Positions 1 to 64,000 of a stretch of 64,000 nt of DNA are shown piece by piece. Under the pieces are notes generated by a model. The model saw only the letters and a program-made list of their open reading frames with translations, did no database searches and had not been told where the DNA came from. Source of the DNA: an uncultured Thiothrix sp. (lineage in GTDB: Bacteria; Pseudomonadota; Gammaproteobacteria; Thiotrichales; Thiotrichaceae); NCBI RefSeq assembly GCF_937873765.1, contig NZ_CALMZC010000042.1:1-64000 (forward strand), written 5' to 3'. The translations under genes and the position numbers were made by a program. How positions within the stretch are numbered: the first letter of the stretch is position 1; each line of letters starts with the position of its first letter.

Positions 1-31
1 GTCATTGGCGAATTCATTAATCAGATGTTTT

Positions 32-691
32 TCAACTCTTCTGGTGCATGACCTCTATTTTTACACTATCAGTGTCTTTTATAACAATTTCGCCACGCTC
101 TAACTCCTTAATAGAATTAAGAAAATGATTGACCTTGTTGAAAACAAACTCCTCTATTCCATTATTAAAGTATAAATACTTGTTTTTCTGAGGAATGTTC
201 AAGTTTTCTTCTTGCTTTCTATGCCAGCGTAGAGCACCCAAAGTGATAAAGGTTTTGGTTCGTTTCACACCGGGGAACCTGGCAATTCGTGCTAAAAGCA
301 TATCTAGCAGATGGTAATGTTCTACCTCTATTTTTAGAAAAATATCAAAATCACCTAGTACCGCAGAACATTCTTGTACATATTTTTCTTCACGAAGAGC
401 TGAAACCGTCTCATAGGTATACTTGCCATTAGTGTAGACTTCTACATAGTACACTTCTTTTTGCTGTTGTAAGGGTGAGTCAATGGCAAACTCCCTCATT
501 GCCATTTGTTTTTCTATTTTTCTTGCTGCACGGTCGTTGCAAGGGCGTGCGGAACTAGGGTTCAAAAACTTTTGTATGGTACCAATTTCAAAATCGACGT
601 GTTCAGCAAAGGCTTTTGTATCACCTTTGAACTCGGTGTCTATCAAGTACTCTATGTTTTTTGCCCGAATGACTTCTTTTTTGCTGCTCAT
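32..691 (-). CDS. Hybrid regulator: phage-repressor-like HTH plus Lrp/AsnC (RAM) ligand domain
   Basis: Predicted cytoplasmic transcription regulator of 219 residues. Residues about 1-70 resemble a phage-type helix-turn-helix (KNIEYLIDTEF, then AFAEHVDFEIGTIQKFL, then DRAARKIEK). Residues about 80-155 resemble the RAM ligand-binding and oligomerisation fold of Lrp/AsnC proteins (YYVEVYTNGKY, AVLGDFDIFLKIEVE, FPGVKRTKTFITLG). The usual Lrp-type HTH is missing. I chose the ATG at 691 because GGGAGG lies 8 bases upstream; an in-frame start at 742 has no such site. It is divergent from the lipase gene across a GTAC-rich intergenic region, so it may control itself and the lipase. Ligand and target are unknown. 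The domain calls come from reading the residues and are not search-verified. Confidence 0.7.
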   Translation of the reverse strand: MSSKKEVIRAKNIEYLIDTEFKGDTKAFAEHVDFEIGTIQKFLNPSSARPCNDRAARKIEKQMAMREFAIDSPLQQQKEVYYVEVYTNGKYTYETVSALREEKYVQECSAVLGDFDIFLKIEVEHYHLLDMLLARIARFPGVKRTKTFITLGALRWHRKQEENLNIPQKNKYLYFNNGIEEFVFNKVNHFLNSIKELERGEIVIKDTDSVKIEVMHQKS

Positions 692-715
692 AGCGGTTTC
701 CTCCCCTAAAAATCT

Positions 716-855
716 GTACACGCAACCCTCATTTCGTACCATTTTTGAATGCTTTTTGTACAGTAACTAATTCACACATCAAAAGAGTTGTACCGAAAAT
801 TGCACAGTAAAAGCCTAGAATTATTATTTCGTACCTAAGTAGTCATTTTTTGTAC
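716..855. promoter_or_regulatory. Phased GTAC motif array, candidate operator
   Basis: Six GTAC cores start at 716, 736, 758, 790, 831 and 852, most in a T-rich TTTCGTACC or TTTTTGTACA context. Start-to-start distances are 20, 22, 32, 41 and 21 bases, all close to whole multiples of a helical turn. The array spans the 5' end and upstream region of the regulator gene and lies before the lipase gene. Lrp-family proteins bind phased sites as multimers, so this may be the binding region of the adjacent regulator. GTAC also occurs in the flanking genes, so the phasing and shared context matter more than the count. Confidence 0.4.
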
Positions 856-964
856 ATTGCGATATGCAAAACCAGCTAAAACCATTCTTTTAGCCTTAGT
901 TGATTCATAAATAGTGTTATCGCAGGCTTGTTTTTTAGGGTTCTAAGAGGCAAGGAGAGATAAA

Positions 965-3900
965 ATGTTTAGGCTAAATAAAAAGATAGGAAGCTATTGG
1001 TTTAGCTTCATCAGTTTGTGTTTACTGTGTGGCTCTGTACTAGCTGCTCCGCTATATACGACACTTATTCAATACTTTGCGAGTACTGGCTCAGCAAGTA
1101 CGACTCATACCTTTAATCTTCCGTCAAATCAAAAAGTCGCATCTGGGGGCTATATAAAAATAGAGCTTACTGGTGACTTTGATGCTGCTGATGAATATGC
1201 AAATTTATACATTGAGGGTACATACATTGGTAAAGCTACAGGTGGAGCAGCTACTTGTACTACCAATCTCACAAAAAACTTTACGTTGCCCCAAGCAAAC
1301 TTAGAAAAATGGGGTGCTGATGGAAAAATAGAAGTTACTGTTACCAACTCCTCAGCCGTTTCTGGTTGTACTTCTACCCAACGTAAACACGGGCTAGCTT
1401 TAAGTATTACGAATCTTGTTAGCTCTCAACCTGTCAAGACACTTTCAAAAGTTCGTTTAACCTGCCCTAGTACTATTGTTGAAGGGGCTACTGGCTCTTG
1501 CTCTGCTATAGCTGATTTTTCTGACGCTTCAAGTCAAACTGTTACTTCCTCTGTAAGTAACTGGACAGTAGATAGAGCCGCTTCTATTTCCTCTTCTGGC
1601 GTCATCACTGCATCGCAAGTATCGGCGGATACTTTTGTAACAGTAACGGGAAGGTACACCTATAACGGGGTAACAATGACAGGTCTGGGAAATACTACTG
1701 TTAAAGATGATAGTATTTCTGGGTTGCGTGAATTTAGAGTTTCTTGCCCTAGCTCATTTAATGAAAATAGCAGTATTCAATGCAGAAGCTATGCAAAAAT
1801 TGATGGCACAGAAAGAGAGGTTACTACTTCTAGTACTTGGTCAGAAAATGCCTCTTATACCACTATTACCCCTACAGGTGGTTTATTAACGGCTGTAGAT
1901 GTCATTGGAGATAGTGGAGTATTTGTCAAAGCCAGTTATTCTTATGGTGGAGTTACCAAAGCGGCTGAGCAAGTCGTAACAATAAAAGATATTCCTGTTC
2001 TTCCAACGGCGCTTACTATTACTTGCCCACCCTCCATTGATGAATCCAGTACTGCCAATTGTACTGCTACTGCCACCCTTTCTAATGGTACAAGCTCTAA
2101 TGTTACGAGTACTAGTCAATGGGCAAGTAACAATACTAACCTTGCAACGATTGATAGCAATGGTAAAGTTACAACAAATGCTGTGACAACTGATCAAAAT
2201 GTTACTTTCACCGCTACATATCGTTCAACCACTTCGTCAGTTTTGACTCGCACATTTACCTCAACTATCAAAAATAAAGTTGACTCATCATCATTAAATG
2301 GCAAAACGGTACAATTTACCAATCGTTGGAAAAACTCACTGATTAGTTTGAATGGTAATACTGATTGGTTATTGGCTCAGCAACCGACTGGCTATCACAC
2401 CATTTGTGAGAAAAATCAACCTAACTACTGTCTAAATATTAGTGGTAGTACTTTGCAGAGTAGTCCTATCAGTACAACAGCATCAACCTATGCTCAATGG
2501 GTGCTTGAAGCATATGATGGTCATACTCGGATACGCAATGTAGCTCTCACAAACTTATATATTCACCATGAAAACGCTACAGTTACTGTTGGTAGCATCT
2601 TACCTGGCTGGTTGTCTGCCCAGTGGGTCGTGAAAGAAGTTAGTACTAATACTGGAATTAATCTTTTTAATGAAGCTAATCTGAAACTCACTATAGACGG
2701 TGAATCAGAATGGATATTTATAAAAGATGAGGTCTATGGTACTGGAGGATATCGCATTTGTGAAAAGTGGCTGACTAACTATTGTATCAATATTCAACAC
2801 GACATCTTGCAAAGCAGTAGAATTGAAGATACATGGATGAGTGCTGTGTGGATGAAAGAAGACGCAGGAAATGGTTATTTTAGATTAAATAACCGCTGGA
2901 AATCTGGAGTTTACATAAACGCAGATGGTTTATTTGACTCAACAACCACTCAAACTAACTCTTATTCCAAAGCAATAAAACTATCAGTATCGAATATTTG
3001 GACCCCAAAAGATGCACAACAAAAAGCTGAACCAAATAAACCATCATGCACTACCTCTTTTGATACTTTGAGTACAAAAACTGCTAATAATATAACTCTT
3101 TCCATTATGAAATCGACAGATCAAGACCCTGCTTGTTTGAATGTATATTGGTCGTTCGTCTCTGGGGTGAATACTGGAACATATGAAACTGCAATTCGAG
3201 CCATTTGTGCTGATAACAAAGACCATTCGATAGCAATATCCTCACGTCCAAATGTCAACTCGATGCAGTCAGGTACTTTAAGTGTTAACTCCGATCAAAA
3301 AGACTGTCAAATAAAGGCTTACGGTCGACTCAACAAGGATGATGGTGTATATCTCTACTTTACTCCAAAAAATATATTATTACTTCATGGATTAAACAGC
3401 AGCCCAAGTACATGGCAAGATTTCGTTAATTACCATTTTTCAGGGAAATCTGGTGTTAATAATTGTAAGATTATCTATAACGGGCAAGTAACTGACAAAT
3501 CCATAACAGCAAAAAATATCGCAGGCACTCAAAGTTTATTAAATAACACTGGTTGTTATGTACTAAAATTTGGATCTAACGATAGTCAAAAAACTGCAAA
3601 TGGAGCAACATGTACAGCTCCAAAAGAAGAAGGCTGTAATGGTGATTATTCAACATTCACAGACTTAGGTAAAGAAGTTGGAGCGGCTATTGCAGCTATT
3701 GCACCAGAAACTGCGAATCGTTCAAAAATTATATTGGTCGGACATAGCAGAGGCGGTTTGGCTGCTACTAGGTTTTTACAAACAGAAAGTGATGATCTAA
3801 GGGGAAAAGTAGCTGGCTTAGTAACTATTGGTACACCTCACTCAGGAAGTCGTTTTGGAAGGCTATGTGGGAAATCCGACGTTTTAAATGTGTTAAAGGG

Positions 3901-4384
3901 AAACACTATTACTGCTGCTGCTATTAGTACTTTTCTGGGACAGCGTGTCAAAGAAGTCAAAGAGTTGTTAGAAACACCTAGTGTCTGCTTCCTAGAGGAC
4001 TTATCTAATAATATCGCAACAATGAAAAGAGAGATATCTAACTTACCAACTTATATAAAATACACTGAAATAGTGTATAGTGGCCAAGAGCTTGGTGATC
4101 TTACTAAGGATCATAACCTATTCTCGCTACTTAAATTTTGGTCACCCGATCTAGCTACTTGGCTTAATGAAGAATTGCTCAACCCTGAAACACCTGCAAG
4201 TCTGCAAGGAGATGGAATTGTAGATTCTGACAGTCAACATTTATCTAAGGTTTTAGGAAACTCTAACCCTAGAGATATTGTCACTTATATTCATGAGAAT
4301 GCTGGTGTATTACACACAGACGAACCAAAGCGAGTTAGTGATATTGGCACGGCAATTCTAAATACAATTCAACGTACCAAGTAA
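965..4384 (+). CDS. Secreted modular lipase/esterase with Ig-like and beta-trefoil-like repeats
   Basis: Large exported alpha/beta hydrolase of 1139 residues. Residues 1-27 form a signal peptide ending in VLAAP. Three Ig-like (BIG2-type) repeats begin near residues 164, 258 and 351, each with the pattern T/S-C-P and a second Cys about 13 residues later. Residues about 440-680 hold two related blocks (NRWKNSLISLNG, CEKNQPNYCLNI and CEKWLTNYCINI) that look like beta-trefoil or lectin-like repeats. The C-terminal hydrolase has LLHGLN (H808-G809, oxyanion region) and GHSRGG with nucleophile Ser928. Asp1083 or Asp1087 and His1117 are plausible partners. GGAG precedes the ATG. The gene is AT-rich with many Ser and Thr codons, unlike its neighbours, which suggests acquisition. 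Substrate is unknown; triacylglycerol or a surface ester are possibilities. Confidence 0.8.
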   Translation: MFRLNKKIGSYWFSFISLCLLCGSVLAAPLYTTLIQYFASTGSASTTHTFNLPSNQKVASGGYIKIELTGDFDAADEYANLYIEGTYIGKATGGAATCTTNLTKNFTLPQANLEKWGADGKIEVTVTNSSAVSGCTSTQRKHGLALSITNLVSSQPVKTLSKVRLTCPSTIVEGATGSCSAIADFSDASSQTVTSSVSNWTVDRAASISSSGVITASQVSADTFVTVTGRYTYNGVTMTGLGNTTVKDDSISGLREFRVSCPSSFNENSSIQCRSYAKIDGTEREVTTSSTWSENASYTTITPTGGLLTAVDVIGDSGVFVKASYSYGGVTKAAEQVVTIKDIPVLPTALTITCPPSIDESSTANCTATATLSNGTSSNVTSTSQWASNNTNLATIDSNGKVTTNAVTTDQNVTFTATYRSTTSSVLTRTFTSTIKNKVDSSSLNGKTVQFTNRWKNSLISLNGNTDWLLAQQPTGYHTICEKNQPNYCLNISGSTLQSSPISTTASTYAQWVLEAYDGHTRIRNVALTNLYIHHENATVTVGSILPGWLSAQWVVKEVSTNTGINLFNEANLKLTIDGESEWIFIKDEVYGTGGYRICEKWLTNYCINIQHDILQSSRIEDTWMSAVWMKEDAGNGYFRLNNRWKSGVYINADGLFDSTTTQTNSYSKAIKLSVSNIWTPKDAQQKAEPNKPSCTTSFDTLSTKTANNITLSIMKSTDQDPACLNVYWSFVSGVNTGTYETAIRAICADNKDHSIAISSRPNVNSMQSGTLSVNSDQKDCQIKAYGRLNKDDGVYLYFTPKNILLLHGLNSSPSTWQDFVNYHFSGKSGVNNCKIIYNGQVTDKSITAKNIAGTQSLLNNTGCYVLKFGSNDSQKTANGATCTAPKEEGCNGDYSTFTDLGKEVGAAIAAIAPETANRSKIILVGHSRGGLAATRFLQTESDDLRGKVAGLVTIGTPHSGSRFGRLCGKSDVLNVLKGNTITAAAISTFLGQRVKEVKELLETPSVCFLEDLSNNIATMKREISNLPTYIKYTEIVYSGQELGDLTKDHNLFSLLKFWSPDLATWLNEELLNPETPASLQGDGIVDSDSQHLSKVLGNSNPRDIVTYIHENAGVLHTDEPKRVSDIGTAILNTIQRTK

Positions 4385-4420
4385 AAATAAAAAAGCCCCG
4401 CAATGCGGGGCTTCTTCTTA
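4383..4420. terminator. Bidirectional intrinsic terminator between lipase gene and acnB
   Basis: A 9-bp stem AAGCCCCGC (4393-4401) pairs with GCGGGGCTT (4405-4413) around an AAT loop. Read on the minus strand it is followed by a long T-rich run (complement of 4383-4394), a strong tail for acnB. On the plus strand the tail CTTCTTCTT is weaker but may serve the lipase gene. Confidence 0.85.
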
Positions 4421-4441
4421 ATCAAGGTTTAGAGCTATCGC

Positions 4442-7021
4442 TTAAGCTGCTTTGTCCGCCGCTTTCACATACTCTGGCATTTGATCAAAGTTCAGGTAAC
4501 GGTAGATATCGGAAGCCATGCTATCGATAGTCTTCGCGTATTCCATGTACTCAGCAACCGTTGGTAACTTGCCCATGATCGCAGCTACGGATGCTAACTC
4601 AGCAGAAGCCAAGTAAACATTGGAGCCAGTCCCTAAACGGTTCGGGAAGTTACGCGTTGAAGTCGAAACAGCCGTGCTACCTGGGGCGATACGTGCTTGG
4701 TTACCCATGCACAATGAACAGCCCGGCATCTCGGTACGTGCACCCGCACGGCCATAGATGTTGTAGTAGCCTTCTTCCATCAACTGATGCTCATCCATCT
4801 TCGTCGGTGGAGCAACCCATAAACGGGTTGGAATACCATCCACTTTGTTCAAGAGTTTACCAGCCGCGCGGAAGTGACCGATATTAGTCATACAAGAGCC
4901 AATGAAGACCTCTTGAATCGCATCGCCTTGAACTGTTGACAATAAACGTGCATCGTCTGGGTCATTCGGGGCACACAGAATAGGCTCTTTAATTTCAGAC
5001 ATGTCGATTTCAATTACAGCAGCGTATTCAGCATCTGCATCCGCACGCATTAAGCTTGGATTGGCTAACCATTCTTCCATGCCTTTAATACGACGATTGA
5101 TAGTACGCTCATCACCATAACCTTCAGAGAGCATCCACTTCAACATAACGATATTGGAGCGTAAGTATTCAGCCACTGAATCTTCAGACAGCGTGATGGT
5201 ACAACCGGCAGCCGAACGCTCAGCAGAAGCATCCGATAATTCAAAAGCCTGTTCTACCGTTAAAGTATCCAAACCTTCAATTTCTAAGATACGACCATTG
5301 AAGACGTTTTTCTTACCTTTCTTTTCAACGGTCAATAAGCCTGCTTGAATCGCATAGTAAGGAATCGCATGGACTAAGTCGCGTAAAGTGATGCCCGGTT
5401 GGCGCTCACCTTTGAAACGAATTAGCACAGACTCAGGCATATCCAGTGGCATAACACCCGTCGCAGCGGCGAATGCCACCAGACCAGAACCTGCTGGGAA
5501 AGAAATACCAATCGGGAAACGAGTATGCGAGTCACCACCTGTACCCACCGTATCGGGCAACAGCATACGGTTCAACCAAGAGTGAATAACACCATCACCG
5601 GGGCGTAAAGAAACACCACCACGTGTCATGATGAAATCTGGCAGAGTGTGATGAGTAACCACGTCAACGGGCTTTGGATAAGCTGCTGTATGACAGAAGG
5701 ATTGCATGACTAAATCGGCGGAGAAACCTAAGCAAGCCAAGTCTTTCAGTTCGTCACGTGTCATCGGGCCAGTGGTATCTTGTGAACCCACCGTCGTCAT
5801 CTTTGGTTCACAATAAGCACCAGGGCGAATACCTGTAACACCACAAGCTTTACCGACCATTTTCTGCGCTAAGGTATAACCCTTGCCCGTATCCGCAGGT
5901 TGCTCGGGAGAACGGAACAGATCAGACGCGCCTAAACCTAAAGCTTCACGGGCTTTATTGGTTAAACCACGACCTACGATCAGATTAATACGGCCACCGG
6001 CACGCACTTCATCCAACAGTACTGGGGTTTTCAAGCTGAAAGTAGAAATGACTTCATCCGTGCCATGACGCTTAACCACGCCTTGGTAAGGATAAACGTC
6101 AATCACATCGCCCATTTCCATTTTAGCAACATCCATTTCGATGGGCAGAGCGCCTGCATCTTCCATAGTGTTGAAGAAAATAGGTGCAATTTTGCTACCA
6201 AAGCAATAGCCGCCAGTACGCTTATTCGGAATCCCCGGCATATCCTCACCGAAGAACCACAATACCGAGTTGGTTGCCGACTTACGGGAAGACCCCGTAC
6301 CCACTACGTCACCGACGTAAGCAACGGGGAAACCTTTGGCTTTAACCGCTTCGATTTGCTTTAAGGGACCAACTGAACCATTGTTAGCTGGCTCAATCCC
6401 ATCCCGTGCCATTTTCAGCATCGCATTCGCATGCAAAGGAATGTCAGGACGTGACCACGCATCGGGAGCTGGAGATAAGTCGTCAGTATTGGTTTCGCCT
6501 GGTACTTTGAACACGGTAACTGTGATCTTTTCAGCCAATTCAGGGCGTGAAGTAAACCACTCACCGGCTGCCCAAGAGTCCATGACTTTCTGCGCAGAGG
6601 CATTACCTGCTTTAGCTTTATCAGCGACATCATGGAAGGCATCGAACATTAATAAGGTATGCGACAAGGCTTTGGCCGCTGCCTCAGCAGTCGCTGGATT
6701 ATCTAAAGCAGCGATTAAAGGCTGAACATTGTAACCACCCAGCATAGTACCTAACAGCTCAACAGCACGCTCTGCACTGATCAGCGTAGATTGAGCTTTG
6801 CCACTGGCAAGATCTGCTAAATAAGCCGCTTTCACATAAGCAGCTTCGTCAACACCCGCTGGAACACGATTTTCAATTAAATCAACCAAGAAGGCTTCTT
6901 CACCTGCCGGAGGATTCTTTAACAGCTCCACTAAAGCTGCAGTTTGTGCAGCGTCTAAGGCTTTAGGTGGGACACCCTCAGCAGCGCGCTCTTGCACATG
7001 GTTACGATAGGCTTCCAACAT
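4442..7021 (-). CDS. acnB: Aconitate hydratase B
   Basis: Bifunctional aconitase/2-methylisocitrate dehydratase that interconverts citrate and isocitrate in the TCA cycle; cytoplasmic. Length 859 residues, close to the family's usual 865 or so. The [4Fe-4S] ligands are visible: Cys710 in GSCMTNIGH and Cys768/Cys771 in PGCSLCMGN, the AcnB pattern. The start [16 protein letters not shown] is typical and has AGGAG 9 bases upstream. It is the last gene of the run sucB-lpd-sucC-sucD-gltA-acnB, 33 bp after gltA, and is followed by the intrinsic terminator at 4383-4420. Confidence 0.97.
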
Positions 7022-7054
7022 GAGACATTATCTCCTCAAACACAATTCTTTGAA

Positions 7055-8362
7055 TTACCGTTTAGCTACAGGCACGTAATCGCGACGTGGCGAACCGATA
7101 TACAATTGACGTGGACGGCCGATACGTGATTCTTCGTCACCCATCATTTCATTCCACTGAGAAATCCAGCCTACGGTACGCGCTAACGCAAACATCACCG
7201 TAAACATCGTGACTGGAATCCCCATGCTCAGGAAGATAACCCCTGAGTAGAAATCCACGTTTGGATATAAACCACGCTCTTTGAAGAACTCATCACTCAA
7301 AGCAATTTGCTCTAATTCGCGAGCGATATCGAACAACTTCTGGTTTGGATTACCCGGTGGCAATTTATCCAGAATTTCATTAGCTAACTTACGGATAATC
7401 TTGGCACGTGGGTCATAGTTTTTGTAAACACGATGACCAAAGCCCATTAAACGGAAACGATCGTTCTTATCTTTAGCACGAGCCACCCAATGTGACAGCG
7501 GTTGATCAGATTTTTCGATCTCACGCAGCATATTGATAACAGCCTCATTCGCACCACCGTGTGCAGGCCCCCACAGAGAAGCAATGCCCGCTGCCGTCGC
7601 TGCATAAGGGTTGGCTTCTGAGCTACCAGCTAGACGTACCGTTGAAGTCGAAGCGTTTTGCTCATGATCAGCATGCAGGATTAAAATAACATCCAGTGCT
7701 TTAGCAAATAATGGATCAACTTCATATTCCTCAGTAGGTACTGCAAACATCATGCGCAAGAAATTGTCTGCATAACCTAATTTATTCAGCGGATACATAA
7801 AAGGTAAACCACGTGAATAACGGAAGCTCCACGCTGCAATCGTTGGCATCTTCGCGATTAAACGATGCGCACAACGCTCACGTTGAACCGGATCATGAAT
7901 ATTTAAATCTTCATGATAGAACGCTGACAGCGCACCCACGACGCCGACCATGGTCGCCATCGGATGCGCATCACGCCGGAAACCACGATAGAAGCCTTGC
8001 ATTTGATCATGCAGCATCGAGTGACGCGTGATGATGTGTTCAAAATCTTCTTTTTCAGCTTGGGTAGGCAGTTCACCTTTCAACAGCAAATAGCACACTT
8101 CTAAGAAAGTGCTTTGCTCAGCTAATTGCTCAATGGGGTAGCCGCGATACAGCAGCTCACCCTTATCGCCATCAAGATAAGTAATCGCACTCGAACAACT
8201 TGCAGTTGCCAGATAACCTGGGTCATAAGTAAACAGGTTCAGCTCTTTGGTCAGCTTGCGAATATCTATGGTTTTGGTTCCCATAGTTGGACTCAATACA
8301 TCCAGCTCGACTTGCTTACCCGTCAAGTTGTCAGTCAGTGTAACGGTATGTTTGGTCATCAT
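7055..8362 (-). CDS. gltA: Citrate synthase (type II)
   Basis: Condenses acetyl-CoA and oxaloacetate to citrate. The 435-residue length and N-terminal region ([17 protein letters not shown]) fit the hexameric, NADH-sensitive type II enzymes of Gram-negative bacteria. Catalytic His268 lies in [11 protein letters not shown] and His310 in [15 protein letters not shown]. Two ATGs are adjacent; GGAG lies 4 bases before the first and 7 before the second (8359), so the second may be used. It sits 28 bp after sucD and 33 bp before acnB in the same direction, consistent with co-transcription. Confidence 0.97.
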
Positions 8363-8390
8363 GGTACTCCAAGTATCGGGTGGTTCGGGA

Positions 8391-9257
8391 TTATTTGCTC
8401 AGAGCGGTAGCAATACCTTTGCCCAACTCTGCTGGAGATTTCACGGTAATGACACCAGCAGCTTCAAGGGCTGCAAACTTCTCATTGGCAGTGCCCTTGC
8501 CGCCCGCAATAATCGCGCCAGCATGACCCATACGTTTACCTTTTGGTGCAGTCACACCAGCGATATACGCAGCAACCGGTTTAGTCACGTATTCTTTAAT
8601 AAAGGCTGCAGCTTCTTCCTCAGCAGAACCACCGATTTCGCCACACATCAAAATGGCTTCAGTTTGTGGATCTGCTTGGAACAATTTGAGTGCATCAATA
8701 AAGCTAGTGCCCGGAATAGGGTCGCCACCGATACCGATACAAGTACTTTGACCCCACTCATTGGTTTGCTTGACAGCTTCATAGGTCAAGGTACCCGAAC
8801 GAGACACAATGCCAATCTTACCCGGCTTGTGAATATGGCCGGGCATAATACCAATTTTGCACTCACCCGGAGTGATTACACCGGGGCAGTTCGGGCCGAC
8901 TAACCGGACACCGAGGCTGTCCACGATCATTTTAGCTTCAAGCATGTCCAGCGCTGGAATGCCTTCAGTGATACAAACGATCAGTTTTACGCCTGATTCA
9001 GCCGCTTCAATGATGGAGTCTTTACAGAAAGGCGCTGGAACATAGATCACCGAGGCATCCGCACCCGTATCACGTACCGCTTCTTTCATCGTATTGAAAA
9101 CAGGTAAACCTAAGTGGGTAGCCCCCCCTTTACCTGGAGAAGTACCACCAACCATTTTGGTGCCGTAAGCAATGGCTTGCTCAGAGTGGAAAGTACCTTG
9201 CTTACCGGTGAAGCCTTGGCATAAAACTTTAGTATCTTTATTAATCAGTACGCTCAT
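8391..9257 (-). CDS. sucD: Succinyl-CoA synthetase alpha subunit
   Basis: Alpha subunit of the ADP-forming succinate-CoA ligase, which makes ATP from succinyl-CoA in the TCA cycle with the SucC beta subunit. Length 288 residues, standard. The N-terminal CoA-binding Rossmann domain begins [21 protein letters not shown]. The phosphohistidine loop [13 protein letters not shown] places the phosphorylated His at residue 245. Its start codon overlaps the sucC stop by 4 bases, indicating translational coupling. Confidence 0.97.
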
Positions 9258-10423
9258 GCAGCACCTCCTACAGCAGCAACGATTTTACGAGCAGCATCGC
9301 CAAGGTCATTGGCAGCAATCACCGCTAAACCACTGTTATTCAGTAGTTCCGCACCTTTTTCAGCATTGTTCCCTTCTAAACGCACGACAACAGGAACGGT
9401 CACATTCACTTTTTGTACCGCTTGAATAATACCTTCAGCAATCAAGTCGCAACGAACGATACCACCAAAGATATTAACCAGAATGCCTTGAACTGAACTA
9501 TCCGAGAGGATGATCTTGAAAGCAGCCGCTACGCGCTCAGCGGTTGCACCACCACCAACATCTAAGAAGTTGGCAGGCTGTCCACCGGACAATTTGATAA
9601 TATCCATCGTTGCCATCGCCAAACCAGCGCCGTTTACTAAGCAGCCGATATTACCTTCCAGAGCTACGTAGTTCAGATCCCACTCAGAGGCTTCGATTTC
9701 ACGCGCATCTTCTTGAGACTTATCGCGCATCGCGACTAGGTCAGGTTGACGATATAAAGCGTTGCTATCCACATTCACTTTACCGTCTAAGCACAGTAGA
9801 TTGCCTTCTTTAGTCACTACCAAGGGATTGATTTCTAATAAAGACAAATCTTTTTCTTTAAACATTTTGCCTAAGCCCACTAACAGCTTAGTAAACTGAT
9901 TAATTTGGTCGCCTTTTAAACCTAAACCGAAAGCCAATTCACGGCCTTGATAAGGCATCACACCGGCAATCGGGTCAATGGCAGTTTTCAGGATTTTTTC
10001 AGGAGTCTCGTGGGCAACTTTCTCGATTTCCATACCGCCTTCAGTCGAAGCCATAATGACAACACGACGGCTAGCACGATCTAAGACTGCCCCTAAATAT
10101 AATTCACGATCAATATTGCAGGTTTCTTCAACCAGAATCGTGTTGATAGGTTGACCGTTAGCATCGGTTTGGAAAGTCACCAAGTTGGTGCCGAGTAAAG
10201 AGCCAGCAAACTTGCCTGCTTCAGCGGGGTTATCAAATAACTTAACACCACCTGCTTTGCCACGGCCACCGGCATGTACTTGTGCCTTGACAACGACTTT
10301 AGGAGTGCTTAAGGATTTAGCGGCTTCTTCAGCTTCAGCAGCACTAGTGGCTACCTTGCTATTTGGCACAGGCAGGCCATATTGGCGGAACACTGCCTTG
10401 GCTTGATACTCGTGTAAATTCAT
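9254..10423 (-). CDS. sucC: Succinyl-CoA synthetase beta subunit
   Basis: Beta subunit of succinate-CoA ligase, carrying an N-terminal ATP-grasp nucleotide-binding domain and a C-terminal CoA-ligase domain. Length 389 residues, typical. It begins [20 protein letters not shown], the family signature, and the C-terminal region has [25 protein letters not shown] precedes the ATG. It overlaps sucD by 4 bases. About 109 bases with a hairpin separate it from lpd upstream, so part of its expression could be set there. Confidence 0.97.
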
Positions 10424-10477
10424 CCTGATTTCCTTTAGTTGCTAACCCACTTTTAACAGTAGGTTTTGTTCGCACAA

Positions 10478-10509
10478 ACGCCACGACTCTTGTAAACAAG
10501 GCGTGGCGT
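10478..10509 (-). terminator. Hairpin between lpd and sucC, possible attenuator
   Basis: An 8-bp stem ACGCCACG (10478-10485) pairs with CGTGGCGT (10502-10509), with an inner short CTTG/CAAG stem. On the transcribed minus strand only TTTGTG follows, a poor U tract, so it is more likely a partial terminator or RNA-stability hairpin than a full stop. A T6 run follows on the plus strand, where no gene needs it. Confidence 0.4.
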
Positions 10510-10532
10510 GTAGTGTTTTTTAGTATATGCAA

Positions 10533-11966
<1,434 letters not shown>

Positions 11967-11972
11967 TTAATC

Positions 11973-13172
11973 TCACACGTCCAGTACGATACGAACTGGA
12001 TTTTCTACCAATTCTTTAATGGTCTTGAGGAAAGTTACCGCCCCCTGACCGTCTACAATCCGATGGTCATAAGACAAGGCGACATACATCATCGGGCGAA
12101 TCACAATTTCATCATTGACAACGACAGGACGTTTTTGAGTCGCATGCATCCCCAAGATCGCGCTTTGAGGAGGGTTAAGAATTGGGGTTGACATTAGCGA
12201 CCCAAAAACGCCCCCGTTGGTAATCGTGAAAGTACCGCCTGATAAGTCAGACATGTCTAATTTGCCAGCCTTCGCTTTCTTTGCGAAATTGACGATACTG
12301 GTTTCAATATCAGCAAGGCCAAGGTGTTCGGCGCTACGTAAAACCGGAACGACTAAGCCACGCTCAGAAGAAACTGCAATCCCTACGTCACAGTAGTTGT
12401 GATAAACCACATCATTGCCATCAATGAACGCATTGATTTCAGGGAAGCGTTGTAAAGCAATGGTTGCTGCTTTAACGAAAATCGACATGAAGCCTAAACG
12501 AGCGCCATGTTTCTTCTCGAAAGCATCTTTGTATTCGTTACGAATATCCATGATGGGCTGCATGTCGATTTCATTGAAAGTCGTCAACATAGCAGTTGAT
12601 TGCTTCGCTTCTAATAAACGCTCAGCAATACGTGCACGCAGACGAGTCATGGCAACACGATTCTCTGCACGATCACCCGTTGAAACAACTGGCGCTTTTG
12701 GTGCAGTAGGTGCTGGAGCCGCAGCGGCCGGCGCTGGTGCGGCTGGTTTGGCAGCAGGGACATCTTCTTTCAGAATACGGCCGTCTTTGCCAGAGCCATT
12801 GATATCAGAGCGATTAACCCCGGCCTCATCCATAGCTTTACGTGCTGCAGGGCCAGCTTTAGCTTCAGCAGCGGCAGGTGCAGCGGCTTGTGGTACGGCC
12901 GCCTCAGGAGCAGGAGCAGATGGAGTAGCGGCAGCACCCGCTTCAATTTTACCTAAGAGCTGACCGCTAGTAACTGTTGAACCTTCAGGTTGGGTAATTT
13001 CAGCTAAAACACCCGCTACTGCAGCAGGAACTTCTAATACAACCTTATCCGTTTCAACCTCAACCAGAACTTCGTCTAGCTTAACCGCATCACCCACTTT
13101 TTTGTGCCAGGTAACAACGGTCGCATCAGCAACAGACTCAGGCAATACTGGGGTTAAAATTTCACTACTCAT
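11973..13172 (-). CDS. sucB: 2-oxoglutarate dehydrogenase E2 (dihydrolipoamide succinyltransferase)
   Basis: E2 core of the 2-oxoglutarate dehydrogenase complex; transfers the succinyl group to CoA. Length 399 residues. A single N-terminal lipoyl domain has the lipoylated Lys43 in [13 protein letters not shown]. An Ala/Pro-rich linker follows, then the peripheral-subunit-binding domain ([23 protein letters not shown]), a second Ala/Pro linker and the catalytic domain with [12 protein letters not shown] (His370, Asp374). One lipoyl domain and the N-terminus [13 protein letters not shown] identify SucB rather than pyruvate dehydrogenase E2. It is the first gene of the TCA run. The partner E1 gene sucA, usually next to it, is not in the window. 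Confidence 0.96.
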
Positions 13173-13359
13173 CCTGTCCTCATCCTCTATCGGTTCGTTT
13201 GGCGGTTATGTGGTTTTGATAAACCATCTGGTAATGATAGTGACTGTTTTTAGAGCATTCTGTCCATGAATTAGCAAACATGTTCACGGTAAGGTAGTCA
13301 CAGAAAAATCTAGATTTAGATTCGATGACTGACTCCTAAAACCAGCCCTCACAAGAAGA

Positions 13360-13420
13360 TTGTCGACATTATACGCCCGAACTTAACACTGTCAAATCAA
13401 ACAGGCTTTTATTGTCGACA
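13360..13420 (-). promoter_or_regulatory. Consensus sigma-70 promoter of the sucB operon with paired TTGTCGACA sites
   Basis: On the minus strand TTGACA (13390-13395) is followed after 16 bases by TATAAT (13368-13373), both perfect consensus hexamers. One palindrome TTGTCGACA (13360-13368) abuts the -10 and covers the expected transcription start. An identical copy (13412-13420) lies upstream of the -35. Their separation is 52 bp, about five helical turns. This suggests a strong promoter held by a dimeric repressor. The rest of 13173-13584 (leader of about 190 bases and the tail of the pit transcript) shows no gene. Confidence 0.75.
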
Positions 13421-13501
13421 AAACAACAGGATTTGCTAAAAAGCAGCGAGAATGGGGATTTACTTTAGAGGAAACGAGGATTTAGTTGAGGATAAGCAAA
13501 C

Positions 13502-13529
13502 TACTCTCTACATAAACAAGTAGAGAGTA
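13502..13529 (-). terminator. Hairpin downstream of pit
   Basis: A perfect 10-bp stem TACTCTCTAC (13502-13511) pairs with GTAGAGAGTA (13520-13529) around an 8-base loop, about 55 bases past the pit stop codon. No T tract follows on either strand, so termination would need Rho or the hairpin may only protect the 3' end. Confidence 0.4.
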
Positions 13530-13584
13530 AGCTTGATGGTTGAAAGAGTAGGCTAAAAACCCATAAATTCAGTTGATGAAGTAC

Positions 13585-14853
13585 TTAACTAAACATCCCT
13601 TTCAACATGAAGAAAAAGAGTATGGATAGTATAGCGCCTGCTGGCAAAGTAACAACCCACGACATAAAAATATTACCGACGATGCGCATGTCAATCGCTG
13701 CAATCCCACGTGCGAAGCCAACTCCTAAGATAGCACCGACCAAAGTGTGTGTGGTAGAAATTGGCAAACCAGTATAAGAAGCCACTACGACTGTTGAGGC
13801 GGTTGCAAACTCAGCTGAAAAACCACGTGTAGGGGTTAATTCAGTAATTTTCTTGCCAACAGTCATCATCACTTGATAGCCAAAAGTTGCCAAGCCCAAT
13901 ACAATCCCAACAGCGCCCACCAGCAACACCCAACCCGGCACGGCTGATTTGGCAGCTAACTGTCCGCCTTCATTGACCATACTAATAATAGCTGACATAG
14001 GCCCTACTGCATTCGCCACATCATTGGAACCGTGTGCAAAGGCCATCGCTGAAGCGGTAAAGATCATTAACACACCGAAAATTTTCTCTACACTAGCAAA
14101 ATGGAAGGTTTTATCAGCTTGCTCATCAATAGCGACTTTCTTAATTAAGATCGCTCCTACTAAGGCCAGTACTACCCCTACACCTATAGCTATAAATATT
14201 TCTAAACCTTGTGGAATATTCAACCCAACATGAGCCAAACCTTTTTGTACGGTCACTAAAGATAAAATGAAACCAACAGCAAATAGATAATAAGGACCAT
14301 AACGACGTGCATTTTTGAGAGGGTCTCTAGTATCTAAGACCAGCTTATGAATACTGGTAAAGACCAAAAAGGCTAAGACACCCGCAATGAATGGGGAAAA
14401 AACCCAGCTAGTAGCAATATTTAAAACTGACCCCCAGCTCACTGCATCAGTGCCAACACCCACTGCAGCAAAACCTACAATCGCACCCACAATACTGTGA
14501 GTAGTCGAAACCGGCCAACCTTGGAAAGAAGCTACAGTTAACCAGATACCGGCAGATAATAAAGAAGCCAACATTCCCCAGACTAAATACTCAGGATGAT
14601 CATCAAAAGCCTCCACTGAGACAATGCCGCTACGGATCGTATTGGTAACCTCACCACCTGCCAGATAGGCACCGGCAAACTCAAAAATTGCTGCAATTAT
14701 CAAAGCTTGTTTAATCGTTAGCGCTCGCGATCCAACAGAGGTTGCCATCGCATTGGCTACATCATTAGCTCCTATTCCCCAAGCCATGAAGATACCGAAA
14801 GCGCCCGCTAAAAAAATATAAACCGTATTAACATCACTAAGCCATGCCATCAT
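13585..14853 (-). CDS. pit: Low-affinity inorganic phosphate transporter, PiT family
   Basis: Inner-membrane phosphate (metal-phosphate):H+ symporter of 422 residues with about 10 hydrophobic segments. The two family signatures are present: GIGANDVANAMATSVGSRAL in the N-terminal half and AHGSNDVANAVGPM in the C-terminal half, with paired GWPVSTTHSIVGA and GLPISTTHTLVGA motifs. AGGAG lies 9 bases before the first ATG. It follows the PhoU-like gene by 13 bp and is probably co-transcribed with it from the Pho-box promoter near 15600. Confidence 0.93.
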   Translation of the reverse strand: MMAWLSDVNTVYIFLAGAFGIFMAWGIGANDVANAMATSVGSRALTIKQALIIAAIFEFAGAYLAGGEVTNTIRSGIVSVEAFDDHPEYLVWGMLASLLSAGIWLTVASFQGWPVSTTHSIVGAIVGFAAVGVGTDAVSWGSVLNIATSWVFSPFIAGVLAFLVFTSIHKLVLDTRDPLKNARRYGPYYLFAVGFILSLVTVQKGLAHVGLNIPQGLEIFIAIGVGVVLALVGAILIKKVAIDEQADKTFHFASVEKIFGVLMIFTASAMAFAHGSNDVANAVGPMSAIISMVNEGGQLAAKSAVPGWVLLVGAVGIVLGLATFGYQVMMTVGKKITELTPTRGFSAEFATASTVVVASYTGLPISTTHTLVGAILGVGFARGIAAIDMRIVGNIFMSWVVTLPAGAILSILFFFMLKGMFS

Positions 14854-14866
14854 TTTGTTTAACTCC

Positions 14867-15547
14867 TTAGCGTGCCAGCATTAATTGCAGTCGAGTACCT
14901 ACGCGTTGCGCATCATCCGCAACCCGTCCAGTCCACTCAATTAAACGATAAGTAAACATGACATCAGTGGCTCGCAAGCTATCTTCTAACTCAAATAAGA
15001 TATTGCGTAACTCAACCTGCTTGCGGTCAGTGGTTTGCTCAATGCGGCCTAATTCCTTAATCATCTCCTCGACACGCTCAACCTCTAAACCACGGAAACC
15101 TGTTTCTACTAAGGAATCCAACTCACCAATCACGATCAGTGCTTGCTCAACAGCCTTCACAGTCTGAGTTGTATATTTAAGAAACAACTCACGCATGTTT
15201 TCAGGTAATTGCATTTTGCGCCCGACTACTAAACCAGCAATGTCTTTCGCTTGGTTAATAACCGCATCCTGCATCATCAACACATCCAAGAGGTCGCGCC
15301 GATCCACAGGCATAAATAAACCTTTGGGTAACTGATGGCGTAAAGCATGTTTCATATCATCAGCTTCATGCTCCGCTTGTACGATAGCTTGTTGCTCTGC
15401 TTTTACCTGTTCAAGATCACCTGCATTCATAGCCTCCACCAGTGGGATTAGATGTTGCACACCTGTGCACACTTTCTGCATGTGTTCTTGTAAGGGGCGG
15501 ATAGGAGAATGGCCGAATAGGCCTGACATATAATTGGATATAGCCAT
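14867..15547 (-). CDS. PhoU-like DUF47 (TIGR00153-type) protein
   Basis: Cytoplasmic all-helical protein of 226 residues related to PhoU and typically paired with Pit transporters, where it is thought to modulate transport. Visible features are long amphipathic helices and acidic patches such as EHEADDMKHALRHQL and ELGRIEQTTDRKQVELR, as in PhoU-type metal-binding proteins. I chose the ATG at 15547 (MAISNYMSGLFGHSPIRP); an upstream in-frame GTG at 15556 is less likely. Translation of pit begins 13 bp downstream. A Pho box and a CATAAT -10 lie just upstream, so phosphate limitation probably induces it. Confidence 0.88.
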   Translation of the reverse strand: MAISNYMSGLFGHSPIRPLQEHMQKVCTGVQHLIPLVEAMNAGDLEQVKAEQQAIVQAEHEADDMKHALRHQLPKGLFMPVDRRDLLDVLMMQDAVINQAKDIAGLVVGRKMQLPENMRELFLKYTTQTVKAVEQALIVIGELDSLVETGFRGLEVERVEEMIKELGRIEQTTDRKQVELRNILFELEDSLRATDVMFTYRLIEWTGRVADDAQRVGTRLQLMLAR

Positions 15548-15587
15548 AAAGATCACCCTTGGGTCTGTGTGGGATTAATGGCGAGTG

Positions 15588-15634
15588 ATTATGAACACTG
15601 TGAAGCTTTTATGAAAGTTTTATGAATATATGAA
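15588..15634 (-). promoter_or_regulatory. Pho box and -10 for the DUF47-pit operon
   Basis: Read on the minus strand, TTCATAA units end at plus-strand positions 15620-15626 and 15609-15615, followed by TTCACAG (15598-15604). They are spaced exactly 11 bp, the spacing of PhoB-binding direct repeats. A CATAAT -10 (15588-15593) follows 4 bases later. The match to the CTGTCATA-type consensus is moderate but the spacing is diagnostic. Confidence 0.65.
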
Positions 15635-15672
15635 ATGTGTGCCGCATCTACCGCATCTATTTGAGTATAGAT

Positions 15673-16617
15673 TCAGAGTGCAACACTCAAGCTACTCGAC
15701 ACTGCTCCTTCGCTCATATGACAACCAAAGTATTTAGCACGTTCAAGAACTTGGCTAGCCCAATTTTGGTGAGTACTTGGCTCGCACATAGCGCCATTGA
15801 ATTGAAAAACCGCAGGCACATTGTTAGTTAAAATTTTTTTTGCCGCTAAATAATCATTCTGAGTGACTTTTAAGGCTTGATGGATAATCGGGATTTGACT
15901 GGGGTGAATCACTGTTTTCCCTACCAAACCATGTAGTAAATCTCGCTTAAATTCAGCCTTAAGCACTTGGTGATCACGAAAGCTTTCAAAGACAGGAGCC
16001 GTTAAACGAAAACCTGCTGGTATGAATTGCGCGATCAACATCCCTATGACATAAGCTAAAGGCCCATCATACAAGGTATGTTGTGGATCCGTCCGAAGCT
16101 GTAAACAGGCTAATAAATCATTGCCTCCAATACGCAACACCAAAATACGCGACTTTAAGCCTGCCTGCTGTAAGCGCAAACGCAACTCACGCACTGCATG
16201 AGCATCTAAAATTTGAGCGGTTTCCAAAGTCGGCATAAAGCAAAAACTAGTAGGTGCCGCCTCGATTACTCGTTGCCAATCTGGAAATGAATCATGATCA
16301 AACTTTGGTAAAACCAAACCATCTAATACACAAATACACTTTTCTTGTAGAAGATTCAAAGCCATTTGCGGATGACGGGGACGAACAAATACTAAAGGCT
16401 TAACTCGGCGCTCAGTATGATAAAGCACCTCTAAACAAGCGTATAAGTTGACTAAAGCCGCCTCAACCTCATGTTCAGCAATTGCATCTTCTAAACAAAT
16501 CACCAAAGAACGTAAATCAGGAATCTTTTGTTCCAATATGACCTCAAGCAAATCAGAACGAGTTGCTGGCATATATAAAGTGGCACCTAATTGGTAAGGT
16601 GATAGTTTGTTATTCAT
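15673..16617 (-). CDS. CitE-like (HpcH/HpaI) lyase of the Ter cluster
   Basis: TIM-barrel lyase/aldolase-like enzyme of 314 residues. Recognisable elements are GATLYMPATRSDL at the start, the acidic CLEDAIAEHEVEAAL, the Arg-containing LVFVRPRHP, and IGGNDLL and GKTVIHPSQIP near the C-terminus. In the HpcH/HpaI/CitE family these bind Mg2+ and the CoA-ester or pyruvate-like substrate. The family branch found next to TerD, TRSP and StiP genes is proposed to act in a biosynthetic pathway for a nucleoside-like metabolite. Its start overlaps the stop of the StiP/PELOTA gene by 4 bases, so the four enzymes are one translationally coupled operon. The exact substrate is unknown. Confidence 0.8.
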   Translation of the reverse strand: MNNKLSPYQLGATLYMPATRSDLLEVILEQKIPDLRSLVICLEDAIAEHEVEAALVNLYACLEVLYHTERRVKPLVFVRPRHPQMALNLLQEKCICVLDGLVLPKFDHDSFPDWQRVIEAAPTSFCFMPTLETAQILDAHAVRELRLRLQQAGLKSRILVLRIGGNDLLACLQLRTDPQHTLYDGPLAYVIGMLIAQFIPAGFRLTAPVFESFRDHQVLKAEFKRDLLHGLVGKTVIHPSQIPIIHQALKVTQNDYLAAKKILTNNVPAVFQFNGAMCEPSTHQNWASQVLERAKYFGCHMSEGAVSSSLSVAL

Positions 16618-17687
16618 ATAGTTCTTTTTATAATAGTGACAGCGCGATAAGGTGCTATGCGGTCTCCAACCACATTCAGAGCAATACCTCGTTGCTTAGC
16701 TAGATAGCTTAATAAACGAAGGTTTGGATCCTGCGAAGACTGAACTAATATGGCATCGGGTAAGCGACGCATGACCGCACGGGTTGCTTCAGCAATACCA
16801 GGTTTCAGCAAGTTTAGGTTTTTAATAGCATAATCTGTAATAACTTGCTGTAAGGCTACTTCGGCTTGTCCAGCTAAATTGTGACGTACTTCAGAAGTCC
16901 ACGCTAATGGGGAAATCGGTGGCAATTGGGCATATTCAGCTTCAATGCTTGCAATAAACTCCTTACTGACATCATGCTCAGTCAAATGCTGATAGAACAT
17001 ACACTGATGCCAACCAGCATCTGATGGCCAGATTGAGCGTGAGACTAAGCCAGAAATGGTCGAACCCAGAATACCGAAGGGAATCAACCAATCATCACCT
17101 GAAGCAGCTAACCATGAACGACCAGTAGGGTCAGATAAACTCACAAAAGGAATTTCTCGCTGCGGATAGCGTTGAGCTAGAGAAGCTGTGAGCTGAGTAA
17201 AAATCGCCCCCTTCCCCACCCAACCATCTAAAAAGACTAGATGTTCAAATGTATGCCGAGCCTCTATCCAAGTTAGTGCACTCGCATCAATACCTCGATC
17301 ACGAATAATACTGACGCCATAGTGGCAAGCATCCACGCCCATTGCGCGTAAAGTACGTACTAATAAAACCCCCAAGGGCACACCCGCACGCACAAAACTA
17401 ACTAATACGACAGGCTGTTGCGGGCGATGCTCCCGAATAGCTTGAGCTAATTGCTGTACTTCCAAAGCTAAACGTTGCTTGCCGGCTTGGAGTGCTTGCC
17501 TAAACAGCTGCATATGTTCAGGCGATGGCGGCTTTTCCAAGGTTAGCATCTCGGAGTAATGCAATTGACCTGATTGAATCAACTGCTCTTTCTGTTCAAC
17601 CGGAGTATCAGCTAAAACACGTAAGCGCAGTAAAAACTGAATATCATCAATGTTATAAGAACCCGAGAAGCCTTTATAATCCGTCAT
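16614..17687 (-). CDS. StiP-type phosphoribosyltransferase-like protein with C-terminal PELOTA domain
   Basis: A 357-residue protein of the Ter operon. The N-terminal two thirds match the family known as StiP or PRTase_1, with VVLVSFVRAGVPLGVLL, SIIRDRGIDASAL and VFLDGWVGKGAIFTQL, the last resembling a PRPP-binding loop. Databases sometimes call the family a cysteine protease; comparative genomics suggested a phosphoribosyltransferase. The C-terminal 70 or so residues (AVMRRLPDAILVQSSQDPN to the end) resemble the PELOTA RNA-binding-like domain that is usually fused or adjacent. It overlaps the HAD gene by 14 bases and the CitE-like gene by 4. Function is inferred from family and context only. 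Confidence 0.78.
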   Translation of the reverse strand: MTDYKGFSGSYNIDDIQFLLRLRVLADTPVEQKEQLIQSGQLHYSEMLTLEKPPSPEHMQLFRQALQAGKQRLALEVQQLAQAIREHRPQQPVVLVSFVRAGVPLGVLLVRTLRAMGVDACHYGVSIIRDRGIDASALTWIEARHTFEHLVFLDGWVGKGAIFTQLTASLAQRYPQREIPFVSLSDPTGRSWLAASGDDWLIPFGILGSTISGLVSRSIWPSDAGWHQCMFYQHLTEHDVSKEFIASIEAEYAQLPPISPLAWTSEVRHNLAGQAEVALQQVITDYAIKNLNLLKPGIAEATRAVMRRLPDAILVQSSQDPNLRLLSYLAKQRGIALNVVGDRIAPYRAVTIIKRTI

Positions 17688-18414
17688 GCCATTGCTCTGC
17701 TAACTGACTTTTCGCCGGAAACGCTAGAAAATCACACTGCCTCATAAACTCAAAGTCAGACAAGCTATCGCCCATACCAAACACAGGTCGTCTTCCATAA
17801 CTGATTTGGCATCGTTTAAGCACTTCTGCAACCGCTTGTCCCTTGCTAATGGGCAGAGGAATCAATGCTAGATTATTATCATTTTGGTGGAAATAAAAAC
17901 CTTCTAAATCAAGCTGTTCTAATAATAACTGTTTCACTTGATATAAATCAGAGGCCTGTCGATTACTTTTTAGCACTGCATAGACGGCTGTGTTTTCCAC
18001 ACTCTCTAACCAGCCCCGTAAATCTAAACCTGCTTGCTCACCTAACTCTAAACCTTGTTTTAGCAAATGCTGGAGGCGTGCTTGATAAGGAGCTAACAGT
18101 GCTTGGGTAAGGCCATGCCATGCTGGCTCAATCTCACCTTCAGGTGTCAAAATGACCCCACCATGCAAACACACCGCGCCATGACGAAAAGGAATTTGTA
18201 CACGTTGAAACGACTTAATCCCCCTTGCAGTCACAGGCATGACTATCATGTGCTCTAAAGCCCAGTGGATGAACTCATGCTGCCACGGATAAAAGAAACT
18301 AAGTGGCTTTCCATCAGCACCCTTAGCCACTAATAGCGATGGCTCTGCGGTTGACATCTTGCGAGCTGTTTGAAACAAGGTATCATCTAAATCAGTGAGA
18401 AGAATCGGCTTCAT
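17674..18414 (-). CDS. HAD-superfamily hydrolase of the Ter cluster
   Basis: Predicted Mg2+-dependent phosphatase of 246 residues. Motif I is TDLDDTLF with Asp8 as nucleophile and Asp10 as general acid. Thr62 in PVTARG is a candidate motif II residue, and Lys191 with GMGDSLSDFEF (215 onward) gives motifs III and IV. Cof-type HADs are similar, but the location inside a four-gene overlapping operon with PRTase-like and lyase genes points to dephosphorylation of a Ter-pathway intermediate. It overlaps both neighbours (4 and 14 bases). Confidence 0.82.
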   Translation of the reverse strand: MKPILLTDLDDTLFQTARKMSTAEPSLLVAKGADGKPLSFFYPWQHEFIHWALEHMIVMPVTARGIKSFQRVQIPFRHGAVCLHGGVILTPEGEIEPAWHGLTQALLAPYQARLQHLLKQGLELGEQAGLDLRGWLESVENTAVYAVLKSNRQASDLYQVKQLLLEQLDLEGFYFHQNDNNLALIPLPISKGQAVAEVLKRCQISYGRRPVFGMGDSLSDFEFMRQCDFLAFPAKSQLAEQWHDGL

Positions 18415-19523
18415 GGATAGAACTCCACCACTTTAGCTTGTAGGCTTGCAACCAAACTAGTATCTAGCAAAGCAGGCGGTGTTTCGGTACAGAGAAAGAT
18501 ACGATCATAAGCACTTGGGTCGACGTTATATAAGAAATTTGCGATACCTTGCCCGTAGTTATCATGCAAGGCATAACTACGCTGAATACTATGCCCTAAA
18601 GCAATTGGTGAGCGGGTTGTTGCACTGAAATGTACCTGTGCACCTATTTGCTCTAAGGATTCTGCTAATAAAAAGGGGAGCCATACAAACTCACCAGTTC
18701 CTAAGACTAAAATACGCTCATGCGCTTGCACATCTAACTGTGCAGCCAATTCAGGTAGGGTATGGGTTTGTACACCCAAACGCCCCCAATCATATGCACA
18801 ATTGGCTTGCCATGAGCCTGTGCCAACTACATCAACAGCAGGCATCTCAGGTGGTGGGGAATGATTCGCTTCCCAATGCCATTGTCCCTCTAATAAACTA
18901 GCCTGACTAGCACGTGCACCTAATTGGGCAGCCGCCTGCCCAGCTGACCAATCAGTTAAAGTAGTCACAATAATCCGCTCAAAAGAATCTTTGCCCTTTT
19001 CCTGTAAAGCTGTGACTAAATTAGCAAAGGTTTTACCGGTTGAAGCCTCATCATCAACTAGCACTAAAGAACGTCCCATTTTCAACAACTCTTGATGAGA
19101 AACTGCTTGAGGATAATGTAAGACTTGCTGAGTAGCATGACTATGCTCTTCGCGAAACTCTAAAAAAATAGGAGCGGGCAAAGGATGGCGAGTAGTACAC
19201 AAATATAAAGTGTCATTCCGTGTTCGACTTAAAGCTTGTTGTATTCCTGCACCTAAAGCGACCGCTGTTTCTGCCATGCCGATCACCACTACTGGCCCTG
19301 GTAAATCAAGTGGAATACGTGCAGCCAAAGCATTCATAGCCGCCCGCATCTGTGAGGGAGCTACTGGAATGTGCCGTCCAAGCACTTTAGAAACAAATAA
19401 AAAAGCACGCTTAGGATTACGACGTTGTGCAAACCCAAACAAATCATCAGCTTGATAATCACTCACAGGTGGAGCTAAAGACAAAGTAAGCGTGCCAGTC
19501 TGTAATTTCACACTTAAAGCCAT
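18411..19523 (-). CDS. Phosphoribosyltransferase-TRSP fusion of the Ter cluster
   Basis: A 370-residue two-domain protein. Residues about 30-210 form a type I phosphoribosyltransferase-like fold with the PRPP loop LVLVDDEASTGKT (acidic pair and Gly-Lys-Thr at 157-165). Residues about 225-370 match the TRSP domain, with GTGSWQANCAYDWGRLG, LVLGTGEFVWLPF and RSYALHDNYGQGIANFLYN. This architecture is characteristic of Ter-associated biosynthetic operons. GGGGAG lies 3 bases before the ATG. It is the first gene of the minus-strand enzyme operon and starts 88 bp after the TerD-protease gene. Confidence 0.85.
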   Translation of the reverse strand: MALSVKLQTGTLTLSLAPPVSDYQADDLFGFAQRRNPKRAFLFVSKVLGRHIPVAPSQMRAAMNALAARIPLDLPGPVVVIGMAETAVALGAGIQQALSRTRNDTLYLCTTRHPLPAPIFLEFREEHSHATQQVLHYPQAVSHQELLKMGRSLVLVDDEASTGKTFANLVTALQEKGKDSFERIIVTTLTDWSAGQAAAQLGARASQASLLEGQWHWEANHSPPPEMPAVDVVGTGSWQANCAYDWGRLGVQTHTLPELAAQLDVQAHERILVLGTGEFVWLPFLLAESLEQIGAQVHFSATTRSPIALGHSIQRSYALHDNYGQGIANFLYNVDPSAYDRIFLCTETPPALLDTSLVASLQAKVVEFYP

Positions 19524-19611
19524 GAACTCCCCTATTTTTTGGAAACAAACTATGGTTAATATTAAAATTTGCGCTAAGTATAGCAGGCCTATCTATAAAT
19601 TTAGCTAATAA

Positions 19612-20759
19612 TTAAGCAGCACACTCAACTCGCCAAATAGCCTGCTGTGTTTGCGTAACAATTTGTGCTGCTGTCAACACAGGCGCTCTCTCAGCAACCT
19701 TACTATGGTTTACCTGAGCAGCATCTAGTAGAGCTATCGCTAATACACCGCGAATTGCAAAATTCATGTTCTGCGTATTGGTAAAGCTAGATGAGACCAC
19801 ACCTATCACCCCCCCATACTATCGAGCAAAGGGCTGCCACTAGAGCCGGGTTGGATAGGTGCAGTAAACTGCAATAAACGCACATCATTATGTGCCCCAA
19901 ATAAACCCGAAATCACACCTTGAGTGACTTGCACCCCACTCCCCATAAGGCTAGCTAATGGATAACCCAAGGTTGTAATAGCTTCAGCCAATTGCACTTG
20001 TGTCTGACGGAATGGTAAAGGCATGAGCGGCAGATTGGTATTTACCCGGACTAAAGCAAGATCATTCGTGCTATCACTGATCATCACTTCGCCTAGCATT
20101 TTACCTTGCATAGAACTTAGTTGGATCTGCGAGGCTCCCTCGACTACATGTGCATTGGTCATAAATACTTGCGGGGCAACTAAGAAGGCTGAACCTGTCC
20201 AGGTATCAGGGTTCTGCCGACTGGAATCAGGATGATTATCCCCTGCTAGAAATGGGGAGCGCTCATCAATCTCTCGTCCCATACGTCGGCCTAAAGCGGC
20301 TAAACCATAAGCAGACGTTTCCGCTAAGGCTCTGACCTTCCACTTTCCCTGCCTTAAGTAAAACTCAGCCACAATCATGGCAGAGGCTGTCTCAGTCATT
20401 AAGGATAAACTATGCTGAAACACATTCGGCAAGCTCAGTGTAAGATCTCCGCCTAAATCCAAAGGCCCCAAAGCACCATAGCGATACAGTACTACACCTA
20501 ACCTAGCAATAGTGGGGGCAGGTAAATGCTTTATTTTTAAACTCAGGCCATAGCCACAAGCATCATTATCGAGGGTGGTGGTCATCCAAGCTGGATCGGG
20601 TAGGTGACCTAATTGGGCAGGCACGACTAACTGTCTAGCTTCATTTAGTGGTAAGACTGCGATTCCAATATCATGTTTAATAGGCCGACTAAAACGCAAA
20701 CTTAAAGACCAGTAGTCACCTTCTAAGGCCAAATTAGCGCCTATTGATAAATTTATCAT
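19612..20759 (-). CDS. TerD-like domain fused to a trypsin-like serine protease; reading frame broken at a G7 tract
   Basis: The 0-frame runs 317 codons from ATG 20759 to a TGA at 19806-19808. Residues about 1-165 are a TerD-like beta-sandwich (MINLSIGANLALEG, AEFYLRQGKWKVRALAE) that has lost the DLDAS and GDNRTG calcium motifs. Residues about 185-317 are an S1/HtrA-like protease with His204 (TNAHVVEG), Asp233 (TNDLALV) and Ser307 (GSSGSP). Frame 0 stops right after DSMGG. The -1 frame, entered through G GGG GGG TGA, continues VIGVVSSSFTNTQNMNFAIRG for 65 residues, exactly the strands expected after the catalytic serine. An 8-G tract or ribosomal -1 slippage would give about 382 residues. The start was set at MINLSIG, the usual TerD beginning; GGTAGG lies about 10 bases upstream. 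It is probably an intracellular stress-triggered protease. Confidence 0.75.
19806..19815 (-). other. G7 slippery heptamer followed by TGA
   Basis: On the minus strand the codons read ATG GGG GGG TGA. The run G GGG GGG fits the X XXY YYZ rule for -1 frameshifting in the correct frame, and the shifted codons read GTG ATA GGT, continuing the protease. A homopolymer of this length is also a classic site of phase variation and of sequencing error. Confidence 0.7.
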
Positions 20760-21074
20760 TATGTTTATACCTACCACTATAAAGTGTATTTGATCATAGC
20801 AAGAAGCCACTGAGTTTGATAAAGTTTACGCCTAACGTGAGCAATGGGTGGGCACTTCACTTAAATACGCTTGTATTAGGATTTGCTTAAATAAATCACA
20901 ATAAACATACAACTCAACTTCTTGCGAACTACCAAACATGTACCCTTTACTTCAAATAACTCATCACTCACTCAAGGCTGTTTGAAAACTTAGCTGCATT
21001 CAAGCTAGGTTTTGATTAAAAATTGGAGTTCTCAAAAAGTACTCGTCATTCATTGACATCAAGCAGGACACATT
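20760..21074. promoter_or_regulatory. Divergent intergenic region of the two Ter operons
   Basis: About 315 bases separate the TerD-protease gene (minus) from the ATP-grasp gene (plus). It must contain both promoters. It is AT-rich; I see no clear consensus hexamers, operator repeats or small gene, so no sites are assigned. Confidence 0.4.
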
Positions 21075-22094
21075 ATGCGTATTTGGTTCAATAAAACATT
21101 CTCCAGTATTAGCTCTATTTTTTATAATCTGCGCCAAGCTAAGGATGTAGGTCAGCTCACTATTATTGCTAGTCATACCAACGCTTATGCTCCTGCTTTA
21201 GGCGCAGCTCACGAAGCTTATGTTGAGCCTAGTGGATTAGTCGGTGCAGCCTATTTAGGCTGGTGCTTGAAGTTTTGCCAAGAACAGCGAATCGATCTGT
21301 TTTGGGTAGCGAAAGAAGCTCGTTACTTAAGCAACCATAAAGAAAAATTTGCACAGATAGGTACTAAACTATTAGTAGTGGCTACTTCAGAAGTTTTAGG
21401 CCTATTAAATAATAAAGGCGTATTTTATCGCAGCCTACCTCCCGAAGTTGCGCTGACTATGGAGAATATTAGTGTGCGCACTAAGGAGGAGTTTGATCAA
21501 GCAGTTGCTGAGCTTTCTCAGCGCCATGCTAGCCTTTGTGTCAAACCTGCTGTTTCTATTTATGGCTTGGGCTTTCGTATTTTGGATACCACTCAAGCCA
21601 GCATTACTCACCTACTTCAAGGGATTGAATATCAAATTCCTTTAGACGAACTCCGAGCTGGCATGGAGAAAACACCCGTATTTCCCGAGCTATTAATCAT
21701 GGAAAATTTAAATGGTCACGAATGGAGCGTAGACTGTGTCGGGCGTCAAGGTCAGCTAATCTGTGCTATCCAGCGCCGTAAATTAGCCAAAGGCTTAGGC
21801 CAAGTAATTGATAATGATGCTGAAATTCAAGGTATGGTAGAACGCCTTACTCTGCATTTTCAGTTGAATGGTATTTTTAACATCCAATTTAAATTGGGCG
21901 CTCAGGGGCCTAGGTTATTAGAAATTAATGCTCGACCTTCAGGTGGCATTGGTATGGCCTGCTTGGCTGGCGTCAACCTAGCAGAGTTAGTTTTGAAAAG
22001 CTTAGAGTCTGAAGTGGTAGCTGTGCCGCCCATTCAGTATGGAAGACGAGTATCTGAACTGAATGCCCCAGTCCTATTAGAGGCTGCCAGTTAA
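21075..22094 (+). CDS. ATP-grasp enzyme of the Ter cluster
   Basis: ATP-grasp-fold ligase of 339 residues, the type found in Ter biosynthetic operons. An N-terminal preATP-grasp region (QLTIIASHTNAYAPALGAA) is followed by the central ATP-binding region (SLCVKPAVSIYGLGFRIL, LLIMENLNGHEWSVDCVG) and the metal-binding LLEINARPSGGIGMA near residue 300. Such enzymes form amide or similar bonds via acylphosphates; in this setting it is proposed to ligate an amino acid or similar group to the pathway's metabolite. It is divergent from the enzyme operon and precedes the terD genes. Substrate is unknown. Confidence 0.83.
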   Translation: MRIWFNKTFSSISSIFYNLRQAKDVGQLTIIASHTNAYAPALGAAHEAYVEPSGLVGAAYLGWCLKFCQEQRIDLFWVAKEARYLSNHKEKFAQIGTKLLVVATSEVLGLLNNKGVFYRSLPPEVALTMENISVRTKEEFDQAVAELSQRHASLCVKPAVSIYGLGFRILDTTQASITHLLQGIEYQIPLDELRAGMEKTPVFPELLIMENLNGHEWSVDCVGRQGQLICAIQRRKLAKGLGQVIDNDAEIQGMVERLTLHFQLNGIFNIQFKLGAQGPRLLEINARPSGGIGMACLAGVNLAELVLKSLESEVVAVPPIQYGRRVSELNAPVLLEAAS

Positions 22095-22189
22095 CTCAAC
22101 TTTAAGTCGGATTTATTTTTTACAACCGCTTTATTAAGTCAATATAACTATTTAATAAACTTCTTAATAAACTAAAAATGGAGGCGATG

Positions 22190-22780
22190 ATGGCTGTTAG
22201 TTTAAGTAAAGGGCAACGTATTACCCTAGAAAAACAAGGTGGCAGTACCTTAACTAAAGTACGTATGGGTCTAGGTTGGGACCCCATTAAGAAAAAAGGT
22301 GGCTTATTTGGTAGCTTACTGGGTGGTGGCGGTGGAGATATTGATTTAGATGCCTCGTGCTTACTCTTAGATGCACAAAAAAACCTGTTAGATGTAGTTT
22401 GGTTCCGTCAATTACAAAGCAGGGATAATTCAATTACACACTCTGGAGATAATCGTACAGGTGAAGGCTCTGGTGATGATGAAGTTATTTATGTTGATTT
22501 AACTCGTATCCCCAATAGCGTTGCGCATTTAGCTTTTACTGTCTGCTCCTTCCGTGGACAAACCTTTAATGAAGTCGAAAACGCTTTTTGCCGCCTAATT
22601 GATGATAGCAATAATACTGAACTCGCTCGCTTCAATCTCTCTGATAAAGGTTCTCATACTGGCGTAGTGATGGCGATTATTAGTCGCAGCGGTACCAGCT
22701 GGCAAATGAAAGCTGTTGGTACACCCACAGCGGGAGCGATTGCGAATGATATGATGCCTGCAGTCATAGCTGCCATCTAG
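22190..22780 (+). CDS. TerD-family protein 1
   Basis: TerD-fold beta-sandwich of 196 residues. The Ca2+-binding motifs are present: DIDLDASCLLLD near residue 45 and HSGDNRTGEGSGDDEVIYVDL-like sequence after it. A Gly-rich insert (GGLFGSLLGGGGG) precedes the first motif. The start MAVSLSKGQ at 22190 is preferred over ATGs at 22178 and 22187, because GGAGG sits 5 bases upstream and TerD proteins begin with this motif. The C-terminal half lacks the usual AEFY..RNGEWKF strand and is more divergent. It is first of four consecutive TerD-family genes, 11 bp before the next. Confidence 0.88.
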   Translation: MAVSLSKGQRITLEKQGGSTLTKVRMGLGWDPIKKKGGLFGSLLGGGGGDIDLDASCLLLDAQKNLLDVVWFRQLQSRDNSITHSGDNRTGEGSGDDEVIYVDLTRIPNSVAHLAFTVCSFRGQTFNEVENAFCRLIDDSNNTELARFNLSDKGSHTGVVMAIISRSGTSWQMKAVGTPTAGAIANDMMPAVIAAI

Positions 22781-22790
22781 GAGCATTAAC

Positions 22791-24005
22791 ATGTCTATTA
22801 CTCAATTAGTGGCGGGTGCCAATTGCGCTATTCCTAAAGAACTGCTGAAGGTAGAAGTTCAATTAACGCCATACCAGTTAAATGGTGTAGAAGTTGACAT
22901 CTCTGCTTTTCTCTTAGCTAGCAATGGCAAAGTGCGGGGTGATGAGGACATGGTGTTTTATGGGCAACCCAGCCCCGGTAATGGTAGTGTTGCTTTAACG
23001 AGTAATACCGCAGGGCAAGCAAGCTTCAATGTTAATTTACCTGCCTTGAATCACCTTACTGAAAAAATTGCCTTTACCGCCACGATCCATGAAAACCGTC
23101 AATCCTTTGGCGCTTTTCAAAGTGTAAAGGTAACGGTCAAATCTGCTACGGCTACTTTGCTGGAAGCCAATATCAGTACGAATGGCATGATTGAGTCCGC
23201 TCTAATCTTAGGCGAAATCTATTTACGCCAAGGGCAATGGAAATTTCGCTCTGTAGCCCAAGGTTTTGCCGGTGGCTTACAACCTTTGGCTGAGCATTTT
23301 GGTGTAGAAGTGAGCAGTCCTACGCCCAGCCCTGCACCTGCACCTGCACCTGCACCTGCACCACCCAAAAAACCTGTTTCTTTAAATAAAATCACCCTTG
23401 ATAAATCCCGTCCGACTGTCAGCCTTGAGAAAAAGACGGAAGGGTTTGGTGAGATTCGCGTCAATTTAAACTGGAATCGCGCCTCAGCGGCACCGAAATC
23501 AGGGGGTGGTTTATTAGGTGGGCTGTTTGGTGGCAGTGCAAATAAACGCGTGGATTTAGATGTTGGTTGCTTATATGAGCAGGCAGATGGCTCTATCAGT
23601 GCTATTCAAGCTTTAGGTAATCGCTTCGGCTCTTTTCATACTGACCCTTATATCGAACTCAAGGGTGATGATAGAACGGGAGCAATTAGTGAAGGTGAAT
23701 GGCTGCATATTAATGGGCAGCAATGGCAAACATTCCGACGTATCTTGATCTATGCCTTTATTTATGAGGGTGCACCCAATTGGGCACAAACTGACGGTGT
23801 AGTCACTATCTATGTTCCTAATGAAACTCCCTTAGAAATTCGCCTAACTGAAGGTAGTAATCATTTAGGCATGTGTGCGATTGTGTTATTAGAAAATGAT
23901 CGTGGCACACTCAAGGTTAATCGTGAAGTTCGTTATTTCCAAGGCCATCAAGAATTAGATCGAGCCTACCATTGGGGCTTAAATTGGCGAGCAGGCTCTA
24001 AATAA
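22791..24005 (+). CDS. Double-domain TerD-family protein with Pro-Ala linker
   Basis: A 404-residue protein with two TerD-type domains. The first (residues about 1-175) keeps the fold signature (VDISAFLLASNGKV, GEIYLRQGQWKFRSVAQGF) but its calcium loop is degraded to LTSNTAGQ. A (Pro-Ala) linker follows at residues about 178-195, encoded by five perfect CCTGCA repeats. The second domain (about 200-404) has VDLDVGCLY and KGDDRTGAISEGEW, and a Gly-rich insert like that of TerD protein 1. The AGGAG before the ATG overlaps the stop region of the previous gene. It may act as a bivalent scaffold in the Ter membrane complex; that role is inferred. Confidence 0.85.
   Translation: MSITQLVAGANCAIPKELLKVEVQLTPYQLNGVEVDISAFLLASNGKVRGDEDMVFYGQPSPGNGSVALTSNTAGQASFNVNLPALNHLTEKIAFTATIHENRQSFGAFQSVKVTVKSATATLLEANISTNGMIESALILGEIYLRQGQWKFRSVAQGFAGGLQPLAEHFGVEVSSPTPSPAPAPAPAPAPPKKPVSLNKITLDKSRPTVSLEKKTEGFGEIRVNLNWNRASAAPKSGGGLLGGLFGGSANKRVDLDVGCLYEQADGSISAIQALGNRFGSFHTDPYIELKGDDRTGAISEGEWLHINGQQWQTFRRILIYAFIYEGAPNWAQTDGVVTIYVPNETPLEIRLTEGSNHLGMCAIVLLENDRGTLKVNREVRYFQGHQELDRAYHWGLNWRAGSK
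23331..23360 (+). repeat. Five tandem CCTGCA hexamers
   Basis: Perfect in-frame hexamer repeat encoding the Pro-Ala linker of the double TerD protein. Slippage would change linker length by two residues without breaking the frame. Confidence 0.9.
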
Positions 24006-24028
24006 AATAAATGAAAGGAGAACCAAAT

Positions 24029-24607
24029 ATGGCATTGAGTTTACAAAAAGGCGGCAATCTTTCTCTCAGTAAAACAGACCCCAGTTTAACTAAAATTTTA
24101 GTTGGCTTAGGTTGGGACGAACGCACCACTGATGGTAATAGCTTTGACCTAGATGCCAGCGCTTTCTTACTAGCAGCAGGTGATAAGGTACGTAGTGACA
24201 GCGATTTTATTTTCTACAATCAATTAAAGTCTCCTGATGGCTCTGTTGAGCATACGGGTGACAACCGCACTGGCCAAGGTGCTGGCGATGATGAATCGCT
24301 CAAAGTAGATTTAAGTAAAGTCCCTGCAGAAATCACCAAAATTGCCTTTACTGTGACGATTCATGATGCTGAAGCGCGGCGGCAAAATTTTGGTCAAGTG
24401 AGTAATGCCTTTATCCGCATCGTTAATGATTTAACGGGTGCAGAAATCGTTCGTTATGACCTAGCCGAAGATTATTCAACTGAAACCGCCATGATCTTTG
24501 GCGAGCTGTATAGATACAACAGTGAGTGGAAATTCCGCGCTGTTGGCCAAGGTTATGCAGGTGGACTTAAAGCAATGTGCGATCAGTTTGGTATTCGGAT
24601 CGGTTAA
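24029..24607 (+). CDS. terD: TerD-family protein 3 (canonical)
   Basis: Canonical TerD/TerE-type protein of 192 residues: [13 protein letters not shown] start, [18 protein letters not shown] and [15 protein letters not shown] calcium-binding motifs, [18 protein letters not shown] and the C-terminal [20 protein letters not shown] set the start at 24029 because AAAGGAG lies 8 bases upstream and MALSL is the family N-terminus; an ATG at 24011 would precede that ribosome site. TerD proteins bind Ca2+ and associate with membrane TerC. It is very similar to the next gene, suggesting tandem duplication. Confidence 0.93.
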
Positions 24608-24636
24608 TTTTTAAAACTAATTAAGGAGCAACAACA

Positions 24637-25215
24637 ATGGCAGTCAGTTTACAAAAAGGTGGCAATGTTTCTCTCTCTAAGGAAGCACCCGGTTTAACAA
24701 CCATTACCGTCGGTTTAGGTTGGGATTTACGTCAAACGGATGGCACTGATTTCGACTTAGATGCCTCTATTTTCATGTTAGGTGAGAATGGTAAAGTCCT
24801 CTCAGACGACTCTTTCATTTTCTACAACAATAAAAAATCAGCTTGCGGCAATGTCGAACATCTGGGTGATAACCGCTCAGGTGCCGGTGATGGCGATGAT
24901 GAACAAGTTAAAGTTAATTTAGCTGGCTTAGCTGATGCTGTTAAAAAACTAGTATTCTGTGTAACTATTCATGACGCCGAAGCGAGACGCCAAAACTTTG
25001 GTCAAGTGAGCAATGCTTATATTCGTCTCGTCAATGTAGCAGATGGCAAAGAAATTGCCCGTTATGACTTATCGGAAGATGCTAGCGTCGAAACAGCAAT
25101 GCTGTTTGGTGAAATCTATCGCCATAATGCTGAATGGAAATTCAAAGCGATTGGTCAAGGCTTCGCTGGTGGCTTAGGCCCTATGGCTTCTTCTATGGGT
25201 GTTAACCTTGGTTAA
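24637..25215 (+). CDS. TerD-family protein 4 (canonical)
   Basis: TerD/TerE paralogue of 192 residues with [58 protein letters not shown] and [24 protein letters not shown] lies 8 bases before the ATG. It is 29 bp after TerD protein 3 and followed by a strong terminator, so it ends the ATP-grasp-TerD transcript, with TerC/TerB downstream read partly or separately. All calcium motifs are intact. Confidence 0.93.
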
Positions 25216-25243
25216 CAGGCTCATTTTAGACTAAGTCCTTTGT

Positions 25244-25272
25244 ACAGGCATCTTTATAGATGCCTGTTTTTC
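25244..25272 (+). terminator. Intrinsic terminator after the terD genes
   Basis: A 10-bp perfect stem ACAGGCATCT (25244-25253) pairs with AGATGCCTGT (25258-25267) around TTAT and is followed by TTTTT. It separates the TerD genes from the DUF475/TerB pair. Confidence 0.9.
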
Positions 25273-25300
25273 TATGTGCTTATGGTAGTTAGCTCTCATT

Positions 25301-26344
25301 ATGTTCCAAGATTTTAAATACTCTATTTTCGTTACTATTTTATGCGTCGGCCTAGCTATTTGGTGGGGCTTTTCCTCACCTATGGGCGTTTTGACAGCAG
25401 TTTTTCTGGTGCTGGTTTTAGGCGTTATGGAAGTAAGTTTATCTTTCGACAATGCGGTCGTGAATGCCTCCATTCTTAAGGAAATGGATGAAAAGTGGCA
25501 ACAGATCTTCTTAACTGTGGGTATCCTAATCGCCGTCTTTGGGATGCGCTTAGTATTTCCTATCGTGATTGTTGCAATAGCGACAGGCTTGGGCACGATT
25601 GAAGTCATTAATATGGCTCTCAATAACCCTGAAGAGTATTCTCGTCACCTCAAAGATAGCCATGCAGGTATTGCTGCATTTGGTGGTATGTTCCTGTTAC
25701 TTGTTTTTCTGGACTTTATGTTTGACAAAGACAAAGAGGTTCACTGGTTAGGTGCCTTTGAAGAAAAAATGAGTGCTTTGGGCAAGCTAGATGTGATGAG
25801 CATTTTCATCGCTTTAATAACGTTGTTCTTATTACAAGAATTTTTACCGCTTGATAAAGAAACTCGCCTCACTGTACTCGTTGCTGGTTTAGGAGGGGTG
25901 GTCTTATATATCGCAGTAAGTAGCTTGGATATCTTCTTTGAAAAAGAGGAAGAAGAGGGTGCTTCTGTCTCTGAAACCGTTAAACGGAATGGTTTGGCGG
26001 GGTTCCTATACCTAGAAGTTCTCGATGCTTCATTTTCTTTTGATGGGGTTATTGGCGCTTTCGCGATTACCAATGATGTCGTCATCATTATGTTAGGCTT
26101 AGCCATTGGTGCCATGTTTGTACGTTCAATGACAGTACATTTGGTACATAAAGGTACTTTAGATGAGTACATTTACTTAGAGCATGGAGCACATTATGGC
26201 ATCGGTGCACTTGCGATTATTATGCTGTTGAGCATCCATTTCCATATCCCTGAAATCATCACTGGCTTAATTGGTGTCAGTTTCATTGTTGCATCAGTCA
26301 TAGCTTCAATGAAACATAATAAAAAAGCAGTTGTTGACGCTTAA
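25301..26344 (+). CDS. TerC-like integral membrane protein (DUF475)
   Basis: Polytopic inner-membrane protein of 347 residues with about nine hydrophobic segments. Two repeat halves each carry an acidic membrane motif, LGVMEVSLSFDNAVV near residue 45 and FLYLEVLDASFSFDGVIGAF near residue 230, typical of the TerC superfamily of metal-ion exporters or sensors; length and sequence fit the DUF475 branch. In Ter systems TerC anchors TerD and TerB proteins at the membrane. It is 18 bp before terB and preceded by a terminator, so it may have its own promoter. Confidence 0.88.
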   Translation: MFQDFKYSIFVTILCVGLAIWWGFSSPMGVLTAVFLVLVLGVMEVSLSFDNAVVNASILKEMDEKWQQIFLTVGILIAVFGMRLVFPIVIVAIATGLGTIEVINMALNNPEEYSRHLKDSHAGIAAFGGMFLLLVFLDFMFDKDKEVHWLGAFEEKMSALGKLDVMSIFIALITLFLLQEFLPLDKETRLTVLVAGLGGVVLYIAVSSLDIFFEKEEEEGASVSETVKRNGLAGFLYLEVLDASFSFDGVIGAFAITNDVVIIMLGLAIGAMFVRSMTVHLVHKGTLDEYIYLEHGAHYGIGALAIIMLLSIHFHIPEIITGLIGVSFIVASVIASMKHNKKAVVDA

Positions 26345-26362
26345 ATTAAAGGAGAAAAAACC

Positions 26363-26818
26363 ATGTCTTTCTTAGATAGTTTAAAACAAAAAGCCGGCGA
26401 AGCTCGCAGCAAACTGGCTAATGAAGTTAGTAAGTTCCGTAATCGTGAATTTATGGAAGCTTGTGTAGCAGGCTGCGCTTTAGTCGCTGCTGCTGACGGC
26501 AGTATCGACTCCGCTGAAAAGCAGAAAATGATGAAATTCATTCAACAATCAGATGAATTAAAAGTGTTTGACACCAAAGATGTCATTGCCTTTTTTAACA
26601 AAGTTGCTGAGAACTTTGAATTTGATAATGAAATTGGTAAGGCAGAAGCTTTAAAAGTGATTGGCAAACTACGCAGCAAGCCCGATGCAGCCCGCTTGAT
26701 GGTACGTGTGTGTTGTGCGATTGGTAGTGCTGATGGCAATTTCGATGACAAGGAAAAGCAAATCATTCAAGCCATGTGCCGCGACCTAAACATCCCAAGT
26801 GATGACTTTGGTCTTTAA
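26363..26818 (+). CDS. terB: TerB-family stress protein
   Basis: Helical cytoplasmic protein of 151 residues. Two pseudo-symmetric acidic motifs, AAADGSIDSAEKQKM near residue 37 and GSADGNFDDKEKQII near residue 120, are the TerB metal-binding signatures. AAAGGAG lies 8 bases before the ATG. TerB bridges TerC and partner proteins in tellurite-resistance type complexes. It is the last gene of the plus-strand Ter block and is followed by a long hairpin. Confidence 0.92.
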   Translation: MSFLDSLKQKAGEARSKLANEVSKFRNREFMEACVAGCALVAAADGSIDSAEKQKMMKFIQQSDELKVFDTKDVIAFFNKVAENFEFDNEIGKAEALKVIGKLRSKPDAARLMVRVCCAIGSADGNFDDKEKQIIQAMCRDLNIPSDDFGL

Positions 26819-26829
26819 GCAGTAAGCAA

Positions 26830-26864
26830 GCCACTTGCCCACTTAAATTAGGTGGGCAAGTGGC
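26830..26864. terminator. Long hairpin between terB and the aminotransferase gene
   Basis: A perfect 13-bp stem GCCACTTGCCCAC (26830-26842) pairs with GTGGGCAAGTGGC (26852-26864), loop of 9 bases, placed between convergent genes. No T tract on either strand, so it is a hairpin terminator or barrier of uncertain efficiency. Confidence 0.55.
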
Positions 26865-26874
26865 TATCAGATGC

Positions 26875-28050
26875 TTAGACGGAAGCGATACGCTCGATCG
26901 CTTTTTCTAAATTAGACATACTGGTAGCAAAAGACATCCGGATATAACCGGGCGCACCAAAGGCAGAGCCGGGTACCATCGCCACCCCAACTTTATCCAA
27001 TAAATAGCCTGATAAAGCTGTATCATCTGCCAAGCCCAAGCGTTTAATCATACCTTCAACATTCGGAAAACTATAAAAAGTACCCGCTGCAGGTAAGCAA
27101 TCCACTCCCTCCATTTGATTCAGGCTAGAACAGACAAAGGCATGGCGCTTTTCAAAGGCATCGACCATAGTCCGAATAAACGATTGATCACCTGTTAAAG
27201 CGACTGTTGCTGCATACTGCGAAATCGAACTGGGGTTAGAAGTACACTGAGATTGCACATCTGACATAGCTTTAATCAAAGGCGCTGGCCCCCCTGCATA
27301 GCCAATCCGCCAGCCTGTCATCGCATAAGCCTTAGATACACCATTCAATACAATGGTGCGCTCATATAAATCCGGACAAGTCGTTAAGATATTCACAAAT
27401 TGCTGATCACCAAACAAAGTATGCTCATACATGTCATCAGTAGCAATCAAGACTTGTGGATGCTTACGCAGAACTTCGCCTAAAGCAGCTAACTCAGCAG
27501 TGGTATAAGCCATACCGGTTGGATTAGACGGGCTATTCAGCACCAAAACTTTAGTGCGTGGCGTAATGGCTGCTTCTAATTTAGCCGGTGATAATTTTAA
27601 ATGTTCTGCTTGGGTAGTTGGTACAATAACTGGTGTGCCATCCGCCAATAACACCATATCTGGATAAGACACCCAATACGGTGCAGGAATAATGACTTCA
27701 TCACCAGCTCCTAAGAAGGCTTGGCAGAGATTATAAAAAGTCTGCTTACCACCTGAAGACACAATGATTTGTTTGGCGTTGTATTCCAAACCATTTTCAT
27801 TTTTGAATTTATTAATAATCGCTTGTTTGAGCTCCGGCGTACCATCAACAGCGGTGTAACGCGTCTTACCAGTATGAATCGCTTCAATCCCTGCTTCTTG
27901 AATGTGCTTAGGGGTGTCGAAATCGGGTTCACCCACGCTCAGGCTAATAATATCGCGACCCTGAGCCTTTAATTGTGCAGCTAAAGCACTCATTGCCAGA
28001 GTGGGTGAAGGTTTAATGCGCCCGATGCGCTCTGCAAGCTGAATGTTCAC
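26875..28050 (-). CDS. Class I/II aminotransferase, aspartate aminotransferase Ib type
   Basis: PLP enzyme of 391 residues that probably transfers the amino group between aspartate and 2-oxoglutarate. Motifs: SVGEPDFDTPKHI, SSGGKQTFYNL, NSPSNPTGMAYT (substrate carboxylate/PLP contacts), and the Schiff-base Lys240 in LNGVSKAYAMTGWRIGY, with an Arg near the C-terminus (GYIRMSFATS) for the alpha-carboxylate. This is the Ib subgroup. It is convergent with terB and not obviously part of the Ter system. Confidence 0.92.
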   Translation of the reverse strand: MNIQLAERIGRIKPSPTLAMSALAAQLKAQGRDIISLSVGEPDFDTPKHIQEAGIEAIHTGKTRYTAVDGTPELKQAIINKFKNENGLEYNAKQIIVSSGGKQTFYNLCQAFLGAGDEVIIPAPYWVSYPDMVLLADGTPVIVPTTQAEHLKLSPAKLEAAITPRTKVLVLNSPSNPTGMAYTTAELAALGEVLRKHPQVLIATDDMYEHTLFGDQQFVNILTTCPDLYERTIVLNGVSKAYAMTGWRIGYAGGPAPLIKAMSDVQSQCTSNPSSISQYAATVALTGDQSFIRTMVDAFEKRHAFVCSSLNQMEGVDCLPAAGTFYSFPNVEGMIKRLGLADDTALSGYLLDKVGVAMVPGSAFGAPGYIRMSFATSMSNLEKAIERIASV

Positions 28051-28413
28051 TTTTTATAAATCAACCATTTACAGTTTTTAAACAATACAGCAAGCCAGCA
28101 GTGACTTGCCATCCATTTGTATGCTTATTGCGGTTTCCTATGTTAGCGCCTCAGGCTTTAGAAAAATAGCAAACTAACAGACTTTATCGGCTACTTAAGG
28201 AACAACATGCACCTTTTTAGTACTTTAATTTGGCTATTACCTTAAGGCGCTATGCTGCCATTTAACTAAAAAATTGCTAACTACTACAGCCTAGTCTTCT
28301 CTATAGAGCTTTCTAGTGAAACCGCAAGCTTAATGACCTGTATCAAGATAGTAAGCAGTTAAAACGCTTAGGATAGTTTTATTCAAAACAATCTTTACTT
28401 GAGGATCAAGGCA
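28051..28413. other. Intergenic region between aminotransferase and ompW
   Basis: About 360 AT-rich bases carrying the divergent promoters. I see no RNA gene or strong hairpin. A 12-codon ORF with a ribosome-site-like AAGGA (28207-28245) exists but is too short to support. Confidence 0.5.
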
Positions 28414-29004
28414 ATGAAAACAGCATTAGTTGCAGGTTTAACCTTAATCGCAGCAGTCAGCACCCAAGCTTTTGCTTATGAGCAAGGTGATATGGTGGTA
28501 CGTGTAGGGGCTGCTATGGTATACCCTGCAGGTGATGGCGCTTTAAATGGTGCTTTAGATGTAGGTAACAATACTCAGTTGGGTCTCGATGGCACCTACA
28601 TGCTCAATAATCAAATAGGGATTGGCGTTTTAGCAGCGACTCCATTTAAACATGACATCACATTAAATGGTGCCAAAATCGGCTCTACTAAACATTTGCC
28701 ACCAACCGTTACTGTACAATACCACTTCAATACTAACACCCAATTCCATCCTTATGTCGGTGCAGGTGTGAACTACACCCAGTTTTTCACTGAGCGTTCA
28801 AGTTTAGGTGATTTAGAACTGAAACACTCTTTCGGTCCTGCAGTTGAAGTCGGATTTGATTATGAACTTGGGAAAAACTGGGGTGCAAATCTTGGCATTT
28901 GGTATGCTGATATTGACACTAAAGCCAAACTCAATGGCGCGAAATTAGACACTGTTAAAATTGACCCAGTGGTTTATATGATCGGTGCCTCTTACAAGTT
29001 CTGA
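28414..29004 (+). CDS. ompW: OmpW-family outer-membrane protein
   Basis: Eight-stranded outer-membrane beta-barrel of 196 residues. A signal peptide (MKTALVAGLTLIAAVSTQAFA) precedes the mature start YEQGDMVVRVGAAMVYP. Barrel features: alternating hydrophobic strands, QYHFNTNTQFHPYVGAGVNY, NWGANLGIWYADIDTKA and the C-terminal aromatic GASYKF. I set the start at ATG 28414; the upstream in-frame TTG has no role and GAGG lies just before the ATG. OmpW proteins are linked to uptake of small hydrophobic molecules and stress. An intrinsic terminator follows. Confidence 0.93.
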   Translation: MKTALVAGLTLIAAVSTQAFAYEQGDMVVRVGAAMVYPAGDGALNGALDVGNNTQLGLDGTYMLNNQIGIGVLAATPFKHDITLNGAKIGSTKHLPPTVTVQYHFNTNTQFHPYVGAGVNYTQFFTERSSLGDLELKHSFGPAVEVGFDYELGKNWGANLGIWYADIDTKAKLNGAKLDTVKIDPVVYMIGASYKF

Positions 29005-29060
29005 TAGCTCCTAGCTGTTTTCCATTCCGCAGTACATTGCCTGTCTGTCATGGGAATGGT

Positions 29061-29102
29061 TCGACTAGCTGGCTTTCCGTGTTCGCTAGCTAGTCGATTT
29101 TT
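29061..29102 (+). terminator. Intrinsic terminator of ompW
   Basis: A 10-bp stem TCGACTAGCT (29061-29070) pairs with AGCTAGTCGA (29088-29097) with a 17-base loop, followed by TTTTT. Confidence 0.8.
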
Positions 29103-29210
29103 ACGCACTACCTACCTCATAAAAAGCGAACAATAACCGTACTAGATCCCCACTTATCCGCTTAATCCCCATAATCTATGCTAAAATCTCTGGACTATCT
29201 GGAGGTTTGC

Positions 29211-31232
29211 ATGAGTGCTGCTAATCAATTTAAGCTGAATACCGACTACCAACCTGCTGGGGATCAACCCCAAGCAATTGAGTCCTTGTTAGACGGTTTG
29301 CACCAAGGCTTAGTCAATCAAACCTTGCTCGGTGTAACGGGCTCTGGCAAAACCTTTACGATGGCAAATATTATTCAGGCCACCCAACGCCCTGCGATTA
29401 TTTTAGCGCACAATAAAACGCTGGCAGCTCAGCTCTATGGTGAGTTCAAAGAGTTCTTCCCCAAAAATGCTGTTGAATATTTCGTTTCTTACTACGACTA
29501 CTATCAGCCAGAAGCTTATGTACCTTCTAAGGATATTTATATCGAGAAGGACGCCTCGATCAATGATCATGTTGAACAAATGCGCTTATCAGCCACCCGC
29601 AATTTGTTTGAACGCAAAGATGTAGTCATCGTCGCTACTGTGTCAGCGATTTATGGTTTAGGTGATCCTGAGTCTTATTTAAAAATGCTGCTGATCTTAG
29701 TGCGTGGCGATAAAACCGATCAGCGCACCTTACTCCGCCGCATGGCTGAGCTGCAATACACACGCAATGACTTGGATTTGCAGCGCGGCACTTTTCGGGT
29801 ACGCGGGGATGTCATTGATATTCATCCTGCTGACTCTGATAAAGAAGCTATTCGCATTGAGCTATTTGATAATGAAATCGAAAATCTTAGCTATTTTGAT
29901 CCATTAACAGGTGAAGTCCTACGACGTGTACCCCGCTTAACGATTTACCCGAAAACCCACTATGTCACTCCACGAGAAGTCTTGCTGGAAGCCGTCGATA
30001 AGATTAAAGACGAGTTACAGGATCGCTTGATCGTCTTAAAAAATGAAAACCGTTTAGTCGAGGCACAACGTCTTGAACAACGCACCATGTATGACATGGA
30101 AATGATTATGGAAACCGGTTATTGCTCAGGGATTGAGAACTACTCACGTTATTTGTCTAAACGCGCACCCGGCGAACCTCCACCTTGTTTGTTTGATTAT
30201 CTGCCGCGCAATGCATTGGTGTTTATTGATGAATCGCATGTCACCATTCCGCAATTTGGTGGCATGTATAAGGGTGACCGCTCACGTAAAACTACCTTAG
30301 TCGAATACGGCTTTCGCTTGCCTTCAGCCCTAGATAATCGTCCACTGAAATTTGAAGAGTTTGAGCGTTTAATTCCACAGGCAATCCATGTCTCTGCTAC
30401 ACCGGGTGCTTATGAATTAGAGCATTCAGATAATGTGGCGGAGCAATTAGTACGCCCGACTGGCCTCATCGACCCTTTCGTAGAAGTGCGTCCCGTACTG
30501 TCTCAAGTGGATGATGTGATGTCTGAAGTGACTGAAAGAGTAAAAAAAGATGAACGGGTTTTAGTCACTACCCTCACCAAACGCATGGCGGAAGACCTAA
30601 CCGACTATCTAATGGAACATGATATTCGTGTGCGCTATCTGCATTCTGACATTGATACCGTGGAGCGTGTGGAAATTATCCGTGATTTACGCAAAGGTGA
30701 GTTCGATGTTTTAGTCGGGATTAACTTATTGCGCGAGGGTTTAGATATTCCTGAAGTTTCCTTAGTTGCCATTTTGGATGCTGATAAAGAAGGCTTTTTA
30801 CGCTCTGAGCGCTCACTCATCCAAACTATTGGCCGTGCGGCACGTAACTCAGAAGGTAAAGCGATTTTGTATGCGGATAAAATCACTGACTCGATGCGCA
30901 AAGCCATGGAAGAAACCGCACGCCGCCGAGAAAAGCAGTTAGCTTTCAATGCAGCGCATGGCATCACTCCACAAACTATTCGTAAGCGCATCGCCGATGT
31001 GATGGAGGGTGCATATGCCAATGCTAAACGTAATGACAAGAAAGGCAAAGGACACAAAATCGCGGATGAAGGCACTGATTACCGAACCATGAGTCCGGCT
31101 CAAGCTGTGAAAACTTTAAAACAGCTGGAAGAGAAAATGTTTGCCCTAGCTAAGAATTTGGAATTTGAAAAAGCGGCTGCAATGCGTGATGAGCTTGCAA
31201 AACTGCGTGCTCAAGTCTTTGGCTTAGCTTAA
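29211..31232 (+). CDS. uvrB: Excinuclease ABC subunit B
   Basis: DNA-damage-verifying helicase-like subunit of UvrABC nucleotide excision repair; 673 residues. Walker A is [13 protein letters not shown], the beta-hairpin region contains [19 protein letters not shown], and helicase motif V/VI regions include [14 protein letters not shown] and [14 protein letters not shown]. The C-terminal UVR domain ([20 protein letters not shown]) binds UvrC. I set the start at 29211 because GGAGG lies 5 bases upstream; the earlier ATG at 29178 has none. I see no LexA-type CTG-N10-CAG site upstream. Confidence 0.97.
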
Positions 31233-31259
31233 ACCAATGAACACCTGCTCCAGTGACAT

Positions 31260-31292
31260 TGAAGAAGCAACTTTAAGAAAGATGCTTCTTCA
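31260..31292. terminator. Hairpin between convergent uvrB and yqhA
   Basis: A 10-bp stem TGAAGAAGCA (31260-31269) pairs with TGCTTCTTCA (31283-31292), loop 13 bases. Neither strand has a T tract; weak candidate for the 3' end of either transcript. Confidence 0.4.
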
Positions 31293-31304
31293 GGCTAAAG
31301 CTAG

Positions 31305-31832
31305 TTAATGCTTTTTACTCAACTTGTCCATCATAGCGTAGAGTACACCAGAAAACACAAAGGTGATGTGAATGCCGATCATCCACATTAAATCACGATC
31401 ACTTAAATTACTCACCGCCATGAAGCCTTTTAAGAGCTCAATACCTGAGATAGCCACAATAGAGCCAATCAACTTAATTTTTAAATCAGTAAAACCAATT
31501 TGACCCATCCAATCAGGACGATCGGCATGCCCATGCAAATCCTCCATTTTGGAAACAAAATTCTCATAACCACTAAAGATAATGATAATTAGCAAATTCA
31601 TAATCAAAGAAATATCAACAATCGACAGCACACCTACTATGATTTCATTGCCATCTGCCACCAAAATAGTTGAGATTAATGCCCAGAGTTGCTTAAGAGC
31701 CTTAAATAATAACAACACCATACTAACGACTAGAGCCAAATAGATAGGTGCACTCAACCATCGGCTCATGAACAAAAAATGTTCAAAACTACTTTCTATA
31801 TTTTTCAATTTTAAGCTTCTAGTTATTAACAA
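31305..31832 (-). CDS. YqhA/UPF0114 family membrane protein
   Basis: Integral membrane protein of about 170 residues with four hydrophobic segments, matching the TIGR00645/YqhA family: FEHFLFMSRWLSAPIYLALV, GNEIIVGVLSIVDISLIMNLL and VSKMEDLHGHADRPDWMGQI are typical. Function is unknown. No ATG precedes the conserved region; the frame opens at a TTG (31832) without an obvious ribosome site, and an internal TTG a few codons later is also possible, so the start is uncertain. Confidence 0.8.
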   Translation of the reverse strand: MLITRSLKLKNIESSFEHFLFMSRWLSAPIYLALVVSMVLLLFKALKQLWALISTILVADGNEIIVGVLSIVDISLIMNLLIIIIFSGYENFVSKMEDLHGHADRPDWMGQIGFTDLKIKLIGSIVAISGIELLKGFMAVSNLSDRDLMWMIGIHITFVFSGVLYAMMDKLSKKH

Positions 31833-31952
31833 ATGGTAGAGAGTATAACGAACTGAGTCTTAAAAGGTTAAATTTCCCTAGGCAATTTTATGAACATTCG
31901 TTTCTAAACACGTTATGATGGCTCACAAAAAATTAAACTGACAGGACGACAG

Positions 31953-32909
31953 ATGCCACAACAGCTACCTCCTCTGAATGCCTTACGTGCTTTTGAAGCC
32001 GTTGCACGTCACCAGAGTTTTACTAAAGCCGCTGAAGAGCTTTTCGTGACACGTGCTGCGATTAGTCACCAAATTAAACACTTAGAAGATTTTCTTGGCG
32101 TTGAGCTTGTTGAACGTCATAACCGCTCGATTACCTTAACTAAAGCAGGCGAAGCTGCCCTCCCTAAACTGCGGGAAGGTTTCAATACCCTCGCGGACGC
32201 GGTGCATGTCATGCGTTCTCAAAAGACCAATGAAAGCTTAAGTGTGTGGGTTGCGCCGTCCTTTGCATCAAAATGGTTAGTGCCACGTTTGCATACGTTT
32301 GCCCAACAACATCCCGACATTGATATGCGTATTAGTGGTGAGGCCAAATTAGTCGATGCAACTGAGCAACATGGTGCTTTGGATGAGTTATTTCGTGCAC
32401 ATGAAATTGATGTGATGATTCGCTTTGGTTTAGGCAATTACCCCGGCTGCCAAGTAGAAAAGCTATTTTCTGTAGAAGCTGTGCCTTTGTGTAAGCCTTC
32501 TTTGCTCACTGATCTCCCACACCCTTTACGTACACCACATGACTTACGTTTTCACACCTTACTGCATGATGAAACACCTTATGTAGGGCGCCCTAGCTGG
32601 GAGCGTTGGCTACAGCTCGCTAAGGTAGAAGGTGTCGATTTTAAACGTGGAATGCATTTCAATCATGTGTCTTTAGCGATGGAAGCAGCCATTGATGGTC
32701 AAGGCGTGCTACTGAGTATGGATGCTTTGGCGCAACATGATATTGAAGCGGGGCGTTTGTGTATTCCCTTTCCACTCAGTATGCCTTTAGAACATGCTTA
32801 CCATATTATTCGCCCTAAATCTGCCACCACGAACCAACGAGCAGCCTCAGCTTTTATTGCTTGGGTCTTAGCCGAAGCCGAAGAACAGGAAGAAAATAAA
32901 CTAGCTTAA
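31953..32909 (+). CDS. LysR-family regulator, GcvA-like
   Basis: LysR-type transcription regulator of 318 residues. The N-terminal winged HTH reads LNALRAFEAVARHQSFTKAA then LFVTRAAISHQIKHLEDFLG, and the rest is a periplasmic-binding-like co-inducer domain (VWVAPSFASKWLVPRL, PRLHTFAQQHPDIDMRI). The pattern is that of the GcvA branch (glycine cleavage, beta-lactamase regulators). AGGA lies 8 bases before the ATG. It overlaps the 3' end of modC by 9 bases tail to tail; no target is visible in the window. Confidence 0.9.
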   Translation: MPQQLPPLNALRAFEAVARHQSFTKAAEELFVTRAAISHQIKHLEDFLGVELVERHNRSITLTKAGEAALPKLREGFNTLADAVHVMRSQKTNESLSVWVAPSFASKWLVPRLHTFAQQHPDIDMRISGEAKLVDATEQHGALDELFRAHEIDVMIRFGLGNYPGCQVEKLFSVEAVPLCKPSLLTDLPHPLRTPHDLRFHTLLHDETPYVGRPSWERWLQLAKVEGVDFKRGMHFNHVSLAMEAAIDGQGVLLSMDALAQHDIEAGRLCIPFPLSMPLEHAYHIIRPKSATTNQRAASAFIAWVLAEAEEQEENKLA

Positions 32910-33980
32910 AATGGCTGCATTTTTAATTTCTGCATAAACAATTTGCCCGTGTTTCAGCTGCAAGAAGCTCGCCGTTTTACGCGTAACTTGTGCCAACAAT
33001 AACTCAGCCCCGACCCGTAAACTCACTGTGGTATAACCCACAGCCTGATTCATAATGCCTAACACTTGCGCATGTAAACTATTGAATGGCTCAAAACTCG
33101 CGGGGGGTTGTAAAGCCAAACTGACGTCTCGCGCATAAATCCGCACACGCAATTGACTACCTTTTGGTAAGGCTAGATGTGGCACACTCAAAACGCCCCC
33201 TGAAAAACGTAATTGCAATAATTGAAAGGCTGCATCATAAGCGAAGACTTCAGCCGTTAGAACACTAGACGCTCGTTGGCTCTGAGCTAAAGGTAAGTCC
33301 AAACGAGTCAAGACTGCTTGCAATTCGCCACTGGCTAAAATTTTTCCCTTATCCATCAACACTAGATGATCGGCAAGTTGAGTCATTTCTTGGGGTGAAT
33401 GCGTGATATATAAAACAGGTAACTGCAAGTCCCACTGCAAACGGCGTAAGTAAGGCAAAATTTCATATTTATGGGCTTGATCAAGTGAGGCTAAAGGCTC
33501 ATCCATCAATAATAACTGCGGATCTACCGCTAAAGCACGGGCAATTGCAACACGTTGTTTTTCCCCCCCTGAAAGCTTGGCAGGTGAACGCTTGAGTAAA
33601 TGACCGATATTTAAAAGCTCAATCACTGTATCTAAGCTTTGAGATGGGTTAGATCGTAAACGTAAACGCTTACGTCCATAATCAATATTCTGTTGGACGT
33701 TTAAATGTGGAAATAAACAGGACTCTTGAAACACATAACCTAAGGGGCGTTGATAAGCGGCTAGTGAATAATTTCTAGTGCTATCCTCCCAGACAATCTC
33801 TTTGACCTTGCAATAAGCAAGTGCTGGCCTCTCCAAACCAGCAATACAACGCAGCAATAAGGTTTTACCTGAACCCGAGCTACCTGTAATCACGCTTATC
33901 CCAATCGCAGGCAATTCAAGTTGCACATCTAACTCAAAGGCTGCTAGTTTTAAGCGAAACTGGACACTAAGGGTGCTCAC
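32901..33980 (-). CDS. modC: Molybdate ABC transporter ATPase
   Basis: ATP-binding subunit of the molybdate importer ModABC; 359 residues. Walker A is TGSSGSGKTLLLR, the ABC signature LSGGEKQRVAIARAL and Walker B LLLMDEPLASLD. The C-terminal part (about 290-359) is a Mop/TOBE-like molybdate-binding domain (LHAQVLGIMNQAVGYTTVSL). The codons for LSGG contain an in-frame G7 run. It ends the modE-modA-modB-modC operon, 7 bp after modB. Confidence 0.95.
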   Translation of the reverse strand: MSTLSVQFRLKLAAFELDVQLELPAIGISVITGSSGSGKTLLLRCIAGLERPALAYCKVKEIVWEDSTRNYSLAAYQRPLGYVFQESCLFPHLNVQQNIDYGRKRLRLRSNPSQSLDTVIELLNIGHLLKRSPAKLSGGEKQRVAIARALAVDPQLLLMDEPLASLDQAHKYEILPYLRRLQWDLQLPVLYITHSPQEMTQLADHLVLMDKGKILASGELQAVLTRLDLPLAQSQRASSVLTAEVFAYDAAFQLLQLRFSGGVLSVPHLALPKGSQLRVRIYARDVSLALQPPASFEPFNSLHAQVLGIMNQAVGYTTVSLRVGAELLLAQVTRKTASFLQLKHGQIVYAEIKNAAILS

Positions 33981-33987
33981 GTACTTA

Positions 33988-34653
33988 CTATTTGCCTCGA
34001 TTCAAATAATACAAACTTAGCAAGACACTAAAAGCAAACAACACCAATAAAGCTGCTAAACTATGCGCCGCTTGGTAATTCATCGACTCCACATAATCAT
34101 ACAATTGCACTGAGACTACCCGTGTTTCCCCTGAAATATTGCCACCAATCATCAGCACGACCCCAAACTCTCCCACTGTATGCGCAAAGCCCAACACTGT
34201 CGCGGTGAGAAAGCCATGTTTAGATAAAGGCAAGGCAACACTAAAAAAAGTGTCCAATGGACGTGCTTGCAAAGTAGTAGCAGCCTCTAGCAGCCGTCTA
34301 TCTAAACCACTAAAAGCGGCCTGAATCGGCTGCACCACAAAAGGCAAAGAGTACAATACAGAAGCGACCAATAAGCCTGTAAAGCTAAAAGGCAAAGTAT
34401 CCAAACCGATTGACTTCATGCTTTGCCCGACCCACCCTTTTGGCCCTAACAGAATCAGCAAATAGAAACCTAAGACGGTTGGCGGCAAAACTAAAGGTAA
34501 AGCCACCAATGCATTTAAAGAAGCTTTCCACCAGCGCTGGGTATAAGCTAAATGCCACGCTAGAGGCGTGGCAATCACCAGTAAAATTCCTGTCGTTAAA
34601 CCTGCCAACTTGAGCGTTAAACTAATCGCTGTCCAATCTTCTGGGCTCAACAT
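33988..34653 (-). CDS. modB: Molybdate ABC transporter permease
   Basis: Inner-membrane permease of 221 residues with about five or six transmembrane segments. LVLPPTVLGFYLLILLGP, and the coupling helix region EAATTLQARPLDTFFSVALP followed by FAHTVGEFGVVLMIGGNI are the ModB EAA-type signatures. It starts 3 bases after the modA stop and is followed 7 bp later by modC. Confidence 0.95.
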   Translation of the reverse strand: MLSPEDWTAISLTLKLAGLTTGILLVIATPLAWHLAYTQRWWKASLNALVALPLVLPPTVLGFYLLILLGPKGWVGQSMKSIGLDTLPFSFTGLLVASVLYSLPFVVQPIQAAFSGLDRRLLEAATTLQARPLDTFFSVALPLSKHGFLTATVLGFAHTVGEFGVVLMIGGNISGETRVVSVQLYDYVESMNYQAAHSLAALLVLFAFSVLLSLYYLNRGK

Positions 34654-34656
34654 AGT

Positions 34657-35418
34657 TCACTGAGCCTTAGGTAAACCGTAGCCATAACTGCTAATCAGTT
34701 TTTGCGCTTCAGGACTTTTGAGAAACTCTAAAAAACTTTTAGCCGCTGCACTATCCTTAGCTTTTGTTAAGAGCACAGCATCTTGTTGAATTGGCGCATA
34801 ATAATCATCTGGAACTTGCCAAACCGAGCCTTCTTTGACAATCCCCTCTTTCTGTACTTGCGATAAAGCCACAAAACCTAAATCAGCGTTGCCAGTAGCA
34901 ACAAACTCATAGGTTTGGCTAATATTCTCACCCTGCACCTTTTTCTCGGCTAAGGTTTGAGTCAGACCTAATTTATCTAAGACCTCAATAGCAGCAGCGC
35001 CATAAGGTGCTGTTTCAGGATTAGCGATAGCAAGGTGTTTAAATTCATTTTTTTTCAAAACCTCACCTTGGGCATCGACATAATCTTTTTGGCTACTCCA
35101 AAGTACTAGTTTGCCTAGCGCATAGGTAAATTGACTCTCCGCCACCGCAAGCTGTGCATCAACCAGCTTTTTCGGCGTTTTACTATCAGCAGAAAGTAAC
35201 ACCTCAAAAGGTGCTCCATTTTCAATTTGTGTATAAAGCTTGCCGGTGGAAGCGGCTGAGATTTTTAGCTCATGTCCACTACTCGCTTTAAATACAGTGG
35301 CTAAAGCCTCTAAAGGCTTGGAGAAATTAGAAGCCACAGCGACTTGTAGCTCATCGGCCGTTACACCTAAAAGAGAGCTACTTGTTATTAATAGTAAACT
35401 TAACCAAACTTTCTTCAT
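34657..35418 (-). CDS. modA: Molybdate-binding periplasmic protein
   Basis: Periplasmic molybdate/tungstate receptor of 253 residues. A signal peptide (about 1-21, ending GVTA) precedes ELQVAVASNFSKPLEALA. AASTGKLYTQIENGAPFEVL (anion-binding Ser/Thr and the ENGAPF loop) and the C-terminal EAQKLISSYGYGLP are family hallmarks. It follows the modE-like gene by 40 bp, where a degenerate second ModE-type site may lie. Confidence 0.95.
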   Translation of the reverse strand: MKKVWLSLLLITSSSLLGVTADELQVAVASNFSKPLEALATVFKASSGHELKISAASTGKLYTQIENGAPFEVLLSADSKTPKKLVDAQLAVAESQFTYALGKLVLWSSQKDYVDAQGEVLKKNEFKHLAIANPETAPYGAAAIEVLDKLGLTQTLAEKKVQGENISQTYEFVATGNADLGFVALSQVQKEGIVKEGSVWQVPDDYYAPIQQDAVLLTKAKDSAAAKSFLEFLKSPEAQKLISSYGYGLPKAQ

Positions 35419-35420
35419 AT

Positions 35421-35444
35421 CGATATTCCTTTAAAAGCATAACG
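35421..35444 (-). promoter_or_regulatory. Possible degenerate second ModE site before modA
   Basis: CGATATTC-N8-GCATAACG has the same geometry as the clear ModE operator upstream, but only the CATAACG half matches well. It lies directly before modA. Weak call. Confidence 0.25.
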
Positions 35445-35458
35445 CTAGTTAAAAAATT

Positions 35459-35809
35459 TTAAAGCTGTAAATGTTCCGAACGCTGGGCTAAGAACAAATC
35501 AAAATCCTGTTTGATTGCCCAAAAAAGTTCGATAGCTTTTTCACCAGTAGTCGTTAAACTCGCACCACCGCCCCCCTTGCCTCCTGTTGCACTTTGCACT
35601 AAAGGTTGTGGGCTGTGCTGGTTCATCGAGTTGACTAACTCCCAAGCTTGCCGATACGACATTTGCATAGAACGTGCCGCCGCGCTGATCGAACCATATT
35701 CACGAATTCTTTCTAATAAAAGTACCCGCCCTATTCCAAGGAAAGTGCCTTGCGGGCTTTCAATCCAGAAGCGGCCTTTGAGGTGATAAGTAGGTATCGA
35801 GCTATCCAT
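35459..35809 (-). CDS. modE: ModE-type molybdate regulator lacking the TOBE domains
   Basis: A 116-residue winged-HTH protein matching the N-terminal DNA-binding domain of ModE (LLERIREYGSISAAARSM, YRQAWELVNSMN, GGKGGGGASLTTTGEKAI). Full-length ModE has about 260 residues with two molybdate-binding TOBE domains; these are absent, and no frame remnant follows, since modA begins 40 bp on. Such short ModE proteins exist in other bacteria. It heads the mod operon and has a near-perfect ModE operator 5 bases before its start, indicating autoregulation. How it would sense molybdate is unclear. Confidence 0.88.
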   Translation of the reverse strand: MDSSIPTYHLKGRFWIESPQGTFLGIGRVLLLERIREYGSISAAARSMQMSYRQAWELVNSMNQHSPQPLVQSATGGKGGGGASLTTTGEKAIELFWAIKQDFDLFLAQRSEHLQL

Positions 35810-35813
35810 AAAG

Positions 35814-35837
35814 CGTTATATAACAAAAAACATAACG
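35814..35837 (-). promoter_or_regulatory. ModE-type operator
   Basis: CGTTATAT (35814-35821), 8-base spacer, ACATAACG (35830-35837). Both half sites and the spacer length agree with the ModE operator of the E. coli modABC promoter as I remember it. It lies immediately upstream of the modE-like gene. Confidence 0.8.
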
Positions 35838-35850
35838 TTTGGCTATAGAC

Positions 35851-36624
35851 TTAAACAGGATTGTTGACTTGCTTAACAGGATCAAGTTTGAGAGCGGCCC
35901 GCACTTGCTGCTCGCTGTAAGCAGCTAACTCTTTACGGGCACAAGCTTGGCTATCAATGGCTGGCAGGAAATGTACTTCAATCAGAATCTGGGGCTCACC
36001 TAAGATCCTCCAAAGATTTTGCAGCAGCGTTTGCGGATTAAGATAAGGGACTAAGGGATGCGTTTGCCCTTGAGGTGTTTTGTAATGAATCGCCACTGGC
36101 TGAATAGCAACCTTAGCTGTGACAGCCGCGGCAAATAAACGCGCATGGAAAGGCAAAATCCGAATATTGTCTGTCGTAGTCCCTTCAGGAAACATCAGAA
36201 CACGTTCATTTTGTTGCAAATGCTCAGCGATTTGCTCACTGGCACCTTTAGCACCATCGCGTTTACCACGCTCAATGAATAAGGTACCTGCTTTATCCGC
36301 TAACCAACCAATCACCGGCCAAGCTTTGACTTCACTTTTAGAAAGGAAAGTAATGTCAGTTTGCCCACCCAATAGCGGAATATCTAACCAAGAGACATGA
36401 TTAGCAGCTAACAAACTCCCACCTGTCACAGGTGTACCATACGTGCTAATGCGTCCGCCAAGAATGCGTACAATGCGCCCCAGCCACCAACGTTTTAAAC
36501 GTCGGTAGCTCGGATCAATTGCAGAACGCCCCAGCAAGCCAGCAAATAGAGCTGTTATGCAGACTCCGGCCAAGACATGAAAGGCTAAATTAGGTAATCG
36601 CAATAAACGTCTGAGTAGTCTCAC
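35851..36624 (-). CDS. Lysophospholipid/1-acylglycerol-3-phosphate-type acyltransferase
   Basis: PlsC-superfamily membrane acyltransferase of 257 residues. The catalytic HX4D motif is NHVSWLD (near residue 95) and the substrate motif is FPEGTTTD (near 150). An N-terminal hydrophobic segment (FHVLAGVCITALFAGLL) anchors it. It lies 23 bp after phoU in the same direction, so it is probably the last gene of the pst-phoU operon and phosphate-regulated. That context fits lipid remodelling; an OlsA-like role (second acylation of ornithine lipid) is one possibility, classical PlsC another. Confidence 0.85.
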   Translation of the reverse strand: MRLLRRLLRLPNLAFHVLAGVCITALFAGLLGRSAIDPSYRRLKRWWLGRIVRILGGRISTYGTPVTGGSLLAANHVSWLDIPLLGGQTDITFLSKSEVKAWPVIGWLADKAGTLFIERGKRDGAKGASEQIAEHLQQNERVLMFPEGTTTDNIRILPFHARLFAAAVTAKVAIQPVAIHYKTPQGQTHPLVPYLNPQTLLQNLWRILGEPQILIEVHFLPAIDSQACARKELAAYSEQQVRAALKLDPVKQVNNPV

Positions 36625-36647
36625 CAGAATCTCATCAATAGCAGCTT

Positions 36648-37346
36648 TTAAGAACTAACGTCTGCTCCTGCTTTGGGGCGGTTGGTATGGCGTACATCCT
36701 TACCTTCCACTAAATAAATCACATATTCGCAGATGTTTTTACTGTGATCACCAATCCGCTCTAAAGAACGCGCACACCATAAAACATTCAAACTATCCCG
36801 AATGGTGCGCGGATCTTCCATCATATGCGTCAACAGCTGGCGCGATAATACATCAAACTCAGCATCAATTTGCAAATCACTTTCCGCAATCTGCCGCGCC
36901 GTTTCCGCATCCATCCGCGCCATTGCATCTAAAGTACGACGTAGCATTTCGCGTACATGATCACCTAGATGACGTAAAGCAGTATGTAAGGAAGTAGATA
37001 GACCTTCAGTCGAAATCGCATGACGGGCAATTTTTTCAGCCTCATCACCAATGCGCTCTAAGTCAGTGACTGATTTAATGATGCTAATGACTAAACGCAA
37101 ATCGCCTGCAGCTGGCTGGCGACGTGCGATAATCTGGGTACAAGCCTCATCAATTTCAACTTCCAGACGATTTACTCGATAATCCGAATAAGCCACTTCT
37201 TCGCCTAATTGGCTATCATTTTCCATTAAAGCCCGTAAGGCTTTGCCTAATTGTTCTTCAACCAAGCCACCCATTTGCAAAGACTGGTTGCGTACATTTT
37301 CCAACTCTTGATTGTACTGATGCGAAGTATGCTGCCCGATGTCCAT
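36648..37346 (-). CDS. phoU: Phosphate signalling regulator PhoU
   Basis: Helical cytoplasmic protein of 232 residues that links PstSCAB activity to PhoR and represses the Pho regulon when phosphate is plentiful. Two three-helix bundles carry the metal-binding E/DxxxD motifs (SDYRVNRLEVEIDEAC, SVTDLERIGDEAEKIAR and SLERIGDHSKNICEYVIYL). The start MDIGQHTSHQYNQEL is typical, with a GGAG-like site upstream. It lies 31 bp after pstB. Confidence 0.96.
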   Translation of the reverse strand: MDIGQHTSHQYNQELENVRNQSLQMGGLVEEQLGKALRALMENDSQLGEEVAYSDYRVNRLEVEIDEACTQIIARRQPAAGDLRLVISIIKSVTDLERIGDEAEKIARHAISTEGLSTSLHTALRHLGDHVREMLRRTLDAMARMDAETARQIAESDLQIDAEFDVLSRQLLTHMMEDPRTIRDSLNVLWCARSLERIGDHSKNICEYVIYLVEGKDVRHTNRPKAGADVSS

Positions 37347-37377
37347 CGGAAAACTCCTTATAGTTTATTAGTTTGGA

Positions 37378-38289
37378 CTAACCAAAACGCCCTGTAATAT
37401 AGTTTTCAGTCAAACGATGCTCTGGATTAGTAAATACCGTATTAGTTTTATTCACTTCCACCAAATAGCCTAAATGAAAATAGGCCGTGCGCTGCGAAAT
37501 CCGCGCTGCTTGTTGCATCGAATGCGTGACAATACAGATCGTAAAACTCTGGCGAAGTTCATCAATCAATTCTTCAATCGTTGCAGTCGCAATCGGATCA
37601 AGTGCAGACGTCGGCTCGTCCATCAGAATTACTTCAGGGCTGACAGCAATCGCGCGGGCAATACACAAGCGTTGCTGCTGACCACCCGACAAACCCGTAC
37701 CGGGTGCTTGCAAACGATCCTTCACTTCATTGAACAGACCCGCTTTTTTTAAGCTGTCTTCAACAATATCATCCAACTCACTGCGATTAGTGGTTAAACC
37801 ATGAATCCGTGGGCCATAAGCAACATTGTCATAAATGGATTTAGGGAAAGGATTCGGCTTTTGAAACACCATCCCCACCCGCGCTCGTAGCAATACAGGG
37901 TCTTGCTCTTTGGCGTAAATATCTTCGCCATCCAGTAACAATTGACCCGTGACTTTACAGCCATCAATCGTGTCATTCATCCGGTTTAAGCAACGCAAAA
38001 ATGTTGATTTGCCGCAGCCCGAAGGGCCGATCATGGCAATGACTTCATTCTTACCAATGTCTAAATCGACTCCAAAAATGGCTTGCTTAGCCCCGGTATA
38101 AAACACATCAACATCACGTGTATAGAACTTCGGATCATCTAAAAACGGCACACCTACAGGTTGAGTTGCATGTTTCAGCTCCTCCACGATGGTTTGAATA
38201 TCCACCGCTTGATCTTTAGAGTTCGCTGCTGATGGATCCTTTGAAGTCGGAAAAGTCATAGTATTATTGGTCAAAGCTAGAGTGTTCAT
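37378..38289 (-). CDS. pstB: Phosphate ABC transporter ATPase
   Basis: ATPase of the high-affinity phosphate importer, about 303 residues. Walker [10 protein letters not shown], signature [16 protein letters not shown], Walker [18 protein letters not shown] and the PstB C-terminus [16 protein letters not shown] are present. An N-terminal extension of about 45 residues precedes the ABC domain. I prefer ATG 38289 (4 bases after the pstA stop); an in-frame TTG at 38310 overlaps pstA. Confidence 0.96.
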
Positions 38290-38293
38290 AGGC

Positions 38294-39583
38294 TTACCAG
38301 CGTCTCTCAAATCTTTTACGTAACAAAACTGCCAGCAAGTTCATCATCACTAGGAAGAATAACAGCACAATGATGGCAGCGGAGGTTTTTTCAGTAAAGG
38401 CACGTTCTGGGCTATCCGACCACAGATAAATTTGTACCGGTAAAATCGCCGCAGGATCAGTAATGCCCTGTGGAATATCAACGATGAAAGCTACCATCCC
38501 GATCATTAATAGTGGTGCGGTTTCACCCAAAGCATGCGCCATGCCGATAATCGTACCGGTTAAAATCCCGGGCATCGCTAAGGGTAACGTATGATGAAAC
38601 ACCGTCTGCACCCGTGAAGCGCCCATGCCATAAGCTGCTTGGCGAATAGAGGGGGGTACTGATTTTAAGGCCGCTCGACTGGCGATAATAATCGTCGGCA
38701 AGGTAATTAAAGTCAGCACTAAACCACCTACCAAAGGCGTTGAACGTGGTACTCCAAAAAATTGGATAAACACTGCCAAACCTAGCAAACCAAACACAAT
38801 CGAAGGCACGGCTGCAAGGTTATTGATATTCACCTCAATGAAATCCACTAAAGGATTATTCTTCGGAGCAAACTCCTCTAAATAAATTGCAGCAGCAACG
38901 CCAATCGGGAAAGCCAAAGTCATCGTCACCAACATGGTATAGAATGATCCCATCAGTGCACTCAAAATACCGGCTTGCTCAGGTTCACGCGAGTCGCCTG
39001 AGGTAAAGAAAGGTAGATTGAAGCGCCGCTCAATTTCATGCTTAGCCTCAAGATCATCCAGCCATACGAGTTGGAAGTCTTTAATCCGTCGGTCTGCTTC
39101 TGGCTGAGTACGATCAATATTGCCTTTAAAGTAGGTGTCAATATCATCATCAACCATCACCCACAGGGATTGTTGCGTACCAATCAGCTTAGGATTCGTC
39201 ATCACCATTTTTTGCAAATCATACGTAGCACTTGAGCTGACCAACTTTTTCAAGGCCATTTTTTGCTTGCGCTCAGTCACGCCGGGGAAACGAGTCGTCA
39301 GTGCATTCATCACCACGGTGTCATAACTCGCAGCACGCAACTTATCTGCTGGCGCATTAGCATCCACCTCCAAAGCCTCAGTACTCAGACTCACGTCTAA
39401 TTGCATATAGGTTTGTGTGAATGCTGGCCAACCTTGCATGAAAATCGTGCTTAACAGAATTGCTAAAAAGGCTAAGCTCAAAACAATCGAAGCCAACCCC
39501 CAAAAGCGGAAGCGTTTCTCACGGGCATAGCGCTTTGCAAGGCTCGCACGCACTAATTCAGTTTTATTACTCATCTGCATCAT
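38294..39583 (-). CDS. pstA: Phosphate ABC transporter permease PstA with large periplasmic insert
   Basis: Permease of 429 residues, longer than classical PstA (about 300). After the first transmembrane segment (residues about 28-50) comes a periplasmic insert to about residue 205 resembling the DUF3333 domain ([37 protein letters not shown]). The standard transmembrane core follows with [12 protein letters not shown], and the coupling motif [20 protein letters not shown]. It lies 12 bp after pstC. Confidence 0.95.
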
Positions 39584-39595
39584 GCCTGCTCCGAT

Positions 39596-40984
39596 TTATT
39601 CGTATTGTTCGCGGTACTTACGCACAATGCGCAAGGCCAAAATATTGAGGATCAGCGTCAAGACGAACAGGGTTAAACCTAGAGCAAAGGCTGCTAAGGT
39701 TTTTGGACTATCGAATTCTTGGTCACCCGTTAGCAAGGTCACGATTTGTACCGTTACGGTGGTGACTGCCTCCAAAGGATTCGCGGTGAGATTGGCGGAT
39801 AGACCTGCAGCCATGACCACGATCATGGTTTCACCAATTGCACGGGAAGCGGCTAACAGGAAAGCACCGACAATACCCGGTAAAGCAGCCGGTAGAATGA
39901 CTTGCTTAATCGTTTCCGAACGAGTTGCCCCCATACCATAAGAGCCATCACGCATTGTTTGTGGTACTGCATTGATGACATCATCTGAGAGTGAAGACAT
40001 AAAAGGAATAATCATCACCCCCATCACCACACCCGCTGCCAAGGCGCTTTCTGAGGCGACGGTTAAACCAATACTTTCACCAATCGTCCGAATAAAAGGC
40101 GCTACCGTTAAAGCAGCAAAGAAACCATACACCACCGTAGGAATACCCGCCAATACTTCTAGAGCCGGTTTAACCCAAGCGCGCACGCGTTTACTGGCAT
40201 ATTCGGATAAATAAATTGCTGACATTAAACCGACAGGCACTGCAATCACTAAGGCAATCACCGAAATCAGCAAAGTACCTGCAAACAAAGGTATCGCACC
40301 AAAACTGCCCGAACCGCCGACTTGGTCATTACGAATAGCCGTTTGCGGACTCCAATGCGTTCCAAACAAGAACTCCGTGATGGGGACAGCTTGGAAGAAG
40401 CGTAAAGACTCAAACAGTACCGATAAGACAATACCCAAAGTCGTCACAATCGCAATCGAAGCACACAGGATCATCAAACCAACAATGACCTTTTCTACTT
40501 GATTGCGCGCCCGCAAGGTAGGCGCAATGTTGTGAAACGCCCAAAAAATACCTAAACCCGCTAAAGCGAACACCAGCACCGCTTTGATCATATTGCTATT
40601 CTGTTGCAATTCAATATAGCGGCGCGCAGCTTCCTGTTGAGCAGGCTCAGCGGTTTCGTCAATAACACCCGCTTTCGCCATGCTTTCCACACGATTCATG
40701 AATAAATTCACATTCGTGGCATCAGCTTTTTGAATTTCCGCAGGTAAGCTAGAAATGACATTCTGGCTAATAAAAGTTGGGCTGAAGAATGACCATAACA
40801 TTAAAGCAACGAGCGAAGGCAATAAGCACCAAACCACCACCAAATGACCATAATAGCCCGGTAGAGAATGCAGCTTATTCACTCCACGATTGCCATTCGA
40901 TACGGCCAACGCCCGCTTACGCCCAAAGAAGTAGCTAAATGCAGCTAACACCAGCAGTAGAAGCAAGATGATTGACGTATTCAT
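39596..40984 (-). CDS. pstC: Phosphate ABC transporter permease PstC
   Basis: Permease of about 462 residues with an N-terminal periplasmic region between two hydrophobic segments and a C-terminal core of six transmembrane segments. AIYLSEYASKRVRAWVKPAL, GSYGMGATRSETIKQVILPA and SRAIGETMIVVMAAG are PstC signatures. The ATG at 40984 is preferred; an in-frame GTG at 40999 is possible. It is separated from pstS by a terminator and a strong Pho box, so it can start its own transcript. Confidence 0.95.
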   Translation of the reverse strand: MNTSIILLLLLVLAAFSYFFGRKRALAVSNGNRGVNKLHSLPGYYGHLVVVWCLLPSLVALMLWSFFSPTFISQNVISSLPAEIQKADATNVNLFMNRVESMAKAGVIDETAEPAQQEAARRYIELQQNSNMIKAVLVFALAGLGIFWAFHNIAPTLRARNQVEKVIVGLMILCASIAIVTTLGIVLSVLFESLRFFQAVPITEFLFGTHWSPQTAIRNDQVGGSGSFGAIPLFAGTLLISVIALVIAVPVGLMSAIYLSEYASKRVRAWVKPALEVLAGIPTVVYGFFAALTVAPFIRTIGESIGLTVASESALAAGVVMGVMIIPFMSSLSDDVINAVPQTMRDGSYGMGATRSETIKQVILPAALPGIVGAFLLAASRAIGETMIVVMAAGLSANLTANPLEAVTTVTVQIVTLLTGDQEFDSPKTLAAFALGLTLFVLTLILNILALRIVRKYREQYE

Positions 40985-41064
40985 ACGTGTGTGTACCACA
41001 AAGAAAAAGAAGGTTTGCAGTAAGCAGCATAAGCAAGCATGAGAGCTTAGGCTGCTGCAAGCGG

Positions 41065-41109
41065 ATAGTACTGAGGCTTTATGACAACTTTATGACAACT
41101 TTATGACAA
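41065..41109 (-). promoter_or_regulatory. Triple tandem Pho box and -10 of pstCAB-phoU
   Basis: On the minus strand TTGTCATAAAG occurs three times in perfect tandem (plus-strand 41099-41109, 41088-41098, 41077-41087), an exact 11-bp period as in PhoB-binding sites. A TACTAT -10 (41065-41070) follows 6 bases later. Confidence 0.85.
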
Positions 41110-41128
41110 AGTGACCGCCTTACCGCTG

Positions 41129-41156
41129 AAAAAATAGGAGCTAGTCAGCTAGCTCC
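41129..41156 (-). terminator. Intrinsic terminator of pstS
   Basis: An 8-bp stem GGAGCTAG (41137-41144) pairs with CTAGCTCC (41149-41156) around four bases; on the minus strand it is followed by TATTTTTT. It lies about 30 bases after the pstS stop and upstream of the pstC Pho box, so pstS can be made in excess of the permease genes. Confidence 0.85.
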
Positions 41157-41185
41157 CAAACGTTAACAAGAAAACCAATAGCTAA

Positions 41186-42244
41186 TTAGAGAGACTCAAG
41201 AACTTTTAGACTTTTAGCAGCATCACTATTAGCAGCACGCTCCGTAGCTGGCATCGGAATCATGCCTTTTTCTGCTAAATAACCGGTATCACCCCAAGCT
41301 GCATCACTGGTCAATTCCATGACAAACTCTTCAATTCCTTTAACCGTACCAACATGCTCTTTTTTCACATAGAGATATAAAGGACGTGAAACGGAGTATT
41401 TACCAGCAGCGATATTTTCAAAGGTAATATCCACGCCTTCGATAGAAGAGCCTTTGACCTTATCAGCATTTTGCTCTAAGAAACTGAAGCCAAAAATACC
41501 GACTGCTTTCGGATTAGCCTGCAGTTTTTGGACGATCAGATTGTCGTTCTCACCCGCTTCAATGTACTTGCCATCTTCACGCATGTTGCCGCAAACTGCT
41601 TTGAATTTCTTTTCATCTTCTTTTTCCAGTTTTTTAATAGCTGGAAATTCTTTACAACCTGTATGCATGACTAACTCAACGAAAGCATCACGTGTACCTG
41701 AAGTCGGTGGTGGACCTAAGACTTCGATGGGCGTATCAGGTAATTCAGCATTCACTTCTTTCCATGTTTTATACGGATTAGGGATCAGTTTCAAATTACC
41801 CGTGACAGCATCCATATTGCCACCCGTAGTGTCTGGCACTTCTTTAGCTAAAGCTAGGAATAAATCTTTACGGGTTAATTTATAAGTTTCGGCATCTTTT
41901 GCGTTAGCAATAGCGATACCATCATAACCAATTTTAATTTCAATAGGGCTAACGCCATTCTTTTTGCAATCCGCCAATTCGCTTTCTTTGATCCGACGTG
42001 AAGCACCTGTCATATCCGCCGTTTCAACGCTAGCACCTTCGCAGAACAGTTTCATTCCACCGCCAGTACCAGTAGATTCAACTTTAGGAGCGGGATTGCC
42101 CGTTTTCTTTGCATAATTTTCAGCAACGACTGCTGAGAAAGGATAAACCGTTGAAGAACCAACGATTGAGATATTGTCACGAGCTTGAGCAGCACCAGTA
42201 GCAACCAGCAAGCCCGCTGCGATAGCCATAGACAGTTTTTTCAT
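41186..42244 (-). CDS. pstS: Phosphate-binding periplasmic protein
   Basis: High-affinity phosphate receptor of 352 residues. A signal peptide MKKLSMAIAAGLLVATGAAQA precedes RDNISIVGSSTVYPFSAVV. Phosphate-binding loops are GSSTVYPF, STGTGGGMKLFCEG and PPTSGTRDAFVE. The two-cysteine pattern and length put it in the larger PstS subgroup. GGAGAACGCTGAA lies before the ATG. A Pho box sits upstream. Confidence 0.96.
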   Translation of the reverse strand: MKKLSMAIAAGLLVATGAAQARDNISIVGSSTVYPFSAVVAENYAKKTGNPAPKVESTGTGGGMKLFCEGASVETADMTGASRRIKESELADCKKNGVSPIEIKIGYDGIAIANAKDAETYKLTRKDLFLALAKEVPDTTGGNMDAVTGNLKLIPNPYKTWKEVNAELPDTPIEVLGPPPTSGTRDAFVELVMHTGCKEFPAIKKLEKEDEKKFKAVCGNMREDGKYIEAGENDNLIVQKLQANPKAVGIFGFSFLEQNADKVKGSSIEGVDITFENIAAGKYSVSRPLYLYVKKEHVGTVKGIEEFVMELTSDAAWGDTGYLAEKGMIPMPATERAANSDAAKSLKVLESL

Positions 42245-42283
42245 TTCAGCGTTCTCCGTTCATTAAGCCTTAAGATGCTGCAC

Positions 42284-42316
42284 AGTGTAGAACCTGAATA
42301 TGACAGTGTTGTGACA
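42284..42316 (-). promoter_or_regulatory. Pho box of pstS
   Basis: On the minus strand TGTCACA (42310-42316) and TGTCATA (42299-42305) are 11 bp apart, a good match to the CTGTCATA direct repeat. A TACACT -10-like hexamer (42284-42289) follows. The remaining intergenic sequence to the ecotin start at 42664 (about 350 bases) shows no gene, RNA or strong hairpin that I can support. Confidence 0.75.
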
Positions 42317-42663
42317 CATGAAGCCCTTAACTAAATGGCATGCACCTAATCTATTAAAAGCAGCTCAAGACGAAAACATAAGGAATTCTACGGCGCAGTG
42401 CGATCATGCCTGATGGGGTAATTCGTGATACGTTGATTTATAGTACTTTAGATACTGAATGAGCAGTTAGAGCATCCTTTAGAACGCTCAGCCTATTTGC
42501 AAGCACCCGAATATTTAATTCACTCCAGCATTACATGGCTCAATCACTCAACGACTAACTAGCCCCAAGAGACTCTTAGAAACTTATTGCTTAAGGCTTG
42601 GTCTATGCTTTAGCTTGTTTTGAAGACTTTTTTCCTCACAATAAAATCATCCGAGAGCCTCTA

Positions 42664-43173
42664 ATGTCAGCCTTAAAATTAATCAGCACTACCGCGTTCT
42701 TATTAACAACTAGCACCCTATTGCCAACTGCGATGGCTGGCAGCCCAACAGTACCGGCTAGTAACTCTGAAGTGAGCATAAAACCTTTCCCTAAACCTCA
42801 TGCAGGTGATAAGCGTTTAGTGATTCGTTTACCTGCTCGTACGAATGAAAATGCCTTATTAGTGCGTGTAACACCCGGTAAATTAAGCCAAGTTGATTGT
42901 AATAACCAAGCTTATGCTGGGACTTTAGAGACTAAAACCCTACAAGGTTGGGGCTATAATTTCTATGTACTGCGCACTCAAGGCCATGCTATGTCAACGA
43001 TGATGGCTTGCCCACCGAATAGCTTACGTACTGCTTTTGTACCCGTAGCAGGTGCTGAGCAAACGCTAAGCTATAACAGCAGAATGCCTTTGATTTATTA
43101 TGTCCCTAAAGACTTTAATATACAGTATGAAGTGTTCGTACCTCAGCAACGAGGTACTGCTAAACCTGAGTAG
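42664..43173 (+). CDS. eco: Ecotin-family serine protease inhibitor
   Basis: Periplasmic inhibitor of trypsin-like proteases, 169 residues. A signal peptide (about 1-25, ending TAMA) precedes the ecotin fold: [40 protein letters not shown] and [20 protein letters not shown]. The reactive loop STMMACP has P1 Met113, the same residues as the E. coli inhibitor, and Cys79 and Cys116 can form the loop-holding disulfide. The start at 42664 heads the signal peptide; an earlier frame opening at 42598 is less likely. It is followed 4 bp later by the DUF2256 gene. Confidence 0.93.
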
Positions 43174-43177
43174 CAAA

Positions 43178-43333
43178 ATGGCACATAAAAAGCTATATCT
43201 GCCCCAAAAAATCTGTAGCACTTGCCAACGCCCCTTTAGCTGGCGTAAAAAGTGGGAAGCTTGTTGGGATGAGGTGAAGTACTGCTCGGAACGGTGCCGC
43301 CGTACATCGGTTAAACAAGCACCAAACGCTTGA
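43178..43333 (+). CDS. DUF2256 small zinc-ribbon-like protein
   Basis: A 51-residue protein with four cysteines in the pattern [16 protein letters not shown] then CW and YCSERCR, matching the DUF2256 family, thought to bind zinc; function unknown. The ATG at 43178 starts [10 protein letters not shown], right after the ecotin stop; a longer frame from 43100 overlaps ecotin and is not credible. These genes often sit beside unrelated housekeeping genes. Confidence 0.82.
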
Positions 43334-43375
43334 GTTCAGTTGCTTGAGCGATTAACGCAAGTTATAAGGCTAGTT

Positions 43376-44725
43376 ATGACGACCACACCCCAAACACCTG
43401 AGCACGAAAAAACTGTTATTAATGAGACCGCTAGCGTACCTGCTGGCCGTATCGCGCGCCTTGCACGCCTTGGCTCTTTAGCTACCGGTGTTGCAGGTGG
43501 GATGTTGGCTGAAGGTGCACGTCAACTCGCCCACGGTCATCGCCCGAAAATGGGTGAACTGTTGTTGACCCCAGCGAATGCTAAACGAGTTGCTGATGAA
43601 TTAGCACGTCTACGTGGTGCTGCGATGAAAGTCGGGCAACTACTGTCTTTAGATGCTGGCGATTTACTGCCCCCTGAGCTAAGCGAGATTTTTGTCAGCT
43701 TACGCGCTGACGCAAAACCCATGCCTTTGAATCAACTGACACAGGTTTTGGAAGAAAATTGGGGTAAAGATTGGAAAGCTAAATTTAAGCAATTTAGTTT
43801 CCAACCAATTGCGGCTGCTTCTATTGGGCAAGTGCATTCTGCACAAACCCAAGATGGTCGGCATATAGCTTTAAAAATTCAATATCCACATGTACGCGAA
43901 AGTATTGATAGCGATGTGGACAATGTAGCAACCTTATTACGTTTATCAGGACTTATTCCCAAAAGCGTTGATTATCAGCCACTCTTAAATGAAGCCAAAC
44001 GTCAGTTACGTCAAGAAGCTGATTACATGCGCGAAGCTGATTACATGCGCCAATATCAAAGCTTGTTAGCTGACAGTTCACATTACACCTTGCCGCAAGT
44101 ATATGAAGACCTGACCACCAGTAATATTCTAGCTATGTCATTTATGGGGGGAACCCCTATTGAGCGTATTTCTTATGCCTCACAAGCCGAGCGCGATCAA
44201 GTCATGGCCGGCTTATTAGGTTTATTATTCCGCGAAATTTTTGAATTCCGCTTAATTCAGACCGATCCTAATTTTGCTAATTACCGCTATGATCAGAAAA
44301 ATCAACAGCTCATTCTGCTTGATTTTGGCGCTACCCGTGAATATCCCCTGCAAATCGCTGAAGCTTATCGGCAATTAATGCAAGGGGCGATTGAATATGA
44401 TCGCGCTAAAATGGATGCCGCTGCAGCGCAAATTGGCTTCTTCCAAGCACATATTCATCCTCAACAACGCGAAGCCGTTATTGATCTGTTCAATCAAGCT
44501 TGCGAGCCTTTACGTTGGCAAGGTGTGTATGACTTTGGCGCCTCTAGCTTAGCCGGACGTATTCGTGATGCGGGTTTAGTGCTCAGTATGGAGCAAGGCT
44601 ACTGGCATAGCCCACCGGCAGATGCTTTATTCTTACATCGTAAATTGGGGGGCCTATATTTATTGGCCGCTAAATTACGTGCGAAAGTAGATGTACGTAG
44701 TTTGTTTGAGCCTTACCTGCATTAG
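43376..44725 (+). CDS. ABC1/ADCK/UbiB-family atypical kinase
   Basis: Protein-kinase-like ATPase of about 449 residues. The family KxGQ motif appears in RLRGAAMKVGQLLSLD, the Ala-rich nucleotide loop in PIAAASIGQVHSAQ, the ion-pair Lys in IALKIQYP, and the metal region QTDPNFANYRYD and LLDFGATREY. It resembles the ADCK3/Coq8 branch more than classical UbiB. Such proteins support ubiquinone or lipid metabolism. ATG 43376 with AAGG 6 bases upstream is preferred to the TTG at 43340. It carries an in-frame 18-bp duplication, and overlaps the 3' end of btaB by 4 bases. Confidence 0.88.
   Translation: MTTTPQTPEHEKTVINETASVPAGRIARLARLGSLATGVAGGMLAEGARQLAHGHRPKMGELLLTPANAKRVADELARLRGAAMKVGQLLSLDAGDLLPPELSEIFVSLRADAKPMPLNQLTQVLEENWGKDWKAKFKQFSFQPIAAASIGQVHSAQTQDGRHIALKIQYPHVRESIDSDVDNVATLLRLSGLIPKSVDYQPLLNEAKRQLRQEADYMREADYMRQYQSLLADSSHYTLPQVYEDLTTSNILAMSFMGGTPIERISYASQAERDQVMAGLLGLLFREIFEFRLIQTDPNFANYRYDQKNQQLILLDFGATREYPLQIAEAYRQLMQGAIEYDRAKMDAAAAQIGFFQAHIHPQQREAVIDLFNQACEPLRWQGVYDFGASSLAGRIRDAGLVLSMEQGYWHSPPADALFLHRKLGGLYLLAAKLRAKVDVRSLFEPYLH
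44015..44050 (+). repeat. Perfect 18-bp tandem duplication in the ABC1 kinase gene
   Basis: GAAGCTGATTACATGCGC at 44015-44032 repeats exactly at 44033-44050, duplicating residues EADYMR in frame next to the conserved LRQEADY segment. Confidence 0.9.
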
Positions 44726-45426
44726 AGATCTAAATAACTAGCTAAATCGGGTAATTTAGCCTGTGTATTGAGTGGTTCACGTTTACGATAATGCGCTATG
44801 AACGCATAGCGCCCTCTTAAATGCTTGATCTGCAAATCGGCATTATGTTTGGCTGCTAAAAACTCTAATTGTGTTAATAAGTGTGCTTGTGGATACACAT
44901 TGAACCACCCTAACCACTTCAGTAAGCCTTGGCGAAACCAAGTAGGCATCTGCGCTTGATCAGAAAAGTCCACAATATGTAGACAACCTTGGGGCTTGAG
45001 CTGGTTCAAGGCATGTTCTAAAGCAAGCTGCCAATCGGGCAACATCGACAACACATAAGAAAACAGTACATGATCCCAAGCGGTCTCTAAGTCAAAATCC
45101 TGCCAACGAATTTGCTCCGCCAAACCCTGACGCAAGGTAATGGCAGCCTGATAAGGAGTATTTTGTAAATGCTTATGTGCACACTCTAACATCAGCGCAG
45201 AGGCATCAACACCAAATAGCTGTGCTGTGGGATAACGATAAGCGAGTTTGCTGAGGTTGCATGCCGTGCCGCAGCCTATTTCTAATAAAGTCTCATCAAC
45301 GGGTAAACGCAATTCTTTTAGTAAAGTATCACGCCCTAACAGATAGTATTTTCTCGACAGATCATAAATATAACGCTGATAGCGATACTGTTGATCCATG
45401 CGGAAGGCTGCATTTGTACCCTGCAT
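44722..45426 (-). CDS. btaB: BtaB-like S-adenosylmethionine N-methyltransferase of betaine-lipid synthesis
   Basis: Class I methyltransferase of about 234 residues. The SAM-binding motif I is LLEIGCGTACNLSKLA, followed by LFGVDASALMLECA and SYVLSMLPDWQLAL. In the betaine-lipid (DGTS) pathway BtaB trimethylates the amino group added by BtaA. Adjacency to btaA, with the start overlapping the btaA stop, supports this specific role over a generic methyltransferase. ATG 45426 is chosen; an in-frame TTG at 45432 is also possible. Confidence 0.82.
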   Translation of the reverse strand: MQGTNAAFRMDQQYRYQRYIYDLSRKYYLLGRDTLLKELRLPVDETLLEIGCGTACNLSKLAYRYPTAQLFGVDASALMLECAHKHLQNTPYQAAITLRQGLAEQIRWQDFDLETAWDHVLFSYVLSMLPDWQLALEHALNQLKPQGCLHIVDFSDQAQMPTWFRQGLLKWLGWFNVYPQAHLLTQLEFLAAKHNADLQIKHLRGRYAFIAHYRKREPLNTQAKLPDLASYLDL

Positions 45427-45428
45427 TC

Positions 45429-46640
45429 TCAAGCAGCCAAACGATACAGATGAAAACCACCATAAATCGCTGAACGATCCTGCTTAAATAAAGCCGCCGA
45501 CTCCTCGGCCTCGTAAACTAAACGCTTTAAGAGTTCAGGTGGCAAAGCCTGCTCTAACGGCGAAGTTGCAGCAGCCGTGCGAAAGATAATCCGCGTTTCT
45601 GGCTTAGCGACTCGCAAGACCTCTGTCCATAATTCAGTAAGTACTGCAGCACTCATCCAATCTTGAGCATCCAAGAACACAAAGCGATCATAGGTTTGCT
45701 CATCTTGAGCTTTTAGATAGTCAATAATCGAGCCAAACTGCGTTTTTACTTTATGTAATTGTGTTTTTATGAGCTGATAATGCTCCGCTTTTAAATAGTC
45801 CGGCAGCGCTTGGCGGTTCGCATGATCGTAGCTATGGGCAAAAGCTTGCCAAGCAAAATAATTATCTTGAATCGGAAAATCACACGCTAAGCGTTCGACT
45901 CGCTGACGGTATTGCTCCAATAGATTACTCTCCGCTTGCATGGCTTGATATTGTTGCGGTGGAATACCCAAACTAAAAACCGACATTGGCAACTTGCCGA
46001 ACAGCCTTACCAGAGGATGCTCGAAGAATGGCTCAATATGGCGCTTAAAGATTAGTTTTTGCTCGTAGCGACTTTTGGCCTTGAGTATTAACTGTGGTTT
46101 ACAAGCGATGCGTCGCCCTAGCCAATGTAAACCACGCATGAAATAACCAAAGCGCGTTTGCTTATACAAATCGCTGGCAAACATACTAATACGTTGACGA
46201 CCTAATAGGCTTGAACCAAACCAAAAATGATCTAATTCAGTACTAATTTGTGGCTGGATATAGGCTTGATAACGTTCTAAATTACTGAGTTTACTCGCAT
46301 GGCCGAAAAAATTATAAAAAGTGGCGTGGTCAGGTAGATATTTAAAAGCAGCGATTTTTAAACGCGTCAGTGCTAAGTGATAAGTGTTTAAATCAATCGC
46401 AGTAATATGCGCTGGGCTAGCGGTTAAATAATTCAGAACATTACAGCCGCCAGAAGCAATAGTTAACACTCGACTATCTGCTTGCAATTGCAAAGCTTGT
46501 AGATCAACTCGCGGGTCTTCCCAAATCTGATTGTAGATAAAACTGTCAAACCAAGTGCTAAACAGCCGCTGTTGTAAGCCAAGCAGCGAACGAGGTGCAG
46601 CTTGTTGCACGGCTTCACGTAAAGCGATTGAACTAGCCAT
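45429..46640 (-). CDS. btaA: BtaA-like SAM:diacylglycerol 3-amino-3-carboxypropyltransferase (DUF3419)
   Basis: First enzyme of DGTS betaine-lipid synthesis, 403 residues. It moves the aminocarboxypropyl group of SAM to diacylglycerol. Recognisable elements are YNQIWEDPRVDLQAL, the SAM loop VLTIASGGCNVLNYL, ITAIDLNTYHLALTRLKIAA and DRFVFLDAQDWMSAAVL, all typical of the DUF3419/BtaA family. It forms an operon with btaB. A Pho box about 50 bases upstream fits induction by phosphate limitation, when betaine lipids replace phospholipids. Confidence 0.88.
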   Translation of the reverse strand: MASSIALREAVQQAAPRSLLGLQQRLFSTWFDSFIYNQIWEDPRVDLQALQLQADSRVLTIASGGCNVLNYLTASPAHITAIDLNTYHLALTRLKIAAFKYLPDHATFYNFFGHASKLSNLERYQAYIQPQISTELDHFWFGSSLLGRQRISMFASDLYKQTRFGYFMRGLHWLGRRIACKPQLILKAKSRYEQKLIFKRHIEPFFEHPLVRLFGKLPMSVFSLGIPPQQYQAMQAESNLLEQYRQRVERLACDFPIQDNYFAWQAFAHSYDHANRQALPDYLKAEHYQLIKTQLHKVKTQFGSIIDYLKAQDEQTYDRFVFLDAQDWMSAAVLTELWTEVLRVAKPETRIIFRTAAATSPLEQALPPELLKRLVYEAEESAALFKQDRSAIYGGFHLYRLAA

Positions 46641-46688
46641 TTGGACAATTCCCCTTTGTCTAAACTTTTCAAGATTTTGCTAGTTAGC

Positions 46689-46717
46689 TATGAAAACTGC
46701 ATGACAAGCCCATGACG
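46689..46717 (-). promoter_or_regulatory. Pho box of btaA-btaB
   Basis: On the minus strand CGTCATG (46711-46717), TGTCATG (46700-46706) and TTTCATA (46689-46695) are spaced exactly 11 bp, matching three PhoB half sites. A TAACTA hexamer (46681-46686) may be the -10. It lies in the 134-bp region shared with the divergent ABC exporter. Confidence 0.75.
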
Positions 46718-46774
46718 ATTTAGTTAAACCGAGCTGAGATTCTTGGTTACACTAGGCACTCTTAGGAGCTTGCT

Positions 46775-48544
46775 ATGCTATTAGTACTAAAAGAATATGG
46801 ACGTTTATGGTGGCGCCAGCGAGTCTGGCTTAGCTTAGTGCTGCTAGCGATTACCGCAGCGGTCAGTATAGAGCTATTGATTCCGCTGATTTTTAAAAAT
46901 ATGGCGAATGCTTTCGCGCAGCCTGTCAGTGCTGCAAGCACCGAAGTCCTCATGCAGAACCTGCTGTATTTAGCACTCGCTTTCATAATGGAATGGTTTA
47001 TTTGGCGGGCTTTAGAGTTTGGGATTGTGCCACTCGAAGCCGGAGGCATGCGTTATCTGGACTCGTTCTGTTTTGATGTCTTGCTCAAGCAACCTTACCG
47101 CTTCTTTGAAAATAATTTTGCCGGTAGTTTAGTCAAACAAGCCTCACGCTTTATTCGTTCTTTTGAAAGCCTTACCGATTGGTTAGTCTTTCAGCTATAT
47201 AGCAAAGTACTCGCCACGGGGATTGCCCTATTTTTATTCTTCCAGCAAGACCCCTTATTAGCGGCTTATTTCATGGTGTTTATTATTTTATTTGTAGCTT
47301 GGAATCTTGGTTTTTCCTTGTGGAAATTAAAATACGATGAGCGGGTTGCCGAATGGGATTCTAAGTTAGGTGGCTTGTACTCAGATAATATTAGCAATAT
47401 TGCTGTACTCAAAAGTTTCGCTCTAGAAACCACCGAACAAGCTCATGTGCGTGATGCCGCCACTACTTTGTATAAAAAGCGTCGCTTTGCATGGATCTTG
47501 ATGTTTATCTCCTTTGCAGTGCAAGCCATTCTCACCTCTAGCATTGAATTCATTTTGGTTTACAACATGATTCAAGATTGGCAGCGCGGTCAATTTGAGG
47601 TCGGTCAGTATGTACTCTTCCAAACCGTACTCTTAGTACTATTGCGCCATCTATGGGAGTTTGGCCAAAGCTTTCGTGGTTTATTTAGTGCTATTGCTGA
47701 TGCACGCGAAATGGCCAACATTATTCAAAATCAGTCATTAGAACAGGACTTACCACAAGCCGAAGCCCATATTATCCAGCAAGGTCAAATAGAGTTTAAG
47801 CAGATTCATTTTGATTATCGGCAAAACAAAACCGCTAGCACCGAAGTAACTGGTGGCTTATTTGTGGACTTTAATCTAAGCATTCGGGCTGGGGAAAAAA
47901 TTGCTTTGGTTGGTCACTCAGGCTCAGGCAAAACTTCACTGACCAAACTCTTATTCCGCTTTGTCGAGCCACAACAAGGTGAAATTTTAATTGATGGCAT
48001 CCCTACACAACAGTTCAGCTTAGCCTCTTTGCGCCGCCAAATTGCACTCGTACCCCAACAGCCTGAGCTATTTCATCGCAGTATTAAAGATAATATTTTA
48101 TTAGGCAAAACCGTCAGTGATGCCGAATTAGAACGTGTCGCAAGCCAAGCGCAAGCTTTAGATTTTATTGAGCAGCTCCCTGAACGCTTCGATACTTTAG
48201 TCGGTGAGCGTGGCGTGAAATTATCGGGAGGTGAAAAACAACGTATTGCCATCGCACGCGCCCTATTGCAAGCCGCTCCGATTGTTGTGTTGGATGAGGC
48301 GACCAGTGCTTTGGATTCCCTCACGGAGCAACACATTCAAACGGCAATTTTTGAGTTAATTGCGAATAAAACTGCGATAGTGATTGCACATCGCTTGTCC
48401 ACTATCCTACGGATGGATCGGATTATTGTGCTCGCTAATGGCAGCATTCTAGAACAAGGTACGCATGCTGAACTCCTAGCTAAACAAGGGCATTATTATC
48501 AGATGTGGCAACATCAAAGTGGTGAGTTCCTGAATTTAGATTAG
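46775..48544 (+). CDS. ABC exporter, fused permease and ATPase (MsbA-like)
   Basis: Homodimeric-type ABC exporter of 589 residues: six transmembrane segments to about residue 300, then an ATPase domain with Walker A GHSGSGKTSLTKLLF, Q-loop ALVPQQPELFHR, signature LSGGEKQRIAIARAL, Walker B IVVLDEATSALDS and the switch His in IVIAHRLSTI. AGGAG lies 7 bases upstream of the ATG. Substrate cannot be read from sequence. It is divergent from btaAB and shares a promoter region with a Pho box, so lipid flipping is a reasonable but unproven role. Confidence 0.9.
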   Translation: MLLVLKEYGRLWWRQRVWLSLVLLAITAAVSIELLIPLIFKNMANAFAQPVSAASTEVLMQNLLYLALAFIMEWFIWRALEFGIVPLEAGGMRYLDSFCFDVLLKQPYRFFENNFAGSLVKQASRFIRSFESLTDWLVFQLYSKVLATGIALFLFFQQDPLLAAYFMVFIILFVAWNLGFSLWKLKYDERVAEWDSKLGGLYSDNISNIAVLKSFALETTEQAHVRDAATTLYKKRRFAWILMFISFAVQAILTSSIEFILVYNMIQDWQRGQFEVGQYVLFQTVLLVLLRHLWEFGQSFRGLFSAIADAREMANIIQNQSLEQDLPQAEAHIIQQGQIEFKQIHFDYRQNKTASTEVTGGLFVDFNLSIRAGEKIALVGHSGSGKTSLTKLLFRFVEPQQGEILIDGIPTQQFSLASLRRQIALVPQQPELFHRSIKDNILLGKTVSDAELERVASQAQALDFIEQLPERFDTLVGERGVKLSGGEKQRIAIARALLQAAPIVVLDEATSALDSLTEQHIQTAIFELIANKTAIVIAHRLSTILRMDRIIVLANGSILEQGTHAELLAKQGHYYQMWQHQSGEFLNLD

Positions 48545-48642
48545 TCTTCCTAAATTGACAGCTTATCCCACAAAACTGGCACTGTTTGAATGAGGATTTA
48601 TAGTTATAGATATAATCATTCCAACACGGTATACACATATCT

Positions 48643-49752
48643 ATGCCAGCTACATTCTCTAAAAATAAACCCAGCATTTGCCTGAATATGATCGTTAAAA
48701 ATGAGCGGCACATTATTCAGCGCTGCTTGGATAGTTTAAAAGCACATATTGACTACTGGGTGATCAGTGATACCGGCTCCACCGATGGCACTCAAAACTT
48801 TATTCGTGAGTATTTTCAGCAAGCGCAGATTCCCGGTGAGTTACATGAACATGCTTGGAAAAACTTTGCACATAATCGCAATTTAGCCTTAGAAGCCGCT
48901 AAAAACAAAGCCGATTATATTCTATTTATGGATGCCGATGATTATGTCGTTTGGCAGGATGATTTAGGCTTTCATGATCTTACGGAGCATATCTATCTGT
49001 TAAACATGCGTCAGAATGAGGTCGTGTATAGCAACATTAAACTACTACGCTCATCAGTACCTACTCAATGGTGCGGTGTCTTACATGAAGTTTTAAATAT
49101 TGATGATAATTACGATCCTGTAGATTATCCAGCCGCTAATTGCTATATCACCTCAACGCGTGAAGGGGCACGCAATCAAGACCCCGATAAATATATCCGA
49201 GACGCTGAAATTCTTGAGCAAGCTTTAAAAGAAGAGCCAGACAATAGCCGCTATCGCTTTTATCTAGCACGTAGCTATTTAGACGCTAATCAGTATCAGC
49301 AAGCGCTTGAAAACTTCAAAAAACGGGCAGCAATGGGAGGCTGGGAGGAAGAGGTCTACTACTCACTTTTTAGCATGGCACGTTGTTATCAGTTACTCAA
49401 TTATGACAAAGCGCACATTATTGAAGCCTATTTAAAAGCCTTTTATTATCGTCCCAGCCGCCTTGAGGCTTTATACCAAGCCGTGCGCTTATGCCGAGAA
49501 CATGAGTTTTATAGCCTTGGTTATCAACTAGCTAAACTAACTACTCCTATTCGAGGTTCTGATGATCCTCTTTTTGTACAGCATGAAATTTACAACTGGC
49601 GGTTTTTAGATGAACTCGCTGTGTGTGCTGTGAACTGTGGTCATCGTTCTGAGGCACGGGGGATCATTGCGCATTTGATTGCTTCACCGCAAACACCGAC
49701 TGAGCCATTAGCACGTTTACAGGCTAACTTACGAGCAGCCGTCGATTACTAA
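48643..49752 (+). CDS. Family 2-type glycosyltransferase with TPR-like C-terminus
   Basis: Cytoplasmic GT-A fold glycosyltransferase of 369 residues. The nucleotide-sugar region ICLNMIVKNERHIIQRCL and VISDTGSTDGTQNFI is followed by the DxD-type motif ILFMDADDYVVW. Residues about 180-300 contain TPR-like helices (YRFYLARSYLDANQYQQALE). This architecture is common in bacterial proteins that modify glycans or proteins; the acceptor is unknown. Its 3' end overlaps glpR by 4 bases tail to tail. Confidence 0.88.
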   Translation: MPATFSKNKPSICLNMIVKNERHIIQRCLDSLKAHIDYWVISDTGSTDGTQNFIREYFQQAQIPGELHEHAWKNFAHNRNLALEAAKNKADYILFMDADDYVVWQDDLGFHDLTEHIYLLNMRQNEVVYSNIKLLRSSVPTQWCGVLHEVLNIDDNYDPVDYPAANCYITSTREGARNQDPDKYIRDAEILEQALKEEPDNSRYRFYLARSYLDANQYQQALENFKKRAAMGGWEEEVYYSLFSMARCYQLLNYDKAHIIEAYLKAFYYRPSRLEALYQAVRLCREHEFYSLGYQLAKLTTPIRGSDDPLFVQHEIYNWRFLDELAVCAVNCGHRSEARGIIAHLIASPQTPTEPLARLQANLRAAVDY

Positions 49753-50510
49753 CTAAGCTGATGCACGGAGACACCATGCTGAGCACAAACTTGTGCCAGC
49801 TTAGGACGCTCTAAACTATCGATAAATAAGCTTGTTAATTGCGATACGTGCCCGACTCTCACGGGTGCTGTGCGTTCCAATTTAGTTTTATCAGTGACTA
49901 AAAACCGCTCTCGTGCATTATTTAAAATCGCCTGTGTCACGCGCACTTCTCGATAATCGAAGTCTAGCAATGCCCCTTCCTCATCCAAGGCTGAAGCACC
50001 AATCACTGCATAATCCAATTTAAACTGCTTCACGAAATCCGCCGTGGCTTCGCCAATCACCCCACGGTCGGAATGACGCACTACCCCCCCAGCGATAATC
50101 ACCTCAAAACTTGGATTTTGAATCAGAATATTCGCCACATTCAGATTATTCGTAATTACCATCAGATTCTGATGGCTTAACAAAGCTTGCGCGACGGCCT
50201 CGGTGGTTGTGCCGATATTAATAAACAGTGAGCTATTATTCGGAATCTGTGCCGCACACAATTGTCCAATTAAGCGCTTTTCTTCTGAAGCCGTATTGCG
50301 CCGCTGCTCGTAGCCGATATTGCTGACTCCTGAAGGCAATAAAGCACCGCCATGGACTCTTGCTAAGAGTCTGGCTTCACATAGCTCATTTAAATCTTTA
50401 CGGATGGTTTGGGGAGTCACATCGAAGATGGCAACCAGTTCGTCAACCAAAACACGTTCAGCACTGCGCGCTAGTGCCATAATTTGTTGTTGGCGTAATG
50501 ACTGTTGCAT
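49749..50510 (-). CDS. glpR: Glycerol regulon repressor, DeoR family
   Basis: DeoR-family repressor of 253 residues. The N-terminal HTH reads QQIMALARSAERVLVDELVA then VTPQTIRKDLNELCEARLLA, followed by the linker RVHGGALLPSG. The C-terminal sugar-phosphate-binding domain includes SLFINIGTTTEAVAQALL, VIIAGGVVRHSDRGVIGEA and FLVTDKTKLERTAPV. Divergent position from glpD and the glycerol transport operon identifies it as the likely glycerol-3-phosphate-responsive GlpR. Confidence 0.92.
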   Translation of the reverse strand: MQQSLRQQQIMALARSAERVLVDELVAIFDVTPQTIRKDLNELCEARLLARVHGGALLPSGVSNIGYEQRRNTASEEKRLIGQLCAAQIPNNSSLFINIGTTTEAVAQALLSHQNLMVITNNLNVANILIQNPSFEVIIAGGVVRHSDRGVIGEATADFVKQFKLDYAVIGASALDEEGALLDFDYREVRVTQAILNNARERFLVTDKTKLERTAPVRVGHVSQLTSLFIDSLERPKLAQVCAQHGVSVHQLS

Positions 50511-50547
50511 TATCCTCTCCTTTGCGAGCCTGAATGCATAAAATATA

Positions 50548-50583
50548 GCGAAATAACGAAAACAAATCTTGCAAAAACGAAAA
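50548..50583. promoter_or_regulatory. Candidate GlpR operator repeats
   Basis: Direct repeats GCGAAAT (50548-50554), ACGAAAA (50556-50562) and ACGAAAA (50577-50583) lie in the 133-bp glpR-glpD divergent region; the last two are 21 bp apart. DeoR-family GlpR proteins bind such TTTCGTT-type repeats, so they are likely operators for both directions. Confidence 0.5.
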
Positions 50584-50643
50584 TATCTATTGATACTTCA
50601 GAAACTAACCATCGCACTATAAAGCAACCACAGGATAGTATCG

Positions 50644-52152
50644 ATGCTAAATTCATCATCCACTGAAACTTATGATATGGCTGTCATTGGCGGCGGTATT
50701 AATGGTTGTGGTATAGCCCGCGATGCGGTGGGTCGTGGTTTGAAGGTTCTACTCGCGGAACAAGGCGATTTAGCCCAAAGTACTTCATCCGCAAGTACTA
50801 AGTTAATTCATGGCGGTTTACGCTATTTGGAATATTATGAATTTCGTTTAGTGCGTGAAGCTCTTTCGGAACGTGAGGTTTTATTAAAAAACGCACCGCA
50901 CATTATTTGGCCTTTGCGTTTTGTACTCCCCAACAATAAAGCTGTTAGACCTGCTTGGCTGGTACGTCTAGGTCTATTTCTTTATGACCATATGGGTGGT
51001 CGCAAACTCTTGCCTGCTACTCAGACTTTTAAGCTAAATAAGCACTCCGAACTTGGTGAGCCGATTAAAGATAATTTTGAAGTCGCTTTTGAATACTCAG
51101 ATTGCTGGGTGGATGATGCACGTTTAGTCGTCTTGAATGCTTTAGATGCCGCCAAGCGTGGTGCAGATATTCGTGTCCAAACTCGCTGCACTAGCGCTAA
51201 ACGAGTGAATGGTGTTTGGCAGGTAAAGCTGGAAAATCAAGAAACGAAACAAAGCGAAACTATTCAAGCGCGGATACTCGTGAATGCCACAGGGCCTTGG
51301 ATTGATCATTTATTACATGAAGTCAAAGTCCTAGCCGAGGATAAACACAATGTACGCTTAGTGCGGGGTAGTCATGTGATTGTGCCCAAACTCTATGAGC
51401 ATGATCGGGCTTATTTTTTCCAAAATACCGACGGGCGCATTATGTTCGCGATTCCCTACGAGCAGGATTTTACCCTGCTAGGCACTACAGATGCCGATCA
51501 TCATGGCAGCTTAGAGCAGGTCAAAATTACCGAACAAGAAACACAGTATTTGTGTGATTCAGCCAGTTTGTATTTCAAAAAGCCAATCGAGCGCTCCTCG
51601 GTGGTTTGGACTTATGCGGGGGTGCGTCCCCTTTATGATGATGGTGCAAGCCAAGCGCAAGCGGCTACTCGTGAATATGTTCTGCGCGTGGAAGATGAAG
51701 CAGGACAAGCACCTTTATTGAATGTATTTGGTGGCAAGATCACCACTTATCGGCGTTTAGCGGAAGATGCTTTAAGTAAATTAAGAACATGGATGCCGAA
51801 TGCAAGTGCTGAATGGACTAAAGATGCCGCTTTGCCAGGTGGTGAATTTGCTTTGGAAGAACGTCCCCAATTGATTCAGCAATTGCAGCAGGACTATTCC
51901 TTTGTCAATCATGCTTGGGCAGAAAGTTTGATGTGCCGTTATGGCAAGCGTGCTTGGGACGTTTTAGGTGATGCTAAAAGTTTAGGCGATCTAGGGCAGG
52001 CATTTGGTGCTAGTTTAACAGAACGTGAGGCGCAGTTTTTGCGTGTCCATGAATGGGCAAAGGATGCAGATGCGATTCTATGGCGGAGGAGTAAGTTAGG
52101 CTTACATATGACGCCGGAGCAGCGCACTGCATTCAAGGCGTGGTTGCACTAA
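50644..52152 (+). CDS. glpD: Aerobic glycerol-3-phosphate dehydrogenase
   Basis: FAD enzyme of 502 residues at the inner membrane that oxidises glycerol-3-phosphate to dihydroxyacetone phosphate and feeds quinone. The FAD fold reads MAVIGGGINGCGIARDAVG, followed by STSSASTKLIHGGLRYLE and the C-terminal GVRPLYDDGASQAQAATREY. Length and motifs match GlpD. An AGGAT-type site precedes the ATG. It leads the operon with the glycerol importer; the next start is 29 bp after the glpD stop. Confidence 0.96.
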   Translation: MLNSSSTETYDMAVIGGGINGCGIARDAVGRGLKVLLAEQGDLAQSTSSASTKLIHGGLRYLEYYEFRLVREALSEREVLLKNAPHIIWPLRFVLPNNKAVRPAWLVRLGLFLYDHMGGRKLLPATQTFKLNKHSELGEPIKDNFEVAFEYSDCWVDDARLVVLNALDAAKRGADIRVQTRCTSAKRVNGVWQVKLENQETKQSETIQARILVNATGPWIDHLLHEVKVLAEDKHNVRLVRGSHVIVPKLYEHDRAYFFQNTDGRIMFAIPYEQDFTLLGTTDADHHGSLEQVKITEQETQYLCDSASLYFKKPIERSSVVWTYAGVRPLYDDGASQAQAATREYVLRVEDEAGQAPLLNVFGGKITTYRRLAEDALSKLRTWMPNASAEWTKDAALPGGEFALEERPQLIQQLQQDYSFVNHAWAESLMCRYGKRAWDVLGDAKSLGDLGQAFGASLTEREAQFLRVHEWAKDADAILWRRSKLGLHMTPEQRTAFKAWLH

Positions 52153-52181
52153 CCACGCATACAGGAGGAGGGAGAAAATTC

Positions 52182-53270
52182 ATGAGCTTGACACTGGAGC
52201 AAGTGTCTAAGGTCGTTGGACGAGATACACATATTTATCCTACGTCTTTACACCTCAAAGCGGGCAGTTTAAATGTACTGCTCGGGCCTACGCTTGCGGG
52301 TAAAACCAGCTTAATGCGCTTAATGGCAGGTTTGGATGTACCCAGTAGTGGGCGGGTGTTATGGAAAGACCAAGATGTCACCGGCCAGCCCGTGCAAAAA
52401 CGTAATATTGCCATGGTCTACCAGCAATTTATTAATTATCCAGCCATGACCGTGTATGAGAACATTGCCTCACCTTTACGCATTCGCGGTTTGCATAAAA
52501 AAGAGCTTGATAAGCGTGTGCAAGAAGCAGCGGATTTACTCAAGCTCACGCCCATGCTCAAACGCAAACCCCTCGAATTATCCGGTGGTCAGCAACAGCG
52601 TTGCGCTTTAGCGCGCGCCTTGGTGAAAGATGCTGATTTAGTGCTGCTGGATGAACCACTCGCCAATCTTGATTACAAACTGCGCGAAGAGCTGCGCGAA
52701 GAATTACCACGGATTTTTACCGCTTCGGGCGCAGTATTTGTGTATGCGACGACTGAGCCGACTGAAGCTTTATTACTCGGCGGCAATACCGCCACTCTTT
52801 GGGAAGGTCGCATTACTCAATTCGCCCCGACTTTAGCCGTGTATCGCAATCCCAATACGATGACGACGGCGCGGGCATTCTCTGACCCACCGATGAATTT
52901 CTTACGCTTCACCAAACAAGGTGCACACTTGACATTCGATAATGGGCAAACTGCACCCGCTACCGGTGTCTGGGCAAATTTACCGAATCAGGCTTATAGC
53001 CTTGGATTCCGCCCTAATCATCTCAGCTTAGAACGCACTAGTTCTGATGCTTTGAGTTTCCAAGTCACTGTCACAGTCGTAGAAATTAGCGGCTCGGAAA
53101 GCTTCGTACATGTCAAACACGGTGAACAGCGTTGGGTGGCGTTACTATCCGGTATTAATGAACCACCTCCGAACACGCTCCTCACCTTGTATGTGGAACC
53201 TAAATATACTTATGTATTTGATACTGAAGGTGCATTAGTGAGTACCTCAGCTCTGGCAAAGGCCGCCTAA
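52182..53270 (+). CDS. glpS: Glycerol ABC transporter ATPase GlpS
   Basis: ABC ATPase of 362 residues of the carbohydrate-uptake (MalK-like) type: Walker A LGPTLAGKTSLMR, signature [15 protein letters not shown], Walker B LVLLDEPLANLD, and a C-terminal TOBE-like regulatory domain. I set the start at ATG 52182 because GGAGGAGGGAG lies just upstream; a frame opening at 52140 overlaps glpD. With GlpT it would form a heterodimeric ATPase, as in the rhizobial GlpSTPQUV glycerol importer. Confidence 0.9.
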   Translation: MSLTLEQVSKVVGRDTHIYPTSLHLKAGSLNVLLGPTLAGKTSLMRLMAGLDVPSSGRVLWKDQDVTGQPVQKRNIAMVYQQFINYPAMTVYENIASPLRIRGLHKKELDKRVQEAADLLKLTPMLKRKPLELSGGQQQRCALARALVKDADLVLLDEPLANLDYKLREELREELPRIFTASGAVFVYATTEPTEALLLGGNTATLWEGRITQFAPTLAVYRNPNTMTTARAFSDPPMNFLRFTKQGAHLTFDNGQTAPATGVWANLPNQAYSLGFRPNHLSLERTSSDALSFQVTVTVVEISGSESFVHVKHGEQRWVALLSGINEPPPNTLLTLYVEPKYTYVFDTEGALVSTSALAKAA

Positions 53271-53279
53271 GGAGCAACT

Positions 53280-54371
53280 ATGGCAGAAATTTACTTGAAA
53301 AAACTAGCCCATAGCTACCTCCCTAATCCGCACAGGCCAGAGGATTATGCCCTAAAAGAAATCGACCAAGTTTGGGAGGACGGCAAAGCTTATGCCCTGC
53401 TGGGTTCTTCAGGCTGCGGCAAATCGACACTGTTAAATATTATTTCCGGCCTCCTCAGCCCCAGCCAAGGCCAAGTGCTATTTGATGGCAAAGATGTGAC
53501 TCACTTACCCACTGAACAACGCCATATTGCGCAAGTGTTCCAGTTTCCAGTGGTCTATGACACCATGAGTGTGTATGACAATCTGGCCTTTCCGCTACGT
53601 AATCGCAAACAAGACGAAGCCATGATTAAAGCGCGTGTCACTGAAATCGCCGATATGTTAGAACTCAGCGCTGATCTGAAGAAAAAAGCGCGCGGTTTAA
53701 CCGCAGATGCCAAGCAAAAAATATCCTTAGGGCGTGGTTTAGTCCGCCAAGATGTGACAGCGATTCTTTTTGATGAACCGCTCACCGTGATTGACCCGCA
53801 TTTAAAATGGCTGTTACGGATGCAACTCAAAGCCTTGCATCAACGATTGAATCGCACCATGATTTATGTCACCCACGATCAAACCGAGGCACTCACTTTC
53901 GCCGATCAAGTGGTAGTGATGTATGACGGCTATGTGGTGCAAATAGGTACGCCACAGCAACTATTTGAACAGCCCGAACATACGTTTGTTGGCTATTTCA
54001 TTGGCAGTCCGGGGATGAACTTATTACCAGTGCAAGTCGATGGGAATATCGCACACTTAAATGGGCAAAGAATTCCGCTGAATACCCACTATGCATCCAA
54101 AAACGGAGACCACATTGAGCTAGGAATCCGCCCCGAATTTACCCAACTCAGCATTACCGAATCTACGCATAGTCTACCCGTGACGATTAAGCGTATTGAA
54201 GATATTGGTCGGCATAAAATCGCCCGCGCTGACTATCAGGGTAAGGAAATTAATATTATCGTGCCGGAAGATCAGCCCGTATCCATCGACTATAAATACT
54301 TAACTCTCGATCCAAATTATATCCATCTTTACGCCAATGGCTGGCGACTCAAGCAGGAGGCCGCAGCATGA
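53280..54371 (+). CDS. glpT: Glycerol ABC transporter ATPase GlpT (degenerate signature)
   Basis: Second ABC ATPase, 363 residues. Walker A GSSGCGKSTLLNIISG and Walker B TAILFDEPLTVIDPHLKW are intact, and the His switch is in YVTHDQTEAL. The LSGGQ signature is replaced by RGLTADAKQKISLGRGL, so one composite ATP site of the GlpS/GlpT heterodimer is probably impaired or regulatory. This substitution is a feature I associate with GlpT homologues. It overlaps glpP by 4 bases. It is not related to the MFS glycerol-3-phosphate transporter also called GlpT. Confidence 0.88.
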   Translation: MAEIYLKKLAHSYLPNPHRPEDYALKEIDQVWEDGKAYALLGSSGCGKSTLLNIISGLLSPSQGQVLFDGKDVTHLPTEQRHIAQVFQFPVVYDTMSVYDNLAFPLRNRKQDEAMIKARVTEIADMLELSADLKKKARGLTADAKQKISLGRGLVRQDVTAILFDEPLTVIDPHLKWLLRMQLKALHQRLNRTMIYVTHDQTEALTFADQVVVMYDGYVVQIGTPQQLFEQPEHTFVGYFIGSPGMNLLPVQVDGNIAHLNGQRIPLNTHYASKNGDHIELGIRPEFTQLSITESTHSLPVTIKRIEDIGRHKIARADYQGKEINIIVPEDQPVSIDYKYLTLDPNYIHLYANGWRLKQEAAA

Positions 54372-55237
54372 ATAAAACGTGGAATAATAAAGCGTGGTGG
54401 ATGGTATTACCTGTCGTGCTGTTGGTGGCCTTTAGCGCTGTGATTCCTTTAATGACAGTAGTGAACTATTCGGTTCAAGATACATTTGGGAATAATCAAT
54501 TCTTCTGGGCTGGTTTACAGTGGTTTGAAGAAATCGTTAACTCTGAACGTTTCCATGATGCACTGGCTCGGCAATTTTTATTTAGCGGCTTAATTTTATT
54601 CATTGAGATTCCCCTTGGCATTTTTATAGCGATGAATATGCCCACTAAAGGCTTGGCAATTTCAGTGTGTTTAGTGTTAATGTCTCTACCCTTATTAATT
54701 CCGTGGAATGTGGTTGGTACGATTTGGCAAATTTTCGGGCGGGTGGATATTGGTTTACTCGGTGCGACTGCCGCTAAACTGGGAATTGATTATAACTACA
54801 CCCGTGATATTGGCGATGCTTGGTTTACCGTGGTGATTATGGATGTCTGGCATTGGACTTCTCTCGTCGCCCTGCTCTGCTATGCAGGTTTGCAATCTAT
54901 TCCACAAGCTTATTATCAAGCAGCGCGGATTGATGGTGCGAGTCAATGGGCGATTTTCCGCTATATCCAACTGCCAAAAATGCGGGGCGTGCTATTAATC
55001 GCAGTGCTCCTGCGCTTTATGGATAGCTTTATGATTTATACCGAGCCATTTGTAGTCACGGGTGGCGGCCCTGGAAATGCTACAACTTTCTTATCTATTG
55101 ACTTAGTGAAAATGGCGATTGGGCAATTTGATTTGGGCCCTGCTGCGGCGTTCTCGCTGGTTTACTTTCTCATTATTCTTTTACTGAGCTGGGTATTCTA
55201 TACGGTGATGACTAACCTTGATAAACAGGGGCAATAA
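54368..55237 (+). CDS. glpP: Glycerol ABC transporter permease GlpP
   Basis: MalF-type permease of 289 residues with six transmembrane segments, beginning in a hydrophobic segment WWMVLPVVLLVAFSAVIPLM. The EAA-type coupling loop reads YYQAARIDGASQWAIFRYIQ. Followed 3 bp later by glpQ. Together with GlpQ it forms the translocation pore. Confidence 0.92.
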   Translation: MNKTWNNKAWWMVLPVVLLVAFSAVIPLMTVVNYSVQDTFGNNQFFWAGLQWFEEIVNSERFHDALARQFLFSGLILFIEIPLGIFIAMNMPTKGLAISVCLVLMSLPLLIPWNVVGTIWQIFGRVDIGLLGATAAKLGIDYNYTRDIGDAWFTVVIMDVWHWTSLVALLCYAGLQSIPQAYYQAARIDGASQWAIFRYIQLPKMRGVLLIAVLLRFMDSFMIYTEPFVVTGGGPGNATTFLSIDLVKMAIGQFDLGPAAAFSLVYFLIILLLSWVFYTVMTNLDKQGQ

Positions 55238-55240
55238 GCG

Positions 55241-56095
55241 ATGAATACGACTGTTACCCTTCCCCATAGCCCCACGCTTGCACCTAAACGCTCACGTCTT
55301 ACCCGTCAAGGCATAGTTATGACGGTTTATTTAATCTTTTTGATGCTACCGATTTATTGGTTACTCAATATGAGTTTAAAAACCAATGAGGAAATTTTAT
55401 CTACTTTTAGTTTATGGCCACAAAATTTTACTTTAGCCAATTATAAAACCATTTTTACCGACCCCAGTTGGTATGGTGGCTATATTAATTCCATCACCTA
55501 TGTGGTGATGAATACCGTGATTTCGATCACTGTGGCTTTACCGGCCGCCTATGCCTTTTCGCGCTACCGCTTTTTAGGTGATACCCATCTGTTTTTTTGG
55601 CTTCTGACCAATCGTATGGCACCACCTGCAGTATTTGCCCTGCCCTTTTTCCAACTATATAGCTCAGTGGGTTTATTCGATACGCATATTGGCGTAGCAC
55701 TCGCGCATTGTTTATTTAATGTGCCCTTGGCAGTGTGGATTTTGGAAGGTTTTATGTCCAGTGTACCAAAGGAAATTGACGAAACAGCTTATATTGACGG
55801 CTATAGTTTCGGACGCTTTTTCACGCGAATTTTTATGCCCTTAATTGCTTCGGGTATCGGTGTCACGGCCTTTTTCTGTTTCATGTTTTCGTGGGTAGAG
55901 CTTTTACTCGCACGTACTCTAACTTCAGTTGCTGCCAAACCAATCGCCGCCACCATGACACGCACGGTATCCGCTTCAGGCATGGATTGGGGTGTATTAG
56001 CGGCAGCGGGTATCTTGACCATTATTCCGGGAGCCTTGGTGATTTGGTTTGTGCGTAATTATATCGCCAAGGGTTTTGCCTTGGGCCGTGTGTAA
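55241..56095 (+). CDS. glpQ: Glycerol ABC transporter permease GlpQ
   Basis: MalG-type permease of 284 residues. Six hydrophobic segments, MSLKTNEEILSTFSLWPQNF near residue 45, and the coupling loop EIDETAYIDGYSFGRFFTRI are typical. It lies between glpP and the small DUF2160 gene in the same operon. The symbol here denotes the ABC permease, not the glycerophosphodiester phosphodiesterase. Confidence 0.92.
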   Translation: MNTTVTLPHSPTLAPKRSRLTRQGIVMTVYLIFLMLPIYWLLNMSLKTNEEILSTFSLWPQNFTLANYKTIFTDPSWYGGYINSITYVVMNTVISITVALPAAYAFSRYRFLGDTHLFFWLLTNRMAPPAVFALPFFQLYSSVGLFDTHIGVALAHCLFNVPLAVWILEGFMSSVPKEIDETAYIDGYSFGRFFTRIFMPLIASGIGVTAFFCFMFSWVELLLARTLTSVAAKPIAATMTRTVSASGMDWGVLAAAGILTIIPGALVIWFVRNYIAKGFALGRV

Positions 56096-56106
56096 AGGAG
56101 GTCAAG

Positions 56107-56400
56107 ATGGAAGGTTCTGCACTGGACTTCAGTTGGATGGCTTGGACATGGCAAACGGCTTTGTTCTTTAGCTTGATTGTTTTGACCTTGATTGGAATGG
56201 GAATTTGGAGTGTAAAGTCGCCGCAAGCACCACGCGTTGGGATTTTACACATCGAAACCACACCAGGTGATCGGCTGTTTATTTCACTCCTAGGCAGTGC
56301 ATTTATCTGCTTAGGCTGGTTAGCAGCTTTCGGCCCCCCGTTATGGTGGGCAGTACTGGTGTGTATCGTTTATGCCTTGGCGGTATTTCGCTGGGTATAA
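56107..56400 (+). CDS. glpU: DUF2160 small membrane protein of the glycerol transporter operon
   Basis: A 97-residue protein with three hydrophobic segments (LDFSWMAWTWQTALFF onward, LFISLLGSAFICLGWL, WWAVLVCIVYALAV). It matches the DUF2160 family always found beside glycerol ABC transporters, where it is named GlpU in rhizobia; role unknown, perhaps an accessory to the permease. AGGAGG lies 5 bases before the ATG. It lies 25 bp before glpV. Confidence 0.85.
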   Translation: MEGSALDFSWMAWTWQTALFFSLIVLTLIGMGIWSVKSPQAPRVGILHIETTPGDRLFISLLGSAFICLGWLAAFGPPLWWAVLVCIVYALAVFRWV

Positions 56401-56425
56401 GATTTGTAACTTAGGAGGAGATGTT

Positions 56426-58138
56426 ATGAAACTCAAACGCCTAACATTTGCGGTCACTACTGCAATGTTATTTAGTTATGGTCAGCTTAGCTTTGCTGAT
56501 GTAGATGCTGCAAAAAAATGGATTGATAGCGAATTCCAACCCTCAAGTTTATCCAAAGAAGACCAATTAAAAGAAATGGAGTGGTTCATTAAAGCTGCTG
56601 AACCATTCAAAGGAATGGATATTAATGTGGTCTCAGAAACGATTACTACCCACGAATATGAATCCAAAACCTTAGCCAAAGCCTTTACTGAAATTACCGG
56701 CATTAAAGTCACTCATGATCTGATTGGTGAAGGTGATGTGGTTGAAAAACTGCAAACCCAAATGCAATCCGGCAAAAATATTTATGATGCCTTTATTAAT
56801 GACTCGGATTTGATTGGTACTCACTGGCGCTATCAGCAAGCGCGTAATTTAACTGACTGGATGGAGGGCGAAGGTAAAGACGTTACCAATCCGGGCTTAG
56901 ATTTAAAGGATTTCATTGGATTAAGCTTCACTACAGGCCCTGATAAAAAACTGTATCAATTACCTGACCAGCAATTCGCTAATCTGTATTGGTTCCGCCA
57001 AGACTGGTTTAGTGATGAGAAAAACAAAGCCGATTTCAAAGCGAAATATGGTTATGATTTGGGTGTACCGGTCAACTGGTCAGCTTATGAGGATATTGCC
57101 GAATTCTTCACTGGTCGTGAAATTGATGGCAAAAAAGTCTATGGGCATATGGACTACGGTAAAAAAGACCCCTCTTTAGGCTGGCGTTTTACTGATGCGT
57201 GGATGTCGATGGCGGGCATGGGCGACAAGGGTGAGCCGAATGGTCTGCCTGTGGATGAATGGGGTATTCGTGTCAATGAAAAATCTCAACCTGTTGGTTC
57301 ATGTATGGCACGCGGTGGCGCAACCAATGACCCCTCCGCCGTTTATGCCATCACCAAATACGTGGATTGGCTGAAAAAATATGCGCCTCCAGCCGCAGCC
57401 GGTATGGTGTTCTCCGAAGCTGGCCCCGTACCCGCACAAGGCGAAGTAGCTCAGCAAATGTTCTGGTACACCGCGTTTACCGCTGATATGGTGAAAGACG
57501 GGATTCCAGTCGTCAATCCAGACGGTACACCCAAATGGCGCATGGCCCCTTCACCCCACGGTGCATATTGGGAGGAAGGGATGAAAATCGGTTATCAAGA
57601 CGCCGGCTCTTGGACACTGATGAAATCTACCCCAACAGATCGCGCCAAAGCGGCTTGGTTATATGCACAATTCGTCACTTCCAAAACGGTGGACGTGAAA
57701 AAATCGCATGTTGGTTTGACCTTCATTCGTGAATCAACCATCAATGATAAAAGCTTCACTGAGCGTGCACCCAAACTGGGTGGTTTAGTGGAGTTCTATC
57801 GCTCACCAGCCCGGGTTCAATGGTCACCAACTGGAACTAACGTGCCCGATTATCCAAAGTTAGCGCAACTCTGGTGGCAAAACATTGGGGATGCTTCGTC
57901 TGGCGAAAAAACCGCTCAACAAGCCTTGGACGCCTTGTGTGAAGCACAAGAAAAAGTCTTAGAACGCTTAGAAAAAAGTGGTGTACAAGGCGAGTTAGGC
58001 CCCAAAATGAATGAGCCTAAAGACCCAAAAGAGTGGTTAGACGCTCCTGGTGCGCCTAAAGCGAAGTTAGAAAATGAGAAACCAAAACCTGAAACCGTCA
58101 ACTATGATGAGTTAGTAAAATCGTGGACTAAGAGCTGA
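56426..58138 (+). CDS. glpV: Glycerol-binding periplasmic protein GlpV
   Basis: Extracellular solute-binding protein of 570 residues, larger than usual for MalE types but normal for GlpV-like proteins. The signal peptide is about MKLKRLTFAVTTAMLFSYGQ then LSFA. YQLPDQQFANLYWFRQDWF and GRVDIG-independent regions such as DASSGEKTAQQALDALC near the end are typical. The start at 56426 is preceded by AGGAGGAG 5 bases upstream; an earlier ATG at 56372 overlaps glpU. It captures glycerol in the periplasm for GlpSTPQ. A palindromic element follows before glpK. Confidence 0.88.
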   Translation: MKLKRLTFAVTTAMLFSYGQLSFADVDAAKKWIDSEFQPSSLSKEDQLKEMEWFIKAAEPFKGMDINVVSETITTHEYESKTLAKAFTEITGIKVTHDLIGEGDVVEKLQTQMQSGKNIYDAFINDSDLIGTHWRYQQARNLTDWMEGEGKDVTNPGLDLKDFIGLSFTTGPDKKLYQLPDQQFANLYWFRQDWFSDEKNKADFKAKYGYDLGVPVNWSAYEDIAEFFTGREIDGKKVYGHMDYGKKDPSLGWRFTDAWMSMAGMGDKGEPNGLPVDEWGIRVNEKSQPVGSCMARGGATNDPSAVYAITKYVDWLKKYAPPAAAGMVFSEAGPVPAQGEVAQQMFWYTAFTADMVKDGIPVVNPDGTPKWRMAPSPHGAYWEEGMKIGYQDAGSWTLMKSTPTDRAKAAWLYAQFVTSKTVDVKKSHVGLTFIRESTINDKSFTERAPKLGGLVEFYRSPARVQWSPTGTNVPDYPKLAQLWWQNIGDASSGEKTAQQALDALCEAQEKVLERLEKSGVQGELGPKMNEPKDPKEWLDAPGAPKAKLENEKPKPETVNYDELVKSWTKS

Positions 58139-58176
58139 TTTAGGCTAAGCTGTAAACAGTGTAACCCCACTCCCAC

Positions 58177-58250
58177 AACCCCTCCCAGCCTCCCCTTGTC
58201 AGGGGAGGTGCTTTACCCTTCCTTGATAAGGGGAGGGTTGGGGAGGGGTT
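58177..58250. repeat. GC-rich palindromic element between glpV and glpK
   Basis: Outer arms AACCCCTCCC (58177-58186) and GGGAGGGGTT (58241-58250) enclose two inner hairpins, CCTCCCCT/AGGGGAGG (58189-58208) and an imperfect ACCCTTCCTT/AAGGGGAGGGT one. This is a cloverleaf-like structure, unlike the surrounding AT-rich DNA, of the kind seen in dispersed REP-type repeats. It may stabilise the upstream mRNA or lower glpK expression. Confidence 0.75.
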
Positions 58251-58275
58251 CTTTCATCATCAACAGGAATCGGCT

Positions 58276-59769
58276 ATGGCGTATTTAATTGCAATTGATC
58301 AAGGCACAACCTCCACGCGCAGTATTGTGTTTGACGAAAAATTACAAGTGATTGCCAGCGCCCAACAAGAATTTCCCCAATATTTTCCGCATTCTGGCTG
58401 GGTTGAACATGACCCTGCAGATTTACTCAATACCACCCTCAGTACACTCAAAGACGCGCTTGCCAAAGCTAAACTTAAAGCCTCAGGCATTAGTGCAATT
58501 GGTATTACCAACCAACGCGAAACCGTGGTGGTGTGGGATAAAGATACTGGCAAAGCCATTTATAATGCGATTGTTTGGCAAGATCGACGTACAGCGGATT
58601 ATTGCCACGAACTCAAACACCAAGGCAGCGAAGCCCTCATTCAACAAAAAACCGGCTTACGTGCTGATCCGTATTTTAGCGGCACGAAAGTACGTTGGAT
58701 ATTAAATCATGTTGAGGGTGCGCGCGCTAAAGCTGAAGCTGGACAGCTACGCATGGGTACGGTTGATAGCTGGCTGATTTGGCATTTAACCGGTGGAAAA
58801 GTACATGCAACCGACGCGACCAATGCTAGTCGCACTATGCTGTTTAATATTCATACTGGACACTGGGATAAAGAATTACTCCAGCTTTTGGCTATTCCCG
58901 AAAGTTTATTACCCGAAGTGAAAGATTGTGCCGCTGATTTTGGGATGACCGATCCAACGATTTTAGGGGCTGCAATTCCGATTTCAGGGGTCGCAGGCGA
59001 TCAACATGCGGCCTTAGTGGGGCAAGCTTGTTTCCAAGCAGGCATGATGAAATCCACCTATGGCACGGGTTGTTTTGCACTTTTAAATACGGGGACACAT
59101 GCGGTTAATTCGCATAATAACCTCCTCACAACGATTGCGTATCAACTGAATGGGCAACGCAACTATGCCCTAGAAGGCTCAATTTTTATCGCGGGTGCGG
59201 CGGTGCAATGGCTACGGGATGGCTTGAAAATTATTCAAAACGCTAGCGATACACAAGCTTTAGCTGAAGCCGCTGATCCGCATCAAAAGGTGTATTTAGT
59301 CCCTGCTTTTGTTGGCTTAGGCGCACCTTATTGGGATCCTGAGGCACGTGGTGCTTTATACGGTTTAACCCGCAATACCGGCCCGGCTGAAATTTCCAAA
59401 GCTACCTTAGAAAGTATTGGCTACCAAACCCGCGATTTATTAAATGCCATGCAAGCGGATAGTGCCGGTTTGAAAGAAACTAAAACCGTGTTGCGCGTGG
59501 ACGGAGGCATGACAGCTTCTGAATGGGCCATGCAATTCTTAGCCGACATTTTAAATAGCCCGGTAGATCGCCCACGTGTTCTGGAATCGACTGCTACAGG
59601 GGTCGCTTATCTGGCTGGCTTACAACAAAGCATCTGCCCTGCTCCTGAACAATTTGCTAAAGAGTGGATATTGGATAAGCGCTTTGAGCCGAAGATGGCT
59701 GCATCGGTGCGTGAGCAGAAATATGCAGGTTGGTTGGATGCTGTGAGACGTACCCGCTCGACAGGCTGA
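58276..59769 (+). CDS. glpK: Glycerol kinase
   Basis: FGGY-family kinase of 497 residues that phosphorylates glycerol to sn-glycerol-3-phosphate. [15 protein letters not shown] (phosphate loop), [24 protein letters not shown] and [16 protein letters not shown] (ATP/glycerol region) are all present. It ends the glp operon, so imported glycerol is trapped and fed to GlpD. It lies 137 bp after glpV with the palindrome in between. Confidence 0.97.
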
Positions 59770-59816
59770 ACACACAAGACTCAACACTGAGATTAGCTTA
59801 CTAGAACCTACTCTCT

Positions 59817-59846
59817 AAAAAAATCACCGGGCAAAAAGCCCGGTGA
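59817..59846 (-). terminator. Intrinsic terminator, T tract on the minus strand
   Basis: A 9-bp stem TCACCGGGC (59824-59832) pairs with GCCCGGTGA (59838-59846) around AAAAA. The T7 run is on the minus strand (complement of 59817-59823), so it serves minus-strand transcripts from the decayed region upstream of 59982; as a hairpin it may also help end glpK. Confidence 0.75.
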
Positions 59847-59864
59847 AGATTGACTGTTCGAGAC

Positions 59865-59927
59865 TTATAAACCGTTGTTGTTACCGTTATTGTTAAACTC
59901 ATGGTTTCGGTTGTTATTTGTTTTCGT
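59865..59927 (-). pseudogene. Asn-rich coding tail without a gene body
   Basis: Reading the minus strand, 20 codons after a TGA give ten Asn residues (NNNRNHEF then NNNGNNNGL) and a TAA, just before the minus-strand terminator. There is no start codon. It looks like the 3' end of a lost gene, but simple trinucleotide repeats can produce the same. Bases 59928-59981 hold nothing I can identify. Confidence 0.3.
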
Positions 59928-59981
59928 TCAAGTTATGACATTTCCGAGGTCAGGTACAGTCTAAAACTACGCCATGACAGC

Positions 59982-60257
59982 TTAATGGCAGGCTTTTAGT
60001 TTTTTAAGGCAAAGAACGTCGCTCGCTGTAGGCATAATCGCTGTGGATTGAGCACCACCATCGCGCATACTGACACTGACACATCCAAATAAATAATCAA
60101 TTTGATGTTGTTCAACAAATTGCGCTAAACCCGCCCACAACATGCCAATGCCTACACCGTTGCGAAACTCTGGGTGAATACAAGTACGGTCAATTTCCAT
60201 CACTTTTCCGGGTAGTGGCAACAGCTTAAGCAAATCGAATTCATTTTCGGAGTACAC
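59982..60257 (-). pseudogene. Truncated OlsB-like (ornithine-lipid) N-acyltransferase remnant
   Basis: A 91-codon fragment from a GTG. MEIDRTCIHPEFRNGVGIGM then LWAGLAQFVEQHQIDYLFGC and VSMRDGGAQS match the middle of OlsB/GNAT-type acyltransferases that make lyso-ornithine lipid. The N-terminal 70 or so residues of the family are missing, with an in-frame TGA just upstream (near 60270), and the C-terminal part ends early after KKLKACH. It is therefore a decayed copy. It lies antisense upstream of phoB. Confidence 0.6.
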
Positions 60258-60365
60258 ACTTGGTCATCTGTAGATCATGCTACTGTCATATTATCTGCAG
60301 GCTTGTAATCAATCTGAAATATTTGCCATGCTAGCATGCGCCCAAGCCAGCAAAGGTAGAAGGTG

Positions 60366-61067
60366 ATGAAAAAACAGATTCTCTGTGTCGAAGACGAAGC
60401 CGCGATTCGACAAATGATCCGCTTTAGCTTAGAGCGCGAAGGCTATGCGGTGATGGAAGCAGAAAACGCTTATGTAGCACGTGAATTGGTGGCGAACCAA
60501 ACTCCAGATTTGATGCTTATTGATTGGATGCTTCCCAATATTTCTGGGCCAGAACTCATTCGGCGTTTTCGTAAAGATGAAGTGACTCGTGATATTCCGA
60601 TTGTGATGCTCACTGCCCGCTCCGAAGAGGAGGATATGATTCAAGGGCTTGAAGTAGGTGCTGATGACTATCTATCTAAACCAGTCTCTTTAAAAACACT
60701 CACCGCGCGGATTAAGGCCTTGCTACGACGCTCGGAGGGATTTAGTGCACGTAAAGTGCTCACAGTCGGCCCCATTCATTTAGATTTAGATGCACATCAA
60801 CTTACTATCAATGGGCAATCCATTCATTTAGGGATTACCGAATACAAGCTCCTCGAATTTTTCATGAAGCATCCGGGGCGAGTCTATTCACGTGCCCAGC
60901 TCTTGGACTTTATTTGGGGACAAAATACTTATATCGAAGAGCGTACCGTTGATGTGCATATTCTGCGCTTAAGAAAAGCATTAAAACAACAAGAAGCTGA
61001 TCATTGTATTCATACCGTACGCGGTGCGGGCTATCGCTTCGCTGAGGATGCATTGAATGAGTTATGA
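60366..61067 (+). CDS. phoB: Phosphate regulon response regulator PhoB
   Basis: OmpR/PhoB-type regulator of 233 residues. The receiver domain has the acidic pocket CVEDE, the phosphoacceptor Asp53 in LMLIDWMLPNISGPEL, Thr in IVMLTARSEEEDM and Lys in YLSKPVSLKTL. The C-terminal winged helix has GRVYSRAQLLDFIWGQ and TVDVHILRLRKAL. The ATG at 60366 is preferred to the GTG 3 bases earlier. It would bind the Pho boxes in this window. A CTGTCATA half site (60283-60290) lies upstream but lacks a clear partner. Confidence 0.95.
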   Translation: MKKQILCVEDEAAIRQMIRFSLEREGYAVMEAENAYVARELVANQTPDLMLIDWMLPNISGPELIRRFRKDEVTRDIPIVMLTARSEEEDMIQGLEVGADDYLSKPVSLKTLTARIKALLRRSEGFSARKVLTVGPIHLDLDAHQLTINGQSIHLGITEYKLLEFFMKHPGRVYSRAQLLDFIWGQNTYIEERTVDVHILRLRKALKQQEADHCIHTVRGAGYRFAEDALNEL

Positions 61068-62373
61068 CTATTGGCAGGTGGAAATCCGCCGCCTAATAGC
61101 CAGCGCGATTTTGGGCTTAATCGTCGGTTATGCCACCGGCTATTGGTTAGCAAGCTTTTTAGTGGTGAGTTTCGGCTATATTAGTTGGGTGCTCTTCAAA
61201 TTACGTCAACTGCAAAACTGGTTGGTAAAAGGTCAAGCGGCAGAGTTCATGCCGGATAGTGATGGCGCGTGGGAGCAAATTACCTATCTGATCCATCGTA
61301 GCAAGCAGAAAAGTCGTTCACGCAAAAAGAAACAAAAAGAAATTCTAGATCGCCTAAATAATGTGCTGGCTGCCCTACCCGATGCGACCATCTTAATTAA
61401 TCAGGATTTTATTATTCAGTGGTCCAACCCTGCAGCAGCACGCTTATTAGGGATTCAAACTCAAGCAGATTGGGGCAATCGCTTAGATAATTTGATTCGC
61501 TCACCCGAATTAAATGCATTGCTACGCTCTAGTGATACGGACAAGGAAATTCGTCTCCATTCACCGATTGATAACAATATAATTCTGCAAGCGCATTTAG
61601 TGCCCGTGCAAAAAAATCTGTATCTGTTTAATGTGCGTGATATTAGCCAAGGCGTGCATTTACAACAAACCCGCAAAGCTTTCTTTGCGAATGCCTCACA
61701 TGAATTACGTACACCTTTAACCGTACTAGCCGGTTATTTAGAGCTATTTGAAGATGATGCTGAATTACCTGAGCATTTAATACCTGCCGTGCAACAAGCA
61801 CGTGCCCAAGCGGAACGGATGCAGCGGATTATTAGCGACATGCTATCTTTGTCAAAATTAGAAAATGATGAGCAGCGGCGCATGATTGAAACTGATATTA
61901 ATCTACCTGAGTTACTGGATGATATTGCCGCCTCTCTAAGTGACACCTTGGCTGCAGACTCACATACCCTCAGCTTAAACCTCAATAGAGAGCTGCATCT
62001 ACTTGGGCATGAACCTGATTTACTCAGCGTCATTACCAATCTCACTGATAATGCGATTCGCCATACACCGCCTGATACACATATTCAAATCAATTGGCAA
62101 TTACATACCAATGGGCAAGCCTGTTTGAGTGTTGAAGATGATGGCCCGGGGATTCCAGCCCAGCATATTGGGCATTTAACTGAGCGTTTTTATCGGGTTG
62201 ATCGTGGCCGCGCCCGCGATAAAGGTGGCACAGGTTTGGGCTTAGCGATTGTTAAACATGTGATGCTCAATCATGGCGGCTTTTTAAATATTACCAGTGA
62301 ACCCGGCTGCACACGCTTTGTTGCCTGTTTTCCAGCACAACGCGTGCGCTTAATTCAAGTAGATCCGCCTTAG
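61057..62373 (+). CDS. phoR: Phosphate regulon sensor kinase PhoR
   Basis: Membrane histidine kinase of 438 residues. Two N-terminal hydrophobic segments (about residues 8-45), a basic region, a PAS domain (VLAALPDATILINQDFIIQW), the H box FFANASHELRTPLTVLAGYL, and HATPase motifs SVITNLTDNAIRHTP, SVEDDGPGIP and GGTGLGLAIVKHV. The start overlaps the phoB stop by 11 bases. It senses phosphate through PstSCAB-PhoU and phosphorylates PhoB. Confidence 0.95.
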   Translation: MSYDYWQVEIRRLIASAILGLIVGYATGYWLASFLVVSFGYISWVLFKLRQLQNWLVKGQAAEFMPDSDGAWEQITYLIHRSKQKSRSRKKKQKEILDRLNNVLAALPDATILINQDFIIQWSNPAAARLLGIQTQADWGNRLDNLIRSPELNALLRSSDTDKEIRLHSPIDNNIILQAHLVPVQKNLYLFNVRDISQGVHLQQTRKAFFANASHELRTPLTVLAGYLELFEDDAELPEHLIPAVQQARAQAERMQRIISDMLSLSKLENDEQRRMIETDINLPELLDDIAASLSDTLAADSHTLSLNLNRELHLLGHEPDLLSVITNLTDNAIRHTPPDTHIQINWQLHTNGQACLSVEDDGPGIPAQHIGHLTERFYRVDRGRARDKGGTGLGLAIVKHVMLNHGGFLNITSEPGCTRFVACFPAQRVRLIQVDPP

Positions 62374-62460
62374 CCTGCTATACTCTGCTAGACTAAACCA
62401 GTTGAGCTTGTTGAGCATTGGATAGCAATGTTCTCTGTATGCTCTTGGGAGTCTTAGTGA

Positions 62461-63807
62461 ATGAAATACCCGGTGCGCTTTCTAAAAGTATTACCCCAAG
62501 CTTTTTTTTACGATTTTCTAGAAGGACAAATCACCTTAAGAGCGATGGGCTTGGTTTATACCACCCTACTTTCCTTAGCACCTTCCTTAGCGTTAAGCTT
62601 TTCAGTGTTAAAAGGCTTTGGGGTTCATAACCAATTAGAACCTGCTTTACTTCAATTTATGGCTCCTTTAGGCAGTAAAGCTGAAGAAGTTACTAAGCAA
62701 ATGCTCAGCTTCGTAGACAATATTCAAGTCGGTGTATTGGGCATTGCGGGTTTAGGGATTTTGCTCTACACCGTTTGGTCTTTGATGCAGCAGATCGAAC
62801 AAGCCTTCAACCATTTATGGCATGTGCAACAAGGTCGACCTTTAGGACTTCAAATCCGTGATTATTTAAGTTTGGTGATGCTTGCCCCTATTTTGCTCTT
62901 CACAGCCCTAGGCTTATGGAGTGCTTTTAGTCATATTCCCATTATTCAAGCAATTAGCACACATTATCTGTTTAGTACGACGACCACTTATTTGCTCAAG
63001 CTGATTCCGGTCACGGTGAGTATTATTCTGTTCACCGTCTGTTATATGTATATGCCCTATACCAAAGTGCGCTTTGTACCCGCCTTATCAGGCGCGATTT
63101 TTGCGGGTTTAGCTTGGCAAACTGCAGGTTGGATATTTTCTTCATTTGTGGTGAGTTCCGGACAGCAAATCGCTATTTACTCTGTTTTTGCAGGTTTATT
63201 TCTGTTTATGCTGTGGCTGTATATCGGCTGGATTATTGTCTTAACCGGCTCACGGCTGGCTTATTATTTTCAGTATCCCGATGCGGTTTATTATTCGGAT
63301 CAACCACCGCTACCTAGTCTTGAAACTAAGGAACTAGTTGCAGCGGCGATTCTACGTGAAGTTGGGCAACGTTATTTACAAGGCCATGAGCCTTTAAGCT
63401 CTGAGGAGCTGCGCCAGCGTATGCCGATTCCACGTTCACTCATGACTTTAATGCTGCAAGAACTCGTTAATCATGGTTTTTTAAGTCGGGATGACTCCAA
63501 TCCAGCGCGTTACTTATTAAAAACTGCACCGGAAACTTTATCGGTCGGAACGATTAAGCGTGCCTTCTGGCAAGGAGACACTAAACAGCAAGAGCAAACG
63601 GAGCAAGTCAAACAAGCGACTGGCTTAAGTGAAGCCCTATTGTTGACTTTACTGCAGAATCCAGACGTAACGATGCGCGAGGCTTTAGATCAATCACTGC
63701 TAGCTAAGGCAGCTCACAATTCAGAGTCAGAAAAAATCTGCTTAGAAGAACAAATGCCGCAACTGATTGAACAAGCCAAAGAAGCGCTAAAGGTCAATGA
63801 AACCTAA
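62461..63807 (+). CDS. YihY/BrkB-family membrane protein with C-terminal extension
   Basis: Inner-membrane protein of 448 residues. The YihY core (1-285) has about six hydrophobic segments with ITLRAMGLVYTTLLSLAPSL, IEQAFNHLWHVQQGRPL and VPALSGAIFAGLAWQTAGWI. The last 160 residues form a cytoplasmic region with winged-helix-like sequence (SSEELRQRMPIPRSLMTLML). Such long variants are frequent; function is unknown, and the former ribonuclease BN label is incorrect. A TATACT-like -10 lies upstream of 62461 after phoR. Confidence 0.9.
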   Translation: MKYPVRFLKVLPQAFFYDFLEGQITLRAMGLVYTTLLSLAPSLALSFSVLKGFGVHNQLEPALLQFMAPLGSKAEEVTKQMLSFVDNIQVGVLGIAGLGILLYTVWSLMQQIEQAFNHLWHVQQGRPLGLQIRDYLSLVMLAPILLFTALGLWSAFSHIPIIQAISTHYLFSTTTTYLLKLIPVTVSIILFTVCYMYMPYTKVRFVPALSGAIFAGLAWQTAGWIFSSFVVSSGQQIAIYSVFAGLFLFMLWLYIGWIIVLTGSRLAYYFQYPDAVYYSDQPPLPSLETKELVAAAILREVGQRYLQGHEPLSSEELRQRMPIPRSLMTLMLQELVNHGFLSRDDSNPARYLLKTAPETLSVGTIKRAFWQGDTKQQEQTEQVKQATGLSEALLLTLLQNPDVTMREALDQSLLAKAAHNSESEKICLEEQMPQLIEQAKEALKVNET

Positions 63808-63933
63808 GGTTAGATACTGAGCTTACGTGCTCGTGAATTGCTTTCAGCTTGCCTCTTGCTAACTCCCCCCCATCTCAAGCAGACTAGCTAGATGCCTAAA
63901 AGCACTCTTTACAATGAGCATAAGGAACACCAC

Positions 63934-64000
63934 ATGACCGCTAAAATGACACTCGAGCAACTTAAACAAGCGTATGAAGCTGGCCAAATAGACACCGTGC
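63934..64000 (+). CDS. Start of a glutamine-synthetase-family gene (partial)
   Basis: Only 22 codons are inside the window: MTAKMTLEQLKQAYEAGQID then TV. The pattern of a helix followed by GQIDTV resembles the N-terminus of glutamine-synthetase-like ligases (gamma-glutamylpolyamine synthetase type). AAGGA lies 8 bases before the ATG. The call is provisional as the gene runs off the end. The 126 bases between yihY and this start hold no gene. Confidence 0.45.
   Translation, partial: MTAKMTLEQLKQAYEAGQIDTV

Follow-up and report, generated by a model that had tools for sequence, protein, structure and literature searches.

The locus described here can be compared with several known systems. Programmed -1 frameshifting, as in dnaX and the IS3-family elements, involves a slippery heptamer of the form X_XXY_YYZ that stands in phase and is followed by a stop codon. 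Poly-G phase-variable genes, for example those of type III methyltransferases, carry a short coding G tract that is able to slip. Homopolymer indels and pseudogenes found as singletons are also known in prokaryotic genomes (PMC3711429). Such cases fall into the GeneTack singleton class 'H-pseudo / Error', in which the break is seen in one genome, the orthologues are intact, the interruption lies at a homopolymer and there is no conserved shift site. At the protein level, the relevant comparison is with trypsin-like proteases of the HtrA/DegS/HhoA/MarP type, which share with our gene a Trypsin_2 domain, HtrA-type similarity and the His-Asp-Ser motifs.

The gene in question is encoded on the minus strand of the window, a stretch of 64,000 nucleotides from an uncultured Thiothrix sp. 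Its frame-0 part (19806-20759) consists of 317 codons and a TGA and comprises a TerD-like N-terminal domain together with most of an HtrA/trypsin-like protease domain. The start codon that matches the proteins of relatives is the ATG at 20759. At its other end (19806-19818) this frame reads ATG GGG GGG TGA, preceded by the residues GSSGSPLLDS, so that the stop codon (19806-19808) lies immediately 3′ of a tract of seven G (19809-19815), the site of the frame break. From inside the tract, the -1 frame reads GG VIGVVSSSFTNTQNMNFAIRG...IWRVECAA followed by a stop. This continuation (19612-19809; 65 codons past the run, plus the stop) encodes the last protease strands and a conserved C-terminal tail. 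Proteins of related bacteria align to both parts of the gene, in adjoining frames. Thus, the geometry given by the first-pass annotation is right in both coordinates and phase: frame 0 does end in this way past GSSGSP, its product has 317 residues when counted from the ATG at 20759, the 65-codon -1 continuation of the protease is real and matched by orthologous proteins, and an X XXY YYZ heptamer in the correct phase, with a stop directly after it, is present on the minus strand.

The protein was compared with domain profiles and known structures. The Trypsin_2 profile (PF13365) scored 77.8 bits against the frame-0 part (cut-off 27.6) and 87.1 bits, as a complete match, in the orthologue of T. 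eikelboomii. For the TerD profile (PF02342), the score of the frame-0 part was 24.6 bits, with a curated cut-off of 25.3; the predicted fold of the N-terminal part of the T. eikelboomii orthologue matches the TerD crystal structure 3ibz (E 1.1e-5). By sequence, the same orthologue matches structures of HtrA, HhoA, DegS and HTRA2. The motifs NAHV, TNDLAL and GSSGSP are kept in all aligned sequences and are consistent with the motifs of a His-Asp-Ser triad. The gene differs from the described proteases by its N-terminal TerD-like domain, and the window copy also by ending past the serine motif. AlphaFold modelled the TerD-like domain with confidence but the protease part only with low confidence; the latter being unreliable, we do not argue the structural effect of the truncation from models.

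The neighbours of the gene form a Ter biosynthetic cluster of C-C_Bond_Lyase, StiP-PELOTA, HAD hydrolase, PRTase_2-TRSP, ATPgrasp_Ter and four TerD genes. On the minus strand lie the PRTase_2 and TRSP gene (18411-19523) and the StiP and PELOTA_1 gene (16614-17687). The divergent neighbour on the plus strand is the ATPgrasp_Ter gene (21075-22094), downstream of which are the four TerD-domain genes (22178-25215, plus strand). Among the genomes searched for both, PRTase_2 was present in every one that bears the fusion, while two near-complete genomes have the PRTase_2 gene and lack that of the protease. The latter is therefore distributed patchily, being found in 2 of 9 genomes of the genus; it is an accessory member of the Ter cluster, and such a distribution implies that its loss should be tolerated. 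In one relative (G011) the protease gene is present twice (one copy at G011:C57:152822-153958); both copies have equal scores and one has a partial PRTase_2 match beside it, which suggests that the gene may have been duplicated recently.

We found close orthologues in 10 of the 94 other genomes searched, with identities of 59-79%. Named records include those of T. eikelboomii (79% identical), T. caldifontis, T. lacustris, T. fructosivorans and Ca. T. singaporensis, and some of these species are also represented among the numbered genomes. Within the genus, a second genome of the window's own species was looked for and not found. The record of Ca. T. singaporensis contains undetermined residues in the protease gene as well as a frame fusion of StiP and the lyase within the Ter cluster, and this assembly is possibly error-prone. 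In all orthologues from Thiotrichaceae (about ten species), a single open frame of about 376-381 codons runs across the break point. Where the window has AGT ATG GGG GGG TGA, T. eikelboomii has AGC CAA GGT GGC GTG CTG, and a G run at this position is absent from every orthologue examined. Two genomes from a different family within this class also carry the TerD-protease fusion with the same C-terminal tail in one frame. The comparison with homologues that the first-pass annotation called for thus yielded no orthologue truncated at the break and a conserved downstream part.

These results bear directly on the suggestion that the gene gives both the 317-residue and a full-length protein, either by programmed -1 ribosomal frameshifting at G_GGG_GGG or by slippage during transcription. 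The slippery heptamer is in the correct phase, the stop comes immediately after it, and a shift would yield a peptide that matches the orthologues. However, the slippery site occurs in no orthologue, and all of them are read in one frame; with the site in one species and a single frame in all others, a programmed site would have no ancestry. Stimulators are absent as well: folding of the 84 nt that follow the run is no stronger than that of shuffled sequences (z = +0.69), and no SD-like motif was found in the 30 nt upstream of it. In E. coli, GGN codons in the A site shift less than AAN and UUN codons, and G_GG.G_GG.U without a stimulator gave 0.018%, the lowest value in the heptamer series (PMC4066793); the heptamer of the window is G_GG.G_GG.G. 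In contrast to dnaX and the IS3-family elements, then, the site is not conserved, lacks stimulators, has a weak heptamer and stands in a gene that is unsplit in relatives. Intact orthologues and missing stimulators contradict programmed frameshifting, and we consider it very unlikely.

In the -1 frame, moreover, a GTG shares bases with the TGA stop, and translational coupling at this GTGA overlap could in principle yield a separate C-terminal fragment of 65 residues that complements the truncated protease. Yet the G run lies directly against the GTG, so that there is no room for a ribosome-binding site at the usual distance, and the gene is split in no relative, which makes coupling the least credible of the explanations considered here.

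To date the break, we can turn to the constraint on the two parts of the gene. When proteins were matched to the two frames, identity to T. eikelboomii was 79% upstream of the break and 78% downstream of it. In the pN/pS comparison with the same species, amino-acid identity is 80% in the upstream part and 83% in the -1 frame tail, and pN/pS is 0.176 in both. Of the amino-acid changes in the tail, 2 are unique to the window branch and 3 to the other branch, small counts in a tail of only 65 codons. Equal pN/pS and so few changes indicate that the break is either recent or not real. Selection has thus acted on the tail as part of this gene over almost the whole period since the two species diverged. 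An old pseudogene is disfavoured by the unrelaxed tail; compatible with the data are a mutation of recent date, an artefact and a bypass of the break. Intact orthologues combined with a tail free of relaxed constraint, the pattern by which a recent frameshift is recognised, are what we observed.

The same pattern would follow if the organism had eight G and an intact gene, and one G had been dropped from the consensus by an assembly or base-calling error. All orthologues are intact, constraint on the tail is not relaxed, and an artefact would equally yield the same constraint on both parts. Moreover, the affected site is a homopolymer in a draft assembly of 69 contigs. According to a large study of frame transitions, most singletons confirmed by homology are expected to reflect errors of sequencing (PMC3711429).

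Other G tracts of the genome provide a control. In the window there are 5 G7 runs, while 2.7 are expected, a count attained in 15 of 100 shuffles, and the whole genome has 244 overlapping G7 matches. A G7 run is thus not unusual by itself; the only notable thing is that this one falls exactly where a conserved gene is interrupted. From stretches around listed G runs of the same genome we sampled 78 tracts of at least seven G, and scored a tract as in frame when it lay inside a single open frame that was 150 codons or longer and extended at least 20 codons beyond the run. This held for 67 of the 78 tracts, including 13 of 14 with eight G and 5 of 6 with nine. The exceptions inspected lay at the ends of genes, at junctions where genes overlap, or between genes. 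Several runs had been flagged as possible frame switches by a first scan; they proved to be junctions, gene ends, intergenic or in frame. The earlier remark that another G7 run of the window reads correctly in frame holds, and the genome-wide support for it is much stronger.

Long G tracts do occur inside genes of this genome, as exemplified by a tract of eleven G (C15:41939-41949) that is read in frame within a gene. The translation of this gene looks like chorismate synthase (aroC). At none of the other inspected tracts of at least seven G was there a break comparable to that in the protease gene.

Since the other G tracts keep the frame, systematic miscalling is unlikely; genes broken at further G tracts, as systematic homopolymer error would produce, were not seen among the tracts inspected. 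Even longer tracts that should be harder to call are unbroken in the sample, and no further frame break was seen along the synteny of the window with T. eikelboomii (about 38 kb). This argues against an assembly error at the protease gene, which we regard as rather unlikely although it is the most serious of the competing explanations.

It is also conceivable that populations of this filamentous sulfur bacterium contain forms with seven and with eight G, which switch the Ter-cluster protease off and on, respectively. Slippage can occur in G tracts of this length, and the tail is conserved. But the tract, which would be expected to be a conserved repeat at a phase-variable locus, is conserved in no relative, and tracts of G8-G11 inside other genes, one of them apparently in aroC, are unbroken, so such tracts look incidental here. 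The tract further differs from those of poly-G phase-variable genes in being just seven or eight long. A reversible switch, one of three readings offered by the first-pass annotation, is therefore possible without having specific support, and we think it improbable. Of the other two, programmed frameshifting is contradicted as described above, and a lost base fits best; a real slipped-strand deletion explains that loss at least as well as a miscall in the assembly.

The explanation we favour, with some confidence, is a recent contraction by one base of a G8 tract that had arisen by chance, leaving a truncated and probably inactive protease. Substitutions in this lineage may have produced a tract of about eight consecutive G past the codon of the catalytic serine, from which replication slippage would recently have deleted one G. 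On this reading, the loss of one G is what brings frame 0 to a halt at TGA. The most likely product in the cell is the 317-residue protein, which would retain the TerD-like domain along with the catalytic motifs and be devoid of the last protease strands and the C-terminal tail. In the T. eikelboomii orthologue, alignment to HtrA-type structures reaches about 20 residues past the break. The match to the MarP family scores 84.8 bits with the intact orthologue but 66.3 bits with the truncated form. One would expect a trypsin-like protease without the strands beyond its catalytic serine to have no activity. The break shows no essential difference from GeneTack singletons, a class with which mutation and error are both compatible.

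The locus thus appears to be an ordinary frameshift of a single genome, and it warns against taking every in-phase heptamer for programmed recoding. In practical terms, when this genome is annotated, a conserved protease of the Ter cluster will be cut short or overlooked at this locus. The Ter cluster is a stress-response cluster, and the fusion protease belongs to it as an accessory member. Should the tract prove to be mixed in the reads, this would point to switching of a protease of a stress system, and only then would the break be of wider biological interest.
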